Assembly (NCBI GenBank): GCA_900472785.1
Contig: UCJH01000035.1
Coordinates: 1-64,000 of the forward strand
Origin: Hyphomicrobiales bacterium
GTDB lineage: Bacteria > Pseudomonadota > Alphaproteobacteria > Rhizobiales > Rhizobiaceae
Direction: 5' to 3'
DNA: 64,000 nt
Position 1 is the first letter of the stretch; each line of letters begins with the position of its first letter. A model generated the notes under the pieces. That model did not search any database, was not told the origin of the DNA, and worked only from the letters and a program-made list of their open reading frames with translations. Both the position numbers and the translations under genes were made by a program. Below, in pieces: positions 1 to 64,000 of this stretch.

Positions 1-154
1 GCCTTCACCGTGGGCTTACTATTCTCATGTAGAATGGTGCTTTGCTCACAACACCGTCTCGTCGGCGGCTCCATAAGCTCCAATGTCTTTCGGATGACCA
101 GGCATCCACCAGGACTTCGTCTATTCCGGCGAAAGCACGTTTGCAGCTTAGCCA

Positions 155-595
155 TTAGATGAACGGCCCGAGACGCCCGTTTACGATATCACGCAACCGA
201 TCAAGAATGCGGTCTCCAGCAAGCCTATACCCTTCGGGCAAGACCAGGGTCCCGACGGCATCTGAAATGCTGCGTGCCATCGTCGACATGCATTGTGCCG
301 CCCAGCGTGCTGGCAGCTCGATCGTTCGGGCAAGAATCTCGAAATCCTCGGGCGACAGATTGTCGTCCCGGCCGTTCAGTTTAAGCGCCATCCGATCATG
401 CTCCAGGCGAGGAAAAACACGCGTTGTCACGGCGTCGTAGGCGGGAGCAAATCTCACCGACGCAAAATGATCGGCACCCTCCTCGGCTGTTTTGAGGAGC
501 GCCAGATTCTTCAGGTGCATGTCACCATCCGCGATAAACCACGCATAGAGCGCTCTCTGGAAAAGAGTTTTGACGGCATATAGGTCAGCGCGCAA
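155..595 (-). pseudogene. HipA-type kinase, C-terminal remnant
   Basis: About 146 codons match the C-terminal lobe of HipA serine/threonine kinases: the active-site stretch GDMHLKNLAL lies at residues 24-33, followed by a PAYD-like metal-binding segment and the usual helical tail. The N-terminal two thirds, with the nucleotide-binding lobe of a roughly 420-residue HipA, are missing. The only possible start is TTG with no convincing ribosome site, and the reading frame enters from sequence next to the 3' end of the adjacent amidase gene. No hipB lies beside it. I read it as a dead fragment left by recombination. A full-length homologue with its antitoxin is present at 24.4-26.0 kb. Confidence 0.7.
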
Positions 596-644
596 TTGCC
601 TTGATAAGCGAGGCGAGGTCGAACCACGGAGATGTCAAACCGAG

Positions 645-1412
645 CTACATCAGGGCCGGCTTCGAATAGCGGCGTGGATTGAGTTCGAAATAGAAAACCG
701 GCAAGCCTTTTTCCTTGCCATAGTAAGCAACCCAAGCATCAACTGTATGGCTCTGCTTCCACATTCCAAATTTCGTGGAGTTCGAGTAAATTTTATCGTT
801 TTCCCCCAGGATTCCGACATGCCCAATTTGGCCGCCGGAGGTTGGGGAAATCACGATAACGCCTGGCCCCGGTATCTCACCTACAGGCACTTCCCTGTCC
901 TGCTGGCGAAGGGACAAGATCATGAACGCCGTTTGAAGCCCTCCCCCAACCGGCTGGCCACAGGCCCTCTTGACGATCCGGTTCACTGCCCAAGCGCAGC
1001 CAAGCTTACCGCCGCGTGTTTCCGGCGGTGATAACTCACGCGAGTTCATTTCGGGGTTATCGACACCCCAAATCGCCGTTTCGTGCACGAGGATGTTCAG
1101 CGCTTCTTGCGAAATCGTCGGACCAGCGGCCATTACAGCCGGATCGTCATACTCCTCCACCGAGGGAAGATCGAACTGAGCGAATTTCGCAAGCAATTGC
1201 TGGAGGTCGTTGTCTGTGCCGGCGACATCCCAGACATCCCCGGTCAGAAGCATAGGTTCCCCGTCTACAAGGCCAACCAGCGATAAAGCGCTTTCATACT
1301 CCCCGGATTGCAGTACCAAGGCGTACTGATTCCCTGCCTCGTCGTGGATCGTCTCAACGATCTCACTGGTGAGCTTTGGATCCAAAACGCTTGCGATATC
1401 GGCCAAATCCAT
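645..1412 (-). CDS. NlpC/P60-like peptidoglycan amidase/endopeptidase
   Basis: A 255-residue protein with an uncharacterised N-terminal region (1-130) and a C-terminal papain-fold domain. The motif GGKLGCAWAVN places the candidate catalytic Cys at 139, and GQIGHVGILG places the His at 198, the Cys/His order of NlpC/P60 and related cell-wall amidases. No signal peptide is visible, so if it acts on peptidoglycan it would need a secretion system or cell lysis; toxin-type effectors have this layout. The ATG start is preceded by AAGGGG about six bases upstream; a longer reading frame lacks a better site. It diverges from an exported Cys-rich protein gene. A housekeeping role is equally possible. 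Confidence 0.6.
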   Translation of the reverse strand: MDLADIASVLDPKLTSEIVETIHDEAGNQYALVLQSGEYESALSLVGLVDGEPMLLTGDVWDVAGTDNDLQQLLAKFAQFDLPSVEEYDDPAVMAAGPTISQEALNILVHETAIWGVDNPEMNSRELSPPETRGGKLGCAWAVNRIVKRACGQPVGGGLQTAFMILSLRQQDREVPVGEIPGPGVIVISPTSGGQIGHVGILGENDKIYSNSTKFGMWKQSHTVDAWVAYYGKEKGLPVFYFELNPRRYSKPALM

Positions 1413-1612
1413 CTTGCGCCCCTTGTCTGCTTGACTACGCCACAACTACTACCCTTAATTGATTTTGACGAGTCGGAAATTCCACTATCACGGTCACGAA
1501 GGAACGCGCAGCACGACTTTCCCAACAAACTCAGATTGTCGTAATATTTAGTATTCTCAACCAGCAGTGACTGTGGTCATATCGCCTTCGAGATGGGTCT
1601 GGAGGGGAAAGA

Positions 1613-2122
1613 ATGACGATATACAGCATCATATCTGCTGCGACTGCCGCGGCGTTCTTCATGGCATGTGCTCAGCCGGTCGCCAGCGCGGATGCAACGA
1701 CAACATATGCCCTGTCCGTGCGCATGGAGACGCTTGACAAAACCGATTGCGGCAACGGCGGGAATGATTGCGTTCCTGCCTGCATGGTGCATGCGAGACT
1801 GGACCTTCTCCAATCCGGCATCACAACTTCGGTGCCCATCCAGATCGCCTTCTGGCATAAGGTGGAAGAAACCCAGGAAGATGGCGAGATTGAAGTGGTC
1901 GAACGACCTGCGGCTCAACTCATGTTCAATGAATCGCAAAGTGGCAAGTATTCGGAAACTGCCGACCACACGCCACGTTTTGAGTGTAAGGATATCGCAG
2001 TGTCGCGGATCAGTGTCGAATGCCCTCTAGTAAGCGACGACCGTTGCCCCGGGCTGTTTTATGTCCAGATTCCCGACATCAAATCGTGGGGCGTTAAGGA
2101 GCAAATAGTCCAGGCACAGTAA
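1613..2122 (+). CDS. Exported Cys-rich protein, possible lipoprotein
   Basis: A 169-residue protein with an N-terminal signal sequence: a short hydrophobic stretch ends in FFMAC (Cys19, a loose lipobox) and an ASA signal-peptidase-I site follows at 24-26. The mature part has six cysteines, three clustered in a TDCGNGGNDCVPAC segment, which suggests disulphide bonds in the periplasm. A GGAGGGG ribosome site precedes the ATG. I recognise no family. It is divergent from the NlpC/P60-like gene, so a role as periplasmic inhibitor or immunity partner can be imagined, but nothing in the sequence proves it. Confidence 0.6.
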   Translation: MTIYSIISAATAAAFFMACAQPVASADATTTYALSVRMETLDKTDCGNGGNDCVPACMVHARLDLLQSGITTSVPIQIAFWHKVEETQEDGEIEVVERPAAQLMFNESQSGKYSETADHTPRFECKDIAVSRISVECPLVSDDRCPGLFYVQIPDIKSWGVKEQIVQAQ

Positions 2123-2263
2123 GGCTCGTGCGGGTAGCGCACGCTACCCTTCGGGCATAGCCCGGTCGATCTTAAATTGTCACTCCAGGTGTCGTTGCCC
2201 GTCCCGCGCCAGAAAGCCGGCGAAACGATCCGGGATCGCGACGCTCACTCCATCAGGTCTATC

Positions 2264-3499
2264 ATGCTCCGTAATCTATCCGTGCAGGTCGACAGGTCGA
2301 CCTGGCCAAGGCCACCCAGACAGCCCGCGTTTCCCGCGTCTTTCGTAGCCGGCACAAGCAGTTGTGACTTCAATATGGCATCGGTTCTGCTAACGATTGG
2401 CTACCTCACGACACCGTCACATGTCTCCGGCGTGTCTCTAAGCGAGTTCTGGGCTTGGGTGCGATATCTTCATGCCATCGCCGATACGCCCGACCTCCAA
2501 CTGACGAGGCCTTTTTTCGATCTTGACGCGCACCAGAAGACAATCCTCAGCGATGACTTCGGTATGGGCATTCCCATGGCGTGGCTGATCGAGAAGCTCA
2601 CCTTAGGACCGATCGCTGATGGCCGATACTTTGTCGACAGGCTCGCCGCCAGTGCCGGAGCTGCGACCCTAAAGACGGCAAAGCGGGGTCCACGGAAGAC
2701 ACCGGACTTCGTTGCGCGCGATGCGTCCGGGGTGTGGCACGTGATCGAATGCAAGGGCACGCAGAGCGGCATCGAGTATCGCAATCGACAATTGGGAGGC
2801 CTTAATCCTCTCACGGGAGCGGTCTCGCAGAAGAATACGATTCAGTTTCCTGCCGGCCACACCGGGCAGCGATTGGCTTGCGGATTGTCGATTGCGGTCG
2901 AAGGCAGTGGCGCAAGATCAAACCTGCGCATTATCGATCCGCCCGGGTCGGACGACTTCGTTGTTAGAGAGGACGATCTGGCCCTTGCCGATGACGCAAT
3001 AGAGCGCGCCATTGGCGCGAGAGCCCTGCGTCTTGCTGGGTTCCAGGCAACCTCGGCAATGATGTCCGCGCCATCGGGACCCAGCCCAAAATCGCAACCG
3101 TTGAAGGGCAAGCGCGAGGCGGAACGGAGCGAATTCGTGGCAGAAAAGGTGCGCCACTCGAACGACGAGCTTAAGCAGAGGACGTCTTTTGAACGGTTTG
3201 GCGCGCACAAGGAACGGTACAGGGGACGTATGATGAAGGTCGACCTCCCGGTACCCATTCTGGTCGACGGTCGATCGATCCGGTCGATCAGGATCAGAAA
3301 CGGCATAAACGATCGTTTCCTGCGTGACCTGACGGGGGAAGACATGAAAGAGGGAACGAGCGCGCGAGCCAATATCGGAATTGCGGACCAGGCCGACCGC
3401 ACCTTCCTCGAGAAGGAGCGTTACATGGCAAGGCTCAGCATCGGCAGGCTCTTCGTCTCCGAGCTTTCGTTCGAAGAGAAGAATGCTTCCGAAATCTAG
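2264..3499 (+). CDS. Orphan PD-(D/E)XK nuclease-like protein
   Basis: A protein of about 411 residues with no full-length family I recognise. The middle contains TPDFVARD and, 14 residues after its Asp, VIECKGT. This D-x(n)-E-x-K arrangement (D148, E162, K164 in this numbering) is typical of PD-(D/E)XK nuclease folds of restriction and defence enzymes. The C-terminal third is charged and polar. I use the ATG preceded by AGGT seven bases upstream; an in-frame TTG at 2177 would add 29 residues but has no ribosome site. It precedes a truncated gene that is also nuclease-like, so the pair may be the remains of a defence cassette. Activity is inferred from the motif only. Confidence 0.55.
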   Translation: MLRNLSVQVDRSTWPRPPRQPAFPASFVAGTSSCDFNMASVLLTIGYLTTPSHVSGVSLSEFWAWVRYLHAIADTPDLQLTRPFFDLDAHQKTILSDDFGMGIPMAWLIEKLTLGPIADGRYFVDRLAASAGAATLKTAKRGPRKTPDFVARDASGVWHVIECKGTQSGIEYRNRQLGGLNPLTGAVSQKNTIQFPAGHTGQRLACGLSIAVEGSGARSNLRIIDPPGSDDFVVREDDLALADDAIERAIGARALRLAGFQATSAMMSAPSGPSPKSQPLKGKREAERSEFVAEKVRHSNDELKQRTSFERFGAHKERYRGRMMKVDLPVPILVDGRSIRSIRIRNGINDRFLRDLTGEDMKEGTSARANIGIADQADRTFLEKERYMARLSIGRLFVSELSFEEKNASEI

Positions 3500-3633
3500 A
3501 TGCAACGCTGACTGCGCTCGACGCCGTGAACCGGCCATCAATGCAATGGAGCTCTACTTGCCCGTCTCACCAATTCTCGCAATATGATGCAAAACCGCAC
3601 TCGACCAAGACAGGGAAGATTAGAGGTCGCGCA

Positions 3634-3918
3634 ATGGCGCTTTCCGTAATTGGAACCAGTGGCGCGGGCACCACATTTGAGGCAAATGCCATCGCTTGTA
3701 TGCTCGCCGCATTGCTCAGCGAAACCGGAACACTCGGCGATCCCTCTGGGTTGATTGTCGAACGGATCGAGCTCCAACGCTCTGGTGCAGTCCCCGGCTT
3801 CGACGATGCAATCATTCAGCACCGCCTTCCAACGGGCGGCATACGTTCCACCGCGGTGCAGATCAAACGCACTTTGAGTGGTGTCGTTTTGCATTTAATC
3901 GTGAGATTCCAGTCCTAA
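3634..3918 (+). pseudogene. Truncated N-terminus of nuclease/STAND-type defence gene
   Basis: The reading frame starts at an ATG with GAGGT upstream. It encodes a GTSGAGTTFEAN start, then a segment PGFDDAIIQH and, after a loop, VQIKRTL. This D-x(n)-Q-x-K pattern resembles the N-terminal endonuclease domain (Cap4-like, PD-(D/E)XK) found in front of STAND ATPases and related anti-phage proteins. The coding pattern ends at about 3885, where the frame runs into the first terminal repeat of a mobile-element remnant; the last dozen codons to the stop are element sequence. The rest of the gene, expected to be much longer, is gone. Assignment to a defence family is inference from a short segment. Confidence 0.5.
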
Positions 3919-4181
3919 CAGTTTCAATAAGATAGCGCGGCACTTAAATTGAGACTTGGCATTTAATTTGAGATTCTGGCTTCGCTTTTTGGCACTTAAT
4001 GTGAGATTCACCGCCAGGGAAAGATGGCTGCTTACAGCCACGCTTCCATGAGAAAATAACCTATATTACAGGTGGTTATCGCCGAACCGAAAGGCGTTTT
4101 GCACGGAAAATCACACCGACGAATCTCAAATTAGGTGCCATCACCAGTCTGAACGGGCGCATTCTTACAGTTAAATGCCAA
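3886..4181. mobile_element. Deleted IS/MITE-like element with multiple terminal repeats
   Basis: The left side carries four related direct repeats of the form GGCAYTTAATNTGAGATTC, at about 3890-3910, 3939-3955, 3958-3976 and 3991-4010. The right side carries the same motif inverted, at 4121-4140 and 4163-4180. The inside is only about 110 bp and encodes nothing. Several short subterminal repeats at each end are typical of IS21-like and Mu/TniA-type transposons, so this is either an internally deleted copy or a non-autonomous miniature element. It interrupts the nuclease-like gene on its left and an IS6-family transposase on its right. Confidence 0.55.
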
Positions 4182-4185
4182 ACGA

Positions 4186-4279
4186 CAACCGGTGGCGGCG
4201 ATAGAGACGGTTTCGAACGGTTTGGGTCATGCCGCAAAATCGCATAGGCTAATCGCCGCGGGGTTAACGTTACGACGCC
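4186..4279 (-). mobile_element. IS6-family element, 5' end remnant
   Basis: This stretch aligns closely with the transposase-start end of the complete IS6 copy at 6260-7075. Both share the GGCGGCGATAGAG and TTNGGTCATGCC blocks and a terminal GGTTAAC. On the minus strand it encodes MTQTVRNRLYRRHR, the usual beginning of an IS6 transposase, from 4231 down to about 4190, and then stops matching. The rest of the element has been replaced by the repeat-bearing element on the left, giving a nested insertion or deletion junction. Confidence 0.65.
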
Positions 4280-4389
4280 AGCGCGAGCGTGTGAGCAGGC
4301 CGACGAGCAGGCAGGGCAGCCATCGAACTGAAACAGAACACGATCTGCACTTTTACCCCGGGCTTCCGGGGGGGGGTGGCAGCCAACCC

Positions 4390-4466
4390 GTTATAAGGTT
4401 TTGGCAAAGACTTATAACGTTGACAAAAGCGAACATGGTTATAAGGTCTTGGCCGAGACTTATAAC
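4390..4466. promoter_or_regulatory. Duplicated 29-bp palindromic operator
   Basis: Two copies (4390-4418 and 4438-4466) have identical 8-base arms GTTATAAG/CTTATAAC around a 13-base spacer of form GTYTTGGCMRAGA, and are repeated at a 48-bp pitch. A TTGACA hexamer (4420-4425) lies between them and a TATAAG inside the second copy could serve as a -10, although the 14-base spacing is short. The second copy ends 11 bases before the ATG of the nucleotidyltransferase gene, overlapping where a ribosome site should be. This looks like an autoregulatory operator. Binding by the downstream protein is inference. Confidence 0.65.
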
Positions 4467-4477
4467 AGCGGTGCGAG

Positions 4478-5656
4478 ATGAGCGAAAATGACTTCATCAG
4501 CAGAAGGAAACGGCGCTTCGACCAGGCGATGGCCGAACTTGCCGCCGAGAGGGCCGCCGCACTCGAGAAGGAAACGCCAATGATGAAAGGGATCGACATC
4601 AGCTATCGGACGATGTTCGCGGAGCTGGCGCAACGGACGCTCGATGCTCAATTTGTGGCGGACTTCCCCTTGGAGGGATGGTTCGTGAGCGTGACCGTCA
4701 AAGATCGCGATTACTGGTATTTTGATCTCCCTACCCCCGAGGGCAAGGACAAGCGAAGCTACGTCGGTCCCGCGAGCGACATAGCGATCACGGAGCGGGT
4801 GAAGGCCCACAAGGAGATCAAGGACAACATCCGGGAGCGGAGGCGCATGGTTAGCACGCTGCGCCGCGCAGGCCTCCCCGGTCCTGATCCATTCGCGGGC
4901 GATGTCACTAAAGCTCTAGCCGACGCCGGATTGTTCCGGCTGCGGGCCGTCCTGATTGGGTCGGTGGCATTCAGCACCTATGCGGGGATGCTCGGTGTCC
5001 GCCTCCCCTCGGCAGCCATGCAGACGGGCGACGCGGATTTCGCGCAGGACTTCGCGATCTCGGCTGGGGTCCAAGACAGCCTGCCGCCGATCCTAGAAAT
5101 CCTCCAGTCGGTCGATCCCGACTTCCGAGCGGTTCCGCACCAGGCCGACAAAGCCAAGGTGGTGGCCTTCCAGAACGCCAAAGGCTACCGGGTGGAGTTC
5201 CTGACTGGAAACCGTGGATCGGACGAATACACTGGCAAACCATCGCCCATGCCCGCCCTCGGCGGCGCGTCGGCGGAAAACCTCCGGTTCTTGGACTATC
5301 TCATCTACGAGCCAATCCGGACGGTGCTTCTCTTCCGCGAGGGCGTGAACGTCCTTGTCCCCGCTCCCGAGAGGTATGCCGTCCACAAGCTGATCGTGTC
5401 TTCGCGTAGGCTGACGGACACGCTAGGACGCGTGAAAGCAGACAAAGACCTGTCGCAGGCCGCCTTGCTCTTCGAAGCCCTCATGGAGACGCGCCACGGC
5501 GACGAACTGGCCGAAGCGTGGGAGGAAGCATGGGAGCGTGGAGATGCGTGGAAAGAGGGCATCGTCAGCGGCCTATCGAGACTGCCCAAGAACGGAGTGA
5601 AAGCCCTAGAAAAGGTTCTCGGTCCCGAGGTGGTGGAAAGCCTGCTGAAAAGGTGA
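4478..5656 (+). CDS. GSU2403-family nucleotidyltransferase-fold protein
   Basis: A 392-residue protein whose middle carries a minimal-nucleotidyltransferase signature: LIGSVAFSTYAGMLG (Gly161-Ser162) followed by QTGDADFAQD, with the metal-binding pair Asp185 and Asp187. This matches the GSU2403-type family, whose substrate is unknown to me; related folds act as toxins or RNA/protein nucleotidyl-transferring enzymes. The N-terminus is a charged helix rich in Arg and Glu (3-30) that could bind nucleic acid. The gene stands alone behind the duplicated GTTATAAG operator and has only a weak ribosome site, suggesting low, tightly controlled expression. The flanking DNA is insertion-sequence debris, so any former partner gene may be lost. 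Confidence 0.75.
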   Translation: MSENDFISRRKRRFDQAMAELAAERAAALEKETPMMKGIDISYRTMFAELAQRTLDAQFVADFPLEGWFVSVTVKDRDYWYFDLPTPEGKDKRSYVGPASDIAITERVKAHKEIKDNIRERRRMVSTLRRAGLPGPDPFAGDVTKALADAGLFRLRAVLIGSVAFSTYAGMLGVRLPSAAMQTGDADFAQDFAISAGVQDSLPPILEILQSVDPDFRAVPHQADKAKVVAFQNAKGYRVEFLTGNRGSDEYTGKPSPMPALGGASAENLRFLDYLIYEPIRTVLLFREGVNVLVPAPERYAVHKLIVSSRRLTDTLGRVKADKDLSQAALLFEALMETRHGDELAEAWEEAWERGDAWKEGIVSGLSRLPKNGVKALEKVLGPEVVESLLKR

Positions 5657-5928
5657 TCGACAGATGAACGCGAAACTCAGCCCATACGGAGAGCACGAGG
5701 AATTGTGTGGCAGGTGCCGCATTTGGATAAATGCGGTATATGTAAGCGATGATTATCGCCGAGCTGGCGAGATCCCCAAAAAGTCTCAAATCATTCGACG
5801 ACGGACACTCATCGAGAACATATCCGTCCTGGGGCGTCTACACCATCAACGCCATGGCGCCCGCGAAAATCGTAAGGATCAGCGCAAGACAATCAGATTC
5901 ACCCAATCTGCGGACATTGTGTCATCTT

Positions 5929-6132
5929 TCAGTATTCAAGCCCGGTCACGACGAACACCGCGACTCCGAAAACGACCATGAGCACGGCGCCAACGATCTT
6001 GAACGTGCGATCATCATGGTTCGAGATCATCTTGTCATACGCGGCATTGCCCATTTCCTCGCGAGCAAGTCGCTCCTCCAACAAGCGTTTCGCGTCGTTA
6101 TCTCCGCGCATCTGATTGAAGTACTGCGACAT
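5929..6132 (-). CDS. Small single-span membrane protein
   Basis: A 67-residue protein: a charged N-terminal segment (MSQYFNQMRGDNDAKRLL) precedes one C-terminal transmembrane helix of about 20 residues (IVGAVLMVVFGVAVFVVTG). The ATG at 6132 follows GGAG at good distance; an upstream start at 6168 is less likely. I recognise no family. It is expected to sit in the inner membrane with the charged end in the cytoplasm. It lies alone between the nucleotidyltransferase gene and the IS6 element. Confidence 0.5.
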   Translation of the reverse strand: MSQYFNQMRGDNDAKRLLEERLAREEMGNAAYDKMISNHDDRTFKIVGAVLMVVFGVAVFVVTGLEY

Positions 6133-6259
6133 GATCGCTCCGTTCCGGTTGCCCTGAGTTTCGCGCACATGGGCACCGTCCGCAACAAGGTTTTTCCGGC
6201 ATCGTAAAGTTAAAGGGCTGCGGCCAAAGCTGGTGCTCGCCGCTTCCAGTCACGCAGCC

Positions 6260-7075
6260 GGCACTAAACTTAACGCTGCCAAGGCAAGATCTAGGATTTG
6301 CGCTTTGGTTTAAGCGGGGCGAAGGCGTGCGATCTGATACCAAGTGTCCATGGCGATTGTTCGCAGCTCGCGATGATCGTTGGATGGGACGTCATTTCGG
6401 GGGATGTGAAAGAGGTTGGCAATCGGATCGTGGATGGAAACAAAACGTTGAAGGTGCCTCGGTGACTTGAAGCGCTTCATGATCCTTTCTCGCCTTCGGG
6501 TCGGCTGATGGGAGTTTTCAGCCCGATTGTTCAAGCCTTTATGCGAGCGATGCTCGACGCTGGGCATGATCTCCCGCTTCGCTGCGTTATAGGATCGAAG
6601 TTTGTCGGTGATCATCACACGCGGCGAACGGCCTTGTCCTTTCAGCAGCTTTCGCATCAAACGCTTGGCAGCTTCGGCATTGAGCCGGCTCTGGACCAGG
6701 ACGTCAAGGACGAAACCCTCCTGATCGACGGCACGCCAGAGCCAATGTTTCTTGCCGGCGATCGTGATCACAACCTCATCAAGGTGCCATTTGTCACCGA
6801 GCCTGCCGGCCGAGCGCCTGCGGATATCATTGGCAAAATGCCGGCCAAACTTCTCCGCCCACAGCCTAACAGTCTGGTGAGAGACGATGATTCCACCGGC
6901 TGCCAGCACATCCTCAACCATGCGCAGACTGAGCGGAAACCGGAAGTAGAGCCACACAGCGTGGGCAATCACATCTGCTGGAAATCGATGGCGGCGATAG
7001 AGCGGATCACGGGCAAATTTGGTCATGCCACCAGATCCCACATTTTGATCGACGCCCGGTTAACATGACAGTGCC
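6260..7075 (-). mobile_element. IS6-family insertion sequence, complete
   Basis: An 816-bp element, the usual size for IS6. The ends are imperfect inverted repeats: GGCACTAAACTTAAC on the left and, read inward from the right, GGCACTGTCATGTTAAC. It contains one transposase gene. The 8 bases outside each end (ACGCAGCC and CTCGTCGA) do not match, so no target duplication remains, as expected after IS6-mediated cointegration or adjacent deletion. Its right end lies 47 bp from the LexA box of the SOS cassette. A degenerate end of a related element sits at 4186-4279. Confidence 0.8.
6310..7026 (-). CDS. IS6-family transposase
   Basis: A 238-residue DDE transposase. The N-terminal MTKFARDPLYRRHRFPADVI is the IS6-family opening. 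Catalytic residues are seen in order: the first Asp in WHLDEVVITI, the second in VMITDKLRSY about 60 residues on, and the Glu in NNRAENSHQPTRRRER. Length and residue spacing are normal, so the enzyme looks intact. The start at 7026 leaves a short leader inside the right inverted repeat; a longer frame to 7041 is possible. It catalyses replicative transposition by cointegrate formation. Confidence 0.9.
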   Translation of the reverse strand: MTKFARDPLYRRHRFPADVIAHAVWLYFRFPLSLRMVEDVLAAGGIIVSHQTVRLWAEKFGRHFANDIRRRSAGRLGDKWHLDEVVITIAGKKHWLWRAVDQEGFVLDVLVQSRLNAEAAKRLMRKLLKGQGRSPRVMITDKLRSYNAAKREIMPSVEHRSHKGLNNRAENSHQPTRRRERIMKRFKSPRHLQRFVSIHDPIANLFHIPRNDVPSNDHRELRTIAMDTWYQIARLRPA

Positions 7076-7122
7076 CTCGTCGATGCTGTTCAGGGCTTTT
7101 CAGCGGCGATCGCGGCTGATAT

Positions 7123-7137
7123 GTTCATTATTTGTTC
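7123..7137. promoter_or_regulatory. LexA (SOS) box
   Basis: GTTCATTATTTGTTC is an exact match to the alphaproteobacterial LexA operator GTTC-N7-GTTC. It lies 131 bp upstream of the first plausible start of the helicase gene and 48 bp inside the end of the IS6 insertion, so the insertion has spared it. It indicates that the helicase-SRAP-DinB genes are induced by DNA damage. It also argues against placing the helicase start at 7121. Confidence 0.8.
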
Positions 7138-7267
7138 TTATCCTCCAAATGAGTCAATGCTGATTCTGGCGGTGGCTAAGGCGCGGATAGCGGTACGCGA
7201 TGAGCAAGCGACGGGCATCCCAAACCAAAACAGCATGAACAGACAGGCACTTATCGGGGATGACGGC

Positions 7268-9334
7268 ATGACGGTTGCCTATCTGGAAAAACTGAACGAG
7301 CAGCAACGGCAGGCTGTGGAACACGGCGTCAGGCGGGCGGACGGACAGGTGGCAGGACCGCTTCTGATCATCGCTGGCGCCGGATCCGGCAAGACCAATA
7401 CGCTTGCCCATCGCGTGGCCCACCTGATCGTCAACGGGGCCGATCCGCGGCGCATGCTGCTGATGACGTTTTCCCGCCGGGCCGCGTCAGAAATGGCGCG
7501 CCGTGTCGAGCGGATCTGCAAGCAGGTGCTGGGCGCCAATTCCGGGACTTTGACCGATGCGCTGGCCTGGGCCGGTACGTTTCACGGGATAGGCGCCCGA
7601 TTGCTGCGGATCTATGCCGAGCAGATCGGGCTCAATGTGGATTTCACCATCCACGATCGGGAGGACAGTGCCGACCTGATGAACCTTGCCCGTCACGAGC
7701 TGGGTTTTTCCAAGACCGAAAACCGTTTTCCCACCAAGGGCACGTGCCTGTCGATCTATTCGCGTGCGGTGAATTCGCAGGCGCCATTGAACGAGATCCT
7801 GCGCCAGCACTATCCATGGGTGGCGAGCTGGGAAGAACAGCTGAAGCAATTGTTTGCCGCCTATGTCGAGGCCAAACAGGCCCAGAACGTGCTCGATTAC
7901 GACGATCTGCTACTCTATTGGGCCCAGATGGTCAGCGATCCCGATCTTGCCGACGATATCGGCAATCGGTTCGACCATGTGATGGTCGATGAGTATCAGG
8001 ATACCAATAAGTTGCAGGCCTCGGTGCTGATGGCGCTCAAGCCCGGTGGACGTGGGTTGACGGTGGTCGGCGACGATGCGCAGTCGATCTATTCGTTCCG
8101 CGCGGCGACGGTTCGCAACATCCTCGATTTCCCATCATCCTTCAGTCCGGCTGCCGATATCATCACGCTGGATCGGAATTATCGTTCGACACAGCCGATC
8201 CTCGCCGCAGCAAATGGCGTCATCGATCTGGCGCGCGAGCGTTTTACCAAGAACCTGTGGACCGATCGGCAATCGCTGGAGCGACCGAAACTGGTCACCG
8301 TCAAGGACGAGACCGAGCAGGCGAATTTCATCGTCGACCAGGTGCTCGCCAACCGCGAGACCGGCATGACGCTGAAGAACCAGGCTGTGCTGTTTCGCAC
8401 ATCCAGTCATAGCGGTCCGCTTGAGGTCGAACTCACCCGCCGCAACATCCCCTTCGTCAAGTTCGGCGGCCTGAAGTTTCTCGATAGCGCCCATGTCAAA
8501 GACATGCTGGCGGTTCTGCGGTTCGCGCAGAACCCGCGCGACCGCGTTGCCGGCTTCCGGCTGCTGCAGATGCTGCCGGGGATCGGGCCAAAGACGGCCG
8601 GCAACATTCTTGAGACGATCGCGGCTGACCCGGAGCCACTGCTCGCCCTTGCCGAGATCCCACCTCCGCCCAAGTCCGGCGAAGACTGGACATCGTTCGT
8701 TCAACTGCTTGGGGGCTTGCGAAAGAATGAAAATGGCTGGCCATCGGATATCGGGCAGGCACGCCTCTGGTACGAGCCGCATCTCGATCGCATCCATGAA
8801 GATGCAGACACCCGCAAGGCCGATCTCTTACAGCTCGAGCAGATCGCCAGCAGCTATCCATCGCGCGAGCGCTTCCTCACCGAATTAACGCTTGATCCGC
8901 CAGATGCGACCAGCGATCAGGCCGGCGTGCCGCTGCTCGACGAGGACTATCTGATCCTGTCGACCATTCATTCGGCAAAAGGCCAGGAATGGCGCGCGGT
9001 CTTCATGCTCAATGTCGTTGACGGCTGTATACCGTCTGATCTGGGAACCGGGACCAGCCAGGAACTCGAGGAAGAGCGCCGGCTGCTTTATGTCGCCATG
9101 ACCCGCGCCAGGGATCACCTGGCGCTGGTCACGCCGCAGCGGTTTTTTACCCACGGGCAGAACGCTCAAGGGGATCGGCATGTTTATGCGGCGAGGACGC
9201 GGTTCATTCCTGCCACGCTGCTGCAATTCTTCGAGACGACGACTTGGCCGAAGGTCTCGGCAGCCACGTCCGAGCGAAGTGCTCAGCAGATCCGTATCGA
9301 TGTCGGCGCCCGTATGCGAGCCATGTGGAAATAG
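7268..9334 (+). CDS. UvrD/PcrA-like superfamily 1 DNA helicase
   Basis: A 688-residue SF1A 3'-5' helicase. Motifs in order: Q-motif LNEQQRQAV at the N-terminus, Walker A AGAGSGKT (36-43), LLMTFSRRAASEMARR (Ia), VMVDEYQDTN (II, DEYQD), VGDDAQSIYSFRAA (III), LDRNYRST (IV), STIHSAKGQEW (V) and YVAMTRARDHL (VI). It unwinds or clears DNA during repair. The ATG at 7268 puts the Q-motif close to the N-terminus as in the family; upstream ATGs at 7157 and 7235 are possible. The stop is 10 bp before the SRAP gene and the LexA box lies upstream, so it is the first gene of an SOS operon with SRAP and DinB. Confidence 0.85.
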   Translation: MTVAYLEKLNEQQRQAVEHGVRRADGQVAGPLLIIAGAGSGKTNTLAHRVAHLIVNGADPRRMLLMTFSRRAASEMARRVERICKQVLGANSGTLTDALAWAGTFHGIGARLLRIYAEQIGLNVDFTIHDREDSADLMNLARHELGFSKTENRFPTKGTCLSIYSRAVNSQAPLNEILRQHYPWVASWEEQLKQLFAAYVEAKQAQNVLDYDDLLLYWAQMVSDPDLADDIGNRFDHVMVDEYQDTNKLQASVLMALKPGGRGLTVVGDDAQSIYSFRAATVRNILDFPSSFSPAADIITLDRNYRSTQPILAAANGVIDLARERFTKNLWTDRQSLERPKLVTVKDETEQANFIVDQVLANRETGMTLKNQAVLFRTSSHSGPLEVELTRRNIPFVKFGGLKFLDSAHVKDMLAVLRFAQNPRDRVAGFRLLQMLPGIGPKTAGNILETIAADPEPLLALAEIPPPPKSGEDWTSFVQLLGGLRKNENGWPSDIGQARLWYEPHLDRIHEDADTRKADLLQLEQIASSYPSRERFLTELTLDPPDATSDQAGVPLLDEDYLILSTIHSAKGQEWRAVFMLNVVDGCIPSDLGTGTSQELEEERRLLYVAMTRARDHLALVTPQRFFTHGQNAQGDRHVYAARTRFIPATLLQFFETTTWPKVSAATSERSAQQIRIDVGARMRAMWK

Positions 9335-9344
9335 GAGAGGATCG

Positions 9345-10022
9345 ATGTGCAATCTCTACAATGTGACCACCACCCGTGACGCGGTTCTCCAGTTCACGAA
9401 GGCTTTTAGGGATCGCGCCGGCTGGAACGAAGCGAGCTTCGACGTTTACCCGGGCTATCAGGCACCGATTGTCCGCGTTGCCGAGGACGGGAGCCGAGAG
9501 ATTGCCCGGGCGACCTGGGGCATGCCGTCGCCGCCCGCCAATGTGAAAAACTACGACCCGGGCGTCACCAATATCCGCAATGTAAGTTCGCCACATTGGC
9601 GCCGCTGGCTTGGGCCTACCAGCCGCTGCGTCGTGCCGTTCACGTCTTTTGCCGAGCCTGACCCAGCCAGCAAGATGGAGGGCGGGCGTGTCCCGAACGC
9701 TTGGTTTGCCGGCAATGAAGATCGGCCGCTGATGTTTTTCGCGGGCTTCTGGACGCCCTGGAAAGGCGTGCGGAAGGTCAGGGATGGCGAACAGGAATAC
9801 GAACTCTTCGGATTTCTGACGACCTCCCCCAACGAGATCGTCTCGCCGATTCATCAAAAGGCCATGCCCTCCATCCTGACCACGCCTGAAGAAGTCGAGA
9901 CCTGGCTGACAGCACCGTGGGATGAAGCTCGTCTCCTACAGCGTCCGCTACCGGGCAACATGCTGGTGATCGTGCCGCCGCAGGCCAAACCAAAGCCGGA
10001 CAAGGAAGGTCTGTTGCTTTGA
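9345..10022 (+). CDS. SRAP/YedK-type abasic-site DNA-protein crosslinker
   Basis: A 225-residue SOS-response-associated (SRAP) protein. It begins MCNLYN, so the catalytic Cys2 becomes N-terminal after Met removal; family members use it to form a thiazolidine link to abasic sites in single-stranded DNA. Other conserved pieces are the ARATWGMP segment, VPFTSFAEP with its active-site Glu, and SPIHQKAMP with the active-site His. AGGAGAGG sits four bases before the ATG. It lies between the helicase and dinB and is translationally coupled to the latter through an overlapping stop and start. The function of shielding abasic sites during damage replication fits the SOS context. Confidence 0.9.
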   Translation: MCNLYNVTTTRDAVLQFTKAFRDRAGWNEASFDVYPGYQAPIVRVAEDGSREIARATWGMPSPPANVKNYDPGVTNIRNVSSPHWRRWLGPTSRCVVPFTSFAEPDPASKMEGGRVPNAWFAGNEDRPLMFFAGFWTPWKGVRKVRDGEQEYELFGFLTTSPNEIVSPIHQKAMPSILTTPEEVETWLTAPWDEARLLQRPLPGNMLVIVPPQAKPKPDKEGLLL

Positions 10023-11182
10023 TCACCAGCATAGAGCACGACCAGGGCAGTCAAATGCCTGTTCACCAAATGCCGGATTACCGTCTGGAAACTGACGGCA
10101 TGGGTCGCGTGCAACCCGTGCGCAAAATCATCCATGTGGACATGGACGCATTTTATGCATCGGTCGAGCAGCGAGACAACCCGGAGCTACGTGGGCTACC
10201 ATTGGCGGTCGGAGGATCGGCGGCACGCGGCGTTGTGGCGGCCGCAAGTTACGAGGCCCGTGTCTTCGGCGTGCATTCGGCCATGCCGTCGGTAACCGCC
10301 AAACGCAAGTGCCCGGAGCTGATCTTTGTGCCGCCGCGCTTCGATGTCTACAAGGCGGTATCCCAGCAGATACGCGAAATCTTCGCCGAATATACGCCGC
10401 TGATCGAACCGCTGTCGCTCGATGAGGCCTATCTCGATGTGACCGAGAACTTGAAGGGCATGGAGATCGCCACCGACATCGCGTTGGAAATCCGCGCAAA
10501 GATCAAACAGGTCACCGGTCTCAATGCCTCGGCGGGCATCTCCTACAACAAATTCCTGGCCAAGATGGCGAGCAACCTGAACAAGCCGAACGGCCAGGCC
10601 GTCATCACGCCGAAGAACGGGCCGGGTTTCGTCGAGGCCCTCCCCGTCAAGAAATTCCATGGCGTGGGACCGGCCACCGCCGAACGGATGAAACGGCACG
10701 GCATCGAAACCGGGCTTGATCTCAAAGCGAAGTCGCTCGCCTTCCTTCAGCAGAATTTCGGGAAGTCCGGTCCGTATTTCTACGGCATTGCCCGTGGGGT
10801 CGATGAACGCCGGGTGAGATCCGATCGCATTCGAAAGTCTGTTGGCGCCGAGGACACGTTCGTTGAGGACATCGACGATTTCGATCTGGCCAAAGCCGAG
10901 TTGCGGCCGTTGGCCGAGAAAGTCTGGCGCTATTGCGAAGCGCACGACATCACGGGGAAGACCGTGACTGTCAAAATCAAATATTCGGATTTCAGCCAGG
11001 CGACCCGCAGCAGGACCGTGTCGGGATCCGTGTCAGACATCGACATGGTCCTGGAGAATGCTGAGACCCTGCTCGCCTCGGTGTTCCCGTTCAAACGTCC
11101 GGTGCGGCTCCTCGGGATCACCCTGTCATCGCTCAACACGGAAGTGAGCGGTCAAGAACCGCAACTCGCTCTCGGGCTCTAA
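10019..11182 (+). CDS. dinB: DNA polymerase IV (Y-family translesion polymerase)
   Basis: A Y-family polymerase of up to 387 residues. Seen in order: IIHVDMDAFYASVEQ (first catalytic Asp and steric-gate region), GVVAAASYEARVFGVHSAMP, SLDEAYLDVT (catalytic Asp-Glu), the helix-hairpin-helix FHGVGPATAERM and a little-finger domain. The last residues QLALGL fit the C-terminal beta-clamp-binding motif. The TTG start at 10019 overlaps the SRAP stop and has AAGGAAGG nine bases upstream; an internal ATG at 10055 is an alternative. It performs error-prone bypass of lesions and belongs to the same SOS unit. Confidence 0.9.
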   Translation: MITSIEHDQGSQMPVHQMPDYRLETDGMGRVQPVRKIIHVDMDAFYASVEQRDNPELRGLPLAVGGSAARGVVAAASYEARVFGVHSAMPSVTAKRKCPELIFVPPRFDVYKAVSQQIREIFAEYTPLIEPLSLDEAYLDVTENLKGMEIATDIALEIRAKIKQVTGLNASAGISYNKFLAKMASNLNKPNGQAVITPKNGPGFVEALPVKKFHGVGPATAERMKRHGIETGLDLKAKSLAFLQQNFGKSGPYFYGIARGVDERRVRSDRIRKSVGAEDTFVEDIDDFDLAKAELRPLAEKVWRYCEAHDITGKTVTVKIKYSDFSQATRSRTVSGSVSDIDMVLENAETLLASVFPFKRPVRLLGITLSSLNTEVSGQEPQLALGL

Positions 11183-11194
11183 TGCGACGGCCCT

Positions 11195-11380
11195 GAAAAC
11201 GAAAAAGCCTGCCGCGGGAGGAGGTGCGGCAGGCTTTCCGAAAAGAACCGAACAGTGGCTCAAGAGGAGGAGTGCCGCTGTTCCGACAGACGCCCCTTGG
11301 GAGGAGGAGTGGGCCGTCTGAATTCGAAGCTCTGCGGGAGGAGGTGCATCGCTTCGATGAAACCAAGATACCCATTCTCA
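11195..11380 (-). ncRNA. Alpha-r14-like sRNA with four anti-SD hairpins
   Basis: Read on the minus strand, four successive hairpins each expose CCTCCTCC in the loop. On the plus strand the stems are CGAAGC/GCTTCG (11325-11356), AGACG..CCC/GGGCCGTCT (11288-11319), AACAGTGGC/GCCGCTGTT (11251-11282) and a perfect 11-bp AAGCCTGCCGC/GCGGCAGGCTT (11205-11236). The last is followed by a T-run (TTTTTCGTTTT) and forms the terminator. Loop motifs complementary to Shine-Dalgarno sequences define the rhizobial alpha-r14 (NfeR1-type) trans-acting sRNAs, which block ribosome binding of several mRNAs. The 5' end near 11380 is estimated from an AT-rich -10-like TATTTAAT. Four such hairpins seems one more than I recall for the family. 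Confidence 0.75.
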
Positions 11381-11488
11381 CCGCACATTAAATAGACTTT
11401 GCTGCAGTGCAGCTATGCGAAATATGCACGGCCACCTCTGACGAAAGAAATCTTCAACTCAGGGCTTCGTGGCAGGCCAGATACACAA

Positions 11489-11511
11489 ACGCCCGCGTTA
11501 TCAGCGGGCGT
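11489..11511 (-). terminator. Terminator-like hairpin after the DUF1127 gene
   Basis: ACGCCCGC (11489-11496) pairs perfectly with GCGGGCGT (11504-11511) around a 7-base loop, followed on the minus strand by a short T-rich run (TTTGTGT). It starts 33 bp beyond the DUF1127 stop codon. The weak T-run means it could instead be an mRNA-stabilising stem. Confidence 0.5.
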
Positions 11512-11543
11512 AGGGTAATGCAGGTTGGTTTGGAAAAAGCCGC

Positions 11544-11690
11544 TTAGCGAGCGACCGACTGCCGGGCAACGCTTTGAATATCGGCGCGATTGATACCAAG
11601 ATCCTGCAGTTCGCGCGAGCTCATGCGGCCGAGTTCGGTAACGGTCTGACGGTACTTGCGCCAGCTATTGAAAGAGCGTGCTACGTTCAT
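11544..11690 (-). CDS. DUF1127 small protein
   Basis: A 48-residue basic protein, MNVARSFNSWRKYRQTVTEL and onward, with the DUF1127 core WRKYRQTVTELGRMSSRELQ followed by DLGINRADI. Members are abundant in rhizobia and are tied to stress, phosphate and RNA-related phenotypes. The ATG follows AAGGGGATC at good distance; the longer frame to 11798 has no start support. It is separately expressed, with its own hairpin downstream, and lies beside the alpha-r14-like sRNA. Confidence 0.85.
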   Translation of the reverse strand: MNVARSFNSWRKYRQTVTELGRMSSRELQDLGINRADIQSVARQSVAR

Positions 11691-11859
11691 GATGATCCCC
11701 TTCCGTGAGGTCTCTTGACGCCAGCAACCTTGCTTCGGTTCCAACGTCGTTTCGATGATTGGAATATAGGCTCTTGCCCCGCCGTCGATAAGGCACAAGG
11801 TCTCAGGCCGGCCATGCGCTCAAAGCATGGGTCCGATCAGATACAAGCTGAAGAGGCGA

Positions 11860-12840
11860 TCAGGCCCGAAACCGATCGAAGGCGGTGAGGCGTTTAGTCG
11901 GTGGATCGGCGTCTGGATAGCAGTAGATTTCGCCCCTGAGATAACGGAGCTCATCCTCGAGCGCTTCTTCACCAACCTCGATCCACCAGGACTTGGGTCG
12001 GCCATCGCTTCCGTCGGACCAGCGATAACCTCGCGCCTTCAGATGATCCTTCATGTCGAAGGGACTGTTTTCCGCAAAGATTCGGATACGCGATCTCTGG
12101 CTTGCTTCATAGAGTTCGGCGAAAGCTATGGAAGCAGAGGTATCCACCTCACGGGCCAGGACCTCCAGAAGTGCGAAACAATCATCGACAGCGCGATGGC
12201 CTTCATGAAAATAGCCCGCCTGCCCGATCAGGTATCCGAGCTTCGTGCCCTCATATCCCCGCGACGACCAGTCGATCTCAGAGTTGGAGCAAGCCCAGGC
12301 CTTGCCGGAAAATAGGTGAGAAAATGCCTCACAGAATGGCCGGTCGAAACCGGCATTGTGGGCAATCAGCAGATCGGCAGGTTCGATCAGTGCCTGCAAC
12401 GCAGCCGTATCGATCGACTGCCCGACCACCATGTTGTCGGTTATTCCCGTAAGCCTGGTGATTTCGGAGGGAATGGAAACGCTGGGCTGCTGAAGTCCAC
12501 CATAGATGCCGGTCACGTCACCGATGCTTCCTGTCGCATCGAAGGTGAAAGCGATCACGCCAATCTCGATGATCTCATCCTTGCGCGCATTGAGGCCCGT
12601 GGTCTCGGTGTCGAGAATAATGCCCTTGAGCGGGTATTCCGGACGCGGGAATGGCGCGATCGCGCGCTGCAGAAGTTTCGTGAGGATGCGGTAGCGGCCT
12701 GTCTCCGACAGATGACGGACCATGTCCTCTTCACTCATGGGGACGGCAGGCTGTTCGGGCTTGGCTAATCTGGAAGCGGCACGCGTGACCAAATCGTCGC
12801 GCGGAGCCTGCTCCGAAAACATGTCAAACTGTTCTGCCAT
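11860..12840 (-). CDS. DnaQ-like DEDDh 3'-5' exonuclease
   Basis: A 326-residue protein. An exonuclease domain begins near residue 72: GIILDTETTGL (Asp77, Glu79, Exo I), then RLTGITDNM, LLIAHNAGFDRPF (Exo II Asp) and GHRAVDDC (Exo III His and Asp). This complete DEDDh set marks it as a DNA polymerase III epsilon-like proofreading or repair nuclease. About 70 residues precede the domain and a DNA/RNA-binding-like tail of about 80 residues follows, containing RGYRWSDGSDGRPKSWW. A TTG four codons upstream (12852) could also start it. It is not fused to a polymerase and has no operon partner. Confidence 0.85.
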   Translation of the reverse strand: MAEQFDMFSEQAPRDDLVTRAASRLAKPEQPAVPMSEEDMVRHLSETGRYRILTKLLQRAIAPFPRPEYPLKGIILDTETTGLNARKDEIIEIGVIAFTFDATGSIGDVTGIYGGLQQPSVSIPSEITRLTGITDNMVVGQSIDTAALQALIEPADLLIAHNAGFDRPFCEAFSHLFSGKAWACSNSEIDWSSRGYEGTKLGYLIGQAGYFHEGHRAVDDCFALLEVLAREVDTSASIAFAELYEASQRSRIRIFAENSPFDMKDHLKARGYRWSDGSDGRPKSWWIEVGEEALEDELRYLRGEIYCYPDADPPTKRLTAFDRFRA

Positions 12841-12852
12841 TCCTGTTGTCAA

Positions 12853-13265
12853 AGCCCCACCGCCGATTTTCTACCTTCAAAACACGGCACGACCGGCAGA
12901 TCAACCTTGTTGGTGGCGGTGCGATTTCAGCCATCTGTCGAGCAAGGTTTACGATCGCGCAGTTTCACGAAGTGACAGCTCTTGGGTCGTTGCGCAGAAA
13001 CGTCCAAAACAGGAAAGGGCATACCAGCTGTAGCGGGCACCGCGAAAGCCGTTCGCCTCACGCAAGACCGGTAAAAAGGGTTGCCGCAGGAGGGTCAGCG
13101 TAGCGACGGCAACGCCGGACCCGGGATCGACAGCCCCCGGCGCGCGGGGCCGCTTCTCACATCCTAGACCGCCACCTTAGCTCCATGATCAGAATTAGCG
13201 GCAGAGAGATCCCAAGCCCTGCGCGATGAAACAGATTTGCAGCATCCACCAGGCACTTGGTCTTA
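12853..13265. other. Intergenic region without recognised features
   Basis: About 410 bp between the exonuclease gene start and the 3' end of the next minus-strand gene. It should hold the exonuclease promoter. I see no convincing coding frame, terminator or repeat in it. Confidence 0.5.
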
Positions 13266-14033
13266 TCAGTGGAGAATAACGGCCTCGACTCCGATCGGAA
13301 GGCCGATCCTGAAGAACTTATCGAACAACATCGTCTTCCGAAATTGCCTATCCATCATCGACATGGCCGGCACATTCTGCGGCGAGTTCTCCAGTACGCC
13401 CAACCAGGTCAGCGGGCGAACGAGATTATGTGCGATGAACCAGCCTGCCTCGTGTCGAGGGCCGAGCGGTCCCCTCGCCGGGAAAAGCTCCACCTGGAGT
13501 GCCCATTCGGTATAATCGCCAAGCGTCACCCAGTCGCCGAACCGGGTCGAGACGATGCCCAGCATATGCCTAAGATCCCAGAACAGCGCGGCAGCTTCGG
13601 GGGATAGACTCTCCTGCAGCGGAGCGGCCAACATCCATTCTGCGAGAACGGCCTGAAGCTCCCCGTGATTGCCAAGCGCCGACCTGCCGCGTTTCGTGAG
13701 CAGGGCCCTACCTTTGTAGTGGCGGATGATACGAAGGTCCTGCAGCGCCCAATGCAGGATGGCGAGCGGAGGGAAATCCGGCTCGTTGAGAACCTTGTTC
13801 ACGGAATAGAGGATTTCCGGTTCATACCCGGGCCACTGAAATTCATGTGCGGCCCATTCGACACATTTCCTATGAAAAGCGCCCAGGGATTGCGTCAGCG
13901 GAATACCGCCGTTTTGCTCGACATAGCGGAGAAGCTTCATGCCATTGATGGCAAGTGGGCTCGCTGCCAGTTCCTCCTGATGAAGAGCCGGAGACAAATA
14001 CACAAAGCGGGAGAGCGTGGACGGGCGGAACAT
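13266..14033 (-). CDS. Conserved-looking hypothetical protein
   Basis: A soluble protein of about 255 residues with an even distribution of helical segments and good rhizobial codon bias. No catalytic motif stands out; features are LAINGMKLLRYVEQNGGIPL near the N-terminus and a cluster of Trp/Pro (FQWPGYEPE). I do not recognise the family. The start is uncertain. Just upstream in another frame (about 14134-14040) lies a plausible protein-like stretch, WFEIKSGRGDDGGELFRHYP, so the true N-terminus may begin there with a frameshift between 14030 and 14050. If so, the gene is broken. Confidence 0.5.
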   Translation of the reverse strand: MFRPSTLSRFVYLSPALHQEELAASPLAINGMKLLRYVEQNGGIPLTQSLGAFHRKCVEWAAHEFQWPGYEPEILYSVNKVLNEPDFPPLAILHWALQDLRIIRHYKGRALLTKRGRSALGNHGELQAVLAEWMLAAPLQESLSPEAAALFWDLRHMLGIVSTRFGDWVTLGDYTEWALQVELFPARGPLGPRHEAGWFIAHNLVRPLTWLGVLENSPQNVPAMSMMDRQFRKTMLFDKFFRIGLPIGVEAVILH

Positions 14034-14414
14034 GGTAACGGATAATGCCGGAATAACTCACCGCCGTCATCTCCCCGACCCGATTTGATTTCGAACCACT
14101 GATCCGACCCATCAAACCCAGGCGCCTTGAACATATTCGAACCGCTGACCTGTAGATCTCAGCATTGAGAATAAAACCAGCTCACTGGAAAAGCGTCTGG
14201 CCACGCCCGCGAGACATGGAGGACACAAATAACATCGACCGCTGTTTGGGTAGTTGCATACGCCGCGACTTACGGCGTGCTTTTAACTATAAGCTCGCGG
14301 ATGCCAGAAATTCTGTCAAACACGACTAATTGGGAGATCTATCGACCGACGGAGGCCAACAACCATCAGTTCGTTAACCAAAATAGCGGCTGACGGATTT
14401 TCCGGCCTCGCCCG
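14034..14414. other. Intergenic region; possible frameshifted N-terminus
   Basis: About 380 bp. The part up to about 14134 may contain the out-of-frame beginning of the neighbouring hypothetical gene. A hairpin ACGCCG/CGGCGT with a following GCTTTT (14260-14284, plus strand) could be a weak terminator. The rest shows no coding signal; it should include the end of the sugar-operon transcript. Confidence 0.4.
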
Positions 14415-14726
14415 TTAGTGCGCATATGTGATCGTGCTCAACATCGTCAGATGGCGGATTTTAACGGGGCTGGGCAAGAGCCTATGGATCTCGCTTACAA
14501 GCGGCAGCAGATGGGGCATCTTCATGTGCGCATCGAGGTCGGCTTGGCTGCGCCAGTTCTCGTAAAACACGAAGACACACGGATCGTCCGCATCCACGTG
14601 GAAGTCGTAGTTGATGCAACCGGGCTCAGCGCGTGTCGGCGCCACTTGGGCCGCAAGGAGATTTTGCAGTTCCTCGCGCGTTTCCGGCTTTGCGGTGACT
14701 GTGCCAATAATCGTGACATGGGACAT
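14415..14726 (-). CDS. ABM-family (antibiotic biosynthesis monooxygenase-like) protein
   Basis: A 103-residue dimeric ferredoxin-like alpha/beta-barrel protein of the ABM/YgiN type. It begins with VTIIGTVTAKPETREELQ, then EPGCINYDFHVDADDP and FVFYENWRSQADLDAHMKMP, the characteristic family path. Members act as cofactor-free quinol monooxygenases or reactive-aldehyde-related enzymes. The gene is the last of the sugar operon, three bases after the permease stop, so it may deal with a product of that pathway, although its substrate cannot be read from sequence. Confidence 0.8.
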   Translation of the reverse strand: MSHVTIIGTVTAKPETREELQNLLAAQVAPTRAEPGCINYDFHVDADDPCVFVFYENWRSQADLDAHMKMPHLLPLVSEIHRLLPSPVKIRHLTMLSTITYAH

Positions 14727-14729
14727 AAA

Positions 14730-15686
14730 TTAGCTCCGCTTCTGCGACAGGGCAACGGCCAGGATGATGATGCCGCCGCGTGCGATGAGCTGCTGGGAAA
14801 ATTCCAGCCCCATCAGGATCAACCCGTTGTTGATCATGCCGATCATCAGGGCGCCGACGATGGTGCCGATGATCGTGCCCTTGCCGCCAAACAGGCTGGT
14901 CCCGCCAAGAACGGCAGCGGCGATGACGGACAGTTCGTCCCCCTCGCCGAGTTGGAACCGGCCCGACTGGAGCCGTCCCGCGTAAAGCATGCCGGCAAAG
15001 GCGGCGGCCGTCGAGGAAATGACGAGAACGCGGAACTTGATCGCCTTGGTGTCGATGCCGGAATAGCGCGCCGCCGTTTCGCCGCCGCCGGTCGCGAGAA
15101 CCCGCCGGCCGAAGCCGGTGCGGCGCAGGACGACATGACCGATGGCGCCGAAGACGACCATCCAGAACAACAGGACAGGAATCTTGAAGAGCGAGCCGCC
15201 GCCGAACAGCCAGGAATAGCCGGGGCTGAGGATCGGCACGGCAGCGGTGTTCGAAATCCACATCGCCACGCCCTTGGCGATGCCCATCATCGCCAGCGTC
15301 GTCAGAAACGACGGTATGCCGACGCGTGTCGTCAGCCAGCCGTTGAACATGCCGACGGCAATGCCCGTCGCGAGACCGGCGAAGACCCCGGCCACCGGCC
15401 CGGCCACGGCGATGGCCATGGCCACGGTGACCGTTGCGAGCCCCGCGACCGCGCCGACCGAGAGATCGATCTCTCCGGCCGACAGCACAAAGGTCATGGC
15501 AACCGCCATGACGGCGATCATCGCCGTCTGGCGCACGATGTTGAGCAGGTTGTTGGGGTTGAGAAAGCCCTTGTCGGCGAGCGTCAGCGCGAAGATCACG
15601 AAGATCACCGCAAAGCCGATATAGATGATATATTGCCGCCAGTTGGCCTTGAAGCTTTCAGCGAGCGTTGGATTTGCGGTCGTCAT
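14730..15686 (-). CDS. Sugar ABC transporter permease (RbsC-like)
   Basis: A 318-residue integral membrane protein of the BPD_transp_2 (RbsC/XylH) family with eight to ten hydrophobic segments. Family landmarks are ALTLADKGFLNPNNLLNI near the N-terminus, FVLSAGEIDLSVGAVAGLA, the GLATGIAVGMFNGWL segment and the C-terminal AAAVLGGTSLFGGKGTIIGT loop that contacts the ATPase. It forms the inner-membrane channel for a carbohydrate with the ATPase one base upstream and the binding protein at 18.6 kb. The sugar is not identifiable. Confidence 0.9.
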   Translation of the reverse strand: MTTANPTLAESFKANWRQYIIYIGFAVIFVIFALTLADKGFLNPNNLLNIVRQTAMIAVMAVAMTFVLSAGEIDLSVGAVAGLATVTVAMAIAVAGPVAGVFAGLATGIAVGMFNGWLTTRVGIPSFLTTLAMMGIAKGVAMWISNTAAVPILSPGYSWLFGGGSLFKIPVLLFWMVVFGAIGHVVLRRTGFGRRVLATGGGETAARYSGIDTKAIKFRVLVISSTAAAFAGMLYAGRLQSGRFQLGEGDELSVIAAAVLGGTSLFGGKGTIIGTIVGALMIGMINNGLILMGLEFSQQLIARGGIIILAVALSQKRS

Positions 15687-15687
15687 G

Positions 15688-17292
15688 TCAAACCTTCTCC
15701 CCTTGCTTCAGGGCGTCCTGAATTTCGATCTGCAGGCGTTGCTCGGCCGCCTGAAGACGGTGGGCCGTGTCGTTTGCATCAATGGCCGGATCATCGAGCC
15801 GCTCGCGCGGAATATCGGCAAACATGCGCCCTTCCGACAGGACGACGATGCGGTCGCAGGCCGTCAGCAGTTCGCTCAGTTCCGAGGAAATAAAGACGAT
15901 CGCCTTGCCGGCCGCGGCCAGATCGCGCACCAGCTTGATGATTTCGGATTTCGAACCGATGTCGATGCCGGCGGTGGGTTCGTCGAGCACAAGAATATCC
16001 GGGTCGGTCGCGAGCCATTTGCCGATGACGACCTTCTGCTGGTTGCCACCCGAGAGCGTCGAAACCGCATGGTCGCGGCTGGCGGTCTTCACCGAAAGTC
16101 TCTCGATCATGTGGTCCGTGACGGACCTGACCTTGTCCGCATCAACGAAGCCCGCAGCCGAAATGCTGTCGAGAATCGCAAGCGTCATGTTGGATGCGAC
16201 CGAATGGGCGGGAATGATGCCTTGCGTTGCACGCGCCTCCGGCACCAGTGCTACACCGGCCGCGATCGCATCACCGGGCTTGTGGATCGCCACAAGCTTG
16301 CCGTTGATCAGGATCTGGCCGGATTTTGCCGGCTCGATACCGGCGATCACCCGTGCGAGCGCCGACCGACCGGAGCCGAGCAGGCCCGCAAGGCCGACGA
16401 CCTCGCCGCGATGCACCGCAAAAGATATATTTTCGGGCTTGTACTTGCCCGAGACATTGCGCAGTTCCAGCAGAACCTCGCCCTTGACGGCATCGCCGCG
16501 CGCCACATCGGAAAGCCCCTTGGAGCGCCTGCCGACGATGTGCTCGATCATCGTGTCGATCGGCAGTTCCGACAGAGGCGCCGTGATGACATAGGCCCCG
16601 TCGCGCAGGATGGTCGCCCGGTCGCTGATGCGGGCGATCTCGTCCATCCGGTGCGAGACATAGATGATGGCGACGCCCTTCGCCTTGAGCTTGCGCAGGA
16701 AGGTAAACAGCCGATCGACGTCGCTGACGGCCAGCGCCGTAGACGGCTCGTCGAGCACCAGCACGCGGGCATCCTGCGAGATTGCCTTGACGATTTCGGT
16801 GAGCTGCTTTTGTCCGGCCCCGAGATCGCCGACCAGCGCTTTCGGATCAACCTCGACCTCCAGCATCGAAAACAGTTCGGCCGCGCGCCGCTCCGCCGTC
16901 CGGTCGTCGATCAGACCCAGGCCGCCTTTGGCTTCGCGGGTGAGAAACACGTTCTGCGCTACGGTCAGTGTCGGTATCAGGCTGAGTTCCTGAAAGTTCA
17001 TGGCAATGCCGGCCGCCCGCGCCGCCTCCGGCGTGACGTCCTCCAGCAGTTTGCCGCAGACCATGATCGTGCCGGAATCGGGCTTATGAACACCGTTCAG
17101 CACTTTGAGGATCGTCGATTTTCCCGCGCCGTTGCCGCCCAGCAGGGCATGAACTTCGCCCTGCCGAATATCGAGACTGACGTCGCTCAAAGCCCGCACA
17201 CCGCCAAAGGATTTGGATATCCCTTTCATGCTGACGGCCAAGGGCACGCTTGAAGAATGGGGCATGCTGACGGCTGCGGCTTCGGTGTTCAT
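15688..17292 (-). CDS. Sugar ABC transporter ATPase (RbsA-like, two NBDs)
   Basis: A 534-residue protein with two ABC nucleotide-binding domains. The first has Walker A LGGNGAGKST (51-60), the degenerate signature LGAGQKQLTE, and Walker B VLVLDEPSTAL. The second has a degenerate Walker A GLLGSGRSAL, signature LSGGNQQKVV and Walker B ILVLDEPTAGID. This asymmetry is normal for RbsA/MglA-type sugar importers. The ATG at 17292 overlaps the stop of the preceding oxidoreductase (ATGA), and the stop is one base from the permease start. It powers uptake through the neighbouring permease. Confidence 0.9.
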   Translation of the reverse strand: MNTEAAAVSMPHSSSVPLAVSMKGISKSFGGVRALSDVSLDIRQGEVHALLGGNGAGKSTILKVLNGVHKPDSGTIMVCGKLLEDVTPEAARAAGIAMNFQELSLIPTLTVAQNVFLTREAKGGLGLIDDRTAERRAAELFSMLEVEVDPKALVGDLGAGQKQLTEIVKAISQDARVLVLDEPSTALAVSDVDRLFTFLRKLKAKGVAIIYVSHRMDEIARISDRATILRDGAYVITAPLSELPIDTMIEHIVGRRSKGLSDVARGDAVKGEVLLELRNVSGKYKPENISFAVHRGEVVGLAGLLGSGRSALARVIAGIEPAKSGQILINGKLVAIHKPGDAIAAGVALVPEARATQGIIPAHSVASNMTLAILDSISAAGFVDADKVRSVTDHMIERLSVKTASRDHAVSTLSGGNQQKVVIGKWLATDPDILVLDEPTAGIDIGSKSEIIKLVRDLAAAGKAIVFISSELSELLTACDRIVVLSEGRMFADIPRERLDDPAIDANDTAHRLQAAEQRLQIEIQDALKQGEKV

Positions 17293-18461
17293 CTGCCCAC
17301 TCGCTCCCATGCTCCGGTTTCTCCCGAGCGGATGAGGGCATCCGCGACCAGTTCCGTCAACAGACCGTCATCGAAATTCGGCGACGGCTGCTTTCCGGTC
17401 TTGATCGCCGTGAAGAAGTCGAAGCACTCGACGATCTTGGTCTCGGAATAGCCGATGCCGAGACCTGGGATCGGCCAGAGGCCGTGACCATAGGGGTGCG
17501 CCGGGCCGGTATAGACCGTGCGAAAACCGCGGCTGTCGGCCGGATCGTCGGCAAACATCACCTGCAATTCGTCGCGGCGCTCGTAGTTGAAATGGATCGA
17601 GCCCTTGGTGCCGTGGATTTCCAGCGTGATGAAGTTGTTGCGGCCATAGGCGTTGCGCGTCGCCTCGAGGCTGCCGATGGCGCCGTTTTCAAAACGCAGC
17701 ATGCTGATGACTTCATCATCCACATCCACCTCGCCGCGCTCGACGTCTCCGGAAGCCTTTTCCGATGCACCCAGATTGTCGACGCCGCCCTGCTGCAGGG
17801 GACGGGTCTTGTTGTAGGTGGTGGTGATCGCATTCACCGTCTCGATCGGCCCGACCAGATAATGTGCAAGATCGACCACATGGGTGGCGATATCGCCGAC
17901 CGTGCCGGAACCGGCGATCTTCTTCTGGAAGCGCCAGGACAGCGGACCATCCGGATCGGCGGACCAATCCTGCAGATAGGTGCCGCGAAAATTGAGAATT
18001 TTGCCGATGCGGCCTTCCTCGATGTATTTCTTGGCGAGCGCCACCGCCGGCGTGCGGCGATAGTTGAAGGCAACCATATGGATGACGCCGGCCTTCTTGA
18101 CGGCAGCAGCCATGGCGCGCGCTTCCTCGACCTTGCGGGCAAGCGGCTTTTCGCAGATGATGTGCTTGCCGGCCTCCGCCGCCGCGATGGCGATCTCCGC
18201 GTGGACATTGTTCGGCGTGCAGATATCGATCACGTCGATATCCGGCCGGGCAACGACGGCGCGCCAGTCGCTCGATGCTTCATCGAATCCGTAGCGGTCG
18301 CGGGCGATCTCCGCCATCGCATCCGTCACGTCGACCACGACCTTGCGGTGCGGAATAGCGGGCGCCGGCCAGAAGAACATCGGCATGGAAGCATAGGCCA
18401 TGGCATGCGCCTTGCCCATGAATCCGCCACCGATCATGGCGATGTTCATCACTTTGGTCAT
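17289..18461 (-). CDS. Gfo/Idh/MocA-family NAD(P)-dependent oxidoreductase
   Basis: A 390-residue dehydrogenase. The N-terminal Rossmann motif IAMIGGGFMGKAHAMAY binds NAD(P); then come DVIDICTPNNVHAEIA, the catalytic-Lys motif CEKPLARKVEEA and, further on, GDIATHVVDLAHYLVG in the C-terminal alpha/beta domain. Members oxidise sugars, inositols or their derivatives. It sits inside the transporter operon between the binding-protein and ATPase genes, and a TIM-barrel isomerase gene is upstream, which points to catabolism of an inositol-like or keto-sugar substrate. The precise substrate is unknown. Confidence 0.9.
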   Translation of the reverse strand: MTKVMNIAMIGGGFMGKAHAMAYASMPMFFWPAPAIPHRKVVVDVTDAMAEIARDRYGFDEASSDWRAVVARPDIDVIDICTPNNVHAEIAIAAAEAGKHIICEKPLARKVEEARAMAAAVKKAGVIHMVAFNYRRTPAVALAKKYIEEGRIGKILNFRGTYLQDWSADPDGPLSWRFQKKIAGSGTVGDIATHVVDLAHYLVGPIETVNAITTTYNKTRPLQQGGVDNLGASEKASGDVERGEVDVDDEVISMLRFENGAIGSLEATRNAYGRNNFITLEIHGTKGSIHFNYERRDELQVMFADDPADSRGFRTVYTGPAHPYGHGLWPIPGLGIGYSETKIVECFDFFTAIKTGKQPSPNFDDGLLTELVADALIRSGETGAWERVGR

Positions 18462-18531
18462 CGTCTTTCTCCGTCAATGAAGGGGCGGGCGCTGGCCCGG
18501 TCTGTTCTAAAAGGCTCTCCGGCCTTCAAGG

Positions 18532-18555
18532 GCGGGCGGCGTTTGCGCCGCCCGC
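18532..18555. promoter_or_regulatory. Strong hairpin between binding-protein and oxidoreductase genes
   Basis: GCGGGCGGCG (18532-18541) and CGCCGCCCGC (18546-18555) form a perfect 10-bp stem with a TTTG tetraloop, 28 bp after the binding-protein stop. No T-run follows. Such stems commonly protect the binding-protein mRNA 3' end, so that this subunit is made in excess over the downstream transporter genes. Confidence 0.65.
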
Positions 18556-18582
18556 AAGCATGTCAGTGGTGCCGCGGCAGGC

Positions 18583-19704
18583 TTACTGTCCGAGGCTCGT
18601 CTTTACGTTGGCGGTCGGCTCCGTGTTGTAGACGGCCTTCCATCCCTCGACCAAGGTCTCCTTGGTGACGGGGAGGGCCGGCAGCGCCACGAAAGCCGGC
18701 GCCTGCTTGCCGATGAGGCCGTAACCCGCGAGCATCGCCTCGGTCACGCCCTGCGAATAGGGACGTTGTGCGCCGAGACCCTTGATGAAACCGCCCTGCG
18801 CCATGGAGATCGCGACATTCTCGCCCAGATCGATGGTGGTGATGACGAGATCGTCGCGGCCGGCGGTCCGGGCGGCCGAAATCACACCCTCGGCCGGCAC
18901 GTCCCAGACGGCCCAGATGCCGTTCAGATTGGGGTTGGAGGTTAGCATCGCGCTGGCCGCTTTGTCGGCGTCGCCGGAAAAGTCCGGACCGCCGATGCCC
19001 TGTTCGGCGACGATCTTAATGTCGGGATAATCCGATGCGATCGTCGCCTTGAAAGCCTCGTAGCGCTGCTTGGTCACAAAGAAGTCGGCGGCGTGGAAGA
19101 CGAGACCGATTTCGCCCTTGCCGCCAAGCGCCTTGGCCATCAGATGGGCGGAGGCGACGCCATTGCCGTAATTGTCCGCCGAAACCGAGGAGACGTATTC
19201 CTTGCCGGCAGTGAAGCCTGCCGGAACATTGTCCATGAACACCAGCTTCACACCGGCGTCCGCAGCCGCCTTATAGGCAACGGCGGTTGCAACCGGATCG
19301 GTCGGGATGGAGACGATTATGCTGGGCTTCTGCGCCATGATGGTTTCAAGGTCGGCCACCTGTTTTTCCGGCTTGAAGCCGGCGTCGGTGACGGCGACGA
19401 CCTTGATGCCCATGGCCGCGAACTGCGTCTGCAGTCCGTTGATCTGCGCCTGGCTCCAGTCGTTGCCGCCATAGTGCATGACGATTGCCGCCGTGGCGTT
19501 CATGCCCTTGATCTTGGTCAGTTCCTCATCGGTCAACGTGACCGATGACGCGGCGGCCGGGTCTTCGCCGTTCGGTCCCTTGGACAGAACGGTTTCCTGC
19601 AGCTTGGCAAGAGCCGCGTCTGGGTCGGCAAAGGCCGGTGCGGCGATGGACAGGGTCAACGCAAAAGCCGCGCTGGTTGCAAGCAGGGTTCGTCTCGTGA
19701 TCAT
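18583..19704 (-). CDS. Sugar ABC transporter substrate-binding protein
   Basis: A 373-residue periplasmic binding protein of the Peripla_BP_4 (ribose/galactose-like) class. The signal peptide is clear: MITRRTLLATSAAFALTL, hydrophobic core, then APAFA before the cleavage point. Two Rossmann-like lobes follow, with VMHYGGNDWSQAQINGLQ, IIVSIPTDPVATA and FMDNVPAGF in the first. The ATG at 19704 has GGAGGAGAAG upstream; a longer frame is unsupported. It is the first transporter gene, followed by a stabilising hairpin. It delivers the sugar to the permease/ATPase pair and has a cytosolic paralogue encoded at 22.2 kb. Confidence 0.9.
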   Translation of the reverse strand: MITRRTLLATSAAFALTLSIAAPAFADPDAALAKLQETVLSKGPNGEDPAAASSVTLTDEELTKIKGMNATAAIVMHYGGNDWSQAQINGLQTQFAAMGIKVVAVTDAGFKPEKQVADLETIMAQKPSIIVSIPTDPVATAVAYKAAADAGVKLVFMDNVPAGFTAGKEYVSSVSADNYGNGVASAHLMAKALGGKGEIGLVFHAADFFVTKQRYEAFKATIASDYPDIKIVAEQGIGGPDFSGDADKAASAMLTSNPNLNGIWAVWDVPAEGVISAARTAGRDDLVITTIDLGENVAISMAQGGFIKGLGAQRPYSQGVTEAMLAGYGLIGKQAPAFVALPALPVTKETLVEGWKAVYNTEPTANVKTSLGQ

Positions 19705-19788
19705 GGTTCTTCTCCTCCCAAGAAGTCGAGGCGTCATTGCCTCGAAGATTGCCGGGCCATCAGGCCCATTTTCAGGTCACCCAGGCCG

Positions 19789-20601
19789 TCAGGCCTGTTT
19801 CAGATAATCCATGCTGATGCGCGCGCCTTCGGCGGGATCGGACCAGGCATCGAGTTCGGTGCAGACCCAGCCCTTGAAACCCGTCTCCCGCAGTGCGGCA
19901 AGGATGGGACCGGTCGGCACGTCGCCGCGATCGAGCGGTGTGAAAGCGAAGGGTTCTCTTTGGAAACCCTTCAGGTGAACATAGGAAATACGCGACGCAT
20001 GATCGCGGATGAGCTGTGCCGGATCGCCGCCGGCCGCAGCCAAATGTGCCGTGTCCGGGCAGAAATCGATCGACGTCAGGCCGAAGATCCGGGCCACCGC
20101 GTCCGGCCCTTCGACGATCGTCGAAAGGTGCGGATGATAGTGGGCGCGCAAGCCCCGATCCTCCGCGATCGCCTTGACCGTGTCCAGCGCCGCGCCCAGC
20201 TTCGCATAGTCATCGTCACGGATCCCGTCGAAACGCTTGGCACCTCCGCCCACGACCAGATGCGGCGCACCGAGTTCGGCGGTGCGATCGGCAGCGCGGG
20301 TAACCCGGGCCAACTCCTCCGGCAGGATATCATCGAAGATGAAATTGCCGCCAGCATAGGCCGCAACGAGCGTCAAACCGCTACTGGCAAGCACGTTGCG
20401 CAGATCGGCAGCGTTGTAGTCGAGCAGATTTCCATCGAACAGCTCAACGCCTTCGTATCCTGCCGCGGCAATATCGGCGAAAGCACGGTCCATATCGCCG
20501 AACGTGCGATAGCTGAGCTCCGTGATCGAGGTCACGCCCTGTGCATTGCCGCCGAGCACGCCCCAGCAATTGGCGTGATACGCCAGCTTCCAATCCGACA
20601 T
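19789..20601 (-). CDS. Sugar phosphate isomerase/epimerase (xylose-isomerase-like TIM barrel)
   Basis: A 270-residue AP-endonuclease-2/IolE-like TIM barrel. Landmarks: MDRAFADIAAAGYEGVELFD, LGAPHLVVGGGAKRFDG, RAHYHPHLSTIVEG (metal-binding His), SIDFCPDTAHLAAAGGDP (Asp/His metal site) and a C-terminal WVCTELD Glu. Members isomerise or epimerise sugars, or dehydrate inosose, using a divalent metal. It is the promoter-proximal gene of the operon and faces the ROK regulator. Together with the Gfo/Idh/MocA enzyme it probably makes the first catabolic steps for the imported substrate. Confidence 0.85.
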   Translation of the reverse strand: MSDWKLAYHANCWGVLGGNAQGVTSITELSYRTFGDMDRAFADIAAAGYEGVELFDGNLLDYNAADLRNVLASSGLTLVAAYAGGNFIFDDILPEELARVTRAADRTAELGAPHLVVGGGAKRFDGIRDDDYAKLGAALDTVKAIAEDRGLRAHYHPHLSTIVEGPDAVARIFGLTSIDFCPDTAHLAAAGGDPAQLIRDHASRISYVHLKGFQREPFAFTPLDRGDVPTGPILAALRETGFKGWVCTELDAWSDPAEGARISMDYLKQA

Positions 20602-20721
20602 CTGAACTCCTCCGCTGCGAACCGGATGGCTCCTCGCCCCGCCCGCACTCTCCGCGACATCGCCGCTCTCCGACCGTGAAGTTATGATCTTTAAATCTTA
20701 AAGTAAATATTATTTATGCAT

Positions 20722-20735
20722 AAGTTTGCAAACTT
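20722..20735. promoter_or_regulatory. 14-bp palindrome in the divergent promoter; candidate ROK operator
   Basis: AAGTTTGCAAACTT is a perfect palindrome within an AT-rich stretch (20686-20760) between the divergent isomerase and ROK genes. A half-site ATAAGTTTGT lies at 20751-20760. The location suits a repressor controlling both the transport operon and itself. Binding by the ROK protein is inferred from position. Confidence 0.55.
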
Positions 20736-20858
20736 TTGTAGATTTACAACATAAGTTTGTGCTTGCCCTGCCCAGGCAATCGATTTATCCAATAAAAAGA
20801 GGCTGGTGACGCTGATGAAGAAAGCCTCAGACGCTAACGCCGAAGGGAATACGGCAGC

Positions 20859-22208
20859 ATGCCCATTGCCTCGACATCTGGAATACGTGGAAAAGGCCGG
20901 CCGACGACGCGCGACTCGGCTGCAGCAAGCCTTGGTGCGCTCTTCAACCTTATCCGCTCAGGCAAGGCGACGACCCGACAGGAGCTGGAACGGGAAAGCG
21001 AGCTGGGACGCGCCGTGGTGGCGGACCGACTGGCAACCCTTTCGGAGATCGGACTGATCGTCGAAAGCGAGCTCGGCATCGCCAGTGGTGGACGAGCACC
21101 GCGTCTGGTCCGGTTCAGGACGGATCTCGGCTGCATTCTGGTCGCGACGCTGGACCAATCCGCCCTGGGTGTCGGCATTGCCGATCTTTCGGGCCGGCTG
21201 TTCACGGAGCACCACGAAGCCATCGATCTCGGTGCGGATGCTGCGTCGACCTCACAACGCATCCTGTCGCTGTTCGACTGGCTGATTGCCAAGCACGCTC
21301 CGGATATGCCGGTCTGGGGCATTGCGGTATCGGTCCCCGGCCCCGTCACAGAGGGCGACGAGATGCCCTTCATGGAACAGACGCCATCCTTCCTGCCGGC
21401 GTGGGAGGGATTTCCTTTCGTGGAAACGCTTGTCGACCGATTTGGTGCGCCGGTCTGGCTACGCTCCAGCATCGAGACCATGACGATGGGCGAGCGCTTT
21501 GCCGGTGCGGGGCAAACCGCGCGCAACATGCTGTTCATCAAGGTTGGAAAACGGATCGGCGCCGGACTGATCTTCGACGGGCGGCTCTATCGCGGCGCAC
21601 AGGGCGCCTCGGGCCTGATCGGCCAGATGCCGGTGCAGGCCGGTGACCGTGCCTCGACGCTCGATGTGCTCGCCGGCAGCGACATGATAGCGCGCGAGGG
21701 GCTGGCGGCCGCGCAATCCGGCAGAAGCCCGTTGCTTGCCGATACCTTGCGCCGCGGTGGCGATGTCGGCGCAATCGAGGTCAGCCAGGCTGCACAATCC
21801 GGCGATCCGACTTCCATGGAGATCCTCGGGATCAGCGGACGCATGATCGGCCATTCGGTCGCGATGCTCGCCAACATGCTCAATCCGGACCTGATCATTC
21901 TGTCCGGCACCATGGCCCAGACCAACGACCTTCTCCTCGCCGCCGTTCGCGAAACGGTCTATGGAGAAAGCCACCCCCTGGTCACGCGCGACCTGATCAT
22001 CGCGAAGTCGCAGATGGGCAGTTCAGCGGGGCTCGTCGGCGCGGCCATGGTGGTCGTGGAAAGCCTGTTCGAGCCGGGATGCCTGAAAGACTGGATCGTG
22101 CATGGCACGCCGCTCGCCCACCCCGTATTCCTGGCGCTGCGCAAAGCCTGCGCCGCACGGCGGGCCGGTATTGCTGCCGGGCAAGACCGACAAGCGATTG
22201 CACCCTGA
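20859..22208 (+). CDS. ROK-family transcriptional regulator
   Basis: A 449-residue NagC/XylR-type repressor. Residues 20-85 form a winged helix-turn-helix (LFNLIRSGKATTRQELERES then GRAVVADRLATLSEIGLI). The rest is a ROK sugar-kinase-like domain with VWGIAVSVPGPV, FIKVGKRIGAGLIFDGRLY and GASGLIGQMP. The Cys-rich zinc motif common in ROK kinases is not evident, as in many regulators. GAAGGGA lies ten bases before the ATG. It diverges from the sugar operon over a palindromic AT-rich intergenic region and probably represses it until the sugar binds. Confidence 0.85.
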   Translation: MPIASTSGIRGKGRPTTRDSAAASLGALFNLIRSGKATTRQELERESELGRAVVADRLATLSEIGLIVESELGIASGGRAPRLVRFRTDLGCILVATLDQSALGVGIADLSGRLFTEHHEAIDLGADAASTSQRILSLFDWLIAKHAPDMPVWGIAVSVPGPVTEGDEMPFMEQTPSFLPAWEGFPFVETLVDRFGAPVWLRSSIETMTMGERFAGAGQTARNMLFIKVGKRIGAGLIFDGRLYRGAQGASGLIGQMPVQAGDRASTLDVLAGSDMIAREGLAAAQSGRSPLLADTLRRGGDVGAIEVSQAAQSGDPTSMEILGISGRMIGHSVAMLANMLNPDLIILSGTMAQTNDLLLAAVRETVYGESHPLVTRDLIIAKSQMGSSAGLVGAAMVVVESLFEPGCLKDWIVHGTPLAHPVFLALRKACAARRAGIAAGQDRQAIAP

Positions 22209-22248
22209 TGCCCTTCACCGGCTTCCGATCAACAACGAGACCCAAGCA

Positions 22249-23268
22249 ATGACCATATCCGGATTGGGGCCCCATGGTGAACGCGCAGCGCCTCCCGAGC
22301 GCATCGCGTTGTTTCCCGATGACATCACCGCTGCCCGTGCGGGTCGCTTTCGCGTGGCGATCGTCCTGCACACCCTGTCCAGCGATTGGGCGAAACAGCA
22401 GATAGCCGGCATCATGGCAACCTTCGGCGATTGCGAAGCCGCCGTTATCGAGGTCGTCGATTGCGGCTTTGCTCCGGAAGCCCAGGTCGCCGCGCTCGAT
22501 CGCTTGCGCGGGGAAAAACCGGACGCGATCATTTCCATCCCGGTCGCCAATTCCACCGTTGCCGATGCGCACCGGCGCGTTTCCCAGGCCGGCATACGGC
22601 TGCTTCTCCTCGACAATGTGCCGACAGGCCTTCTTCCAGGCTCCGATTACGTCGCACTGATCTCCGCCGACAATTTCGGGCTAGGCACGATCGCCGCTGC
22701 GTTTTTGGCGGAACGGCTAGCCCAGGGCGCCGCGGTCGGCGTACTATCCTACCATGCCGAATTCTTCGCCACCAACGAACGTGAAATCGCCTTCAACAAA
22801 TGGATGCTGACGAACCGCCCGGACATCCGGCTCCATGTGCGGAAATTCGACAGCATTCAAACTGCCGGCGCAGACGCCTTGGCGCTGATCTCGGATCATG
22901 ACGACCTTGCGGGATTTTTCGTCGTCTGGGATACGCCTGCCATGGAAGTGGTCAAGGCGCTGGAACGCGCAGGCCGCCATCTGCCGGTGACGACCGTCGA
23001 TCTCGGCCGCGACGCCGCCATCAACCTGGCATCGGATGGCATGATTTGCGGCATCGGCGCCCAGCAGCCCTATCTGCAGGGCATCGCCGTGGCGCAGACC
23101 TGCGTGCTGGCGCTTCTGGGAAAGCAGACACCAGACTGGGTCGCCCTTCCGGGCCTTGCCGTCTCCAGCGACAACGTCGTCGAAAGCTTCCAGAAAGTCT
23201 GGCGCAAACAGGCACCGCGCGAGGTTCTCGTCAGCGCCAAGCTTTTAAAGAATCCCTCGGCCCCATAG
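22249..23268 (+). CDS. Cytosolic sugar-binding-protein-like protein (no signal peptide)
   Basis: A 339-residue protein clearly paralogous to the periplasmic binding protein at 18.6 kb; compare VAIVLHTLSSDWAKQQIAGI, AIISIPVANSTVADAH and LLDNVPTGLLPG with their counterparts there. It starts with polar residues (MTISGLGPHGERAAPPERIA), so it has no signal peptide, and no DNA-binding domain or membrane segment is present. The gene follows the ROK regulator by 40 bp and is probably co-transcribed. A two-lobe periplasmic fold kept in the cytoplasm suggests a sugar sensor or buffer acting with the ROK protein. The start at 22249 is chosen because the upstream codons overlap the regulator and are not conserved-looking. 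Confidence 0.75.
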   Translation: MTISGLGPHGERAAPPERIALFPDDITAARAGRFRVAIVLHTLSSDWAKQQIAGIMATFGDCEAAVIEVVDCGFAPEAQVAALDRLRGEKPDAIISIPVANSTVADAHRRVSQAGIRLLLLDNVPTGLLPGSDYVALISADNFGLGTIAAAFLAERLAQGAAVGVLSYHAEFFATNEREIAFNKWMLTNRPDIRLHVRKFDSIQTAGADALALISDHDDLAGFFVVWDTPAMEVVKALERAGRHLPVTTVDLGRDAAINLASDGMICGIGAQQPYLQGIAVAQTCVLALLGKQTPDWVALPGLAVSSDNVVESFQKVWRKQAPREVLVSAKLLKNPSAP

Positions 23269-23423
23269 TCTTCCCCTTACGCTTCTGCCACCGCCCACGA
23301 ATATCCGTAATGGCCGCCGCTCTCCTGCCGTCCCGGCGATCTCATCGGCGGTGAGAGGTCGACTCGCTATTTTAGCTAACACTGGCGTTGCTGCTCTTGA
23401 GAGGGTTATGAACCACCGGCATG

Positions 23424-24335
23424 CTAATGTTTGAAGGTATTTTCACGATGCCATTGTAGAAACTGTGGATGCGGGCGCTCGTGAATACCTGCTGGCACGG
23501 TCGCTCTTCCGCTCTTGTTGATGAGACCTTGAATGCTGTCGCGGTCGTTTGCGTGACGGGAAATCAGAACCTCGAGATCGTCCGACAAACCGATAAGCCC
23601 GCGGTCGAACATCCAATGCGCCGTTCCCGACAAGGCGATGCCGTTCGACAAGATGTCCGGACCACTCGCTTCAACCGAGCGAATGTGGGCAGCATCGACC
23701 TCGGCCCGGCCGCCGCCGTTGATCAGCTTCAAGCCCGTTATCGCGCATCGCTTGTCGTAGGCTTGCAAAATCAGCCGACGGAACAGGCGATCACGAACGA
23801 TACGTGACGAGAGCTGCACGACACGCGCCCTCTCCTGTTCGAATATAAAGGGAGCCTGCACACCGTCCGAAAACCCGTCCGGTTGCGACGTCACAGCCGC
23901 CTCGCCGGATCGCGGCAACTCAGGGTGATCTTCCGCGAGTCCGATCGACAGAATGCGATTGAAATCTCCACCTGAGATCGGCCGCACCGCGGCCTGCGCC
24001 CGTCCCGAGATCCGTCCCTCTTTGTTCAAAACTCCGCGTTCAATCACGCCGTCTGGTCCGCTGAAGGGAACAGCATTGACGAAATCGAGATAGCTGCCGG
24101 GCTCGATCAGAGCCAGATACATTCCGGGTGCTTGGGGATCCGGAATTACCTGTACGACTTTGGCCACCGCGAAATATCCACGCGTCGCCGCCACTTTTCG
24201 GGGCTCGTAATAGATGATCCAGTCTCCGACGCAGGCCTGGACACGGCCGAGATACTGGCTCGGAAACTGATATTGCTCAGCCGGGCTGTCGTCATAGATC
24301 GAATCTGTGCGGTGAATGAAAACCCCGAATCCCAT
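23424..24335 (-). CDS. HNH endonuclease with N-terminal reader-like domain
   Basis: A 303-residue protein. The C-terminal part (about 190-275) is an HNH nuclease: RRLILQAYDKRCAITGLKL, then EVDAAHIRSVEASGPD (the metal-binding His), NGIALSGTAHWMFDRGLIGL (Asn and His). The N-terminal 130 residues (YDDSPAEQYQFPSQYLGRV, GDWIIYYEPRK, GYFAVAKV) look like a beta-barrel nucleic-acid reader, reminiscent of the PUA/EVE-like modules fused to modification-dependent nucleases. This suggests a type IV-like restriction enzyme, although base specificity cannot be read. It lies next to the hipBA pair and a tyrosine recombinase, in accessory DNA. Confidence 0.75.
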   Translation of the reverse strand: MGFGVFIHRTDSIYDDSPAEQYQFPSQYLGRVQACVGDWIIYYEPRKVAATRGYFAVAKVVQVIPDPQAPGMYLALIEPGSYLDFVNAVPFSGPDGVIERGVLNKEGRISGRAQAAVRPISGGDFNRILSIGLAEDHPELPRSGEAAVTSQPDGFSDGVQAPFIFEQERARVVQLSSRIVRDRLFRRLILQAYDKRCAITGLKLINGGGRAEVDAAHIRSVEASGPDILSNGIALSGTAHWMFDRGLIGLSDDLEVLISRHANDRDSIQGLINKSGRATVPAGIHERPHPQFLQWHRENTFKH

Positions 24336-24436
24336 ACTCGATCTCTACCATGGTGACTGAGATTCAAACCAGGGAGATCGGTCATTATGCCTGCCTCCAG
24401 GCTAGGACGGCTGTTTGTCGTCTCGCAGCGGGCTAC

Positions 24437-25690
24437 TCAGTTCGCACACGTGCCGAGGATCGGTGTCATCATCCTGATATGTGCATCGATACGCTCGCGA
24501 ACCTTTGCCGGAATGACCTCGCGTTCCGGCAGCGACCACCAAAATTTGTCCACGCGTTCGACCGTATCGACCACTGCATTGAGGACTGCGGCTTCCGGCA
24601 ATCGTGCGCGATTGGCGAAGGCCTTCCATCGCTGTACATTCAACGCCTTGAAAGGACGTTCGCCGGCGAGCGACAGAGCCATGGCGTCGGCCGAGATGTA
24701 CGGGATCGTCGAAAGCACGTCATAGACAGGCGCGAGATCCGGTTTGTCGCCAGCACCTCGATAGATCAATGACCAGTTTTTCAGGTGCATGTCGCCATTG
24801 CCCGTCAAGGCAGCCAGAGCCAGACGGCGGACGCACTCGAGAGCGGCGGCGGACGACACCGCAACGTTCAAGGCCGCAGCAATGTCGTGATATGCGGCTC
24901 CTTCATACTTCCGGGAAGGATTGACGCCGAAGACCTGGGCGAAGTCCTCGATATGGATCCGCTCACCATTCGTGCCGCGATCAAAGCGTTTGACGAGCAG
25001 GACTTTTCCATCGGACAGCGTCTCGAACTCTTTCGGGATACCTTCGAACTCCGATTGCTCGACCAGCTCCCGCTCCGGAACCTCCATGCCGATTGCGTCA
25101 GCCAGTGCCAGATTGGCATATTCGTTTTCTGACACTGCGGGGAAAGAGGTTGACGGAAACTTGGCGATATACGAACCCTGCTCATCACCAAGCGGCAATG
25201 TCAGGCCGCCGCCCTTCCCCGTGTTCTTGATGACCGACAGCTTCATTTGCACGCCAGCAAGCGAAAAACGGGCTTTCGGTTTCGGAGAAGGCATGTCGTC
25301 GAGACGCGCCACCGTTCCGTCACCCGGCACGACGCGGACGGCACCCGGCAGGTCCGCCCCGAGTGCGACAAGCAGATCGAAATCGTTCCCGGCGCGAACA
25401 CTGCCAGCGTGGTGCTTTTCCATTGCCTCGCGCAATTTGTCCTCTGGGAGAAGATTGGCGAAGAACGCCGGCAAGGCCCTGGGAACCGGCTTCGGGTCCT
25501 TGCGCAAGCCCCCACCGACTGCGCGAAAAGACAGGCTCACGACGGGAACTCCACCTGTCGCGCGATAGCTATCCTCGAAGCTGAACGCGTTGAAATCGCC
25601 GGGCGTCCGTACGATCGTGCCGACTTTCACGTCGTTCAGCAGCACGTCAAGCGACGAGACTGATCTTGGATTGGGAAAAGCTTCAATCAC
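24437..25690 (-). CDS. hipA: HipA-type serine/threonine kinase toxin
   Basis: A protein of about 417 residues with the full HipA architecture: N-terminal couple domain (LDVLLNDVKVGTIVRT), kinase N-lobe with AGVQMKLSVIKNTGKGG (P-loop-like ejection region), hinge and FPSTSFPAVSENEYANLALA, catalytic GNGDMHLKNWSLI and metal-binding LAPVYDVLST. HipA toxins phosphorylate glutamyl-tRNA synthetase or other targets and cause growth arrest. The most likely start is a GTG at 25690 that overlaps the last eight bases of hipB, giving translational coupling; longer starts would run into the antitoxin gene. The antitoxin gene is immediately upstream. A second, broken hipA is at the window's left end. Confidence 0.9.
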   Translation of the reverse strand: MIEAFPNPRSVSSLDVLLNDVKVGTIVRTPGDFNAFSFEDSYRATGGVPVVSLSFRAVGGGLRKDPKPVPRALPAFFANLLPEDKLREAMEKHHAGSVRAGNDFDLLVALGADLPGAVRVVPGDGTVARLDDMPSPKPKARFSLAGVQMKLSVIKNTGKGGGLTLPLGDEQGSYIAKFPSTSFPAVSENEYANLALADAIGMEVPERELVEQSEFEGIPKEFETLSDGKVLLVKRFDRGTNGERIHIEDFAQVFGVNPSRKYEGAAYHDIAAALNVAVSSAAALECVRRLALAALTGNGDMHLKNWSLIYRGAGDKPDLAPVYDVLSTIPYISADAMALSLAGERPFKALNVQRWKAFANRARLPEAAVLNAVVDTVERVDKFWWSLPEREVIPAKVRERIDAHIRMMTPILGTCAN

Positions 25691-26000
25691 CACGTTCACC
25701 GTCTGGATGTGCAACGAATGCCGGAAGATCATCGAGATCGTCGTGCGGCCGCAGCAAAGCATCGACGGCCGGCACCATCGCCTGCGGGATGAGCATCAGC
25801 TCGAGCCCGAGAGCACGGGCGATGTTGATCAAGGTCGTCGTACGCGCGGCGCTGCTTCCGGCCTCGATCTCGCGATAGCGGGGACGCGATATACCCGCCA
25901 TGTCGGCGACCTGCTCCTGGGTTAATCGCTTGACCTTGCGCGTCGCCTTCAGCAACTTTCCGATATCCAGTATTGCATCTGACTCAGCGCGTGCCATCAT
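25683..26000 (-). CDS. hipB: HipB-like XRE antitoxin
   Basis: A 105-residue Cro/C1-type helix-turn-helix protein: LLKATRKVKRLTQEQVADMA, GISRPRYREIEAGSS, TTLINIARALGLELMLIPQ. The C-terminal tail (FVAHPDGERGD) is flexible, like the HipB tail that anchors HipA. The ATG is doubled (26000 or 25997). It overlaps hipA at its 3' end. It should neutralise HipA and repress the operon through the inverted repeat upstream. Confidence 0.85.
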   Translation of the reverse strand: MMARAESDAILDIGKLLKATRKVKRLTQEQVADMAGISRPRYREIEAGSSAARTTTLINIARALGLELMLIPQAMVPAVDALLRPHDDLDDLPAFVAHPDGERGD

Positions 26001-26081
26001 CCTTCCCCGTCCGAACTTTTTGGGACTGTGGGTGAAGTAGCAAAATCATCCCTTCCAGTCAAAGTAAAAGTTATATATAGG

Positions 26082-26103
26082 GATCATTTTTAATAATATG
26101 ATC
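26082..26103. promoter_or_regulatory. Inverted repeat in hipBA promoter region
   Basis: GATCAT (26082-26087) and ATGATC (26098-26103) flank ten AT-rich bases within a very AT-rich stretch (26060-26120) between divergent hipB and the tyrosine recombinase gene. The arms are only six bases, but the place and spacing suit a HipB-type operator also affecting the recombinase promoter. Confidence 0.4.
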
Positions 26104-26225
26104 TTTTTATATATCATTCACGACGTTTACAGACAACGGCGCGAGAGGTGCCCACCTCACATGCTTCGTTAAAGGCCGCCGCTTATTTCCGCTCGCCCTC
26201 GGTACTGTTGCCGACAAGAAGTGGA

Positions 26226-28700
26226 ATGAGCATGCAAAAACACGATCTTACATCACGTCATTTTCAGCAAAAAATCTCCGAATTCTGCGAGGTGCGTATT
26301 GCACCGATATGCTCGAAACGGGTGCTGGAGAATGTCCGCCCCTATCTGGTCAGCCTGATCATTTACCGCAAGCGGCCGCCCGTCCTGAACGGCCGTCTCG
26401 ACTGGACTGCGATCGGAGAAGCGTGCGGGATCGAAGATGAAATGACGGCAGACCTGAACAAGCAGTTACGGCCGGCGCTGGATGCGATCATGCGATGGCT
26501 GAAGGTGCCGCCCGTCGCAGACGACATTCCGCCGGCAAAGCTGCGTACGCATGCTAGCAAGGTTGAGCCGGTCAAACAGCCCACGGCTGCATCCTCGACC
26601 AGAAACCCGCAACGCGCCGCGACGGACGGCGTGTTTGCCGGGAATACATCTGCCCAGCGCGGTCCTGCGCCGAAGCCGATCAGCCCGTTTCCCGATGCGT
26701 TGTTCGAAGCAACCGACGATCCTGCGAGTTTTCAGGATGCGCTGATGTACCATATGCGCCGGTTCGGCGACAGTTATTGGCAGCTCTACCGCGCCGTCGT
26801 GCGTCTGACGGAAACTTTTGACAGCAAGACGCTTCTGTCCTGGATCCAGGGCGAGCGTGTGCCGCGATCGGTTGCAAGTTTCGACATCCTGCGCCGCATC
26901 GAAACACGCTATCGACTGTCGGAAGGATACTTCAAGGCAAAGCTGCCGCACCAGGCGCGCTCGCTTTATGGGCATGATCTCGGCGATATCAGTCCGGCCG
27001 AGCGCCGACGGATTTCACTTCATCTGCCAGAGGACTTCAACACTTTGCCCTTCACCAAACGGCAAGAGATCCTCGACTGGGTGCGGCGGGTCATTGTCTC
27101 TGGGTCCACCGAGTATCGCCGTTACCAGGCCGCAAAGAGCAGGGAACGATATGCGATCCGTTTTCCCGGTGTCACGTATGGCGGCGGTTCACCGTCACCC
27201 AGATCTTTGACCTCTGCCGCCAACGCCAACCACAACATGGCTAAGGAAATCGACGATCCAGATCTGCTGTCAGGCGTCATCGACGCGCCGCCGCGGCTTG
27301 CGGTGGAAATGGCGGACCTCATTCGTTTCAAGACATCGACCCTGACGGCGATTGGTTTTCAGCGAAATGGGGTCTGGGGCGAAGAAACCGCATCCCAAAA
27401 AATCGAACATCTCGGCTTGATGTTTGGTGCCCTCGCCGCGTCTCCCTCCGGGATCGTCAAAGGTCGCGGCGTTCCGCTCAGCCAGTTGAGCTTTGGCCTG
27501 TTGGTATTCCCGGGCGTCTGGGACTGGTATCTGCAATGGCGTGAACAGCGGCGCGGCTTCTACACCAAATGGGAAGAGGACATGCTGATGGTGGCTCAGG
27601 CTCTCACGCGCGCTGACGTAGGCTGGATCCGGCAGCATCCAGAGCTTTTGAAGAATGTCAGGCCGATCGATGGTCTCATCGAACGAGAGGAGATCGAGTT
27701 CGCAACCCGAGACTGGAACGGCGCCTGCGATGCGTTTCACCGGCATGCGGCAAACCGATCGAAGGAAATCCAGCGGGTCATGCGTGTCCATCGCGATCCA
27801 TTCGAGCCGATCATGTGCATCCTGGAGGCCGACAGCCCACTCGCCGAATATCGCAAGATCACCGACGAGATCCTGAAACGCATGCCGGACGAAGATCGCT
27901 ATCCGCGACCGGCGGCCGAAGCCGTCCGATCATTTTTGCTCCTGCGCCTTGGCCTACATCTCGGCCTTCGCCAGAAGAACCTGCGTCAGCTCCGCGTCTG
28001 CCCGCGCGGGCATTTCCCGACATCAGAGCGACGGCTTGAGGACCTGAAATGTGGTGAACTACGCTGGAGCGACCGCGATAACGGCTGGGAAGTCCTCATC
28101 CCATCTGTCGCCTTCAAGAATTCCGGATCATCGTTTTTTGGTCAGAAGCCGTTCCGGCTGATCCTTCCGGATCTTCTCGATCTCTACAAATATATCGAGG
28201 CTTATATCGACAAGCATCGCGGCGTGCTGCTTGGCAGCGCAAAGGATCCCGGCACATTCTTCGTCAAAACGGTGAAAACGACGAGCCTCGACGCGGCCTA
28301 TGACTCGACGAAATTCTATGAAGCTTGGCGGACGGTGATACAGCGATACGGGATCTACAACCCCTACACAGGCCGTGGCGCTATCAGAGGGCTGCTGCCG
28401 CATGGACCACATAATCTGCGGGACATTCTCGCTACCCATATCCTCAAGCAGACTGGTTCTTACGAACAGGCCAGCTACGCCATTCAGGATACTCCTGATG
28501 TTGTGCAGCAGCATTACGGTAGGTTCCTGCCGCAAGATAAGGCCGCACTCGCGGCAAAAATCCTGAACAAGGTTTGGGAGCCGCGTAACGAAATCAAGGC
28601 TACACTGCCTTCAGGCGCGGAACGCTCCTCGCGCCTGAGAGCTGACATACTCGTCGCCTTGAACCAATGTGAACCTACGACCCCCGGCCATTTTTCCTAA
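26226..28700 (+). CDS. Large tyrosine recombinase (about 825 aa)
   Basis: The C-terminal 220 residues form a tyrosine-recombinase catalytic domain: LLLRLGLHLGLRQKNLRQLR (first catalytic Arg region), LLPHGPHNLRDILATHI (His-x-x-Arg) and VVQQHYGRFLPQDK with the presumed nucleophile Tyr. The first 600 residues are unlike common phage integrases. They include a segment with SWIQGERVPRSVASFDILRR that looks like an XRE-type domain, suggesting a long DNA-recognition arm. Length is about twice that of ordinary integrases, a class often found on rhizobial mobile elements. Start by ATG at 26226 (or 26232); an upstream GTG is less likely. A tRNA-like fragment 1.2 kb downstream could be a related attachment site. 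Confidence 0.75.
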   Translation: MSMQKHDLTSRHFQQKISEFCEVRIAPICSKRVLENVRPYLVSLIIYRKRPPVLNGRLDWTAIGEACGIEDEMTADLNKQLRPALDAIMRWLKVPPVADDIPPAKLRTHASKVEPVKQPTAASSTRNPQRAATDGVFAGNTSAQRGPAPKPISPFPDALFEATDDPASFQDALMYHMRRFGDSYWQLYRAVVRLTETFDSKTLLSWIQGERVPRSVASFDILRRIETRYRLSEGYFKAKLPHQARSLYGHDLGDISPAERRRISLHLPEDFNTLPFTKRQEILDWVRRVIVSGSTEYRRYQAAKSRERYAIRFPGVTYGGGSPSPRSLTSAANANHNMAKEIDDPDLLSGVIDAPPRLAVEMADLIRFKTSTLTAIGFQRNGVWGEETASQKIEHLGLMFGALAASPSGIVKGRGVPLSQLSFGLLVFPGVWDWYLQWREQRRGFYTKWEEDMLMVAQALTRADVGWIRQHPELLKNVRPIDGLIEREEIEFATRDWNGACDAFHRHAANRSKEIQRVMRVHRDPFEPIMCILEADSPLAEYRKITDEILKRMPDEDRYPRPAAEAVRSFLLLRLGLHLGLRQKNLRQLRVCPRGHFPTSERRLEDLKCGELRWSDRDNGWEVLIPSVAFKNSGSSFFGQKPFRLILPDLLDLYKYIEAYIDKHRGVLLGSAKDPGTFFVKTVKTTSLDAAYDSTKFYEAWRTVIQRYGIYNPYTGRGAIRGLLPHGPHNLRDILATHILKQTGSYEQASYAIQDTPDVVQQHYGRFLPQDKAALAAKILNKVWEPRNEIKATLPSGAERSSRLRADILVALNQCEPTTPGHFS

Positions 28701-28771
28701 GTTGCTGGAAAATCGGCCGTTGCAAGTTTACTGCTGATCAGGTTGCCTGCGAGATAAATCGTCATACTGCC

Positions 28772-29353
28772 TCACTTTACGATCTTATGAGCTTTTATGT
28801 TCAAAGTTGTGGATCCGTCGCGGAAAATCTCGACAGAAAACGCATAGATTTCGAATGGGAAATGCCAGAAATTGTTTCGGGTCAGCCCACAGTAAGGCGT
28901 TCTAATTCGGCAGTCCGCAAAAACTCGGGTTTTTGCACTATTCACAGGACTTCGCACTGTGCTGGTCATTGCTCCGGCAAAACCATTGGCAGCCAAAATT
29001 GCGACGATTTCATCATCGGTTGTGGTTTCAACGAACACCCGACTCAAGCACACTTCGACCTCGGTTGTGCTGCCAAAGTCCTTCCAACGGAGGATGCTGG
29101 TTTTTTGATCCGCAAGGCACGTGGCGCGGTCAGGCCATCTGTTCAACGCTAGTAGCAATGAAAGCGGCAGCATTCCTATCGGGTTGAAGCTCCTATAGTC
29201 TCCAATTCGCGTGCGGACACCGAGAGCCCGATCCTCGTCAGCAGCGTCATTGTGCGATCGCAGGAACACATCCAAACCCCCGACTGCAACAACAACGATG
29301 GCGAAAAATATGAGGGATACCGATGGTAGACTGAGACCATGAAATTTTGTCAT
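28772..29353 (-). CDS. Hypothetical membrane-anchored protein
   Basis: A 193-residue protein with one N-terminal hydrophobic helix (SLIFFAIVVVAVGGLDVFL, about 13-31) and an otherwise soluble periplasmic-looking part with five cysteines. No family recognised. Codon use is slightly more AT-rich than the recombinase upstream. It is convergent with the recombinase and has no close partner. The hydrophobic helix may act as uncleaved signal-anchor. Confidence 0.45.
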   Translation of the reverse strand: MTKFHGLSLPSVSLIFFAIVVVAVGGLDVFLRSHNDAADEDRALGVRTRIGDYRSFNPIGMLPLSLLLALNRWPDRATCLADQKTSILRWKDFGSTTEVEVCLSRVFVETTTDDEIVAILAANGFAGAMTSTVRSPVNSAKTRVFADCRIRTPYCGLTRNNFWHFPFEIYAFSVEIFRDGSTTLNIKAHKIVK

Positions 29354-29935
29354 GTTCTAAGACATACCCTTTCAAGTGCACTCACTGATTGATTCATTAG
29401 AGTAGAGCAACTTGAATAGGAAATTAATTGGTTGTCAACCTGGGTGAGCTCCATTCGATTGTCGGAATTGCCGACAACAGAAGCCAAAACAAACCGCAAA
29501 CAAAAGAGCGATAACCCGCTATGTATCAATAGCTTCGCGTTGTAGAAGCGCTTTATGCAAGCGAATCCATCCGCTCTGGCATCCTTACTTGCCCGCAAAT
29601 TTTCCAGAGCGGCTCATCGAACAGGTGATACGGTGGTCGTCCATGAGAGGCTGGAACTGCACGCTAGTGTCATGGCTTCTTTGATGCGGCCCATGCAGGA
29701 AGCATCTGGTTCCCTCGAAGCTAGATCGCCAACATCAGGGCATCTGTAACGATCTGAACCGCCATGCTTACATTCAACGCCCAACCCACGACACCAATAC
29801 CAAAAAACTCGGTGAGGAAAATAACTCACAAAATCCGTGGTTCATCGGGGCATTTTTGCCAATCTCACACGAGCATTATCTCGCACAAAAAAATAATATC
29901 TTATCATTAAAATTCATATATTTATGTAAGGTCAA
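29354..29935. other. Non-coding, decayed AT-rich region
   Basis: About 580 bp with short frames only, none with a ribosome site or coherent composition. A very AT-rich block is present at 29880-29930. It looks like degraded accessory DNA; I see no terminal repeats of a known element. Confidence 0.45.
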
Positions 29936-29983
29936 TCTGCTTTGTAATCAGGCGATCCCGGGTTAGGGTCCTGATGGGTCACC
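29936..29983 (+). other. Possible tRNA-Thr(TGT) 3'-half fragment / attachment site
   Basis: TCTGCTTTGTAATCAGG resembles the anticodon arm of tRNA-Thr(TGT), and GGTTAGGGTCC followed by TGATGGGTCACC resembles a T-arm and acceptor 3' end. The 5' half is absent and pairing is imperfect, so this is not a functional tRNA. Such 3' halves are left by site-specific integration at tRNA genes. The call rests on pattern only and could be coincidence. Confidence 0.3.
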
Positions 29984-30122
29984 CTCGGTGAAAAACTCGG
30001 CGTGTCGTTCCAGGACATCCAGAAGTATGAACGCGCCATAAGCAGAATTAGCGGCTCCATGCTCTGCGAGATTGCCGGTATCCTCGGATACGTTTATCGA
30101 ATACTTCTTCGAATGCGTGCTA
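29978..30122 (+). pseudogene. XRE regulator fragment
   Basis: The plus-strand frame encodes VTLGEKLGVSFQDIQKYERA followed by ISRISGSMLCEIAGILG. This corresponds to helices 2-5 of the XRE domain encoded intact at 30433-30894 (LGDELGVTFQQVQKYEKGMN, VGASRLQKIATVLG). The N-terminal start and the C-terminal half are missing. It is a broken paralogue, possibly from a duplication or recombination event. Confidence 0.65.
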
Positions 30123-30432
30123 CCGCCGACAAGCCTCCATGAACCTGGCGTACCTCCATTGGCTTAAAACGAAACCCATAAGGCAGCACCCTGGCCGGCA
30201 TTCCCAAGCCGGTACACAGCAAGCTCGTATCTATGACGCTTCATTGAGACAAAGACGAAGCCGCGCGCATAGCTGATCGCCACCCATTCAAATTGAATTG
30301 TTGAATTTTCGAACTCGCCGATACTGAAGGTTGAATTTTCGCTAATTTCGATACAAACTAATAATCGGCAAGCGTGTTACCGGTCGGCTGCCACCACCTT
30401 GCTATTCGCCCGGTCTTGTTAGGAGTTCGTCG
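30123..30432. other. Intergenic region upstream of the XRE gene
   Basis: About 310 bp. No coding signal. The stretch 30285-30365 contains a repeated phrase, TTGAATTTTCGAACTCGCCG and TTGAATTTTCGCTAATTTCG, that may belong to the XRE promoter or operator. Confidence 0.4.
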
Positions 30433-30894
30433 ATGTCCGCTAAGAAAATCCCTGATGCCATCGATGTCTATGTCGGCGGGCGGATCCGGATGCGTCGCGT
30501 CATGCTGAAGATGAGCCAGACGAGGTTGGGTGACGAGCTTGGCGTTACGTTCCAGCAAGTCCAGAAATACGAAAAGGGCATGAACAGGGTTGGTGCCAGC
30601 CGCCTGCAAAAGATCGCAACAGTTCTGGGCGTTCCGCCAAGCTTCTTCTTTCATCAGGAAGGGGACGAACCCCTCAACACAAGTGGCCTTGAGAACGTCC
30701 AGGGGCTGAGTGACGTTTCGCAGTTCCTGCAATCGCGCGAAGGCGTGACACTCAATCAGTCTTTTCTGAAAATCGCCGACCCAAAAATCCGTCAGAAGAT
30801 TCTGGCACTGGTCAAAGCCATGGCGCACACGGACGACTCGATAGTGATGGCACATGAAAGCCCTTCCAACACGGAAGTCTTATTGAACAGCTAA
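30433..30894 (+). CDS. XRE-family transcriptional regulator
   Basis: A 153-residue regulator. Residues 10-75 form a Cro/C1-type helix-turn-helix: VGGRIRMRRVMLKMSQTRLG, VTFQQVQKYEKGMNRVGASR, LQKIATVLGVPPSFFF. The C-terminal half is helical and resembles the rhizobial SinR/PraR-like regulators. AGGAG lies eight bases before the ATG. It ends 44 bp before the SARP gene with the same orientation, so it may control or be co-transcribed with the RiPP-like cluster. A broken paralogue lies just upstream. Confidence 0.85.
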   Translation: MSAKKIPDAIDVYVGGRIRMRRVMLKMSQTRLGDELGVTFQQVQKYEKGMNRVGASRLQKIATVLGVPPSFFFHQEGDEPLNTSGLENVQGLSDVSQFLQSREGVTLNQSFLKIADPKIRQKILALVKAMAHTDDSIVMAHESPSNTEVLLNS

Positions 30895-30938
30895 CCTCTA
30901 TTTCTCGTCTAACCATCACGGAACCGTCGCGGGGAGCA

Positions 30939-32894
30939 ATGGCGTTCAGGCTGCTGACATTGGGGGAATTGCGGCTTCTGGATCCATCGGGAAACGTGGC
31001 ATCCTTTCCCGAAAAGGGCTTGCTCATCCTTACCTACCTGTTCGCTCATCCGCAGCGCACGCAATCGCGTTCGCTGCTGTCGAGACTGTTGTGGGACAAG
31101 GTCGAGGCCGCACAGGCCTATACCAATTTACGCAAGACATTGTCGCGGATCGATGCTCGTCAACAGGAACTGGGCCATCGCTTCATTGAGATGACGCAGT
31201 CCGATATCAAACTTGATGGTAGTGCCATTCAATGCGACGTCGCCAGGCTGCAGATGCCGCCGGCGGCGGATGTGCTCAGTGAGCTGCGCTCTTTAGTAGG
31301 CTTGTTCAGTCGACTCTTTCTGGAGAGCGTAGACAGCACAAACGACACGCTTTCGGCATGGATCAAGCAGCAGCGTGAACAGCATCTTGGCCGATTGCGC
31401 GAGACATTGATGGAAGCGGTTCCGCTGGCGACGTCCGCGTCAGACATTGCGCTCGTCAAAGACGCCGCACTGCGGATCTTTCAATATGACCCGGATGACG
31501 AGATGATCGTCGCGCTGCTCGCCGAAACCTATTCCACCGAGGGAAAGGTTCGTACCGCCAGAAACATCTTCGATGGCCAAAAACAGAAATTGTGGGGCAA
31601 CCTGACGCTTGGTCCAGACATTCACGCGCTGAATGTCGTCAGAAAAGTGTTCGAGAAACAACGTGGTCCTGGTCACGTACTTCCGCATGTGGATCGACAC
31701 CTTGGCGTACCGGATGTGGACACGGTCCTCAAGCGTGCGGTCCCACGGCTTGTGCTGCTTCCCCCTGTGGAGAGCGTTGCCGGCAGTCAGCCGTTATTGC
31801 CCTTTGCCGATGCACTGATCGAAGACGTCACGATCGCTCTGTGTTCGCTGACTTCGGTTTCGGTGGTTGCACCATACACGGCAGCGCAAATCGGCCGGCA
31901 TTCGGACAAGGCCAATACGATCGCGCAGCATTCCATCGCCTATGTGCTGGACACGAAGCTGACCGGACACGGCGCCCAAAGCAGCCTGTTCGTGCAACTG
32001 GTCTATTTTGCAAACGACGAGGTTATCTGGGCGGACCGCTACGATATGGAGAGAGACGGCCTGGCTGCGCAGCGCCGCCAGATCGCGCGACGAATTTCGA
32101 TGGCGATCACCGGCCAGATTGAGCGCAACGAGCTGGCGCGGGAGTATTTCGAGCGCAGTCCGACAGCCTACCATCACTATCTTCTCGGACAGCGGCACCT
32201 GAAGCACCTCGGCCTTCCCGATATCCGCCGCGCGCGCAAGGAATTCCGCGCAGCGCTCCACGACAGTCCATATTTCTCGCCAGCGTTAAGCGGTATCGCA
32301 CGGACCTATTCCCGTGAATGGTTGATCACTGCCCGCGGTGATACCCAGCTTCTGAAAGAAGCAGAAAAGCACGCCAATCAGGCCATCGCGGCCGGGCAGG
32401 ACATGGTCGGCGGCTATAGAGAGCTCGGTGTCGCGAAACTGCTTCTCGGAGGCATCGACGAAAGCGTCGAGGCGTTGGAACTGGCCGAAACGCTGAGCCC
32501 GCATTATGCCGACGTTGCGGCCGACTACGCCGACACGCTCGTACATGCCTCTGAGCCCAGGCAAGCGCTTGAAAAGATCGAAAAGGCAATCGACCTCAAT
32601 CCGCTCAGCCCGGATGTCTACCTTTGGACTGGTGCAGGCGCGAGTTATTGCCTGGGCGAATATGATCAGGCTTTATCCTACATTGACCGCATGGCCGATA
32701 GCGGGCTTGCAAATCGGCTGTCGGCGGCAAGCTGGGCAATGCTTGGCAACCAGAGACGGGCAAAATCCTTTGTGCGCAAGGCCCGCGAAACCAATCCAGA
32801 TTTCGATGTCGATACCTGGCTGGCTGCCGTTCCCCTGAAGGAACAATGGCAGAAAGATCACTACCGTGATGGCCTGCGAAAAGCAGGTTTTTAA
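30939..32894 (+). CDS. SARP/BTAD-type transcriptional activator with TPR domain
   Basis: A 651-residue multi-domain regulator. Residues 1-95 look like the OmpR-like winged helix of SARP proteins (LLTLGELRLLDPSGNVASFP, SRLLWDKVEAAQAYTNLRKT). Residues about 100-240 form the bacterial transcriptional activation (BTAD) helical domain. Residues about 265-385 resemble the TolB/adenylate-cyclase-associated segment (LVLLPPVESVAG, ADRYDMERD). Residues 400-640 carry TPR-like repeats (AYHHYLLGQRHLKHLG, YADTLVHASEPRQALEKIEK). It precedes the peptide-YcaO-TfuA genes by about 30 bp and is the likely pathway-specific activator. Confidence 0.8.
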   Translation: MAFRLLTLGELRLLDPSGNVASFPEKGLLILTYLFAHPQRTQSRSLLSRLLWDKVEAAQAYTNLRKTLSRIDARQQELGHRFIEMTQSDIKLDGSAIQCDVARLQMPPAADVLSELRSLVGLFSRLFLESVDSTNDTLSAWIKQQREQHLGRLRETLMEAVPLATSASDIALVKDAALRIFQYDPDDEMIVALLAETYSTEGKVRTARNIFDGQKQKLWGNLTLGPDIHALNVVRKVFEKQRGPGHVLPHVDRHLGVPDVDTVLKRAVPRLVLLPPVESVAGSQPLLPFADALIEDVTIALCSLTSVSVVAPYTAAQIGRHSDKANTIAQHSIAYVLDTKLTGHGAQSSLFVQLVYFANDEVIWADRYDMERDGLAAQRRQIARRISMAITGQIERNELAREYFERSPTAYHHYLLGQRHLKHLGLPDIRRARKEFRAALHDSPYFSPALSGIARTYSREWLITARGDTQLLKEAEKHANQAIAAGQDMVGGYRELGVAKLLLGGIDESVEALELAETLSPHYADVAADYADTLVHASEPRQALEKIEKAIDLNPLSPDVYLWTGAGASYCLGEYDQALSYIDRMADSGLANRLSAASWAMLGNQRRAKSFVRKARETNPDFDVDTWLAAVPLKEQWQKDHYRDGLRKAGF

Positions 32895-32926
32895 AGAAGC
32901 GATTTCCAACAGAGAAGGATTTGAAC

Positions 32927-33145
32927 ATGGCAAAAGTCGTCGTCATCGGATTGCCCGGAGAAGCCGGTCTATGGGTTGCAGATCTTGACGCGGGGACGGT
33001 TAGCGCGTTTCAGCCGCCGGCGGGAAGCCCATTGGAAGCGGCCAGCAAACTGCGCGCCGGCGGAGCCGCGATCAACAAAGGAGTGAATTTCTCCGTCGTT
33101 GTGAAATCAGCCGATGATGCCTTCTCCGGACATCTCGACGGATAA
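32927..33145 (+). CDS. Small peptide, candidate RiPP precursor
   Basis: A 72-residue protein, MAKVVVIGLPGEAGLWVADL onward, with no Cys and a C-terminal SADDAFSGHLDG. AGAGAAGGA lies eight bases before the ATG. It sits 32 bp after the SARP gene and 27 bp before YcaO, exactly where a RiPP precursor is expected. The N-terminal half has a regular beta-strand pattern that could serve as leader for recognition; the Gly/Ala-rich middle (LRAGGAAINKGVNF) and tail could be the modified core. The family is unknown to me. It could instead be a small structural or regulatory partner of YcaO-TfuA. Confidence 0.65.
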   Translation: MAKVVVIGLPGEAGLWVADLDAGTVSAFQPPAGSPLEAASKLRAGGAAINKGVNFSVVVKSADDAFSGHLDG

Positions 33146-33172
33146 TTTTACGAACGGCGTGGCCTTGGGACT

Positions 33173-34414
33173 ATGGTATTGCTGGACCATCAAATGCCGA
33201 TACCGGAACCTCTCGAGGTCACCGTCCCCTCCCCCATTTATTCCGACCGGAGCTGCTCGGCTGAAGAGACACTCAGCCGCGTCACACCCTTTTTGCCGCG
33301 CTACGGGATTACCCGTGTCTCCCGGCTGACAGGCCTCGACACGATCGGCGTTCCGGTCTGGAGTGCCGTCTCTCCGAATGCCCGTTCCATCGTCATCCAT
33401 CATGGCAAGGGCATCACCGATGCCGATGCCAGGCTTTCCGTGATCATGGAGGCGCTTGAGCGTGCCATCGCTGGAAACCCACCGATCGACACCATGATCT
33501 CAACACGAGCAAGCCTCCAGGCAGCAGGGCATGCGGTCAATAGTCTCGATGGCCTGATCGCACACGGGCAGACAGACATCGGAGATGATGAGACAATCGA
33601 ATGGGTTCGAGGGACAGACGTTTTGTCCAAGGCCGAGACCTGGGTTCCATGCGAGGCCGTCATCCTTGATCGCACTCCGGAAGTCGTCCGGTTCTGGCAG
33701 TCATCCGATGGCTTGGCATCTGGCAATACGCTTCTGGAGGCAAGCTTCCATGGAGTGTTGGAGCGCGTCGAGCGGGATGCGGAAACCTTGTGGAACATTG
33801 CGGGCGCAGAACAGCGGCTTGCGACCTGCTGCGACCCCCTCAGCCTTCACGATCCGATCATAGACGACCTCGTTGGCAAAACGAGTGGCGCAGGCCTGGC
33901 GCTTCGACTGTTCGACATTACCTGTGATATCGACATTGCGTGTTTCGCCGCGTTCCTGGCTCCGGCCGCAATCGCGATAAGAAGCCATCCTCGCTTTATC
34001 GATGTGACCAAGGGCAGCGGTGCGCATCCCGATCCTGTGCGGGCCGTAATCCGGGCGATCACCGAAGCGATCCAATCCAGACTGACCTATATCAGCGGTG
34101 CGCGGGACGACATTTATCCGGAGACATTCGAGCGACCCCTGCCCCGGGAGATTTTGAGCTATTTCAATGCTGAGCCGAAGCCTCACCCTCTCCGGAAGAC
34201 GACCAAGACAGTCCCCCTGAACGAAATGTTCGACACAGTGCTCGGGCACCTACGCGGCAGATCTATCAGCTCGGTCATCGTGGTTCCATTGACGCCACCG
34301 GACTTCCCGTTCTCGGTCGCCAAAGTCCTGGTTCCGGGCCTAGAAAACCCGCAAGGGGCTCGTAAACGGCAGTTTGGGCCAAGGGGCATATCGAAAGCGC
34401 TGTTTTCCCTATGA
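33173..34414 (+). CDS. YcaO-domain cyclodehydratase/thioamide synthetase
   Basis: A 413-residue YcaO protein. ATP-site motifs: IVIHHGKGITDADARLSVIM with Glu93 and Glu96 in the following EALER; SSDGLASGNTLLEASFHGVL then ERVERDA (about 178-203); and TKGSGAHPDPVRAVIRAITE then AIQSR. YcaO enzymes phosphorylate peptide backbone amides and install azolines, amidines or, with TfuA, thioamides. The downstream TfuA gene overlaps by four bases (ATGA). No E1-like or dehydrogenase partner is nearby, which favours backbone thioamidation over azole formation. The C-terminus lacks the PxPxP tail typical of azoline-forming enzymes. Confidence 0.9.
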   Translation: MVLLDHQMPIPEPLEVTVPSPIYSDRSCSAEETLSRVTPFLPRYGITRVSRLTGLDTIGVPVWSAVSPNARSIVIHHGKGITDADARLSVIMEALERAIAGNPPIDTMISTRASLQAAGHAVNSLDGLIAHGQTDIGDDETIEWVRGTDVLSKAETWVPCEAVILDRTPEVVRFWQSSDGLASGNTLLEASFHGVLERVERDAETLWNIAGAEQRLATCCDPLSLHDPIIDDLVGKTSGAGLALRLFDITCDIDIACFAAFLAPAAIAIRSHPRFIDVTKGSGAHPDPVRAVIRAITEAIQSRLTYISGARDDIYPETFERPLPREILSYFNAEPKPHPLRKTTKTVPLNEMFDTVLGHLRGRSISSVIVVPLTPPDFPFSVAKVLVPGLENPQGARKRQFGPRGISKALFSL

Positions 34415-35115
34415 AGCTTGTTTTTGTCGGCCCAACGCTTCCGGATGCAACAAGCCTGGTTCCGGCCGGCATCGAAATCCGCGGTCCGGTCATGCACCGG
34501 GATGTCCTCGTTGCGGTCAATGACGGTGCAACGGTCATTGGTTTGATCGATGGCTGCTTTGAGGATGTCGCCCCGGTTTGGCACAAGGAAATTCTCTACG
34601 CCATCTCGAACGGCGTTCGTGTTTATGGTGCCAGCAGTATGGGCGCGCTGCGGGCTGCGGAATGTGCAGCCTTCGGAATGATCGGCGTCGGCAAAATCTA
34701 CGAGCAATATGCCAGTGGCCATCTGATCGATGATGCCGATGTCGCCCAGATCCACGGGCCGCTGGAGATGAACTACCTGTCGCTGTCGGAACCCCTGGTC
34801 AACGTCCTTGCTACGCTCGATCATTTGTTATCGCGGAATGAACTTGAAGACACCGAGTATGCAAGCCTGAGGGCAAGTGCCGAAAGACTGTTCTTCAAGG
34901 ACCGGACCTACCGGACCATCGTCACCAATGCCAACCTTCCGGAACAATCCTCGCGAAAACGCATCGAGGAACTGTTGCGGGTCAATGCTGTCAACCAGAA
35001 GCGGCTCGATGCTCTTGGACTGCTGGACACGATCGCAGCCGTCGAAAACACACGGCGACCGCCGCCGCTGGATTGGGAGTTTGCTTCAACCGCGCAGTGG
35101 CGAAACATTCTCTAG
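34411..35115 (+). CDS. TfuA-like protein, YcaO partner
   Basis: A 234-residue protein with the TfuA core: VFVGPTLPDA at the N-terminus, IGLIDGCFEDVAPVWHKEIL (His58, Glu60) and VYGASSMGALRAAEC (72-85), then YASGHLIDDADVA. TfuA proteins work with YcaO in ribosomal peptide modification (trifolitoxin; thioamidation of methyl-CoM reductase and of thioamitides), apparently helping sulphur delivery. The ATG overlaps the YcaO stop, so the two are translationally coupled. The C-terminal 60 residues are a helical extension. It is strong evidence that the cluster makes a modified peptide. Confidence 0.9.
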   Translation: MKLVFVGPTLPDATSLVPAGIEIRGPVMHRDVLVAVNDGATVIGLIDGCFEDVAPVWHKEILYAISNGVRVYGASSMGALRAAECAAFGMIGVGKIYEQYASGHLIDDADVAQIHGPLEMNYLSLSEPLVNVLATLDHLLSRNELEDTEYASLRASAERLFFKDRTYRTIVTNANLPEQSSRKRIEELLRVNAVNQKRLDALGLLDTIAAVENTRRPPPLDWEFASTAQWRNIL

Positions 35116-35155
35116 GGGTTCGTGGTTGTGAACAGTTACGGTACGGCACTACAGG

Positions 35156-35177
35156 CTGTGTCACGCCTGTGTCACGC
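35156..35177. repeat. Tandem 11-bp repeat CTGTGTCACGC
   Basis: Two adjacent exact copies (35156-35166, 35167-35177) lie in the 127-bp gap between TfuA and the 83-aa gene. Head-to-tail spacing of one helical turn suggests binding sites for a direct-repeat activator; SARP regulators bind repeats of this kind at about 11-bp pitch. Identity of the binder is inference. Confidence 0.55.
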
Positions 35178-35242
35178 GCAATTCCCGAACTTCTAAATTA
35201 TCCTTCATCACAGGCACTTCGCCAAGGAATGAAGGACTGATC

Positions 35243-35494
35243 ATGGCATTCGATACTCTTGAACAAACCGCAGACGAATTGAACGATCGCACGCGCGAGC
35301 TGGTCTCCCTTGCACGCCTCGTCACCTATGCACGCAATAGCGCCAAGGATCTCAAGGTTGAGTTCTCGACCTACTGCCTCGATCTGGCTTTGGGCTCGCT
35401 GATCGAGGAGATCAGCAAATGCGGGGTCGGCGATATTGATGGCACCGATCATGAGGATCACACGCCTAGCTTCATCTCGGGGGTATCGCACTAA
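35243..35494 (+). CDS. 83-aa protein, possible second RiPP-cluster peptide
   Basis: An 83-residue protein: residues 1-60 are strongly helical (MAFDTLEQTADELNDRTREL and onward), and the tail CGVGDIDGTDHEDHTPSFIS is flexible with one Cys. GAAGGA lies eight bases before the ATG. The helical front and short flexible tail are what a leader-core peptide looks like, and tandem 11-bp repeats precede it, so it may be the true substrate of YcaO-TfuA or a second one. A plain small regulatory protein is the alternative. No family recognised. Confidence 0.55.
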   Translation: MAFDTLEQTADELNDRTRELVSLARLVTYARNSAKDLKVEFSTYCLDLALGSLIEEISKCGVGDIDGTDHEDHTPSFISGVSH

Positions 35495-35816
35495 CATCGC
35501 CGTCGGCGAGCCGGTTCTGTTTCTCCCAAGCCGGGACCGGCTGATTTTGGCGTGCTGAGCGACTTGCCCGAGGCACAGTGCAGTGAGTGTAAGTTGTACC
35601 GGAGGTTTCGCAAAGTGCCGGGGCAGAAAATCCGCACTCCATCAATATTAAATATAACTACTACAGCAAAGACTATAATTGAAAACCAAATCTTATTTAC
35701 GATCAAAGATATGGTGAACTTGGCGGATTTCAACTCTCCTGCATTGTATTCTGCCTCGATGGCAAACTTTGCGAGAGGCAAAAATATATTCCGCAATCGG
35801 AGGGAGGAAAGTGGAA
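35495..35816. other. Intergenic region, AT-rich promoter zone
   Basis: About 320 bp. The first half is GC-rich with no coding signal; 35640-35800 is markedly AT-rich (for example ATATTAAATATAAC) and probably holds the promoter for the cell-wall hydrolase gene. Confidence 0.45.
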
Positions 35817-37094
35817 ATGCACAGCTGGTCAGAACTTATACAAAGCGCGCGTAGTGCCGCCATTCCGGCACCAGGCCTCCGAGCCGCCACGCTCGCACAG
35901 TGGATTCTGGAGTCTGGTCGCGGATCTTCCGCGCTAGCCCAGCAATACGGCAACTTCGGCGGGCTGAAGTGGCGCGATGAGATGAAGGGGTATGCGACTC
36001 CTGTCACTTACGGCGCCCACGACGGCGTCGACACCTATTGCGAATTCGAGAATGTGCAAGCCTTCATCCAGGGGTACTGGCGCTTCATCGGACGATCCGT
36101 CTATACGGGTTGGGAAGCTTTCTCGAACGATCCACCAGGGTACATCGGATTCCTGAAGGGCCGCGGCTATGCCGCCGATGTTGCCTATCCGGCGAAGGTG
36201 CTCGCCTTGCTGCCCGAGGCTGAGGCGCTTCTCGGTGAGGGCCAGCCGCAGCAGATCCAAGAACCCGACCGCCCGAGCCGTGCGAAGGCAGAAGGTTCGC
36301 GCATCGATTTCCTTGCAGCGATTGAGAGCCCTGCCTTCGAAGTGCTCGGCCAGGTGAAGCACACCTATCAGGGTGCACGCCCCAATGGACTTGAGGGTGC
36401 GATTGTCCACTACGACGCCGGCCGGACGCGCCCCACGAAAGGCGCGGATGATCCAGAATGGGGGGCAAGGCAGACGCTCGATTGGGGCGCTATGCAAAGC
36501 TACGCCTTCGCGACGATCTCACGGTCCGGCAAAATCTACCTGCCGACGAATATGGATTGGCAGGCGTGGGGATATCACGCGGGAAAGAGCAGGTGCCCGG
36601 TTACCGATCGGACAAGCGTTAGCCAATATTTCGTGGGCTTCGAAATCAATTGCCCCGGCTTGGTATACCCGACGTCCGACCCGGACGCATTCATTGCCTG
36701 GTTCGATGCGAAGCGTGACGCCGAGGGCTCGGTGATCCTCAACAGCAAGGGACAGGCGACAATCGCGACGTCGAACCCCGAGATCTACCGCAAGGCACAA
36801 TTACGACATGTCCCTGCTCAAACCGGCAATATCTCGCCGGGATACTATGTACCCTACACGCAGGCGCAGCAGGAAGCATTGGTCAAGGTGCTGCTATGGC
36901 TGAAGGCCCGCTTTCCGAAGACATTCCGGCTCGACTATGTGTTCGGCCATGACGAGGTTTCCCCGCATCGGAAAGTGGATCCCGGAGCGGCCTACGGTCT
37001 CCTTACATCGAAGAGTCCAGGCGCAGCGCAGACGATGGCGCAGTTGAGAAGCATCCTGCTCAAAGCTTGGGGCGGCATGCAGGCTGAGGTCTAG
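35817..37094 (+). CDS. Bifunctional peptidoglycan hydrolase (glucosaminidase + PGRP-type amidase)
   Basis: A 425-residue protein with two cell-wall domains. Residues about 1-140 match the lysozyme-subfamily-2 N-acetylglucosaminidase fold: AATLAQWILESGRGSSALAQ (catalytic Glu), YGNFGGLKW and a C-terminal GYAADVAYPAKVLALL. Residues about 185-420 match an N-acetylmuramoyl-L-alanine amidase/PGRP fold: LEGAIVHYDAGRTRPT (zinc His), SYAFATISRSGKIYLP, YVFGHDEVSPHRKVDPG (zinc His/Asp). No signal peptide is visible, so it may be a phage-type lysin or an effector. The ATG has GGAGGGAGGAAAG upstream. It precedes the hydrolase-caspase-YEATS operon by 300 bp in the same direction. Confidence 0.8.
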   Translation: MHSWSELIQSARSAAIPAPGLRAATLAQWILESGRGSSALAQQYGNFGGLKWRDEMKGYATPVTYGAHDGVDTYCEFENVQAFIQGYWRFIGRSVYTGWEAFSNDPPGYIGFLKGRGYAADVAYPAKVLALLPEAEALLGEGQPQQIQEPDRPSRAKAEGSRIDFLAAIESPAFEVLGQVKHTYQGARPNGLEGAIVHYDAGRTRPTKGADDPEWGARQTLDWGAMQSYAFATISRSGKIYLPTNMDWQAWGYHAGKSRCPVTDRTSVSQYFVGFEINCPGLVYPTSDPDAFIAWFDAKRDAEGSVILNSKGQATIATSNPEIYRKAQLRHVPAQTGNISPGYYVPYTQAQQEALVKVLLWLKARFPKTFRLDYVFGHDEVSPHRKVDPGAAYGLLTSKSPGAAQTMAQLRSILLKAWGGMQAEV

Positions 37095-37392
37095 AGCACT
37101 ACATTTCGACGTTCGGGCAGAACGCTGGTGTTCTGTCCAAATTGACGGCAACAGTTTCAGTAGCGAGAACAAACGGGCAAAACATTGGGCGCTTCGACGG
37201 AATTCGGTGAGCTTGTGGCTTCATCAATCCGGGACAGCAGATCACGCGTTTTTGAAGAACCACTCGGGTTTTGCCCATAGCATATGCCGAGATCACGTAC
37301 AGGTCCATTTTTGTAAGAATTTACGATAAAGCGTTTCATAGCGAGCAAGAAATGGAGTGCACGAAAAGCGCACTCTTCATGGGGAGTAGAGA

Positions 37393-38520
37393 ATGACGCA
37401 GCTTGTGTTCGTCCACGGTGTTGCAACTCGCAATACGCCTGCTTATCAGCAGGCGGTTCTCAACCGGAACACACTGTTCAGGGAAAACGTCTTTGGACAT
37501 AACGTCGAGTTCCACTCGCCGAACTGGGGGCAGCATGTGCCTTTAATCCAACCAGGCGTATTTGAGACTGATAAAGGTGCAACTACCTATTCCCTCAACG
37601 TCAGCCCACCCCCGGGGCTAGGCGGTGGACTGATGGGGGGGGCAACAACACCTGGTAACCCTAACATCTCTATAGAAGCGATCGGAAAGCAGGATCCAAT
37701 TGCCGCTCTCGACGCCATCTGCTCCGAGATCATCGACCGGGCAACACGAGAAAACCGCCCCCTGGAAGACGAGGAGCTTCGTGCTTTCCGAGTGGCGACC
37801 GATCTCATCGCTTCGGATAGCGCCGCAGCCGCTTTCCCCGCCGACGCCAGTGCTCAAACTATCGCCGCAAAACTCAAGGACGGTGCCCCTGCGACCTTCA
37901 GTATCGGCAGCAAGATCGCGGACGCAATCACAAAGGTGACCGACCGCGTGAGGAATGCAGCATCGACTCTTGGGTTTGGGGCCGTGCGCGACAGTCTCAG
38001 CCCTTCAATCGGCCTCTTCATCGGCGACGTCTTCGTCTACCTGAAAGAAGGAGAACTTCGCGAAAAGATCCGAGACGAGGTCAGAAATGCACTTGTCGCC
38101 GCGCATACGGCGGCGAAGGCCGAAAAGGGACCGCTGGTTCTGGTCGGGCACAGTATGGGCGGCGTTATTCTCGTTGATATGCTGGCTGACCCCAGCTCTG
38201 CTGGTCTGCCTAAAGATCTCAAGGCTGATGCACTCATTACCGTCGGCTCACAACCGGGTTTCTTTGGCGCCCTTGATGTACTCACCTCGAATATGCCTGC
38301 CGGTTCGGGGCGCCGTCGGCCCGACTGCGTCGGCCTCTGGCTCAATGTCTTCGATCCAATCGACCCATTGGCGTTCCGCGCCGATATGATCTTCAGCGAC
38401 GTGAATGATCTTGCCTTCAACTCCGTGACCGGGATCACGGAGGCCCATTCGAAATATTTTCAGCGGGCGCAATTCTATGCTCGCACGCGTATGAGGCTCA
38501 AGGACGCCGGAATCCTGTGA
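37393..38520 (+). CDS. Alpha/beta-hydrolase (lipase/esterase-like), conflict-system effector
   Basis: A 375-residue serine hydrolase. The fold starts with VFVHGVATR (oxyanion loop), has the nucleophile elbow VGHSMGG (Ser254), the acid in FDPIDPLAF (Asp324) and the His in GITEAHSKYF (His352). An insert at about 65-210 forms a helical lid. No signal peptide, so it acts in the cytoplasm, perhaps on membrane lipid. GGGGAG precedes the ATG, and a small hairpin GAGTGC/GCACTC (37355-37375) sits just upstream. It is eight bases ahead of the caspase-like gene and clearly co-transcribed. Phospholipase-type effectors are common in abortive-infection systems. Confidence 0.75.
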   Translation: MTQLVFVHGVATRNTPAYQQAVLNRNTLFRENVFGHNVEFHSPNWGQHVPLIQPGVFETDKGATTYSLNVSPPPGLGGGLMGGATTPGNPNISIEAIGKQDPIAALDAICSEIIDRATRENRPLEDEELRAFRVATDLIASDSAAAAFPADASAQTIAAKLKDGAPATFSIGSKIADAITKVTDRVRNAASTLGFGAVRDSLSPSIGLFIGDVFVYLKEGELREKIRDEVRNALVAAHTAAKAEKGPLVLVGHSMGGVILVDMLADPSSAGLPKDLKADALITVGSQPGFFGALDVLTSNMPAGSGRRRPDCVGLWLNVFDPIDPLAFRADMIFSDVNDLAFNSVTGITEAHSKYFQRAQFYARTRMRLKDAGIL

Positions 38521-38528
38521 GATAGCCC

Positions 38529-39689
38529 ATGACCCTTCTCGTCAATCGACCCATCCCTGGCCCCAAGGTCCACGCCTTTGTTCTCGGCGTTGGCGACTAT
38601 CCGTTCGCAAAGCCGGGGATAGGGGTGAACCCCGCGCTTCAGAACGTTCCGGACCTGCCGAGCGCGGCCGATAGCGCAAAACTTATGTGCAACTGGTTGA
38701 TAGCTCACCAGGACGAACTCGCCGCACCGCTCGCCACGCTCCGCGTGCTGATCTCAGACCCTGCCATTCCGCAAAGCCGCTTTAACTGGACGAGCGGACC
38801 TGTCCTGCCTGCAACCGAAGCCAATGTCACCGCTATCGGCTATCAATGGTTCCAGGACGTCATCGCCGAACCCGGCAATATCGCCCTCTTCTATTGCTGC
38901 GGTCACGGCGCATCACACCGCGACGAGCCGGTCCTTTTCCTCCAGGATCTTAATGCCAATGGCCCCAATGCCTGGACCCATATCGACCTCGGCTTGCTCG
39001 CGCTCACACTGAGAAAAAGCCAAACGATCCAGGCAGCCTTTCTGATCATTGATGCTTGCGGGCAATACGTTCCGGAATTCGAGCTCGGCAAATCACAGGA
39101 TTCGCGCTTCTTCGACCAGCCAAACCTCTTTGCGCCGAGCCGCAACCAGGTGTCACTTCTTTGCGCGGCCGCCGAAGGCCAGCTTGCCTACGAAGGACCG
39201 CCGAAGTTTGGGAGCCAGCTCAATTTCGGGCGCTTCACACAAACCCTATTGAAAGGATTGGACGGGGCTTCGGCGCGATGGTTTCGGAACCGTTGGGGTG
39301 TGCCTTGTCGTGATGTGCACGGCGATCTGAAGTCCCTGCGCCGCATTTTTTTTGATCATTGGTCGGAGCAGCCATTCGAGCCTTATCAGGCTGTTACACC
39401 GGCCGACCCATTACCGATCGTCTATCCGACAAACTTTCACTTTCCGCTTGTGGTGATGACCGATCCTCTTGAGCGCATGAGCGATTACGGACTGATTATC
39501 AGTCGAAGAGATGTGCCGGAGCAGCCTTGGTTGACTTGTATTCAGCCCGGCAATTCCCGAGCATGGAATGTGTCGGTCGCCCCGAGCCGCGATGCCCACT
39601 ATGCGATCGCCTTCCAAGGGACCAGCCATCATCCCCTTCTCTTTCAACCGAAGGAGCCATTGTTTGAACAATGGATACCCGTGCCATGA
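38529..39689 (+). CDS. Caspase-like (peptidase C14) protein
   Basis: A 386-residue protein. The first 260 residues have the caspase-haemoglobinase fold: VHAFVLGVGDYPFAKP, PSAADSAKLMCNWL, NIALFYCCGHGASHRDEPVL with catalytic His126, and AAFLIIDACGQY with catalytic Cys177. The C-terminal 110 residues are beta-rich and unassigned. Bacterial caspase-like proteases are effectors in several immune systems and cut host proteins after activation. It lies between an alpha/beta-hydrolase and a YEATS-domain gene, and overlaps the latter by 19 bases. No zymogen cleavage site can be recognised. Confidence 0.85.
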   Translation: MTLLVNRPIPGPKVHAFVLGVGDYPFAKPGIGVNPALQNVPDLPSAADSAKLMCNWLIAHQDELAAPLATLRVLISDPAIPQSRFNWTSGPVLPATEANVTAIGYQWFQDVIAEPGNIALFYCCGHGASHRDEPVLFLQDLNANGPNAWTHIDLGLLALTLRKSQTIQAAFLIIDACGQYVPEFELGKSQDSRFFDQPNLFAPSRNQVSLLCAAAEGQLAYEGPPKFGSQLNFGRFTQTLLKGLDGASARWFRNRWGVPCRDVHGDLKSLRRIFFDHWSEQPFEPYQAVTPADPLPIVYPTNFHFPLVVMTDPLERMSDYGLIISRRDVPEQPWLTCIQPGNSRAWNVSVAPSRDAHYAIAFQGTSHHPLLFQPKEPLFEQWIPVP

Positions 39690-41791
39690 AAACAAGCCTG
39701 CATTTCGAAGCACCGGGTGACCTTTCCGTCGGGACTGTGCGCATCTCCAGCACGAACAAGGAGATTGCCGACTGGGTGGCGACACCGGACAAGCGAACAT
39801 TCGTGCAGGAGGACTTGGCACCGGGTATATACTCGGCGGAGATTCGTCCTGCAGGCGTCATGTCGCAGTCCGTTGTTTTCCAAGTCCACGAAGGCCATGC
39901 CAATACGGTGGTTTTGCCGACATTCTCCACGCTGTCATCGTCGGGCAACAATATAAGCTTTTACGACACCGAGAGCCGACGAGCGGTAGTAACTCCGCCT
40001 ACTTGGGCGCAGTTCGAGATCGTCGATGACGATGGACTCAGATTGCCACTGGCAGAGGAGAACAGTGACTACGACGAGAAGGCTGCCTCCGGCGATAGGA
40101 GCAAGGAGCTTGCCAATATCGCAGCGCTTACGGAGGACGCTGACAAGGCTCGGAACGATGGGGACCTTGGTCGCGCCGAGCTTGCGGAGTTTTCCCTCAG
40201 AGCGGCAAGGCAGGATATTGCTCGGGATGAAGAGGGTGCCTTCAGTGATATGCGCGAGGAAAAGCTCCCAAGTCCGCGAACCAACGAGATCGAGATATCG
40301 AATATTCGCAGGCGCATTTCGGTTGGGTTGTCCGAGGAAGAGCGGGGCCGTGAAGCGTTCGATACTTTCAGCGGGAGGTCTAAACTAGAGCTAATCGCCG
40401 GCCGGCTCGAGATCGATTTGCCAACAGATCCAAAGCGCGATTTGTGGGCCGGCCATCGAGTGCGGCTAACGGCGGCGATAGAATCCATCCGAATTGAGAG
40501 ATGTCTGCTCCCTCTTTATGCCGATGGAACAAAGATCATTATCGCGGCGCCTACTTTTGCATCTGCCGATCTCGAAATCAGCATAATGCCAGCGGATCCA
40601 AAAGTGAGAGCCCTCGTCAGGGCCTTGGATGCTGGAACATCGGCCGAGGCTACCGCCGTCCGCGACGATGTTCTGGACGAATTGACCCCAGCGACCCTAC
40701 TGGACGATAATCGCGACCCGTGGACAGCGATCCTCGTCGCTCTTCTCACTATCCGATTTCCGGACGTGTTCCGGCCAGTACAGGCGGATTGGATCGACTC
40801 GTTAATCGAGCGCGCTGGCTGGGCATTCGACGTCTACGTTGTTCGCGCAAGCCACGCACTGTCCACGGCAATGGCGGTTTCAGGCGAAAGGCAAATCAGG
40901 GCCGTTTCACGAGCGATAAGCTCCCTTGCCCAAGCCTACGTCGCTGGCTCGCCGTACTTCCGTTATACAAATCAACTCGTCGCCGAAATGATGGTTGGGA
41001 TCTATAGCTTCCTCAATCCTCAAATTCTCGAAAGACGAGGTGAGCACCTCGAAAGCTTTCCCAATCGGGATAAGCCTTACGTCAGCAGCGCCACTTCCAA
41101 GCAGTTCGCACGTCTCTATGACCGATGGCGCCGTGAATTGCCGCTACAACGCGGGGCCGGCCCAACCTTCACCTGGCTCGCGCGCGATCTACGCGCCCTG
41201 AAGGAGCGCAAGACACTTACTCCCCTCCGCACTCCCTCCGGTCGTCTGAGAGGACGAGACACTCTGGTTATTTTCGAGGGCCAGGTCGGGGCCGGTCAGA
41301 TTGCAATCGGTGCAGGACAGACCCAAGCCGTTCACCGGCCTCATCCAGAGCCCTGGGCGTTCGACACAAACGTCGATCAGTCGTATAAAATACCAGAAAA
41401 TGACTCAAGCTGGATGCCAGCTTTTTTCCGGTCTCCGGGTCCGCAAGCGGATCCTAACAAGGGCAGATTCGGTGGTGAAGCCAGCCGAAATGGTTTTCGT
41501 CTCGACGCTGCATTTGAAAAGACAGACAACCGCAACTGGGTTAACATCATTCTTACTATCGAGGCAGACCGCTCAGCCAAGATCGGTCTTGGAGACTATG
41601 CTTGGTTTATGCTTCACCCCACTTTTTCGCCTCCGGCGCTGAAGGTCACATTCAGGGGGAATCGCGCCCAACTTCGTCTTCGTGCATCCGGCGGGTTCAC
41701 GGTGGGTGTTTGGCTCCCGTCCACCCAGACCGAGCTCGAGAGCGATCTGGCCGAAATGGCTGATGCGCCGCACATTATTCGGACGCGCTGA
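39671..41791 (+). CDS. Prokaryotic YEATS-domain protein of hydrolase-caspase operon
   Basis: A 706-residue protein. The C-terminus (about 621-695) matches the prokaryotic YEATS domain: NWVNIILTIEADRSAKIGLG, YAWFMLHPTFSPPALKVTFR and FTVGVWLP, an immunoglobulin-like ligand-binding fold. The first 75 residues form a separate beta-sandwich (GIYSAEIRPAGVMSQSVVFQ). Between them lies a large helical region, including TPATLLDDNRDPWTAILVAL, that resembles an effector-associated scaffold. The gene overlaps the caspase-like gene and probably encodes the sensor or adaptor that controls both enzymes. The start could also be the ATG at 39686. Confidence 0.75.
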   Translation: MDTRAMKTSLHFEAPGDLSVGTVRISSTNKEIADWVATPDKRTFVQEDLAPGIYSAEIRPAGVMSQSVVFQVHEGHANTVVLPTFSTLSSSGNNISFYDTESRRAVVTPPTWAQFEIVDDDGLRLPLAEENSDYDEKAASGDRSKELANIAALTEDADKARNDGDLGRAELAEFSLRAARQDIARDEEGAFSDMREEKLPSPRTNEIEISNIRRRISVGLSEEERGREAFDTFSGRSKLELIAGRLEIDLPTDPKRDLWAGHRVRLTAAIESIRIERCLLPLYADGTKIIIAAPTFASADLEISIMPADPKVRALVRALDAGTSAEATAVRDDVLDELTPATLLDDNRDPWTAILVALLTIRFPDVFRPVQADWIDSLIERAGWAFDVYVVRASHALSTAMAVSGERQIRAVSRAISSLAQAYVAGSPYFRYTNQLVAEMMVGIYSFLNPQILERRGEHLESFPNRDKPYVSSATSKQFARLYDRWRRELPLQRGAGPTFTWLARDLRALKERKTLTPLRTPSGRLRGRDTLVIFEGQVGAGQIAIGAGQTQAVHRPHPEPWAFDTNVDQSYKIPENDSSWMPAFFRSPGPQADPNKGRFGGEASRNGFRLDAAFEKTDNRNWVNIILTIEADRSAKIGLGDYAWFMLHPTFSPPALKVTFRGNRAQLRLRASGGFTVGVWLPSTQTELESDLAEMADAPHIIRTR

Positions 41792-42086
41792 CAACGGTCA
41801 CTATGCGAGTGTGTTTATTATCAGCTGTTTTTCACCTTGCTGGTCAATATTCAGCGCCGATTGAACCGGGTGTGGGGTTTGAAGGGATACGAACCGTCGG
41901 CCATGCTGTTCGAGAAGGGATGGCAGCATATCCTCGTTTCATTACAATGCGTTGCAAACTGCAGGGTCGTTGGTCACGAAGGGAAAACCAACCCTTCATT
42001 ATCGAAAATTGTTGGTATTTTAATTGTTTGGTCACCATCGGAAACCAAGGTAGATTCAACCGCTGCTTTGCACGAAGGGCCTCGCC
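41792..42086. other. Intergenic region before the DUF5131 gene
   Basis: About 295 bp, moderately AT-rich, no coding frame with support. It should contain the promoter of the DUF5131-TcmP pair. No terminator with a clear T-run was seen after the YEATS gene. Confidence 0.4.
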
Positions 42087-42920
42087 ATGGCGATGAATTC
42101 AACAATCGAATGGACTGATCACACCTTCAATCCATGGACCGGCTGCACGAATATCAGCCCGGGCTGCGATCATTGCTATGCCGAAGCGTGGTCGAAACGG
42201 TCAGGCCAGGTCAAATGGGGCAACTCTCCGCGCAAGCGAACGACCGACAGCTATTGGCGGTCGCCGCATATCTGGCAGCGCAAAGCGGCGGAGTTCGCCG
42301 CCGCTCATGGCCGCAGGCAGAGAGTTTTCTGCGCATCGCTTGCAGATGTGTTCGACAATCAGGCCGACCCAGCTTGGCGTATCGACCTCTTCAAGCTTAT
42401 CCGTGCAACACCCTCGCTCGACTGGCAGCTCCTTACCAAGCGCCCACAAAACATTAAAAAGATGCTTCCGCCTGATTGGGGCGCTACCGGGTATTCAAAC
42501 GTCTGGCTCGGCTTTACGGCCGAAGATCAAGTTCGGTTCGATCAGCGCAAACGCGTCATCAACGAGGTCCCCGCTCAAGTCTGGTTTGTCTCTTATGAGC
42601 CCGCGATCGGTCCCCTTCGTATTTCAGAAGCAGACCCAAGGCCCGATTGGCTGATCAGCGGTGGCGAAAGCGGTCCTGGTGCGCGCCCAATGATGTGCAA
42701 TTGGGTCAGGGACATTATCGCAGATTGTGATGCTATCGGGATCGCTGCCTTTCATAAACAATGGGGCGCATCGGGCAACAATCCCCTCGTACAGGAGAAG
42801 GGCGTTTCCGCCGCAGAGATCAAGGATCGTGATCCATTTGGCAAGGGTGGTGGTCTCTTGGACGGAAGACTAATCAGACACTTTCCGGCTGGTGATAAGA
42901 AGAGCGTACACGCGGCCTGA
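42087..42920 (+). CDS. DUF5131 (phage Gp37/Gp68-type) three-Cys-motif protein
   Basis: A 277-residue protein. It starts with STIEWTDHTFNPWTGCTNIS and continues GCDHCYAE, giving Cys20, Cys27 and Cys30 (C-x6-C-x2-C), a radical-SAM-like cluster motif. Later conserved parts are RVFCASLADVFD, WQLLTKRPQNI, NVWLGFTAEDQ and SGGESGPGARPM. This family occurs in phages and next to the TcmP partner, as here. The reaction is not known to me; an Fe-S/SAM enzyme acting on a nucleic acid or nucleotide is the usual guess. The ATG is preceded by AAGGG. Confidence 0.85.
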   Translation: MAMNSTIEWTDHTFNPWTGCTNISPGCDHCYAEAWSKRSGQVKWGNSPRKRTTDSYWRSPHIWQRKAAEFAAAHGRRQRVFCASLADVFDNQADPAWRIDLFKLIRATPSLDWQLLTKRPQNIKKMLPPDWGATGYSNVWLGFTAEDQVRFDQRKRVINEVPAQVWFVSYEPAIGPLRISEADPRPDWLISGGESGPGARPMMCNWVRDIIADCDAIGIAAFHKQWGASGNNPLVQEKGVSAAEIKDRDPFGKGGGLLDGRLIRHFPAGDKKSVHAA

Positions 42921-42959
42921 CCTTGACAGAGCTGTAACACAATCGCAACCTGCTGTTGA

Positions 42960-44231
42960 TTGACAATAGGAGTCGCGACAATCGCTGAATTCGGCTGGAA
43001 GATTGGTTCAACGCCTCCTTCGTTGAGCGCGCACAGTGATGCAAAGCTTCGACTTATCGCGGGTTATCTGGAAAGTTACTTTCCAGCAATTCTTGTAAAT
43101 CATGCTCAGGACCGACAACGCATCACTCTCGTTGATGGCTTTTGCGGTGGCGGGAGGTTCACGGACGACGGTTCGATCGTAAGCGGCACCCCATTTTTGT
43201 TTCTCGAGGCAATCGCGAAAGCAGAGCGGATAGCAAATGCCGGTCGCAACAAGCCTTTGACGATCGACGCGGAGTATCACTTCGTCGACAACAAACGGGA
43301 TCACGTCGAGTTTTTGCGGGCGGAGCTGATCAAAGCCGGTTACCTGGACCAGCTTGACCGATCAATCTTCCTTTACAACGCCGACTTTGAAACCGTATTT
43401 CCGGATATCTGTCGTCGTATTGAAGGCCGGACCAAGCGCGGAGTTGGGCGGTCAATCTTTCTGTTGGATCAGAAAGGCTACTCAGACGTTGCTTTCGAAA
43501 CGGTTCGGAAGATTTTGCGCTTTAGCGCAGCAGAATGCATACTCACCTTTGCGGTCGGTTGGCTGATCGACTACCTGACAGACAAGCCACAGACGTTGAA
43601 GCGCGTCTCGCCCGTTGAAATATCGGAAGAGCAGCTGCGCGAATTTCTCCGCTTCAAAGACGAGCAAGGTGGACGATACGTCATTCAACGTCTGCTGTTG
43701 AGGCACATCGCCGATGCAACCAAAGCAAAATTCCAAAGCCCGTTTTTTCTTCGCTCGAAGGAAGCCCGAAAGGACCTATGGCTGGTTCATCTGTCAAACC
43801 ATCTCAAGGCGCGAAATGTGATGGTCGACAGCCACTGGCTGATTAATAATCAGTCCTTGCATCAAGGGCATGGCGGCTTGGAAATGTTGGGCTTCAATCC
43901 GAACATGGATCCGGACGCTGCTCCGGATTTTTGGTTCGGTGCCAAAGACGAGGAGGTTATGAAAGACCGGCTTGCTGATGATTTCATGCGTAGATTACGG
44001 GGAGTCCATAAGAACATTTCGGTTCCCTATGGAGATTTCGTCACGTCCATCGCTAACGAAACGCCCGCTCGACTCGCCGACATCGACAAAGTGACGGCAT
44101 TTCTTGTCGAAGAAAAGGAGTTAGACCTCAGAAATGGGGGTAATGGTACGAAACGCACCTCTGTTCCCGTGTATCGAGACACCATTGGCGTTGCCAAGCA
44201 GCCGAAGCTTTGGTCGCTCAGCAGCCGATAG
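42960..44231 (+). CDS. tcmP: Three-Cys-motif partner protein TcmP
   Basis: A 423-residue protein of the TcmP family: FGWKIGSTPPSLSAHSDAKL at the N-terminus, RITLVDGFCGGGRF, IFLLDQKGYSDVAFETVRKI and LTFAVGWLIDYL. The DGFCGGG and LDQKG segments resemble a Rossmann-type methyltransferase or nuclease scaffold. It lies 39 bp after the DUF5131 gene, its invariable partner. No ATG starts the frame: a TTG at 42960 is the first option, while AATAGGAG at 42965-42972 would suit initiation slightly downstream at a rare codon such as ATC (about 42981). The start is therefore uncertain. Confidence 0.8.
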   Translation: MTIGVATIAEFGWKIGSTPPSLSAHSDAKLRLIAGYLESYFPAILVNHAQDRQRITLVDGFCGGGRFTDDGSIVSGTPFLFLEAIAKAERIANAGRNKPLTIDAEYHFVDNKRDHVEFLRAELIKAGYLDQLDRSIFLYNADFETVFPDICRRIEGRTKRGVGRSIFLLDQKGYSDVAFETVRKILRFSAAECILTFAVGWLIDYLTDKPQTLKRVSPVEISEEQLREFLRFKDEQGGRYVIQRLLLRHIADATKAKFQSPFFLRSKEARKDLWLVHLSNHLKARNVMVDSHWLINNQSLHQGHGGLEMLGFNPNMDPDAAPDFWFGAKDEEVMKDRLADDFMRRLRGVHKNISVPYGDFVTSIANETPARLADIDKVTAFLVEEKELDLRNGGNGTKRTSVPVYRDTIGVAKQPKLWSLSSR

Positions 44232-44774
44232 GCGTCACGGAAGGGGTGAATCTGTCCGACTTTTGCGATCGTGTCGGGAACCCAGATTACCGAGCCTGTG
44301 CTGATGCCGTCATCTGCATCAACCACCCGGCGAGGCCGTATTCATGATCTCCTTTTGCACTTTTCTGATTGCCGACCCGCTTCATTTCAACCTGATAACA
44401 ACCCTTTCCAAGCAAGCAGGATGGACGGTCAGCTTCCTTCCAGACCCCTCACAGCGCTTTTGGTTTCACGAGCGAGGCAGGATGTCCATTTCGCATCCGG
44501 AAGCTGTAGGTGCCCAGACCCTCGGCGGGCAACGATCATAAACTTCAGGGACATCTGATGATTTTTGGGCGACATTCTGAATCTGTCGGCCTCCTGGGAC
44601 CGCCGTTCGGATTTGCACCTGCGAAACAAGGATGTGCGTGCTTCCTGATTGACGTCGATCCACATTAACCTTGCAACAGGCATTGGACTTTCCCAGCGGG
44701 CTGATATCTATTAGCGCCTCAACCCATAAGGGTGCTGGAGGCGAAGTGTCGAAATTTCTACTTATCGACTGAGT
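44232..44774. other. Intergenic region between TcmP and PHP-ATPase genes
   Basis: About 540 bp with no gene I can support. Short frames exist on both strands but without a ribosome site or consistent codon bias. The composition shifts from GC-rich to AT-rich towards the right, towards the PHP-ATPase gene. Confidence 0.45.
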
Positions 44775-44830
44775 CACGGCGCCAAACATTGGCGGGTTGA
44801 AATTAAATAGGCGCTTTTACTGGCGCCGTG
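44775..44830. promoter_or_regulatory. Inverted repeat in the leader of the PHP-ATPase gene
   Basis: CACGGCGCC (44775-44783) and GGCGCCGTG (44822-44830) form a perfect 9-bp inverted repeat with a 38-bp loop. The right arm runs into GGGGGCGGACG, the likely ribosome site for the TTG at 44842. The RNA stem could hide that site and limit translation, or the arms may be a protein-binding operator. Confidence 0.5.
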
Positions 44831-44841
44831 GGGGCGGACGT

Positions 44842-46875
44842 TTGAAAAAAATCGATTTACACATCCACACCAAGACGAGCTCTCAAGATAAGAATTTTCT
44901 CTTCAGCCTCGATACTCTTAAACGATATACCGCCGATGCGGAATTAGACTGTATCGCTATTACCAACCATAACCTCTTTGATCGGCAGCAATTCGATGAA
45001 ATTCGATCTAGTCTCGATATCCTCGTTCTGCCAGGCATAGAGGTTGATGTTGAAAGATGCCACATACTGGTGTTGGCTGACGGCCTAGACCTATTTAGGT
45101 TTTCTCAGTGTTGCGATGAGGTGGAGAGACAATGGGAGAAGACAAAATTACCACTTTCGTATGAGCAGTTCGGGTCTATTTTTGGCGACATCAGTAAATA
45201 CTTACTAATCCCACATTATCAAAAAAATCCGTTCATTAGCCCAGAAAGCCTGGCAAAGTTCGGACTTCATATTTACTGCGGCGAAGTTAGCAGCCCTAGA
45301 AAGTTCATTTCTTGTCTCAAAGACCCAGAGATGCTCGTACCAGTGTTTTTCAGCGATTGCCGAATTACAGAAACGCTTACTGAACTTCCGACCAAGCAGA
45401 CATATGTCGATTGCGCTGAAATGACATTCGGCAACCTTCGACAGGTTCTAAAGGACAGAGATAAAGTGGCTCTGTCCAAGCTGAACGGGAATAGCCACTT
45501 CGAGATATTTGATGACGGTCAGAAACTCTCAGCTGGCCTTAACGTGCTGCTAGGAGATCGTTCGTCAGGTAAATCTCATACTCTCCAGAGAATCTGTGAC
45601 TGGTTTGGGGCCGAAAATACTCGGTATATACGTCAGTTCGACCTTGTGGCCCGACATGAAGCCGAAGACGAACAAAAATTCAAAGATTTCCTTAGTGAAA
45701 AGACCACCCTTTACTCTCGGGAGTATCTAGAAGACTTGCAGATCGCGGTTGGTCAGGTACTCGAAATTGACCTAAAATCCGACGAGGTCTCGGTGGAGCA
45801 ATATGTGTCGTCGCTGGTGGCTTATGCCCGCGACACAAGCAAACATGACGCGTTCTCAAAAGCTATCCTCTACAATGAGGAGCTATTTCAACTAAAAAAC
45901 CTAGAGGGCTTAGAGAAACTAATATCCGCGACAAAGAGGCTTGTGAGTAACGTCGAGTATAGACCAATAATAGATAAGCACATTGCTCTACCGCAGCTTC
46001 ATAAATTGTATGTGGAATTGATGACGAACTTCTGCAGGCAAAAAGAAGCGAATCAAAAGAAGGAGTGGGTAAATACTGGCATCCAAGACATAAAAGCGAA
46101 GCTTCAAAGAAAGTCTTCGGCGCCTAGTGTGACGGACGTTGACCTCCTGAGAATCGCAACCAACAAAAGAGCTGCAGCTAAATTCGAAGAGCTCGTTAAA
46201 GCGGCACGAGTGAGCAAAATTTCGCATCGAAAGAAGAAGGGAAGCTTTGAGATTGTTGCCCAAGTCGGACCCTTCACAAACGCTGGCGATCTCAAAGAAG
46301 TCTCCAGATCGAAAAAGGGCTTTAGTGCCGCCTTTGCCAGGTACGATAGGCCTTATGAATTCTTACAGGAGCTTCGAAAGATTGGATCTCCAGTCGAAGC
46401 ATCTGACTTCAGCAAATATCTGGTCAAAGTTGAATATAAAATCCTGAACAAAGATGGTCTAGTTGCGTCCGGAGGCGAAAGATCGGAATTTTTCTTGCTA
46501 GATAAAATAGAGGGCGCAAGTTCGGCAGAGGTTCTACTCATAGATGAGCCGGAATCGTCATTCGACAACCATTTCTTGAAGGCGGAAGTAAATGAGATCA
46601 TTAAGGAAATGTCAAAAAAGATGCCGGTAGTCGTCGTCACCCATAATAACACTGTGGGTGTTTCGATCCGACCCGATTACATCCTCTATGCTAAAAAAGA
46701 GGTAACAGGCAGAGAAATCAAATGGCGAATTTTTTCTGGCTCGCCGACCAGCAAGACGCTCAAGTCCACAGACGGACATGAGCTGACAACCAGAGAGATA
46801 CTCCTTGGCAACTTGGAGGCAGGCGTTGCTACTTACGAGGAAAGGAGCGCAACCTATGAAAATCTTAAAAATTGA
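44842..46875 (+). CDS. PHP-domain/SMC-like ATPase fusion protein
   Basis: A 677-residue protein. Residues 1-200 form a PHP phosphoesterase: KKIDLHIHTKTS (metal His pair), DCIAITNHNLFD, LPGIEVDVE and LIPHYQKNP. Residues 225-620 form an SMC/ABC-type ATPase: Walker A LLGDRSSGKSH (238-245), signature ASGGER (543-547), Walker B VLLIDEPESSFDN (Asp568, Glu569) and H-switch VVVTHNN (His601). A helical coiled segment separates the halves. The TTG at 44842 has GGGGGCGG upstream and brings the PHP motif to the N-terminus. A small partner gene overlaps the 3' end. Codons are AT-richer than neighbours, a sign of transfer. Likely a DNA- or nucleotide-degrading defence effector. Confidence 0.85.
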   Translation: MKKIDLHIHTKTSSQDKNFLFSLDTLKRYTADAELDCIAITNHNLFDRQQFDEIRSSLDILVLPGIEVDVERCHILVLADGLDLFRFSQCCDEVERQWEKTKLPLSYEQFGSIFGDISKYLLIPHYQKNPFISPESLAKFGLHIYCGEVSSPRKFISCLKDPEMLVPVFFSDCRITETLTELPTKQTYVDCAEMTFGNLRQVLKDRDKVALSKLNGNSHFEIFDDGQKLSAGLNVLLGDRSSGKSHTLQRICDWFGAENTRYIRQFDLVARHEAEDEQKFKDFLSEKTTLYSREYLEDLQIAVGQVLEIDLKSDEVSVEQYVSSLVAYARDTSKHDAFSKAILYNEELFQLKNLEGLEKLISATKRLVSNVEYRPIIDKHIALPQLHKLYVELMTNFCRQKEANQKKEWVNTGIQDIKAKLQRKSSAPSVTDVDLLRIATNKRAAAKFEELVKAARVSKISHRKKKGSFEIVAQVGPFTNAGDLKEVSRSKKGFSAAFARYDRPYEFLQELRKIGSPVEASDFSKYLVKVEYKILNKDGLVASGGERSEFFLLDKIEGASSAEVLLIDEPESSFDNHFLKAEVNEIIKEMSKKMPVVVVTHNNTVGVSIRPDYILYAKKEVTGREIKWRIFSGSPTSKTLKSTDGHELTTREILLGNLEAGVATYEERSATYENLKN

Positions 46876-47152
46876 AAGCGGACGGGGCTATTTTAGGATC
46901 GAAAGTTCGGCAGAATGGCGGGAAATTGATCAAATTGATAAAGATGGACTGCTTGCGCTACTGGACTTGTTCCTTGATGCCGATACCGAAATGGACGCGC
47001 CTGACGAAACCATTTTGCACAACGAGGTAGACAAGATCATTTACACCCACGTTTTCCAAAAGCTTTCGTCGCTATCGGATAGCAAATCTACGTTCAAAGA
47101 TGACAGTGAGCGCCTATACTTCGACGAGATAACGAAGTACGCAACGGGCTGA
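46856..47152 (+). CDS. Small partner protein of the PHP-ATPase
   Basis: A 98-residue acidic protein, MKILKIESGRGYFRIESSAE onward, rich in Asp and Glu (LLDLFLDADTEMDAPDE). The ATG at 46856 is inside the end of the ATPase gene, 20 bases of overlap, with AAAGGAG six bases upstream, so the two are co-translated. No family recognised. A small acidic protein following a nuclease/ATPase could be an inhibitor, antitoxin or DNA mimic; this is inference. Confidence 0.7.
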   Translation: MKILKIESGRGYFRIESSAEWREIDQIDKDGLLALLDLFLDADTEMDAPDETILHNEVDKIIYTHVFQKLSSLSDSKSTFKDDSERLYFDEITKYATG

Positions 47153-47194
47153 CATAATGCCCAGAGAAATCCGTTTCATCGAGCTGATTTTATG

Positions 47195-47380
47195 GGGAAG
47201 GGTTTGTGCCGCCGACCGTTTGCTGATCGTCTCGGGTTTCCGTTGAGCAACGACACGCTTCTTCGAACCGTTCGGCGATATGATCGCCCACCACCGCCGC
47301 CAAGCGTTATCGGCATTGATGACTGGGCGTGGCGTCGCAATCATCGATATGGCACGATCATCTGCGACCTTGAGCCCGTA
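47195..47380 (+). pseudogene. ISL3-family transposase fragment
   Basis: The frame gives RLGFPLSNDTLLRTVRR and VIGIDDWAWRRNHRYGTIIC followed by DLE, the region around the first catalytic Asp of ISL3-family transposases. The N-terminal zinc-finger part and the rest of the DDE domain are missing. It lies directly before the DUF5677 gene, whose original promoter may have been lost with the insertion event. Confidence 0.75.
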
Positions 47381-47511
47381 TACCTTCCCGAGGCTTGGCA
47401 GGCTCTGCAACAGCGGGCCGCTATCGCACTCGGCTTCCCGCTCGGCATTTTCATCACCGGGTTTGCTTTTGTCTGGGCATGCTCAGGATTCGCACGTCCA
47501 AAGGCTCCCTG

Positions 47512-48255
47512 ATGTACGGCTATCTGATCGACCTCTACCATGTGACCGTCAAACATCTTTCGAACCTGAAATTCGACAAGAACAGCGAGGTTCACCGAAC
47601 GCTGGTGTCTCTCTATGCCAGCATCATTGAGTTGACGAACAGCGCGATCCAGATCCGCGAGGCCGGAGCTTATACCGGCATGGACGTGCTCCTCCGGTCG
47701 GCAATGGAAGCTCACGTCGATTTGATCAATCTGGCAAACGACAGCGAGTACCTGAAGGCGATGCTCGCCGTGTACCACAAGGAGTGGATCAAGCTCGCGA
47801 GCGACGGAGTGAAGGAGGAGAACCCCTTCCTTTCCTACTTCAGGGATAACCCCGAGGTAGTGGACAAGCTGGAGCACCACAAGGCCGAGCTGAAGGCATA
47901 CACCGACCAGTACAGCATCCCGACCAACTTCGATAAGTTCAAGATGGCGGGGATGGAGAACGAGTACCGCTCGATCTACAACAGCCTCTGCAACGACAGC
48001 CATAACAACATCAGGGCGCTGACGTCACGGCATTTTCGCGTCCATGACAAGGGCCACGAGCTGGTCATATTCGACAAGCCCAGCCGGGAAGATCTAGCCG
48101 CGACGCTGGATTCCTTCATCGCCATCGTGAACCAGTCGAATTACATCATGCACGACTACTTCAGGTCGGATGAAGGGGTGAAAGAAAAGCTCTCAGCTTT
48201 CAAGCGATACCGGGAGGAGAAGGGTTTGTCGTGGGTGGATGAGCTAGAGGCGTAG
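47512..48255 (+). CDS. DUF5677-type protein
   Basis: A 247-residue, all-helical soluble protein: YGYLIDLYHVTVKHLSNLKF, VSLYASIIELTNSAIQIREA, DVLLRSAMEAHVDLINLAND and NSLCNDSHNNIRALTSRHF. The AxxL(R)SxxE(A) and SLCNDxHNN pattern matches the DUF5677 family, which is related to HEPN-like helical proteins and seen near defence genes. The true start is the ATG at 47512; upstream sequence is transposase debris. Its last 56 bp overlap the convergent DUF4238 gene. Function unknown. Confidence 0.65.
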   Translation: MYGYLIDLYHVTVKHLSNLKFDKNSEVHRTLVSLYASIIELTNSAIQIREAGAYTGMDVLLRSAMEAHVDLINLANDSEYLKAMLAVYHKEWIKLASDGVKEENPFLSYFRDNPEVVDKLEHHKAELKAYTDQYSIPTNFDKFKMAGMENEYRSIYNSLCNDSHNNIRALTSRHFRVHDKGHELVIFDKPSREDLAATLDSFIAIVNQSNYIMHDYFRSDEGVKEKLSAFKRYREEKGLSWVDELEA

Positions 48256-49147
48256 GCTCCATCGCAAGCGAAAAGTATTCGCCGCTGCTCATGCCTTCCC
48301 TCACTTCTTCCAGATAGGTGTGATCCACCCCATAAACCTTGTCCCGCGCCTGGGCGATGATGACCTTGTTTGTCCCGGCCACCACCGCATGTGGTGCAGC
48401 CATCGAAAGCGCATCATTGAAACGGGTTTTGGCTATCGTGAACAGCTTGTCAGGGCTGATCGGAATGGCGACATGCCCGTTTGGCCCGCCGAGCCCTGAC
48501 GTCATGATGAGCGGGCGATCACAAGTCAGGAGGCGGCGGTTTGCCGTCTTCACATCCGTCACCATCCAATCCATGCCCACCAGCGTGTCCAGAACCTTCC
48601 TGTTCTGGGCCAGCCTTGTGCTGACGATAATCGCCGACAGCTCCGGCATATCCGGATTAGCCTGCCTTAAAGCCTCCTCAGCCGTCTCCGGCATTCCTTC
48701 CTTACGAAGGCGGCGCCAGATCTCCTCCGTTTTGGCGTCGGGCTTGGAAAAGTCCCGCTTCATCCGCTCCTTGAATTTGGCGATTTCGGTGGGATTGCGC
48801 ATGCCGAGCCACAGGAGGAACCGCGCCCACTCGTACTTCTCCTTATCAGTCAGAGGCTCAGCCCGCAGCAGCTTGTCCCGCACATTGGCGGCAGAGGTGT
48901 CCACTTCCTGATTGAAGATCCGCTCGACGTTCTGTTTCGTCTCCTCGGTCGCGCCAGGGAGCGTGTAGAGGTTCGATACTCTGCTCGTCTTCTGCGTTAC
49001 CCAGCGGCGTGAGCGGATTTCCATCGTCGGCGGGACACGACCATACTCCACTAGCTTCCGGTCTGTCTTGCTCAGCCAAGGTCGCAGATAGAGTTGCGGT
49101 ATAAAATGATGGTCTTCTTCGCCTGCGGCCACGGATGCCACCTCCAA
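48200..49147 (-). CDS. DUF4238-domain protein
   Basis: A 315-residue protein. HHFIPQLYLRPWLSKTDRKL near the N-terminus and the middle WARFLLWLGMRNP, then DWMVTDVKTANRRLLTCDRP with an IPISPDKLF segment towards the end, are the DUF4238 hallmarks. The HHFIPQLYL motif with its two His suggests a metal-binding nuclease-like site. Members occur in defence islands and beside restriction genes. It is convergent with and overlaps the DUF5677 gene. Function is not established. Confidence 0.75.
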   Translation of the reverse strand: MEVASVAAGEEDHHFIPQLYLRPWLSKTDRKLVEYGRVPPTMEIRSRRWVTQKTSRVSNLYTLPGATEETKQNVERIFNQEVDTSAANVRDKLLRAEPLTDKEKYEWARFLLWLGMRNPTEIAKFKERMKRDFSKPDAKTEEIWRRLRKEGMPETAEEALRQANPDMPELSAIIVSTRLAQNRKVLDTLVGMDWMVTDVKTANRRLLTCDRPLIMTSGLGGPNGHVAIPISPDKLFTIAKTRFNDALSMAAPHAVVAGTNKVIIAQARDKVYGVDHTYLEEVREGMSSGEYFSLAMEPTPLAHPPTTNPSPPGIA

Positions 49148-49587
49148 GAGGAATTCCCTGTTTTTATATCACTTGCTCCAGCGAAAAGGTAAACGAGCAT
49201 CTTTGACAAAGCGAAAATGCGCAAAATGATTCCCACTATTTCGGCCTTAATTTTGCGTTAACACCATTGAAATCATTGGTATCTTAGCTTCACAAGTTGA
49301 CAAATCCTTACACCCCATTTTGGGTCGCTCAAATGAAACGCGACTTAAAAATTAAGAATTGAAGCATAGCATCTGACTCGCAAGCAAAGTCGCTTGCTTC
49401 CAACTGAGGCCCCTGCTATGAGAATAACAGCGCTTTTCAAGCGGCTCTTCCTTGCGTCCATTTTTATGTTTGTAAGCGGATTCTTAGATGAAGCTGGCGG
49501 GAAGACGTTCGACGTCCTCTGGGACAGGCTGGGACCGTCCATTACATCAGGCGACCATCCCTAGGCGAACGTCGATGTTCCTCGATC
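49148..49587. other. Intergenic region, no gene seen
   Basis: About 440 bp, AT-rich near 49240-49360, upstream of the divergent DUF4238 gene on the left and the broken NUDIX gene on the right. It probably carries both promoters. No repeat or RNA structure stands out. Confidence 0.45.
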
Positions 49588-50061
49588 ATGCATTTGTCGG
49601 TAACCGATGTTCCGCGGTATCAGTCGTGCTTTTACTTCGTGCCCGCCGGATGCGAGGTGCTGCTTCTGCGCCGGAACCATATGCTGGTTGGCGAGTGGTG
49701 CCAGGTCGCAGGCGCGATCGAGGAGGGCGAGAACGGCTGGGAGGCAGCGCTGTGCGAAGTCAACGAGGAAACAAATCTCGCCTCCAAGCGTCTGTATTTC
49801 GCAGACATTTATGAGCAGTTCTACGAGGCCGATCGTGATGCCATCAGCATCTTACCGGTTTTTGTCGGCTTCGTGGATGCTGATGCGACCGTCGTCATAA
49901 ACCACTAGCATAGCGAGTTTCGATGGGCGTCGTTCGAGACCACCTTGGGAATGGTGCCATTTGCTGGGCAACGTCATGTGCTGAGGCATGTGGAGGCGGA
50001 ATTTGTAAGGCGTGAGCCGGTTCGGCATTTGCTAATCGCAGCTGCTTCCCGGGCGGCCTGA
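49588..50061 (+). pseudogene. NUDIX hydrolase interrupted by an in-frame TAG
   Basis: The frame encodes a NUDIX hydrolase: FYFVPAGCEVLLLRRN, box region VAGAIEEGENGWEAALCEVN then EETNL, and IYEQFYEADRD. At codon 107 (49906-49908) a TAG follows VVINH. Translation in the same frame then resumes with HSEFRWASFETTLGMVPFAG and ends at TGA 50061. Family members read NHEHSxxRW here, so a single GAG to TAG change explains the stop; the full product would be about 157 residues. The box has Cys instead of Arg and Asn instead of Gly, so activity was possibly already reduced. A suppressor readthrough or sequencing error is possible. Confidence 0.75.
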
Positions 50062-50242
50062 ACAAAAAGCGACGTTGCAATGCCTCGATACGTGGATTTG
50101 ACCGAAGCGGGATCGAACCTGGCAAGAGTCGGCCGGACTCATCGGGGCCGTCAGGTGCCGTTCCCCGTCATCAAGTAGCTATCGACCTTGAATGACGGGA
50201 TGGCTAGCAGCGATTGAGCCAATGGTCCTGCTTCCATGACCT

Positions 50243-51127
50243 CTAAAGTCTGCTCATCGGGCTAAGATGAAGTCGCGCTGTTGGGATGCCTATCGCATCG
50301 GCCGCTAACCACACAGCGACATCGTCACCGTAATAGCTGATGGTCCACTGAGCTTTCGGGTTAACACCATCTAGCACGGCCCGAAAATATGGCTCATCGA
50401 CCTGCGCTAGCGAATGCCCGAGCACGAAAATCTCCGTGACATGGCTGAGAGCGTCAAAAAACCCCGTCTTGCGCGCGAGAATTTCGGATGTCGGTTTGTA
50501 TGTCTTTGCTAGCAAATCATCGATCAGCTCAAAACCACCGGCCACACGGACATCGGTATCCTCGTCGGTAAATCGCGAGCGCAGTTCGGATGCCTGACGA
50601 TCCCATGCGTGACCAAGGATAATCTCGGCGGTGGAGTCTAACGCAGATCCGTGAATGTGCAGGATACGGTCGTCGGAAATACCGTATATCCGCTGCAAGG
50701 TTGGCGTGTAATTGAAATTCAGAAAGACCGCGTTCGGGTCGATGCACCTTACTGGCACGGCGATTTGGGTAGGTATGGCAACCGTTCGAACCCAGTCTGC
50801 GAAATGTTTGCGTAATGTCATGGCTATAGCGTCGCAGATCTGCTCGATTTCATATTCGTAGTCGTGATGTCCAGAGTCGCTCCAGTCATCCGCTCCGTAC
50901 GAAGCCAGAAAATTCTCGGCATAGTCTTCGATCTGATCTACATCGACCTCAGCTAGCCGTTCTTCGAGGACGCTCCAAAGGTCCTTGTCGGGCACGACGT
51001 ATTCCTCGGCTATGCGGAATGTGCGTTGGTCCACACGTTCGAGATATGACGCGAAATCGGAGTATTTGGACTCGATGTTATGATGAAGATCGAAGCCATT
51101 CCCGATGACGAATAGCTTGCTTGTCAC
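50243..51127 (-). CDS. AbiH-family abortive-infection protein
   Basis: A 294-residue protein with the AbiH opening LFVIGNGFDLHHNIESKYSD. Further matches are VFLNFNYTPTLQRIYG, RILHIHGSALDS, IILGHAW and the C-terminal IFVLGHSLAQVDEPYF. The family includes lactococcal AbiH, which stops phage infection by host death or dormancy; the exact biochemistry is unknown. Length is normal and all motifs are present, so it looks intact. It diverges from the HEPN-like gene, across 110 bp. Confidence 0.85.
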   Translation of the reverse strand: MTSKLFVIGNGFDLHHNIESKYSDFASYLERVDQRTFRIAEEYVVPDKDLWSVLEERLAEVDVDQIEDYAENFLASYGADDWSDSGHHDYEYEIEQICDAIAMTLRKHFADWVRTVAIPTQIAVPVRCIDPNAVFLNFNYTPTLQRIYGISDDRILHIHGSALDSTAEIILGHAWDRQASELRSRFTDEDTDVRVAGGFELIDDLLAKTYKPTSEILARKTGFFDALSHVTEIFVLGHSLAQVDEPYFRAVLDGVNPKAQWTISYYGDDVAVWLAADAIGIPTARLHLSPMSRL

Positions 51128-51238
51128 GATCTACAGATTCCCTAGGATGCTGCGGCCTGAGACGAAATCATAAACCAATTCAGTTCAATTTTTCGCTCAC
51201 TATAGTGTTTTACGGCATCAAGATCTGGAGGGATACCC

Positions 51239-51706
51239 ATGCACCGAGAAGAGGTAGATGACGAACTAAAAGAGCTTGCGTTCGAGTTCCTCTATTTCTT
51301 TTCACGTTTTGAGTATGCATTGAAGGCTAATGGCTACCTGAAAAAGGAGGGAGTGGGCCAACCCGCGGAAGCCGGCTGGCAGAAACTCCTCACGCGCTGG
51401 GAATCAGGGTATGTTCTGACAGACACGGCGGCGGCTCTGATAGCTGCCAATCCACAAAAGCAGGTCGTTGGAGCCGATCGCTCGCTCGAATTTCGCCCGT
51501 TGGCAGTGAACGGACTTTCGACCATGGGTCAGGTGATAGGCCATTGCCAAACGGTGCGAAACAACCTCTTCCATGGTGGTAAGTCTGGGGCGAAGGGTTT
51601 CGACGACCCAAAGCGCACCAAAAAATTGCTTTCGCTCACACTCGCGTTGCTCGGAGAGCTTGCAACATCGTGTGACCTAATGAATGACTACACCGGCTAC
51701 TACTGA
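51239..51706 (+). CDS. HEPN-like helical protein (possible RNase toxin or adaptor)
   Basis: A 155-residue helical protein. QTVRNNLFHGGK contains R-N-N-L-F-H, fitting the R-x(4-6)-H motif of HEPN ribonucleases. The N-terminal LAFEFLYFFSRFEYALKANG is the first HEPN helix. GGAGG precedes the ATG by eight bases. It lies 67 bp before the STAND NTPase gene in the same direction, with AbiH divergent on the other side, so it may be the effector of that NTPase. RNase activity is inferred from the motif. Confidence 0.65.
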   Translation: MHREEVDDELKELAFEFLYFFSRFEYALKANGYLKKEGVGQPAEAGWQKLLTRWESGYVLTDTAAALIAANPQKQVVGADRSLEFRPLAVNGLSTMGQVIGHCQTVRNNLFHGGKSGAKGFDDPKRTKKLLSLTLALLGELATSCDLMNDYTGYY

Positions 51707-51773
51707 CACACAAGCAGGCGCGTGCCGTAACGTTTTCCCCTCGCAATCTTTATCTTAGAACGCTTAGAGTCCA

Positions 51774-54509
51774 ATGTCAGCTCATCTCCAAGCTCAAATC
51801 CGACAAAAATTGCAGCAAATCCATGCGGTCGATCTTCAAAAGCTTGCTGAAGATCTTGCGTGCGTCAAATTTCCAAATCGGTTTGGAAGCCATATCTTAA
51901 GGCGCGGAGGCCGCAATGACGAGGATCAGACAACGAAAGGGTGGCCGGATGCTTTCGTGGTAACGGGCAGCAACGAGGTCGATGGAGTTGAAGCAACTAG
52001 GCAGGATACGACCTGGAGAAATCACCTTGAAGCGGACCTCTCTCATGCCCAAGATCCGGATCACAGAAATCTATCCGGTTACGTTTTCGTAGGAGGTTAT
52101 CCATCTGATGCTCCGTCCGCAGCTAATCTTGATCAATGGCTTGATCGCTTCGCGGCATTGGGCATAGAACGATCGAAGATCACAATTCTTGTCGGCAGCG
52201 ACCTTGTGCTCGAGCTCTGCCGACCTGAATATGCACTCGTTCGTCAATTGCATTTAGGACTGAGGACAGTTCCTGACTGGTTCAGGATGCTCGGTGAGAC
52301 CGTTATCAGCGACAATAAACTAGGTCTTTTCCAACCGACACTCGATGAGTATCGGGCGGGTGCAGTATGGCGCCCGGCCATTACTGACGGCGTGATCACC
52401 GATCTAATGCGGACCGGTGCTTCTGTCGTCCGAGGTTACGGCGCTGCAGGTAAAACGACATTAGCCGAACTCGTAGCGCGGGATCCGCTTATCGCACCAA
52501 ACCCTGTCTGGTACGTCGATATCTCACGCGCCACAGATGAGTTAGCAGGCTCAGATTTGCTCAATGCCATGTCGAGTTTGGGAGCGAAAAATACCCTTTT
52601 CATCATCGACAACATTCACATCGACCACGCTTACGCTGCAAGGATCTACGATACGTGGTTCCGCCATCTTCATCCGATTGGAGCAAGAATTCTCTTGCTT
52701 GGCCGATACACCGAAAAGCGCGGGCTCCGCTTGGCTGGCGATCCGCCCGTCCACGAACTGCGCGCGGGGATCGACGAAATGAACGCAGTCGTGGGCAGGC
52801 TAGCGTTACGCGAAGGCGTATCTATCGTTCGCGCACCGCCACTGGCTCTCGATAGATGGGCCGAAACCTTCGGCGGAAGCAGGTCTAAGCCAGAAATAGC
52901 AGTCGACTTGGTTGCTTTCACCGCAGCAGTTGACCGTAGATTACAAAACTTAGTGAATGGCGACTTTCGGCTGGCGGCTTACGATGCCGTCGACGCCGTC
53001 CGTGCCAGATATCTTCAACCTCTTACAGCGGTCGGAGAACTTTCAAACATCCTTCGACTTGCTGCCGTCGCCGAGTTTGAAGTCCCCTTAGCGGAAGATC
53101 AAATCCCTACCCTGGCGACTGGATTTGACACCGCAATCAACACTCTTGGTTTAGTTGTCTTTGAAGACCTTGGTGAAGCGCGCAGGCGGCACTACCGCCT
53201 TATTCATCCTGCTCTTGGTCCGCTGCTCCTTGAGGCGATGGGCCCTGGATTTGACGTGGAGGCTGAGAGATTATTGGCAGCCTCCCAAAGTCCCGTTTTG
53301 GGTCGGCGCATTTCGGCTGCAATCAGAAGGTCGAAGCGCTCTAGCCGGTCATCTGAATCGTTTGACATTGTTGTCAACAACGCAATAGGAGAAGTCGGCT
53401 GGCCACAGCGGTGTCATACGTTGCAGGAACTATCAAATCTTGCTGTGTATGCCGTTACTTCGCATCTCTTGACGAATGAACAGGTCGACGAACAAATAGT
53501 CGCGGCGCGCGCGATCGAAACATTGATGAAACGCTCGCCATCTGTCTGGTCCATAAATCAATTCTTATCGCGCGCACAAAATATTGGATTTCCAAAGTCC
53601 GCTGCTTTGATCGGTCGTGTCGTATTCGATAGCTCCTTCATGGAGATGATACATGCTCGTCCAGCAAGCGAAGTCTCTGCCTTCGTACGTCTTCTTCCCA
53701 ATGGCTCCGAGGCGCTGGCTGCGATCGACTTAATCGCGTGGGAAGCGGCTCAGCATTATGCCAGATCCGAGGCAGCGAAGGAGACTGTCTCAGCCGCCTG
53801 GCATTTCGAAAGGTTGGACCGATCCGAGTTGTCCGTCGCGCCGGCATTACAGCAGATTCGACGAGCAGATCCGGCTCTGTGGCAGGCTGGCTTCGCTCTT
53901 GGTCACCTATCCCGATTGATCCGAATAGCGAATGCGAGTCGCAAGGAGCTCAACGTTCTGCTCTTAGAATTGAGGGATGCGGGGTGGTTGGCTGGCGCCG
54001 TAAGTGTTGGCAGCACCGGAGCAATAGCAGGTGCCCTTTTGTCCTTGGCCAACTACCTCCCTCCAGAATTGAGACAACATTTGCTGGTGCCAGAGTTGGC
54101 GAAACGGGTATTTGATGAACTGGGCAACCTCGGAGAGAATGGAAAATACCTGAGCCGGCCGTTATGTCTTCTAGGCGGGTTCGCGACGTTAGGAGGCCAA
54201 GTTCCCAACGGGATAAGAAAAGACTGGCACTTTGATCCCAATGCCGAGCTCGCATTGGACGAGGTTTCACACAGCGAGGAGCCAACGGGCATCGGTACCT
54301 ATGAACTGCAGCTATGGCTTGGGATAAAAGCGATAAACCTCGCTGGGGGCGGTCCCGTTAGCGTTCCAGAGTCCCGAGGGACAAGTTTCCTCCGGCGGCT
54401 GCGCAGGGCCACTCCACCCACTTCTCAAGCACGGAGAACGCAAGAAGAGCTGTGCACTTGGCTGCTCGCCCGAGAGGCAACAAACTGGATGCTGATCGAG
54501 CATAGCTAG
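51774..54509 (+). CDS. STAND-type NTPase with N-terminal nuclease-like domain
   Basis: A 911-residue protein. N-terminal 180 residues: RRGGRNDEDQTTKGWPDAFV then NEVDGVEATRQDTTW, a D-x(n)-E-x-T pattern of restriction-endonuclease-like folds (the Lys is replaced). NTPase core: Walker A VRGYGAAGKTT (221-228) and Walker B LFIIDNIHID (Asp near 279), then an arginine-bearing LLGRYTEKRG sensor-like loop. The 400-900 region is helical and repeat-like, suited to sensing. This is the architecture of STAND immune NTPases of the Avs class, although it is not recognisable as a named subtype. Codons are less GC-biased than in metabolic genes here. Confidence 0.75.
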   Translation: MSAHLQAQIRQKLQQIHAVDLQKLAEDLACVKFPNRFGSHILRRGGRNDEDQTTKGWPDAFVVTGSNEVDGVEATRQDTTWRNHLEADLSHAQDPDHRNLSGYVFVGGYPSDAPSAANLDQWLDRFAALGIERSKITILVGSDLVLELCRPEYALVRQLHLGLRTVPDWFRMLGETVISDNKLGLFQPTLDEYRAGAVWRPAITDGVITDLMRTGASVVRGYGAAGKTTLAELVARDPLIAPNPVWYVDISRATDELAGSDLLNAMSSLGAKNTLFIIDNIHIDHAYAARIYDTWFRHLHPIGARILLLGRYTEKRGLRLAGDPPVHELRAGIDEMNAVVGRLALREGVSIVRAPPLALDRWAETFGGSRSKPEIAVDLVAFTAAVDRRLQNLVNGDFRLAAYDAVDAVRARYLQPLTAVGELSNILRLAAVAEFEVPLAEDQIPTLATGFDTAINTLGLVVFEDLGEARRRHYRLIHPALGPLLLEAMGPGFDVEAERLLAASQSPVLGRRISAAIRRSKRSSRSSESFDIVVNNAIGEVGWPQRCHTLQELSNLAVYAVTSHLLTNEQVDEQIVAARAIETLMKRSPSVWSINQFLSRAQNIGFPKSAALIGRVVFDSSFMEMIHARPASEVSAFVRLLPNGSEALAAIDLIAWEAAQHYARSEAAKETVSAAWHFERLDRSELSVAPALQQIRRADPALWQAGFALGHLSRLIRIANASRKELNVLLLELRDAGWLAGAVSVGSTGAIAGALLSLANYLPPELRQHLLVPELAKRVFDELGNLGENGKYLSRPLCLLGGFATLGGQVPNGIRKDWHFDPNAELALDEVSHSEEPTGIGTYELQLWLGIKAINLAGGGPVSVPESRGTSFLRRLRRATPPTSQARRTQEELCTWLLAREATNWMLIEHS

Positions 54510-54521
54510 TCGATCGCACTG

Positions 54522-55661
54522 TCATATCACTCCCCATGCCCGAAACCTCCCCCTGCCCGTCATCTCCCTAAGGCCCAGCTCCAAAACAATCCGCCGCGCC
54601 GCCTGTGGCGTCACCTCGAGCGCCTTCGCCACCATCCCGGCCGACACGAGCGGTTTCGCCATCACCAGCTCGACCAGCTCCGGCAATTTCGAGGAGGTTC
54701 GCCGTCTTTCAAGTTTTCGGTCCATCATCGTCTTCGCCAGAGTCAGCCGGTCATGCTCTTTCATTCCGATCTCGGCGGCCGCCAAAAATCCGTGGGCGAT
54801 GGCTAGCAGCCGGGTCTCGCGATCGCGATGGCGGCGCCGATCAACCGGAATGGTTTTGAGGCCAAGGTTGATGGCCGCGAGATGGGCACCTGACGTGATG
54901 CCCGACTGGCGCAGGATCGAAGCGGCCAGCAGCCGGCCGAGCCAGGGCGCGTGCTGAAGGACGGAGAGTTCGTTCCAGGCATCGAGGGCAACGATGGCCT
55001 GCAGCACCGCCGGCTGTCCTTGGGCCTGCCGCAGCACGCCGCGCCATTCCTCGAGCCGCGCGTCCTCGTCCCAGTCGAGATCATAGACCATCGGATCTTT
55101 CTCTTGCGTCACACCACGGCCGGGCCGGGTTGCGTTCTCGATCGCAGCTTCCGAGCGGGCCAGCACTGCATCGATTGCGGCGAAGTCAATGCCGGGTAGA
55201 TTTTCAACGTCGTCGGCGACGTCCGCCTCCCCTTCTGGATCGATCGCAGCCGCCCGCCGGATGGCATCGGCGGTCGTCGCGTCGTCTCTGTCGGTCGATA
55301 TGATCTCCGAGGTTTTTCTGAGCGTGCGTATACCGTCTGTCGACAACGCCCACTCCGGCGATTGCGCAGCGACGCGCCGGCGGGTTCGGAGAACGTCGCG
55401 GGCGATTGTCAGTTCATGGGTGGGTGTTCGAATATCGCGGGTGTCATCGTGCAGGACAAGGTCTTCGAGATGGACGAGTTCGCCGTCGATCCACAGCGAG
55501 GCACAGGCGTCGGCGAACTGGGACCGTTCGAGGAAGCCCGGACCGACCGGCGAGCGGGCGATGCGCTCGTCGAGACGCGTCAGCGCGATGCCGGCGTCAA
55601 AGGCCGGCCGCATCAGGGCTGTCATGCTGATTTTCGCGAGATCGTAAGCCATTGAAATCAT
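54522..55661 (-). CDS. RHE_PE00001-family protein (DUF1612 + HTH)
   Basis: A 379-residue rhizobial plasmid protein. The N-terminal half matches the conserved RHE_PE00001 pattern: [40 protein letters not shown] and [20 protein letters not shown]. The C-terminus (about 310-375) is a DNA-binding helix-turn-helix, [20 protein letters not shown] then [20 protein letters not shown]. Members resemble Fic/MarR-associated regulators near plasmid maintenance genes. Its start overlaps an inverted repeat, so it may repress itself. An ATG at 55652 is an equal start candidate. Confidence 0.8.
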
Positions 55662-55725
55662 GGTAAATGATTTCTTATAGGAACTCTATCTGATTATTGC
55701 GGTTCGCTACATGGTATGATTACCA
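55654..55725. promoter_or_regulatory. Palindromes at the DUF1612-gene promoter
   Basis: GAAATCAT (55654-55661) and ATGATTTC (55667-55674) are perfect 8-bp arms around GGTAA, covering the start codon. TGGTA/TACCA (55712-55725) follows 40 bp upstream of the gene. Both sites contain ATGGTA and ATGAT in similar order. They are candidates for autorepression by the HTH of the DUF1612 protein. Confidence 0.45.
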
Positions 55726-55743
55726 GTCGAGTGTATAGCCATC

Positions 55744-55760
55744 GATAAGTATCCCTTATC
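55744..55760. promoter_or_regulatory. Palindrome upstream of the Phd-VapC pair
   Basis: GATAAG and CTTATC (55744-55749 and 55755-55760) form a 17-bp palindrome with a 5-base spacer, about 80 bp before the antitoxin ATG. Phd/YefM antitoxins repress their operons at such sites; assignment is by location. Confidence 0.5.
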
Positions 55761-55840
55761 AGAGGTAATGTGTACGATCCGTTTGTACGCATGGCGGAGA
55801 GGTGCTATTGTTGTCTTCAGAGCAAATCTCGGAGATCCCG

Positions 55841-56134
55841 ATGCCCCAGACCAGCTACAAGATCAGCGAAGCCCGCAAAAAATTCGCCGAAGTCCTCGAG
55901 CGCGCCAACCAGGGCGAAGAGATCGTCATTATGCGCGGTAACGAAGTTTATGCCCGCATCGGTCCAGCGGCTGACGGCGGCAAACGTCCCTTTGGTCTGC
56001 TTCGTCACCGTGGCCTGCCTGACGACCTGTTTGATACCACCGATGCCGAGCAGGCCGCAATCGACGCCGGCGACTGGAACGACGAGACCGGCGTATGGCA
56101 AGGCAAGCCTAACGATCACGAAAGCACGCAATGA
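55841..56134 (+). CDS. Phd/YefM-type antitoxin
   Basis: A 97-residue antitoxin. The N-terminal YKISEARKKFAEVLERANQG then EEIVIMRGNEVYARIGP is the Phd/YefM fold that dimerises and binds DNA. The C-terminal acidic tail (AIDAGDWNDETGVW) would wrap the toxin. GGAG lies seven bases before the ATG at 55841. The stop overlaps the toxin start (ATGA). It pairs with a PIN toxin rather than Doc, a frequent combination. Confidence 0.9.
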   Translation: MPQTSYKISEARKKFAEVLERANQGEEIVIMRGNEVYARIGPAADGGKRPFGLLRHRGLPDDLFDTTDAEQAAIDAGDWNDETGVWQGKPNDHESTQ

Positions 56135-56508
56135 AAGTTTTGCTCGATAGCCACGCCGTCTACTGGTGGACCATCGGCAGCGATCGCCTGTCCAGGAAGG
56201 CACGGACGCTCATCGAGGACAAGGCAAACGCCATCCTCGTCAGTGCGGTCACGTTCTATGAGCTGGACAACAAAATGCGCCTGAACAAGCTCGACCTCAA
56301 GCCACAGGAACTGCGGGCAGCCGTTTCAGAAAGCGGCCTGCAGACCCTGGCCATCACCGATTTGCATGCCGAGCTCGCGGCAGCTTTTGACTGGGACCAT
56401 CGCGACCCATGGGACCGGATTCTTGCCGCACAGGCGCGGATGGAGCACTGCACTTTCGTTTCGACGGATCAGGCGTTCGATGCGATTTTGCATGAGCGGA
56501 TCTGGTAA
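56131..56508 (+). CDS. vapC: VapC-type PIN-domain toxin
   Basis: A 125-residue PIN ribonuclease. MKVLLDSHAVYWW supplies the first metal Asp (6), ILVSAVTFYELDNK the conserved Glu, HRDPWDRILAAQA the second Asp pair, and VSTDQAFD the last Asp. Such toxins cleave tRNA or rRNA when the antitoxin is lost. The start overlaps the antitoxin stop and the gene is followed 12 bp later by a second antitoxin-like gene. All acidic residues are present, so it should be active. Confidence 0.9.
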   Translation: MKVLLDSHAVYWWTIGSDRLSRKARTLIEDKANAILVSAVTFYELDNKMRLNKLDLKPQELRAAVSESGLQTLAITDLHAELAAAFDWDHRDPWDRILAAQARMEHCTFVSTDQAFDAILHERIW

Positions 56509-56520
56509 GGGATGGGACTG

Positions 56521-56769
56521 ATGAAGATCTTCGCGGAACCTACCGAGGCGACCAAACGGCTTGAGAAACTCATCGCTCTCGCCGAGCGCAGCGATGAGGT
56601 GATCGTCTGCCGGGAAGGAGTTCCCATTGCGGTGTCGACGGCCGAGCGGGAGGATTTCGATCGGGACAGCACCGGGCTCTGGGCGCTGATGGCGGAGAGA
56701 AGACCTACAGATGGCAGAATAACTTCCAACCACGATGAATTTTGTGACGAGAACGGACTGCCGAAATGA
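56521..56769 (+). CDS. Solitary Phd-like antitoxin
   Basis: An 82-residue protein of the Phd/YefM type: EATKRLEKLIALAERSDEVI followed by VCREGVPIAVSTAERE, then an acidic tail with LWALMAERRP. No second toxin follows; the next gene is a tyrosine recombinase whose ATG overlaps this stop (ATGA). AAGGGA precedes the start by eight bases. It may be an orphan antitoxin guarding against, or regulating, the recombinase operon. Confidence 0.75.
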   Translation: MKIFAEPTEATKRLEKLIALAERSDEVIVCREGVPIAVSTAEREDFDRDSTGLWALMAERRPTDGRITSNHDEFCDENGLPK

Positions 56770-57911
56770 GCTACTCGTCGTCGCGTTCAATCGAAGAACG
56801 CATAGAGACGTTGGACACGATCGCCGCCGTCCTGCCGATCGACCGCCGCGACGAACTGGCTGAACTGCTCACCGACCAGGACATCGAAACACTGCGCCAT
56901 CTGGTCAACGAGGGCATGGGCGAAAACACTCTGCGCGCACTCACTTCTGATCTCGCCTACCTGCAGGCCTGGTCGCTGGCAGCAACCGGCGCCTCCCTCC
57001 CCTGGCCCGCACCTGAGGCGATGCTGCTCAAATTCGTCGCGCATCATCTTTGGCAACCGGAACAGCGAGAGATCGATCCGCACCACGGCATGCCTGCCAC
57101 GATCGAGCAGAGCCTGCGCGAGCAGCGGTTCCTTCGATCCTCCGGGCCGCATGCGCCCGATACGGTGCGCCGGCGGCTTGCCAGTTGGTCGACGCTGACG
57201 AAATGGCGCGGGCTGACCGGTGTCTTCTCCTCCCCTGCTCTCAAATCCGCGATACGCCTTGCCGTTCGGGCGACGCCGCGCCCAAGGAAACGGAAAAGCG
57301 CCAAGGCGGTGACCGGCGATGTCCTGGCAAAGCTACTCGCGACCTGTGGCACAGACAGCCTGCGTGACATCCGCGATCGGGCCATACTGATGGTGGCTTT
57401 TGCCTCCGGCGGCCGTCGTCGCAGTGAGATTGCGGGTTTGCGGAAAGAGCAGCTCACGATCGAGCGGCCAATCGCGGTCGAAAACGGCCCTCCCCTCCCC
57501 TCTCTCGCCATTCATCTGGGCCGCACCAAAACGTCCGGCTCAGAGCACGATGAGGTCGTTTACCTGACGGGCCGGCCCGTGGACGCTCTCAATGCCTGGA
57601 TGAAGGCTGCCAGGATCGAGAGCGGTAGCGTGTTTCGCAAGGTCGATCGGTGGGGAAACGTTTCGAAACGGGCGCTGGAGCCCAGTGCGGTCAATGCGAT
57701 CGTTAAGCAGCGTGCGGCGATGGCGGGCCTGGAGCCGGGGGAGTTTTCGGCGCATGGGTTGAGGTCAGGCTATCTTACGGAGGCCGCAAACCGTGGCGTC
57801 CCCCTTCCCGAGGCGATGGAGCAGTCGCGTCATCGATCGGTGCAACAGGCCTCCAGTTATTACAACAACGCAACCCGGCGAACAGGGCGGGCCGCACGGC
57901 TTCTCCCGTAG
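56766..57911 (+). CDS. Tyrosine recombinase/integrase
   Basis: A 381-residue site-specific recombinase. The N-terminal 130 residues are a SAM-like core-binding domain (GMGENTLRALTSDLAYLQAW). The catalytic domain shows LRDIRDRAILMVAFASGGRR (box I Arg), FSAHGLRSGYLTEAANRG (His-x-x-Arg) and HRSVQQASSYYNNATRR (His and nucleophile Tyr). It is translationally coupled to an antitoxin gene and thus linked to the VapC module. This arrangement is known from rhizobial plasmids and integrative elements; the attachment site is not visible. Confidence 0.9.
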   Translation: MSYSSSRSIEERIETLDTIAAVLPIDRRDELAELLTDQDIETLRHLVNEGMGENTLRALTSDLAYLQAWSLAATGASLPWPAPEAMLLKFVAHHLWQPEQREIDPHHGMPATIEQSLREQRFLRSSGPHAPDTVRRRLASWSTLTKWRGLTGVFSSPALKSAIRLAVRATPRPRKRKSAKAVTGDVLAKLLATCGTDSLRDIRDRAILMVAFASGGRRRSEIAGLRKEQLTIERPIAVENGPPLPSLAIHLGRTKTSGSEHDEVVYLTGRPVDALNAWMKAARIESGSVFRKVDRWGNVSKRALEPSAVNAIVKQRAAMAGLEPGEFSAHGLRSGYLTEAANRGVPLPEAMEQSRHRSVQQASSYYNNATRRTGRAARLLP

Positions 57912-58086
57912 CGATCGTTCCAATTCATGAAGGCACGACGAGGCGTTTCGGACAGCTTGAAATCAATTGTTTATCGATGGTAGTTGATCTGGGGTCGCAG
58001 ATCAGAGATGTTCGTCACCCTGGATAACCGGCAACTCCTTGTTTCCCGGCCGGTGCCTAAAATAACGATTTTCATAATAAAGCTCC

Positions 58087-58817
58087 TTACGCTGTAACCT
58101 TGCGATTGAGGGCCACGACCTCGTCGTGATCCGGCATTTTTCCTGTCTCAGAAAACTTCTTGATCAGCCTGTCTCGGTTGTCGACGGCGCAGGACTGGTC
58201 TGCTGCTTGTAAGGCCGCCGTCAGCACTGCAGTGGTGAGTTCCGTGCAGTAGGCGGGCGTGCCGGGCTGCTGACGCCAAGACGTAGCAAGCGGACCTGCA
58301 TCAAGGGCATCAAAGCCCGTCTCCTCGACCAACTGCATCGCGGTCGCCTTGCCGCTCGCGTCATCGCCTGCCACTGGAAGCGCGATCCGTCCTACTTCGC
58401 CCGCTGGCCGTCCCTTATCTGCAAGAGTGGCAGCAAGTGCCGCGTTCCACGCCTTGATGACAGGTCGCTTGATCTGCTCGCTCACCCAGACGCTTTGCGG
58501 CATGCCAGCGTCCACGTCGGGGATCGAGCCGTCACGGAAGGGGTAGTAGTTCGAGGTATCGATGACCGGGACGGTGGCCGGAGCCTCCTTCACGAGATCT
58601 GCGAGCTTCGGATAGGTTGCGAAAGGGACTGAGAGAATGAGCACCTCGACATCCTTCACGGCATCCTCGGCGCGGACCGCCGTCGCACCGATGTCGCGTG
58701 CCAGCTCGGCGATTGTCTCCGGGCCTTTTGAGTTCGCCAGCTTGACCATGTGCCCGCTGGCCACCAGCTTCCAAGAGTTGATCCAATATTGCCTGCTCCG
58801 ACGATTCCGATTTTCAT
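58087..58817 (-). pseudogene. F420-dependent-type NADP oxidoreductase, frameshifted
   Basis: From the ATG at 58817 the frame reads MKIGIVGAGNIGSTLG, a perfect Rossmann start, with AGCAGG upstream. It then loses phase near 58770. The next part KLVASGHMVKLANSKGPETI continues in another frame up to the stop at 58087. The remaining sequence, with VLILSVPFATYP, VIDTSNYYPFRDG and ALPVAGDDASGK, matches the NADPH-dependent F420-reductase-like family. One missing base explains the break. Either a real frameshift mutation or a sequencing error; the rest of the gene is well preserved. Confidence 0.7.
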
Positions 58818-59030
58818 AACCCTGCTCTTCCGGTTGTTGCATCACTGCGGATAATAGGTGAGCTAGTTGGAGCAACAAGAACCACTTAAAGGTTCCATAG
58901 GCTCAACGCGAGCAGACAAAAAGCTACAGTAGGGCAACGTCTCCGCGACGAAATTAAGGTTCACCCATTACGCAGATGTCTCGATAGTCTGAGGGAGGCG
59001 ATGCGACGGCCTAGCATCGCATCTTTCCAA

Positions 59031-60224
59031 TCAAGAAGGATTTGATGCGTTGACCGGCTGCTCCGGAATAGTCGGATGCGCCACTCCGCGTCGCGTGGCC
59101 AATGCTGGGCTTGCCAGCAGCGAGCAGATGACCAGGGGCAGGCAGATGACAAAAGCGTTCCGGATGCCCCAATGTTCCGCGACAAATCCGAGCAGGGGCG
59201 GCGCAAGGAAAAAGACCACAACGGACATTTGGCCTAGCGCCGCGACATTGAGCACCGATGGTCGATCGTTGCGTTGCGCCGCAGCCGTGACGGCCATTGG
59301 ATAGACTGCACTGCAACCGCCACCCATCAGTGCAAAGCCCGCCAGCGCGACATATGGGTTCGGCGCGAGCCAGACCATGATGATGCCGAGTGTGGCTGTG
59401 GTAAGCAGCACGATCGCGACGGCACGCGCACCGTGCCTGTCCACAACCGGATCGACGAATAGACGTGCAACAGCCATGAAAAAAGCGAATAGGGTCAGGC
59501 CGCTGCCACCGATAAAGGGTTCGGAATTAAAGACATCACGCATGTAGATCGCCGACCAGTCGATGCCAGCCCCTTCGACCAAAAAGGCGGCAGTGCCTAT
59601 CAGACAAAGCGGCAACAGACCGAGCGTAGGAAGCGCGAAGTGTGGCTCATTCTCCATCTCGGCACCTTTCAAAATGGGTGCATTCTTCATGCCGGCGACA
59701 TTGAGCACGCCCAGTAGGAAAACCAGCGCTAGGATGAGGTGCAAATGCGTCTGCATGTCGATCCCCGCCTGCCGGATCATAGAAGCGCTTACTGCGGTAA
59801 CGAAGAAACCGACGCTCCAGAATCCGTGAGCGCGGTTCATGATGCCAAAGCCGACCTGGTTCTCGATGCGTCCTATCTCGACATTGAGGTTTATCTCGAA
59901 TGCGCCGACGAGCAGGCCAACGAGAAACAGAAGGATGAAAACCGTTTGAGGATTTGGCATGAAGGGCACGAGAGAAAGGAGAAACGCAGTGCCGAGAAGC
60001 GTGATCATCAACGTCAGCCGCGCGCCGAGTCTCATGACGACAGGCGAGAAGAGTGTAAGCGACACCAGCGCGCCGGCCGCCATACCGATCAACGTCAAAC
60101 CGAGCTCCGCCTTGTTGACGTTCAGCATCATCTGTAGGTCGGGAATGCGGGCGAGGAAGGCCCCTGTCGAAATTGCGATCAGAAAGAAGGCGAGATAGGT
60201 GCGGTGATGCGGTGCGAGAAGCAT
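59031..60224 (-). CDS. MFS transporter (FucP-like sugar/drug permease class)
   Basis: A 397-residue major-facilitator protein with twelve hydrophobic helices. The start MLLAPHHRTYLAFFLIAIST is followed by GAFLARIPDLQMMLNVNKAE, the family loop VMRLGARLTLMITLLG (motif A-like) and the second-half GLTLFAFFMAVARLFVDPVV with DRHGAR. The ATG at 60224 is chosen because the preceding 144 codons of the open frame show no membrane pattern. It diverges from the transglutaminase-like gene. Substrate not assigned. Confidence 0.85.
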   Translation of the reverse strand: MLLAPHHRTYLAFFLIAISTGAFLARIPDLQMMLNVNKAELGLTLIGMAAGALVSLTLFSPVVMRLGARLTLMITLLGTAFLLSLVPFMPNPQTVFILLFLVGLLVGAFEINLNVEIGRIENQVGFGIMNRAHGFWSVGFFVTAVSASMIRQAGIDMQTHLHLILALVFLLGVLNVAGMKNAPILKGAEMENEPHFALPTLGLLPLCLIGTAAFLVEGAGIDWSAIYMRDVFNSEPFIGGSGLTLFAFFMAVARLFVDPVVDRHGARAVAIVLLTTATLGIIMVWLAPNPYVALAGFALMGGGCSAVYPMAVTAAAQRNDRPSVLNVAALGQMSVVVFFLAPPLLGFVAEHWGIRNAFVICLPLVICSLLASPALATRRGVAHPTIPEQPVNASNPS

Positions 60225-60461
60225 GAGATGTGTGCAATCATGGGGAGGTGCGGGACGCTGACCGACACCGCCGACGCAATCAAAAAGGTTTCTTCGCCTT
60301 ATAGGCGATGCCTCGCAGTAGCACCAGATAAGAGTGATGCGTTTATTTGAATGGCCACCGGCTGCCGTGAGGGCTTTGCTGCTTTTGGCCCGAAGCGGGC
60401 GCGCGCCGTGCGCTTGACACCAATGCGCCCTCGCTGGATCATCCGTCCTTGGAGAATACTC

Positions 60462-61328
60462 ATGGACATGGTTACGCTGGATTACTTCCGAGAGCCGGGC
60501 CCGCATACCACGGCAAAGAAGAATAAGGTCGGGCTGGCAGGCGCTCCAACGGACATCACCGACCTGGCCGCCTGGATTCAGGGAAGAATGCTTCACGAAC
60601 ACTGGGCGTCGAGATATGGCGAAGAGCTGACTCCGGAGCGCCGTGAACTCTCGCAAAGAAGATCGGTGGACGCCGTGCTGGACGGCCTCCTTGCGGGGGG
60701 TAACTCACCACGTCCTGCTGCGGGTCGCGCGGTTGGCGTCTGCAGCCACTTCTCGCTGCTCGCGGTGTCGGCCTTGCGAGCGAACGGCCGTGCGGCCAGG
60801 TCGCGGTGCGGTTTCGGCACGTATTTCGCTCCCGACAAGGCGATCGACCACTGGGTAGTGGAGGTCTGGAATGGTGATCGCTGGCGGATGGTCGATTTTC
60901 AGATCGATGAGTTTCAGCGTGCAGAACTGGGGCTGGTCTTCGACACTCTCGACTTGCCGGCGGGTGAGTTCCTGCTGGCCGCCAAGGCCTGGCAACTCTG
61001 CCGGCGTGGCGAAGACGACCCCAATCGCTTTGGAATCTTCGATGAAGGCGGCTTCTGGTTCATCGCCTCAAATATGATCCGTGACCTCGCCAGCCTGAAC
61101 AAGCTCGAGATGCTGCCGTGGGACGACTGGGGGGCGATGCCATCCCCGGACGCGGAGATCAGCACCGAGGAACTGCGACGCTTCGATCATTTGGCGGAGG
61201 TCCTGCTCGACCCCGACCATCATAGGGAAGAGCTCCGTCTACTCTATGACGCTCCAGGGTTCGGGATGCCTGGAGAGGTCTTCAATGCTGTCAGGCAGGT
61301 TCGTGAGACGGTTTCGGTCGCGCAGTAG
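60462..61328 (+). CDS. Transglutaminase-like superfamily protein
   Basis: A 288-residue soluble protein. A Cys-His-Asp triad can be read: VGVCSHFSLLAVSALRANG (Cys), DHWVVEVWNGDRWRMVDFQI (His then Asp) in the order of the transglutaminase/protease fold. GGAG lies seven bases before the ATG at 60462. No signal peptide. Bacterial members act as proteases, amidases or peptide-modifying enzymes; the substrate is unknown. It stands alone between two convergently placed units, without operon partner. Confidence 0.7.
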   Translation: MDMVTLDYFREPGPHTTAKKNKVGLAGAPTDITDLAAWIQGRMLHEHWASRYGEELTPERRELSQRRSVDAVLDGLLAGGNSPRPAAGRAVGVCSHFSLLAVSALRANGRAARSRCGFGTYFAPDKAIDHWVVEVWNGDRWRMVDFQIDEFQRAELGLVFDTLDLPAGEFLLAAKAWQLCRRGEDDPNRFGIFDEGGFWFIASNMIRDLASLNKLEMLPWDDWGAMPSPDAEISTEELRRFDHLAEVLLDPDHHREELRLLYDAPGFGMPGEVFNAVRQVRETVSVAQ

Positions 61329-61527
61329 GTACTCAAAGCTCGTCGGCTGAAGTTCTGCATGTTCGGGTACTATACGACCGCTAATGTGATGATCGCGTTG
61401 GCCGATACCGTTGAAAAACTCGGCAGGCTCAAGGGATCAATTGCAAGAGCAGAGTAGGTGAGCTCAGGAAAAAGCCAGCCAGGAGTCCGACAAACCCCAA
61501 GGCAACCGCGCCAATAATTGCCGAGGC

Positions 61528-62106
61528 TCACACCTGGCTGAGAAAGCCTTCCGTCGACAATATCTCCAATTGCACCGAGAAGCGATCGCCTAACAATTCG
61601 AGCGAGGCGTCATGGGTATCATCCGCGCCACTACAGACGGCATCTTTCAAGAGGATCACGCGATAGCCAAGGTCGACGGCTCCGAGGGCCGCAGCCAAGA
61701 CACACACGTCCGTCTCTCCGCCTGAGATCGCGATGGTTTCCACCCCTTCCCTCGACAAGACGCGGTAGAGCTCGCCGGTCGTCCATGGCGAATATGTCAT
61801 CTTGTCGAAAATCCGGGCCGGCGGCACCAAGGCTTTCAATGACGGGACGAGATCGACCATGTCTGGTCCCAGCCGATCCAGGGTCATGGTGTCCCATTTC
61901 TGATAGTAGCTGCGCCACATGCCGTTCATGTCCTCTGCCCGCTTTGGCGGCAGGAACCGCGTGAACACCGTCCGTTGAGCATGGCGCTGTGCAATTTCCT
62001 GGACCTGTGGAGAAACCTCTTTCATCCATGGCACGTGCCAAGGCGTGTCTTCAGCGAACATCCGCTGCATATCGATGCACAAATGAATCCAGCGACTGTT
62101 GTTCAT
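61528..62106 (-). CDS. Isochorismatase-like cysteine hydrolase
   Basis: A 192-residue hydrolase of the isochorismatase/nicotinamidase fold: LCIDMQRMFAED (catalytic Asp), FDKMTYSPW (catalytic Lys) and ISGGETDVCVLAAALGAVDL (catalytic Cys). The ATG is preceded by GGAGGAAACG. The gene follows nadE by 63 bp in the same direction, which suggests a role in nicotinamide or NAD recycling, although the family also hydrolyses other amides. The metal-site pattern of true nicotinamidases is not evident. Confidence 0.8.
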   Translation of the reverse strand: MNNSRWIHLCIDMQRMFAEDTPWHVPWMKEVSPQVQEIAQRHAQRTVFTRFLPPKRAEDMNGMWRSYYQKWDTMTLDRLGPDMVDLVPSLKALVPPARIFDKMTYSPWTTGELYRVLSREGVETIAISGGETDVCVLAAALGAVDLGYRVILLKDAVCSGADDTHDASLELLGDRFSVQLEILSTEGFLSQV

Positions 62107-62169
62107 CGTTTCCTCCGTCCGATATGAACCAACATCAAAGATGGTGGTTCCCATGGCGGCCGGGGCCTT

Positions 62170-63033
62170 TCACCCCGCCATTTCGTTGATAGGCGCCACG
62201 GGCAGAGCGCGCTTGTGTCCGCTTGCCAGATATGTCTTGAGGATACGCTGCCGTGCCGTTTCAGTGACCGCCTTTCCTTCTAGGAAATCATCGATCTCGT
62301 CGTAGGTGACACCGTAGACCTCTTCATCGGGCCGAAGCGGCGCGTCAGACTCAAGATCCGCTGTCGGCACCTTGAATGTCAGTTCCGACGGAGCGCCCAT
62401 GTGCTCAGCGATGGCCCTTACCCGTCGTTTGGTCAGGCCGGCAAGGGGCAAAATGTCAGCTGCTCCATCGCCGAACTTGGTGAAGAACCCCATGAGAGCT
62501 TCGGCTGCCTGATCAGTTCCGATCACTAAGCCCCTTGTTGACCCAGCCAAGGCATACTGAGCCACCATTCGCTGCCGTGCTTTTATGTTGCCAAGATGAA
62601 AGTGTTTGCGAGCCGGCTCGATCAAATCCTCTCCCTCCACAAGGACCGCGTCGAGCATGGCGTCTGCGGCCGGCTTGATATCCACGGTGACGACACGATC
62701 AGGGCCGATGACACCGAGGGACTTTTGTGCGTCAGTCTCGTCCACCTGGACACCATAAGGCAGTCGCGCGGCAATGAATTGAGCGTCGTATCCATCGGCT
62801 CGAAGCTCCGAAACCGCGGCTTGCGCGAGAAGGCCGGCAACAAGCGAATCGACGCCACCGCTTATTCCAAGAACATAGGTTCGGCATGAAGCCTGGCGGA
62901 GATAATGGCTTAAGAGAGCGATGCGACGGCGAATCTCAAGTGCTGCATCGAACTCGGCACTGACCCCAAGGGTTCGTGATATTAACTGCTGATCCTGGTC
63001 CATGTCTGATCCGTAGAGTGTCCGGTTTGTCAT
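62170..63033 (-). CDS. nadE: NAD synthetase, ammonia-dependent
   Basis: A 287-residue NAD(+) synthetase. YVLGISGGVDSLVAGLLAQA is the PP-loop; other family segments are RLPYGVQVDETDAQ, HLGNIKARQRMVAQYALAG, VIGTDQAAEALMGFFTKFGD and GAADILPLAGLTKRRVRAIA. It lacks the glutaminase domain, so it uses ammonia. Starts at 63033 or 63003 are both possible. It converts nicotinate adenine dinucleotide to NAD in the cytoplasm and forms an operon with the downstream cysteine hydrolase. As core NadE is often chromosomal, this may be a second copy. Confidence 0.9.
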   Translation of the reverse strand: MTNRTLYGSDMDQDQQLISRTLGVSAEFDAALEIRRRIALLSHYLRQASCRTYVLGISGGVDSLVAGLLAQAAVSELRADGYDAQFIAARLPYGVQVDETDAQKSLGVIGPDRVVTVDIKPAADAMLDAVLVEGEDLIEPARKHFHLGNIKARQRMVAQYALAGSTRGLVIGTDQAAEALMGFFTKFGDGAADILPLAGLTKRRVRAIAEHMGAPSELTFKVPTADLESDAPLRPDEEVYGVTYDEIDDFLEGKAVTETARQRILKTYLASGHKRALPVAPINEMAG

Positions 63034-63050
63034 CGCCCGCTCGGGGTGGT

Positions 63051-63296
63051 TCAGGACGACAAAGGCTGCTCCTTTTTCCAGTTGCGGTAAGGCGCCGACA
63101 TTTGCCCGGGAAAGCGCCGTTCGATCTCTTCTTCCACCAGCGCAATTCGGGAAAGCGTTACCTCCCGGTCGCTTATGTCGTCCTCGCTATGCTTTTCCAG
63201 CAAGCGCATGGCGGAAAAAACCTCATCACTCGTCATCGCTTCCAGCCGGGTCGCGAAATTCGAGGCGTCTTCTTTCAAAATGTCTTTGGCGGTCAT
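63051..63296 (-). CDS. Small hypothetical protein
   Basis: An 81-residue acidic, helical protein: MTAKDILKEDASNFATRLEA, then LLEKHSEDDISDREVTLSRI and a basic RNWKKEQ tail. GGGAG lies nine bases before the ATG at 63296; the longer open frame upstream overlaps the opposite DUF4142 gene and is not real. No family recognised. It ends 17 bp before nadE, so it may share its transcript. Confidence 0.55.
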   Translation of the reverse strand: MTAKDILKEDASNFATRLEAMTSDEVFSAMRLLEKHSEDDISDREVTLSRIALVEEEIERRFPGQMSAPYRNWKKEQPLSS

Positions 63297-63408
63297 CACA
63301 CATCTCCCTACACGCGCTGAAACCATGAGGATTTGAAATTGTTCCTTCTTGCGGAACTTGATGGCGTCGAAGTGGTTTATGGGGCCATCCACAACTGGAG
63401 TCTCCGCT

Positions 63409-63942
63409 ATGAAAAACCCCCTCATCCTCGCATCCATCCTTCTAGCAACGGCCGGATCCGCGGCCATGGCACAGTCCACTGCCGAAAAGACCGGCGTCAA
63501 TTCTGTGATGGGTGTTGCACCGAAGACCGAGGATTTCGTCCTCGAAGCTGCCAGCAGCGACATGTTCGAGATTGAATCCAGCAAACTCGCCGTCGAGCGC
63601 GCGGACGAAAAGACCAAGGCATTTGCGCAGCAGATGCTGACCGACCACCAGAAGACATCTGACGAGTTGAAGGCCATGGTAACGTCCGGCAAGGTCAAGG
63701 CCACGCTCCCGACCACCATGTCTTCCGCTCACCAAGGCATGCTTGATGATCTCAACGAGCTTCAGGGCGACGAGTTCACCAAGCAATATCATTCCGACCA
63801 GGAGGATGTGCATGAAGACGCGGTCGATCTCTTCCAGCGATATGGTGACGAAGGCGAAAACGCTGAGCTGAAGGCCTGGGCTGCAAAGACCCGGCCTGCG
63901 CTCGAGCATCACCTCCAGATGGCGACAGAGATGAACAAGTAA
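63409..63942 (+). CDS. DUF4142 exported protein
   Basis: A 177-residue protein. The signal peptide is MKNPLILASILLATAGSAAM with AMAQ cleavage. The mature part is a ferritin-like helical bundle of the DUF4142 family: FVLEAASSDMFEIESSKLAV, AFAQQMLTDHQKTSDELKAM and FTKQYHSDQEDVHEDAVDLF. The His-rich helices suggest metal binding. GGAG is upstream of the ATG at 63409. Members are periplasmic and stress-induced in rhizobia. A terminator follows ten bases after the stop. Confidence 0.9.
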   Translation: MKNPLILASILLATAGSAAMAQSTAEKTGVNSVMGVAPKTEDFVLEAASSDMFEIESSKLAVERADEKTKAFAQQMLTDHQKTSDELKAMVTSGKVKATLPTTMSSAHQGMLDDLNELQGDEFTKQYHSDQEDVHEDAVDLFQRYGDEGENAELKAWAAKTRPALEHHLQMATEMNK

Positions 63943-63952
63943 AGACTTCCCC

Positions 63953-63989
63953 TGCCCCCGCCGAGTTTTTCGCGCGGGGGCATTTCTTT
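63953..63989 (+). terminator. Rho-independent terminator of the DUF4142 gene
   Basis: TGCCCCCGC (63953-63961) pairs with GCGGGGGCA (63974-63982), a perfect 9-bp GC stem, followed by TTTCTTT. It begins ten bases after the stop codon. Confidence 0.8.
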
Positions 63990-64000
63990 GAGGATGCAAT

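Follow-up and report, generated by a model that had tools for sequence, protein, structure and literature searches.

Do the four hairpins that follow one another on the minus strand of this DNA, with an anti-Shine-Dalgarno (aSD) motif in their loops, form a single small RNA (sRNA), and what could such a repeated motif be used for? The question has been approached by computational analysis of the whole 64-kb stretch, called the window hereafter, and of related loci in other genomes.

Hairpin array and predicted transcript

The four consecutive minus-strand hairpins spotted in the first-pass annotation are borne out by the fold of 11380-11195, in which they lie at about 11357-11200. This minus-strand segment reaches -72.6 kcal/mol, whereas its shuffled versions average -56.96 (z -3.83), and none of 200 shuffles was as good. 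The elements of the predicted RNA are listed below.

11195..11359, minus: four-hairpin alpha-r14 (SmelA099-type) sRNA, about 165 nt predicted (RF02344 and fold; 5' end by homology with SmelA099)
11324..11357, minus: hairpin 1, loop CACCTCCTCCC, additional 5' module not covered by the Rfam match (fold; nearly invariant in 30 aligned loci)
11287..11320, minus: hairpin 2, loop ACTCCTCCTCCCAA (fold; 5 of 9 pairs with compensatory changes on both sides)
11250..11283, minus: hairpin 3, degenerate loop CTCCTCCTCTT (fold; 5 of 10 pairs with compensatory changes on both sides)
11200..11240, minus: hairpin 4, loop CACCTCCTCCC, T-rich tail, probable intrinsic terminator (99.8% of cells paired, 30 loci)

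All four loops had been described as displaying the same motif. This is true for three of them, with exact CCTCCTCC at 11344-11337, 11307-11300 and 11224-11217 (minus strand; loops 1, 2 and 4), but the third loop carries CCTCCTCT; from 11272, it reads CTCCTCCTCTT and has only CTCCTCC in common with the others. The count of exact CCTCCTCC alone is within chance (3 found for 2.23 expected), whereas four CTCCTCC in 150 nt are beyond it, with a maximum of two per window in 300 first-order Markov windows. In the 165-nt predicted transcript, the unpaired probability of CTCCTCC is at least 0.92 in loops 1, 2 and 4, and 0.58-1.0 in loop 3.

The proposal that the last hairpin doubles as a terminator fits its GC-rich 15-pair stem with one bulge and the T-rich tail lying 3' of this stem. 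A simple terminator scanner did not list it, because its loop of 10 exceeds the scanner limit of 8. Hairpin 4 is a plausible predicted intrinsic terminator. The interval 11380-11195 initially delineated does contain the RNA, but starts about 20 nt too far upstream: the 5' end of the homologue maps at about 11359, and 11380-11360 looks like promoter rather than RNA. A single transcript bearing the four loops is the best reading, because published tables give its Sinorhizobium meliloti homologue, SmelA099, as one RNA of 160 nt. An 82-aa minus-strand open reading frame (11133-11381) was rejected as coding, since the RNA that it overlaps is structured and conserved, with compensatory changes. The sRNA gene is well supported by its sequence, and is presumably transcribed here.

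Family assignment

The alpha-r14 family named at the outset was the right one. A covariance search gives Rfam ar14 (RF02344, release 15) with 92.9 bits and an E-value of 1.2e-15, for a gathering score of 58.8. No other match in the 64-kb window reaches its Rfam gathering score, and this one runs from 11326 to 11200 on the minus strand (model positions 1-123 of 123). It spans the three 3' hairpins, hairpin 1 lying outside. The loops of these three hairpins are open, but one reads CCUCCUCU, not CCUCCUCCC, and a fourth hairpin is added. AbcR1 and AbcR2 (alpha-r15) match RF00519, for which the window has no match at gathering score. In the genome of the window, ar14 has seven matches, six of them above the cut-off; when 40 relatives are included, a match is found in 33 of the 41 genomes and is above the cut-off in 26.

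The placement beside NfeR1 stands at the level of the family, but the nearest relative is SmelA099/smrA6, not the three-hairpin NfeR1. NfeR1/SmelC397 and Rfam ar14 share the loop motif and the 3' hairpin with the RNA described here, and NfeR1 has three hairpins instead of four. Judged by its sequence, the RNA belongs to the four-hairpin SmelA099/smrA6 subgroup of the alpha-r14 ('cuckoo') family, a family known from nitrogen-fixing soil bacteria.

The four-hairpin form and its spread

SmelA099/smrA6 (SMa6570), placed by Reinkensmeier et al. (2011) in the four-hairpin group, is reported as a 160-nt sRNA of pSymA (1328175-1328334, minus strand; PMC7143759, PMC2873474). The pSymA stretch at these coordinates is 160 nt long, includes all four loops, and begins at the foot of hairpin 1. 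By blastn, S. meliloti plasmid records match at 81-82% over about 165 nt, the best with an E-value of 3e-36 (pSymA, strain T073). Four aSD hairpins, matching spacing and sequence homology are thus all found here: the motifs are spaced by 35, 37 and 48, compared with 35, 36 and 48 in SmelA099, and hairpins 1 and 4 are near-identical in both. The two loci also share an LsrB-type box at the same distance and a facing dinB-like gene. In contrast, hairpins 2 and 3 differ in sequence, loop 3 is degenerate only here, and the DUF1127 gene found upstream here has no match within 900 nt upstream of SmelA099. No paper assigning a regulator or a target to SmelA099 was found, as far as accessible in the open-licence literature.

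SmelA075 is described with three CCUCCUCCC hairpins and SmelA099 with four (PMC3927594). The same source reports the suggestion that both be placed in one family whose number of modules varies; two-hairpin relatives are mentioned there as well. The view of four loops as unusually multivalent is contradicted by this joint description of three- and four-hairpin forms, which dates from 2011, and by the genus search, where at least 20 of 26 genomes yielded a locus showing this spacing of four motifs. This count used a lenient motif and is a lower bound, because the loci checked in G009, G011 and G020 were DUF1127-side matches. Among the genomes failing the four-motif rule, G006 differs by one base in motif 1, G016 is left with three motifs, apparently through loss of a hairpin, and the fetched loci of G007 failed as well. 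One locus of the latter genome (L063, G007:C7:92554-93155) carries a four-hairpin RNA partly duplicated in tandem, which gives five motifs.

Across the family, a model (R1) derived from 30 loci with four hairpins matches 56 of 61 genomes, of which only the genome of the window and four others reach at least 105 bits. The 30 loci fetched from this family search comprise five with four-motif spacing (own locus included), 24 three-motif chains, and L093, with a 3+1 arrangement. Several related arrangements were also observed. A four-hairpin relative on Rhizobium etli pRetIE4771c (L072, 3255-3520) fails the four-motif rule through its fourth loop, CACCGCCTCC. L009, L010, L016 and L023 are tandem three-hairpin alpha-r14 copies, in which the second copy has an extra CTCCTCC 31-35 nt past its third motif. 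The genome of the window holds a second cassette copy (L006/L065, G000:C33:38703-38931) that appears to be decaying, with three of its four aSD motifs off consensus, an inexact LsrB-type box, and a dinB-like frame that seems broken by eye, the match being of 109 aa only.

Conservation and covariation

In an alignment of 30 loci, 97.8% of the cells are paired and 10 pairs show two-sided changes. None of 500 shuffles scored as high, a test that is inflated by the kinship of the loci. Slid controls gave 36-51% of paired cells, a comparison that favours a structure derived from the same sequences. The two-sided changes are confined to hairpins 2 and 3; hairpins 1 and 4 show none in this alignment, and both hardly vary.

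Promoter region and putative LsrB/VtlR box

Two elements lie upstream of the predicted 5' end.

11406..11418, minus: putative LsrB/VtlR box GCATAGCTGCACT, fitting GCAT-N3-TG-N3-T; extended form CGCATAGCTGCACTGCA at 11419-11403
11365..11370, minus: putative -10 element TATCTT (TATNNT within the examined 20 nt in 26 of 31 loci)

GCAT-N3-TG-N3-T is the reported LsrB/VtlR consensus (PMC8844928, PMC7486931). It is contained in an element found upstream of the four-hairpin loci, which reads TGCATAGCTGCA(C/G)TGCA or a near variant. The exact box is present in 28 of 31 distinct four-hairpin loci, which are related and do not amount to 28 independent events; it always lies 73-77 nt before motif 1, which puts it at about -60 to -48 relative to the mapped start, and is absent in L006, L042 and L074. 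With up to two mismatches, the extended box has four sites in the 5.38-Mb genome, against one for the reversed control. Three of them lie 44-45 bp upstream of the three four-hairpin copies of this genome; since the extended box was derived from the same loci, these matches are partly by construction, and what is informative is that there is just one further site.

A precedent for LsrB acting on an alpha-r14 RNA is NfeR1, reported to be activated by LsrB and repressed by NtrC (PMC10746234). The LsrB site described for NfeR1 is TGCA-N6-GCAT, around -72 to -57. AbcR1 of S. meliloti is likewise described as activated by LsrB/VtlR, with a box at -61 to -49 in PabcR1 (PMC8844928), close to the position of the putative box here. 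As for NfeR1-type promoter features, the LsrB consensus and the -10-like TATCTT were seen, with no clear -35 hexamer, and a consensus promoter scan found no promoter on the minus strand.

The distribution of the box was also considered at other loci of the same genome. A tandem RF00519 (AbcR-type) pair adjoins a LysR-family gene, as in the abcR1/abcR2/lsrB arrangement of S. meliloti; from this synteny, we infer that the LysR gene is LsrB. Neither locus of this pair contains the exact consensus anywhere, a one-mismatch version being seen by eye. The locus of a three-hairpin copy (L002) has no exact consensus; in L001, none lies upstream of the sRNA pair, and a plus-strand match lies downstream. 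A weak ar14 copy (L007) has the exact consensus just upstream of its match. VtlR has also been reported to activate a small-protein gene, atu1667 (PMC7486931). An LsrB-type box was noticed 3' of the tandem three-hairpin pair of L001 (position 2015, G000:C79), starting 117 nt before the match to a DUF1127 gene. We take atu1667 to be of the DUF1127 type.

These upstream elements bear on the extent of the RNA. The Rfam match stops before hairpin 1 and shorter processed forms have been reported for the related SmelA075 (PMC2873474), which would agree with a functional RNA restricted to the canonical three-hairpin ar14, hairpin 1 being either promoter-proximal debris or a separate short RNA. Such a restriction looks unlikely, since hairpin 1 ranks with the best-conserved parts, the published SmelA099 entry is a single RNA of 160 nt starting at the foot of this hairpin, and both the -10-like site and the LsrB-type box lie upstream of it. 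The single four-hairpin transcript is retained in what follows.

Gene neighbourhood

The sRNA is surrounded by the following features.

11544..11690, minus: gene of a 48-aa DUF1127 small protein (Pfam PF06568, 56.7 bits)
11489..11511, minus: weak terminator-like hairpin in the gap between the DUF1127 gene and the sRNA (scan: 1 found for 1.1 expected in shuffles)
10019..11182, plus: dinB-like DNA polymerase gene, convergent with the sRNA (Pfam IMS)
11860..12852, minus: 3'-5' exonuclease gene, upstream neighbour of the DUF1127 gene (NF006615, 457.3 bits; Pfam RNase_T)

The gene order is UvrD-like helicase, SRAP peptidase, DinB, sRNA, DUF1127, 3'-5' exonuclease. Of the 31 four-hairpin loci, 23 have a DUF1127 gene upstream of the sRNA and on its strand; the other eight gave no DUF1127 match over a searched length of up to 900 nt. 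A dinB match oriented towards the sRNA, in some cases a fragment, is present in 18 of the 31 loci; none was found in the remaining 13 within 1400 nt past the last loop. By tblastn, L069 has a dinB match and L071 a short dinB fragment.

The aSD-loop RNAs CcsR1-4 of Rhodobacter sphaeroides ('cuckoo' RNAs, CIN1 locus) also lie beside a DUF1127 gene, ccaF1 (PMC10253847). They are described as having two stem loops each (PMC3927594) and as forming a single RpoH-driven operon (PMC10253847). The CIN1-type DUF1127 gene upstream on the same strand is found here (PF06568 at 11690-11544), but instead of several two-hairpin RNAs 3' of it, the fold reveals a single unit of four hairpins; this unit has a box to itself, and a weak terminator-like hairpin lies between it and the DUF1127 gene. 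A layout that recalls ccaF1-CcsR1-4 was noticed by eye in L034 (1300-1600, G034:C6), with eight aSD-type hairpin motifs in a row directly 3' of a DUF1127-like C-terminus.

The ccaF1-CcsR1-4 precedent (PMC10253847) raises the question of whether the sRNA is co-transcribed with the DUF1127 gene and then cut out by RNase E. The frequent same-strand DUF1127 neighbour would agree with it, and the intervening terminator-like hairpin is at chance level. This hairpin does nevertheless separate the gene from the sRNA, which comes with a conserved box of its own, joined in most loci by a -10-like site, and the array is kept in the eight loci without a DUF1127 match over the up to 900 nt searched. Release from such an operon is thus improbable, and transcription of the four-hairpin RNA from its own promoter is preferred. 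That the hairpins are a mere terminator region of the convergent dinB gene, which ends at 11182 on the plus strand, facing the array as dinB matches do in 18 loci (SmelA099 included), is hardly credible, since the four hairpins are kept in the 13 loci without a dinB match in the 1400 nt past the last loop, the T-rich tail goes with the minus-strand hairpin, not with a plus-strand one, SmelA099 is listed as a discrete 160-nt RNA, and three further aSD hairpins would be left unexplained.

Plasmid relatives

A plasmid of Pararhizobium qamdonense covers 100% of the 4.5-kb region at 88% identity, and at least 80% of this region is found in one place in 8 of 926 matching plasmid records. The shorter sRNA-DUF1127 stretch has matches in 523 of 72,556 plasmid records, and in 231 of these at least 80% of its length is covered, a count of records irrespective of hairpin number. 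A segment of 541 bp is identical between the window and another species of the genus (G005), which suggests a recent transfer. No repC gene was found on the contig of the window, and three RP-C genes lie elsewhere in the genome. An IS240/IS6-type transposase is encoded near the cassette (6310-7041, minus strand).

Predicted targets

Target prediction against Shine-Dalgarno regions had been proposed initially, and was followed here through a few genome pattern searches, narrower than a full prediction. Loop 2 exposes ACUCCUCCUCCCAA. Its 10-nt complement TTGGGAGGAG is found 3-9 nt before an ATG six times in the genome, compared with zero for the reversed control; the same pattern search gave no loop-2 target with a GTG start. 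Four of these six perfect complements precede genes of solute-binding proteins (SBP_bac_1, DctP and two Peripla_BP_4), the other two those of a TPP enzyme and an acyl-CoA dehydrogenase. The numbers are small. One of the predicted targets is in the window.

18586..19704, minus: periplasmic binding protein gene, predicted target, ribosome-binding site TTGGGAGGAG (perfect 10-nt complement of loop 2)

This sugar-type gene (19704-18586) lies about 7 kb from the sRNA and is in a cluster that also encodes a permease and an ABC ATPase. When one stem base is counted in, the duplex between loop 2 and its ribosome-binding site reaches -22.0 kcal/mol, and the start of an ABC ATPase in the window is nearly equal (-21.3). 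With loop bases only, the duplex is at -19.4, second among 289 ATG positions followed by at least 150 codons, internal ones counted; all these energies ignore accessibility. The surrounding sugar-type ABC transporter cluster (14730-20601, minus strand) comprises a permease, an ATPase, an oxidoreductase and the binding protein, whose gene has a GGAGGAG ribosome-binding site. A GGAGGAG site is also seen for the adjoining xylose-isomerase-like gene (20601-19792).

As another target pattern, GGGAGGAGG before an ATG has 7 matches, against 3 for the reversed control, a weak difference, with products judged by eye. The control pattern TAAGGAGAAG has no match and is hence uninformative. Another control, AAAGGAGG before an ATG, has 12 matches, 7 of them with a frame of at least 80 aa and with no binding protein by eye, which are too few for a firm test. 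Strong Shine-Dalgarno sequences may perhaps simply be commoner in binding-protein genes. The predicted targets would mainly be solute-binding proteins of uptake systems, and the three-loop copies could act on the same ones. Both NfeR1 targets named as validated in PMC8844928 are periplasmic binding proteins, and AbcR1 and AbcR2 (alpha-r15, RF00519) are described as aSD-type regulators of uptake genes, like the RNA proposed here.

Proposed mechanism and significance

The locus probably encodes an LsrB-activated and redundant translational repressor of uptake genes, in the form of a trans-acting four-hairpin sRNA of the SmelA099 subgroup, whose transcription here, control by LsrB and targets we infer. 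What the computation shows directly is the match to the family, the four-hairpin fold and its conservation, the place of the box and the neighbouring genes. The LysR-type regulator LsrB/VtlR would recruit RNA polymerase from the box that it binds, about 60 nt before the start. The resulting RNA of about 165 nt would fold into four hairpins and end at the fourth one. Each aSD loop would then pair with the Shine-Dalgarno region of an mRNA, and ribosome binding would be blocked. Repression of this kind would fall mainly on solute-binding proteins of uptake systems, among them the sugar-type one whose gene lies about 7 kb away. By analogy with the three-loop NfeR1, for which redundancy of three identical loops is reported (PMC7143759, PMC8844928), the loops would be redundant copies of one seed. 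The gain brought by a fourth loop may be one of dose, or of tolerance of loop decay, such as that of loop 3 here.

The part played by the DUF1127 protein is more speculative. CcaF1 is reported to help process the CcsR RNAs (PMC10253847), and a similar help in processing the sRNA here stays a guess, because DUF1127 proteins are also reported to act through protein-protein contacts (PMC12501420). It is a tentative and rather doubtful extension that the four-loop aSD sRNA and the DUF1127 gene, often with DinB and the exonuclease, form a plasmid-borne transferable module. The box of the sRNA would plug into the LsrB/VtlR stress circuit of the host chromosome, a new plasmid would at once repress the solute-binding proteins of the host (as well as its own), and the DUF1127 protein would handle the sRNA.

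Far from being a curiosity, the four-loop form is the common state of one alpha-r14 branch, found repeatedly on rhizobial plasmids, many in number. Control by LsrB and solute-binding-protein targets make up a testable proposal for this subgroup, whose S. meliloti member has a sequenced transcript.
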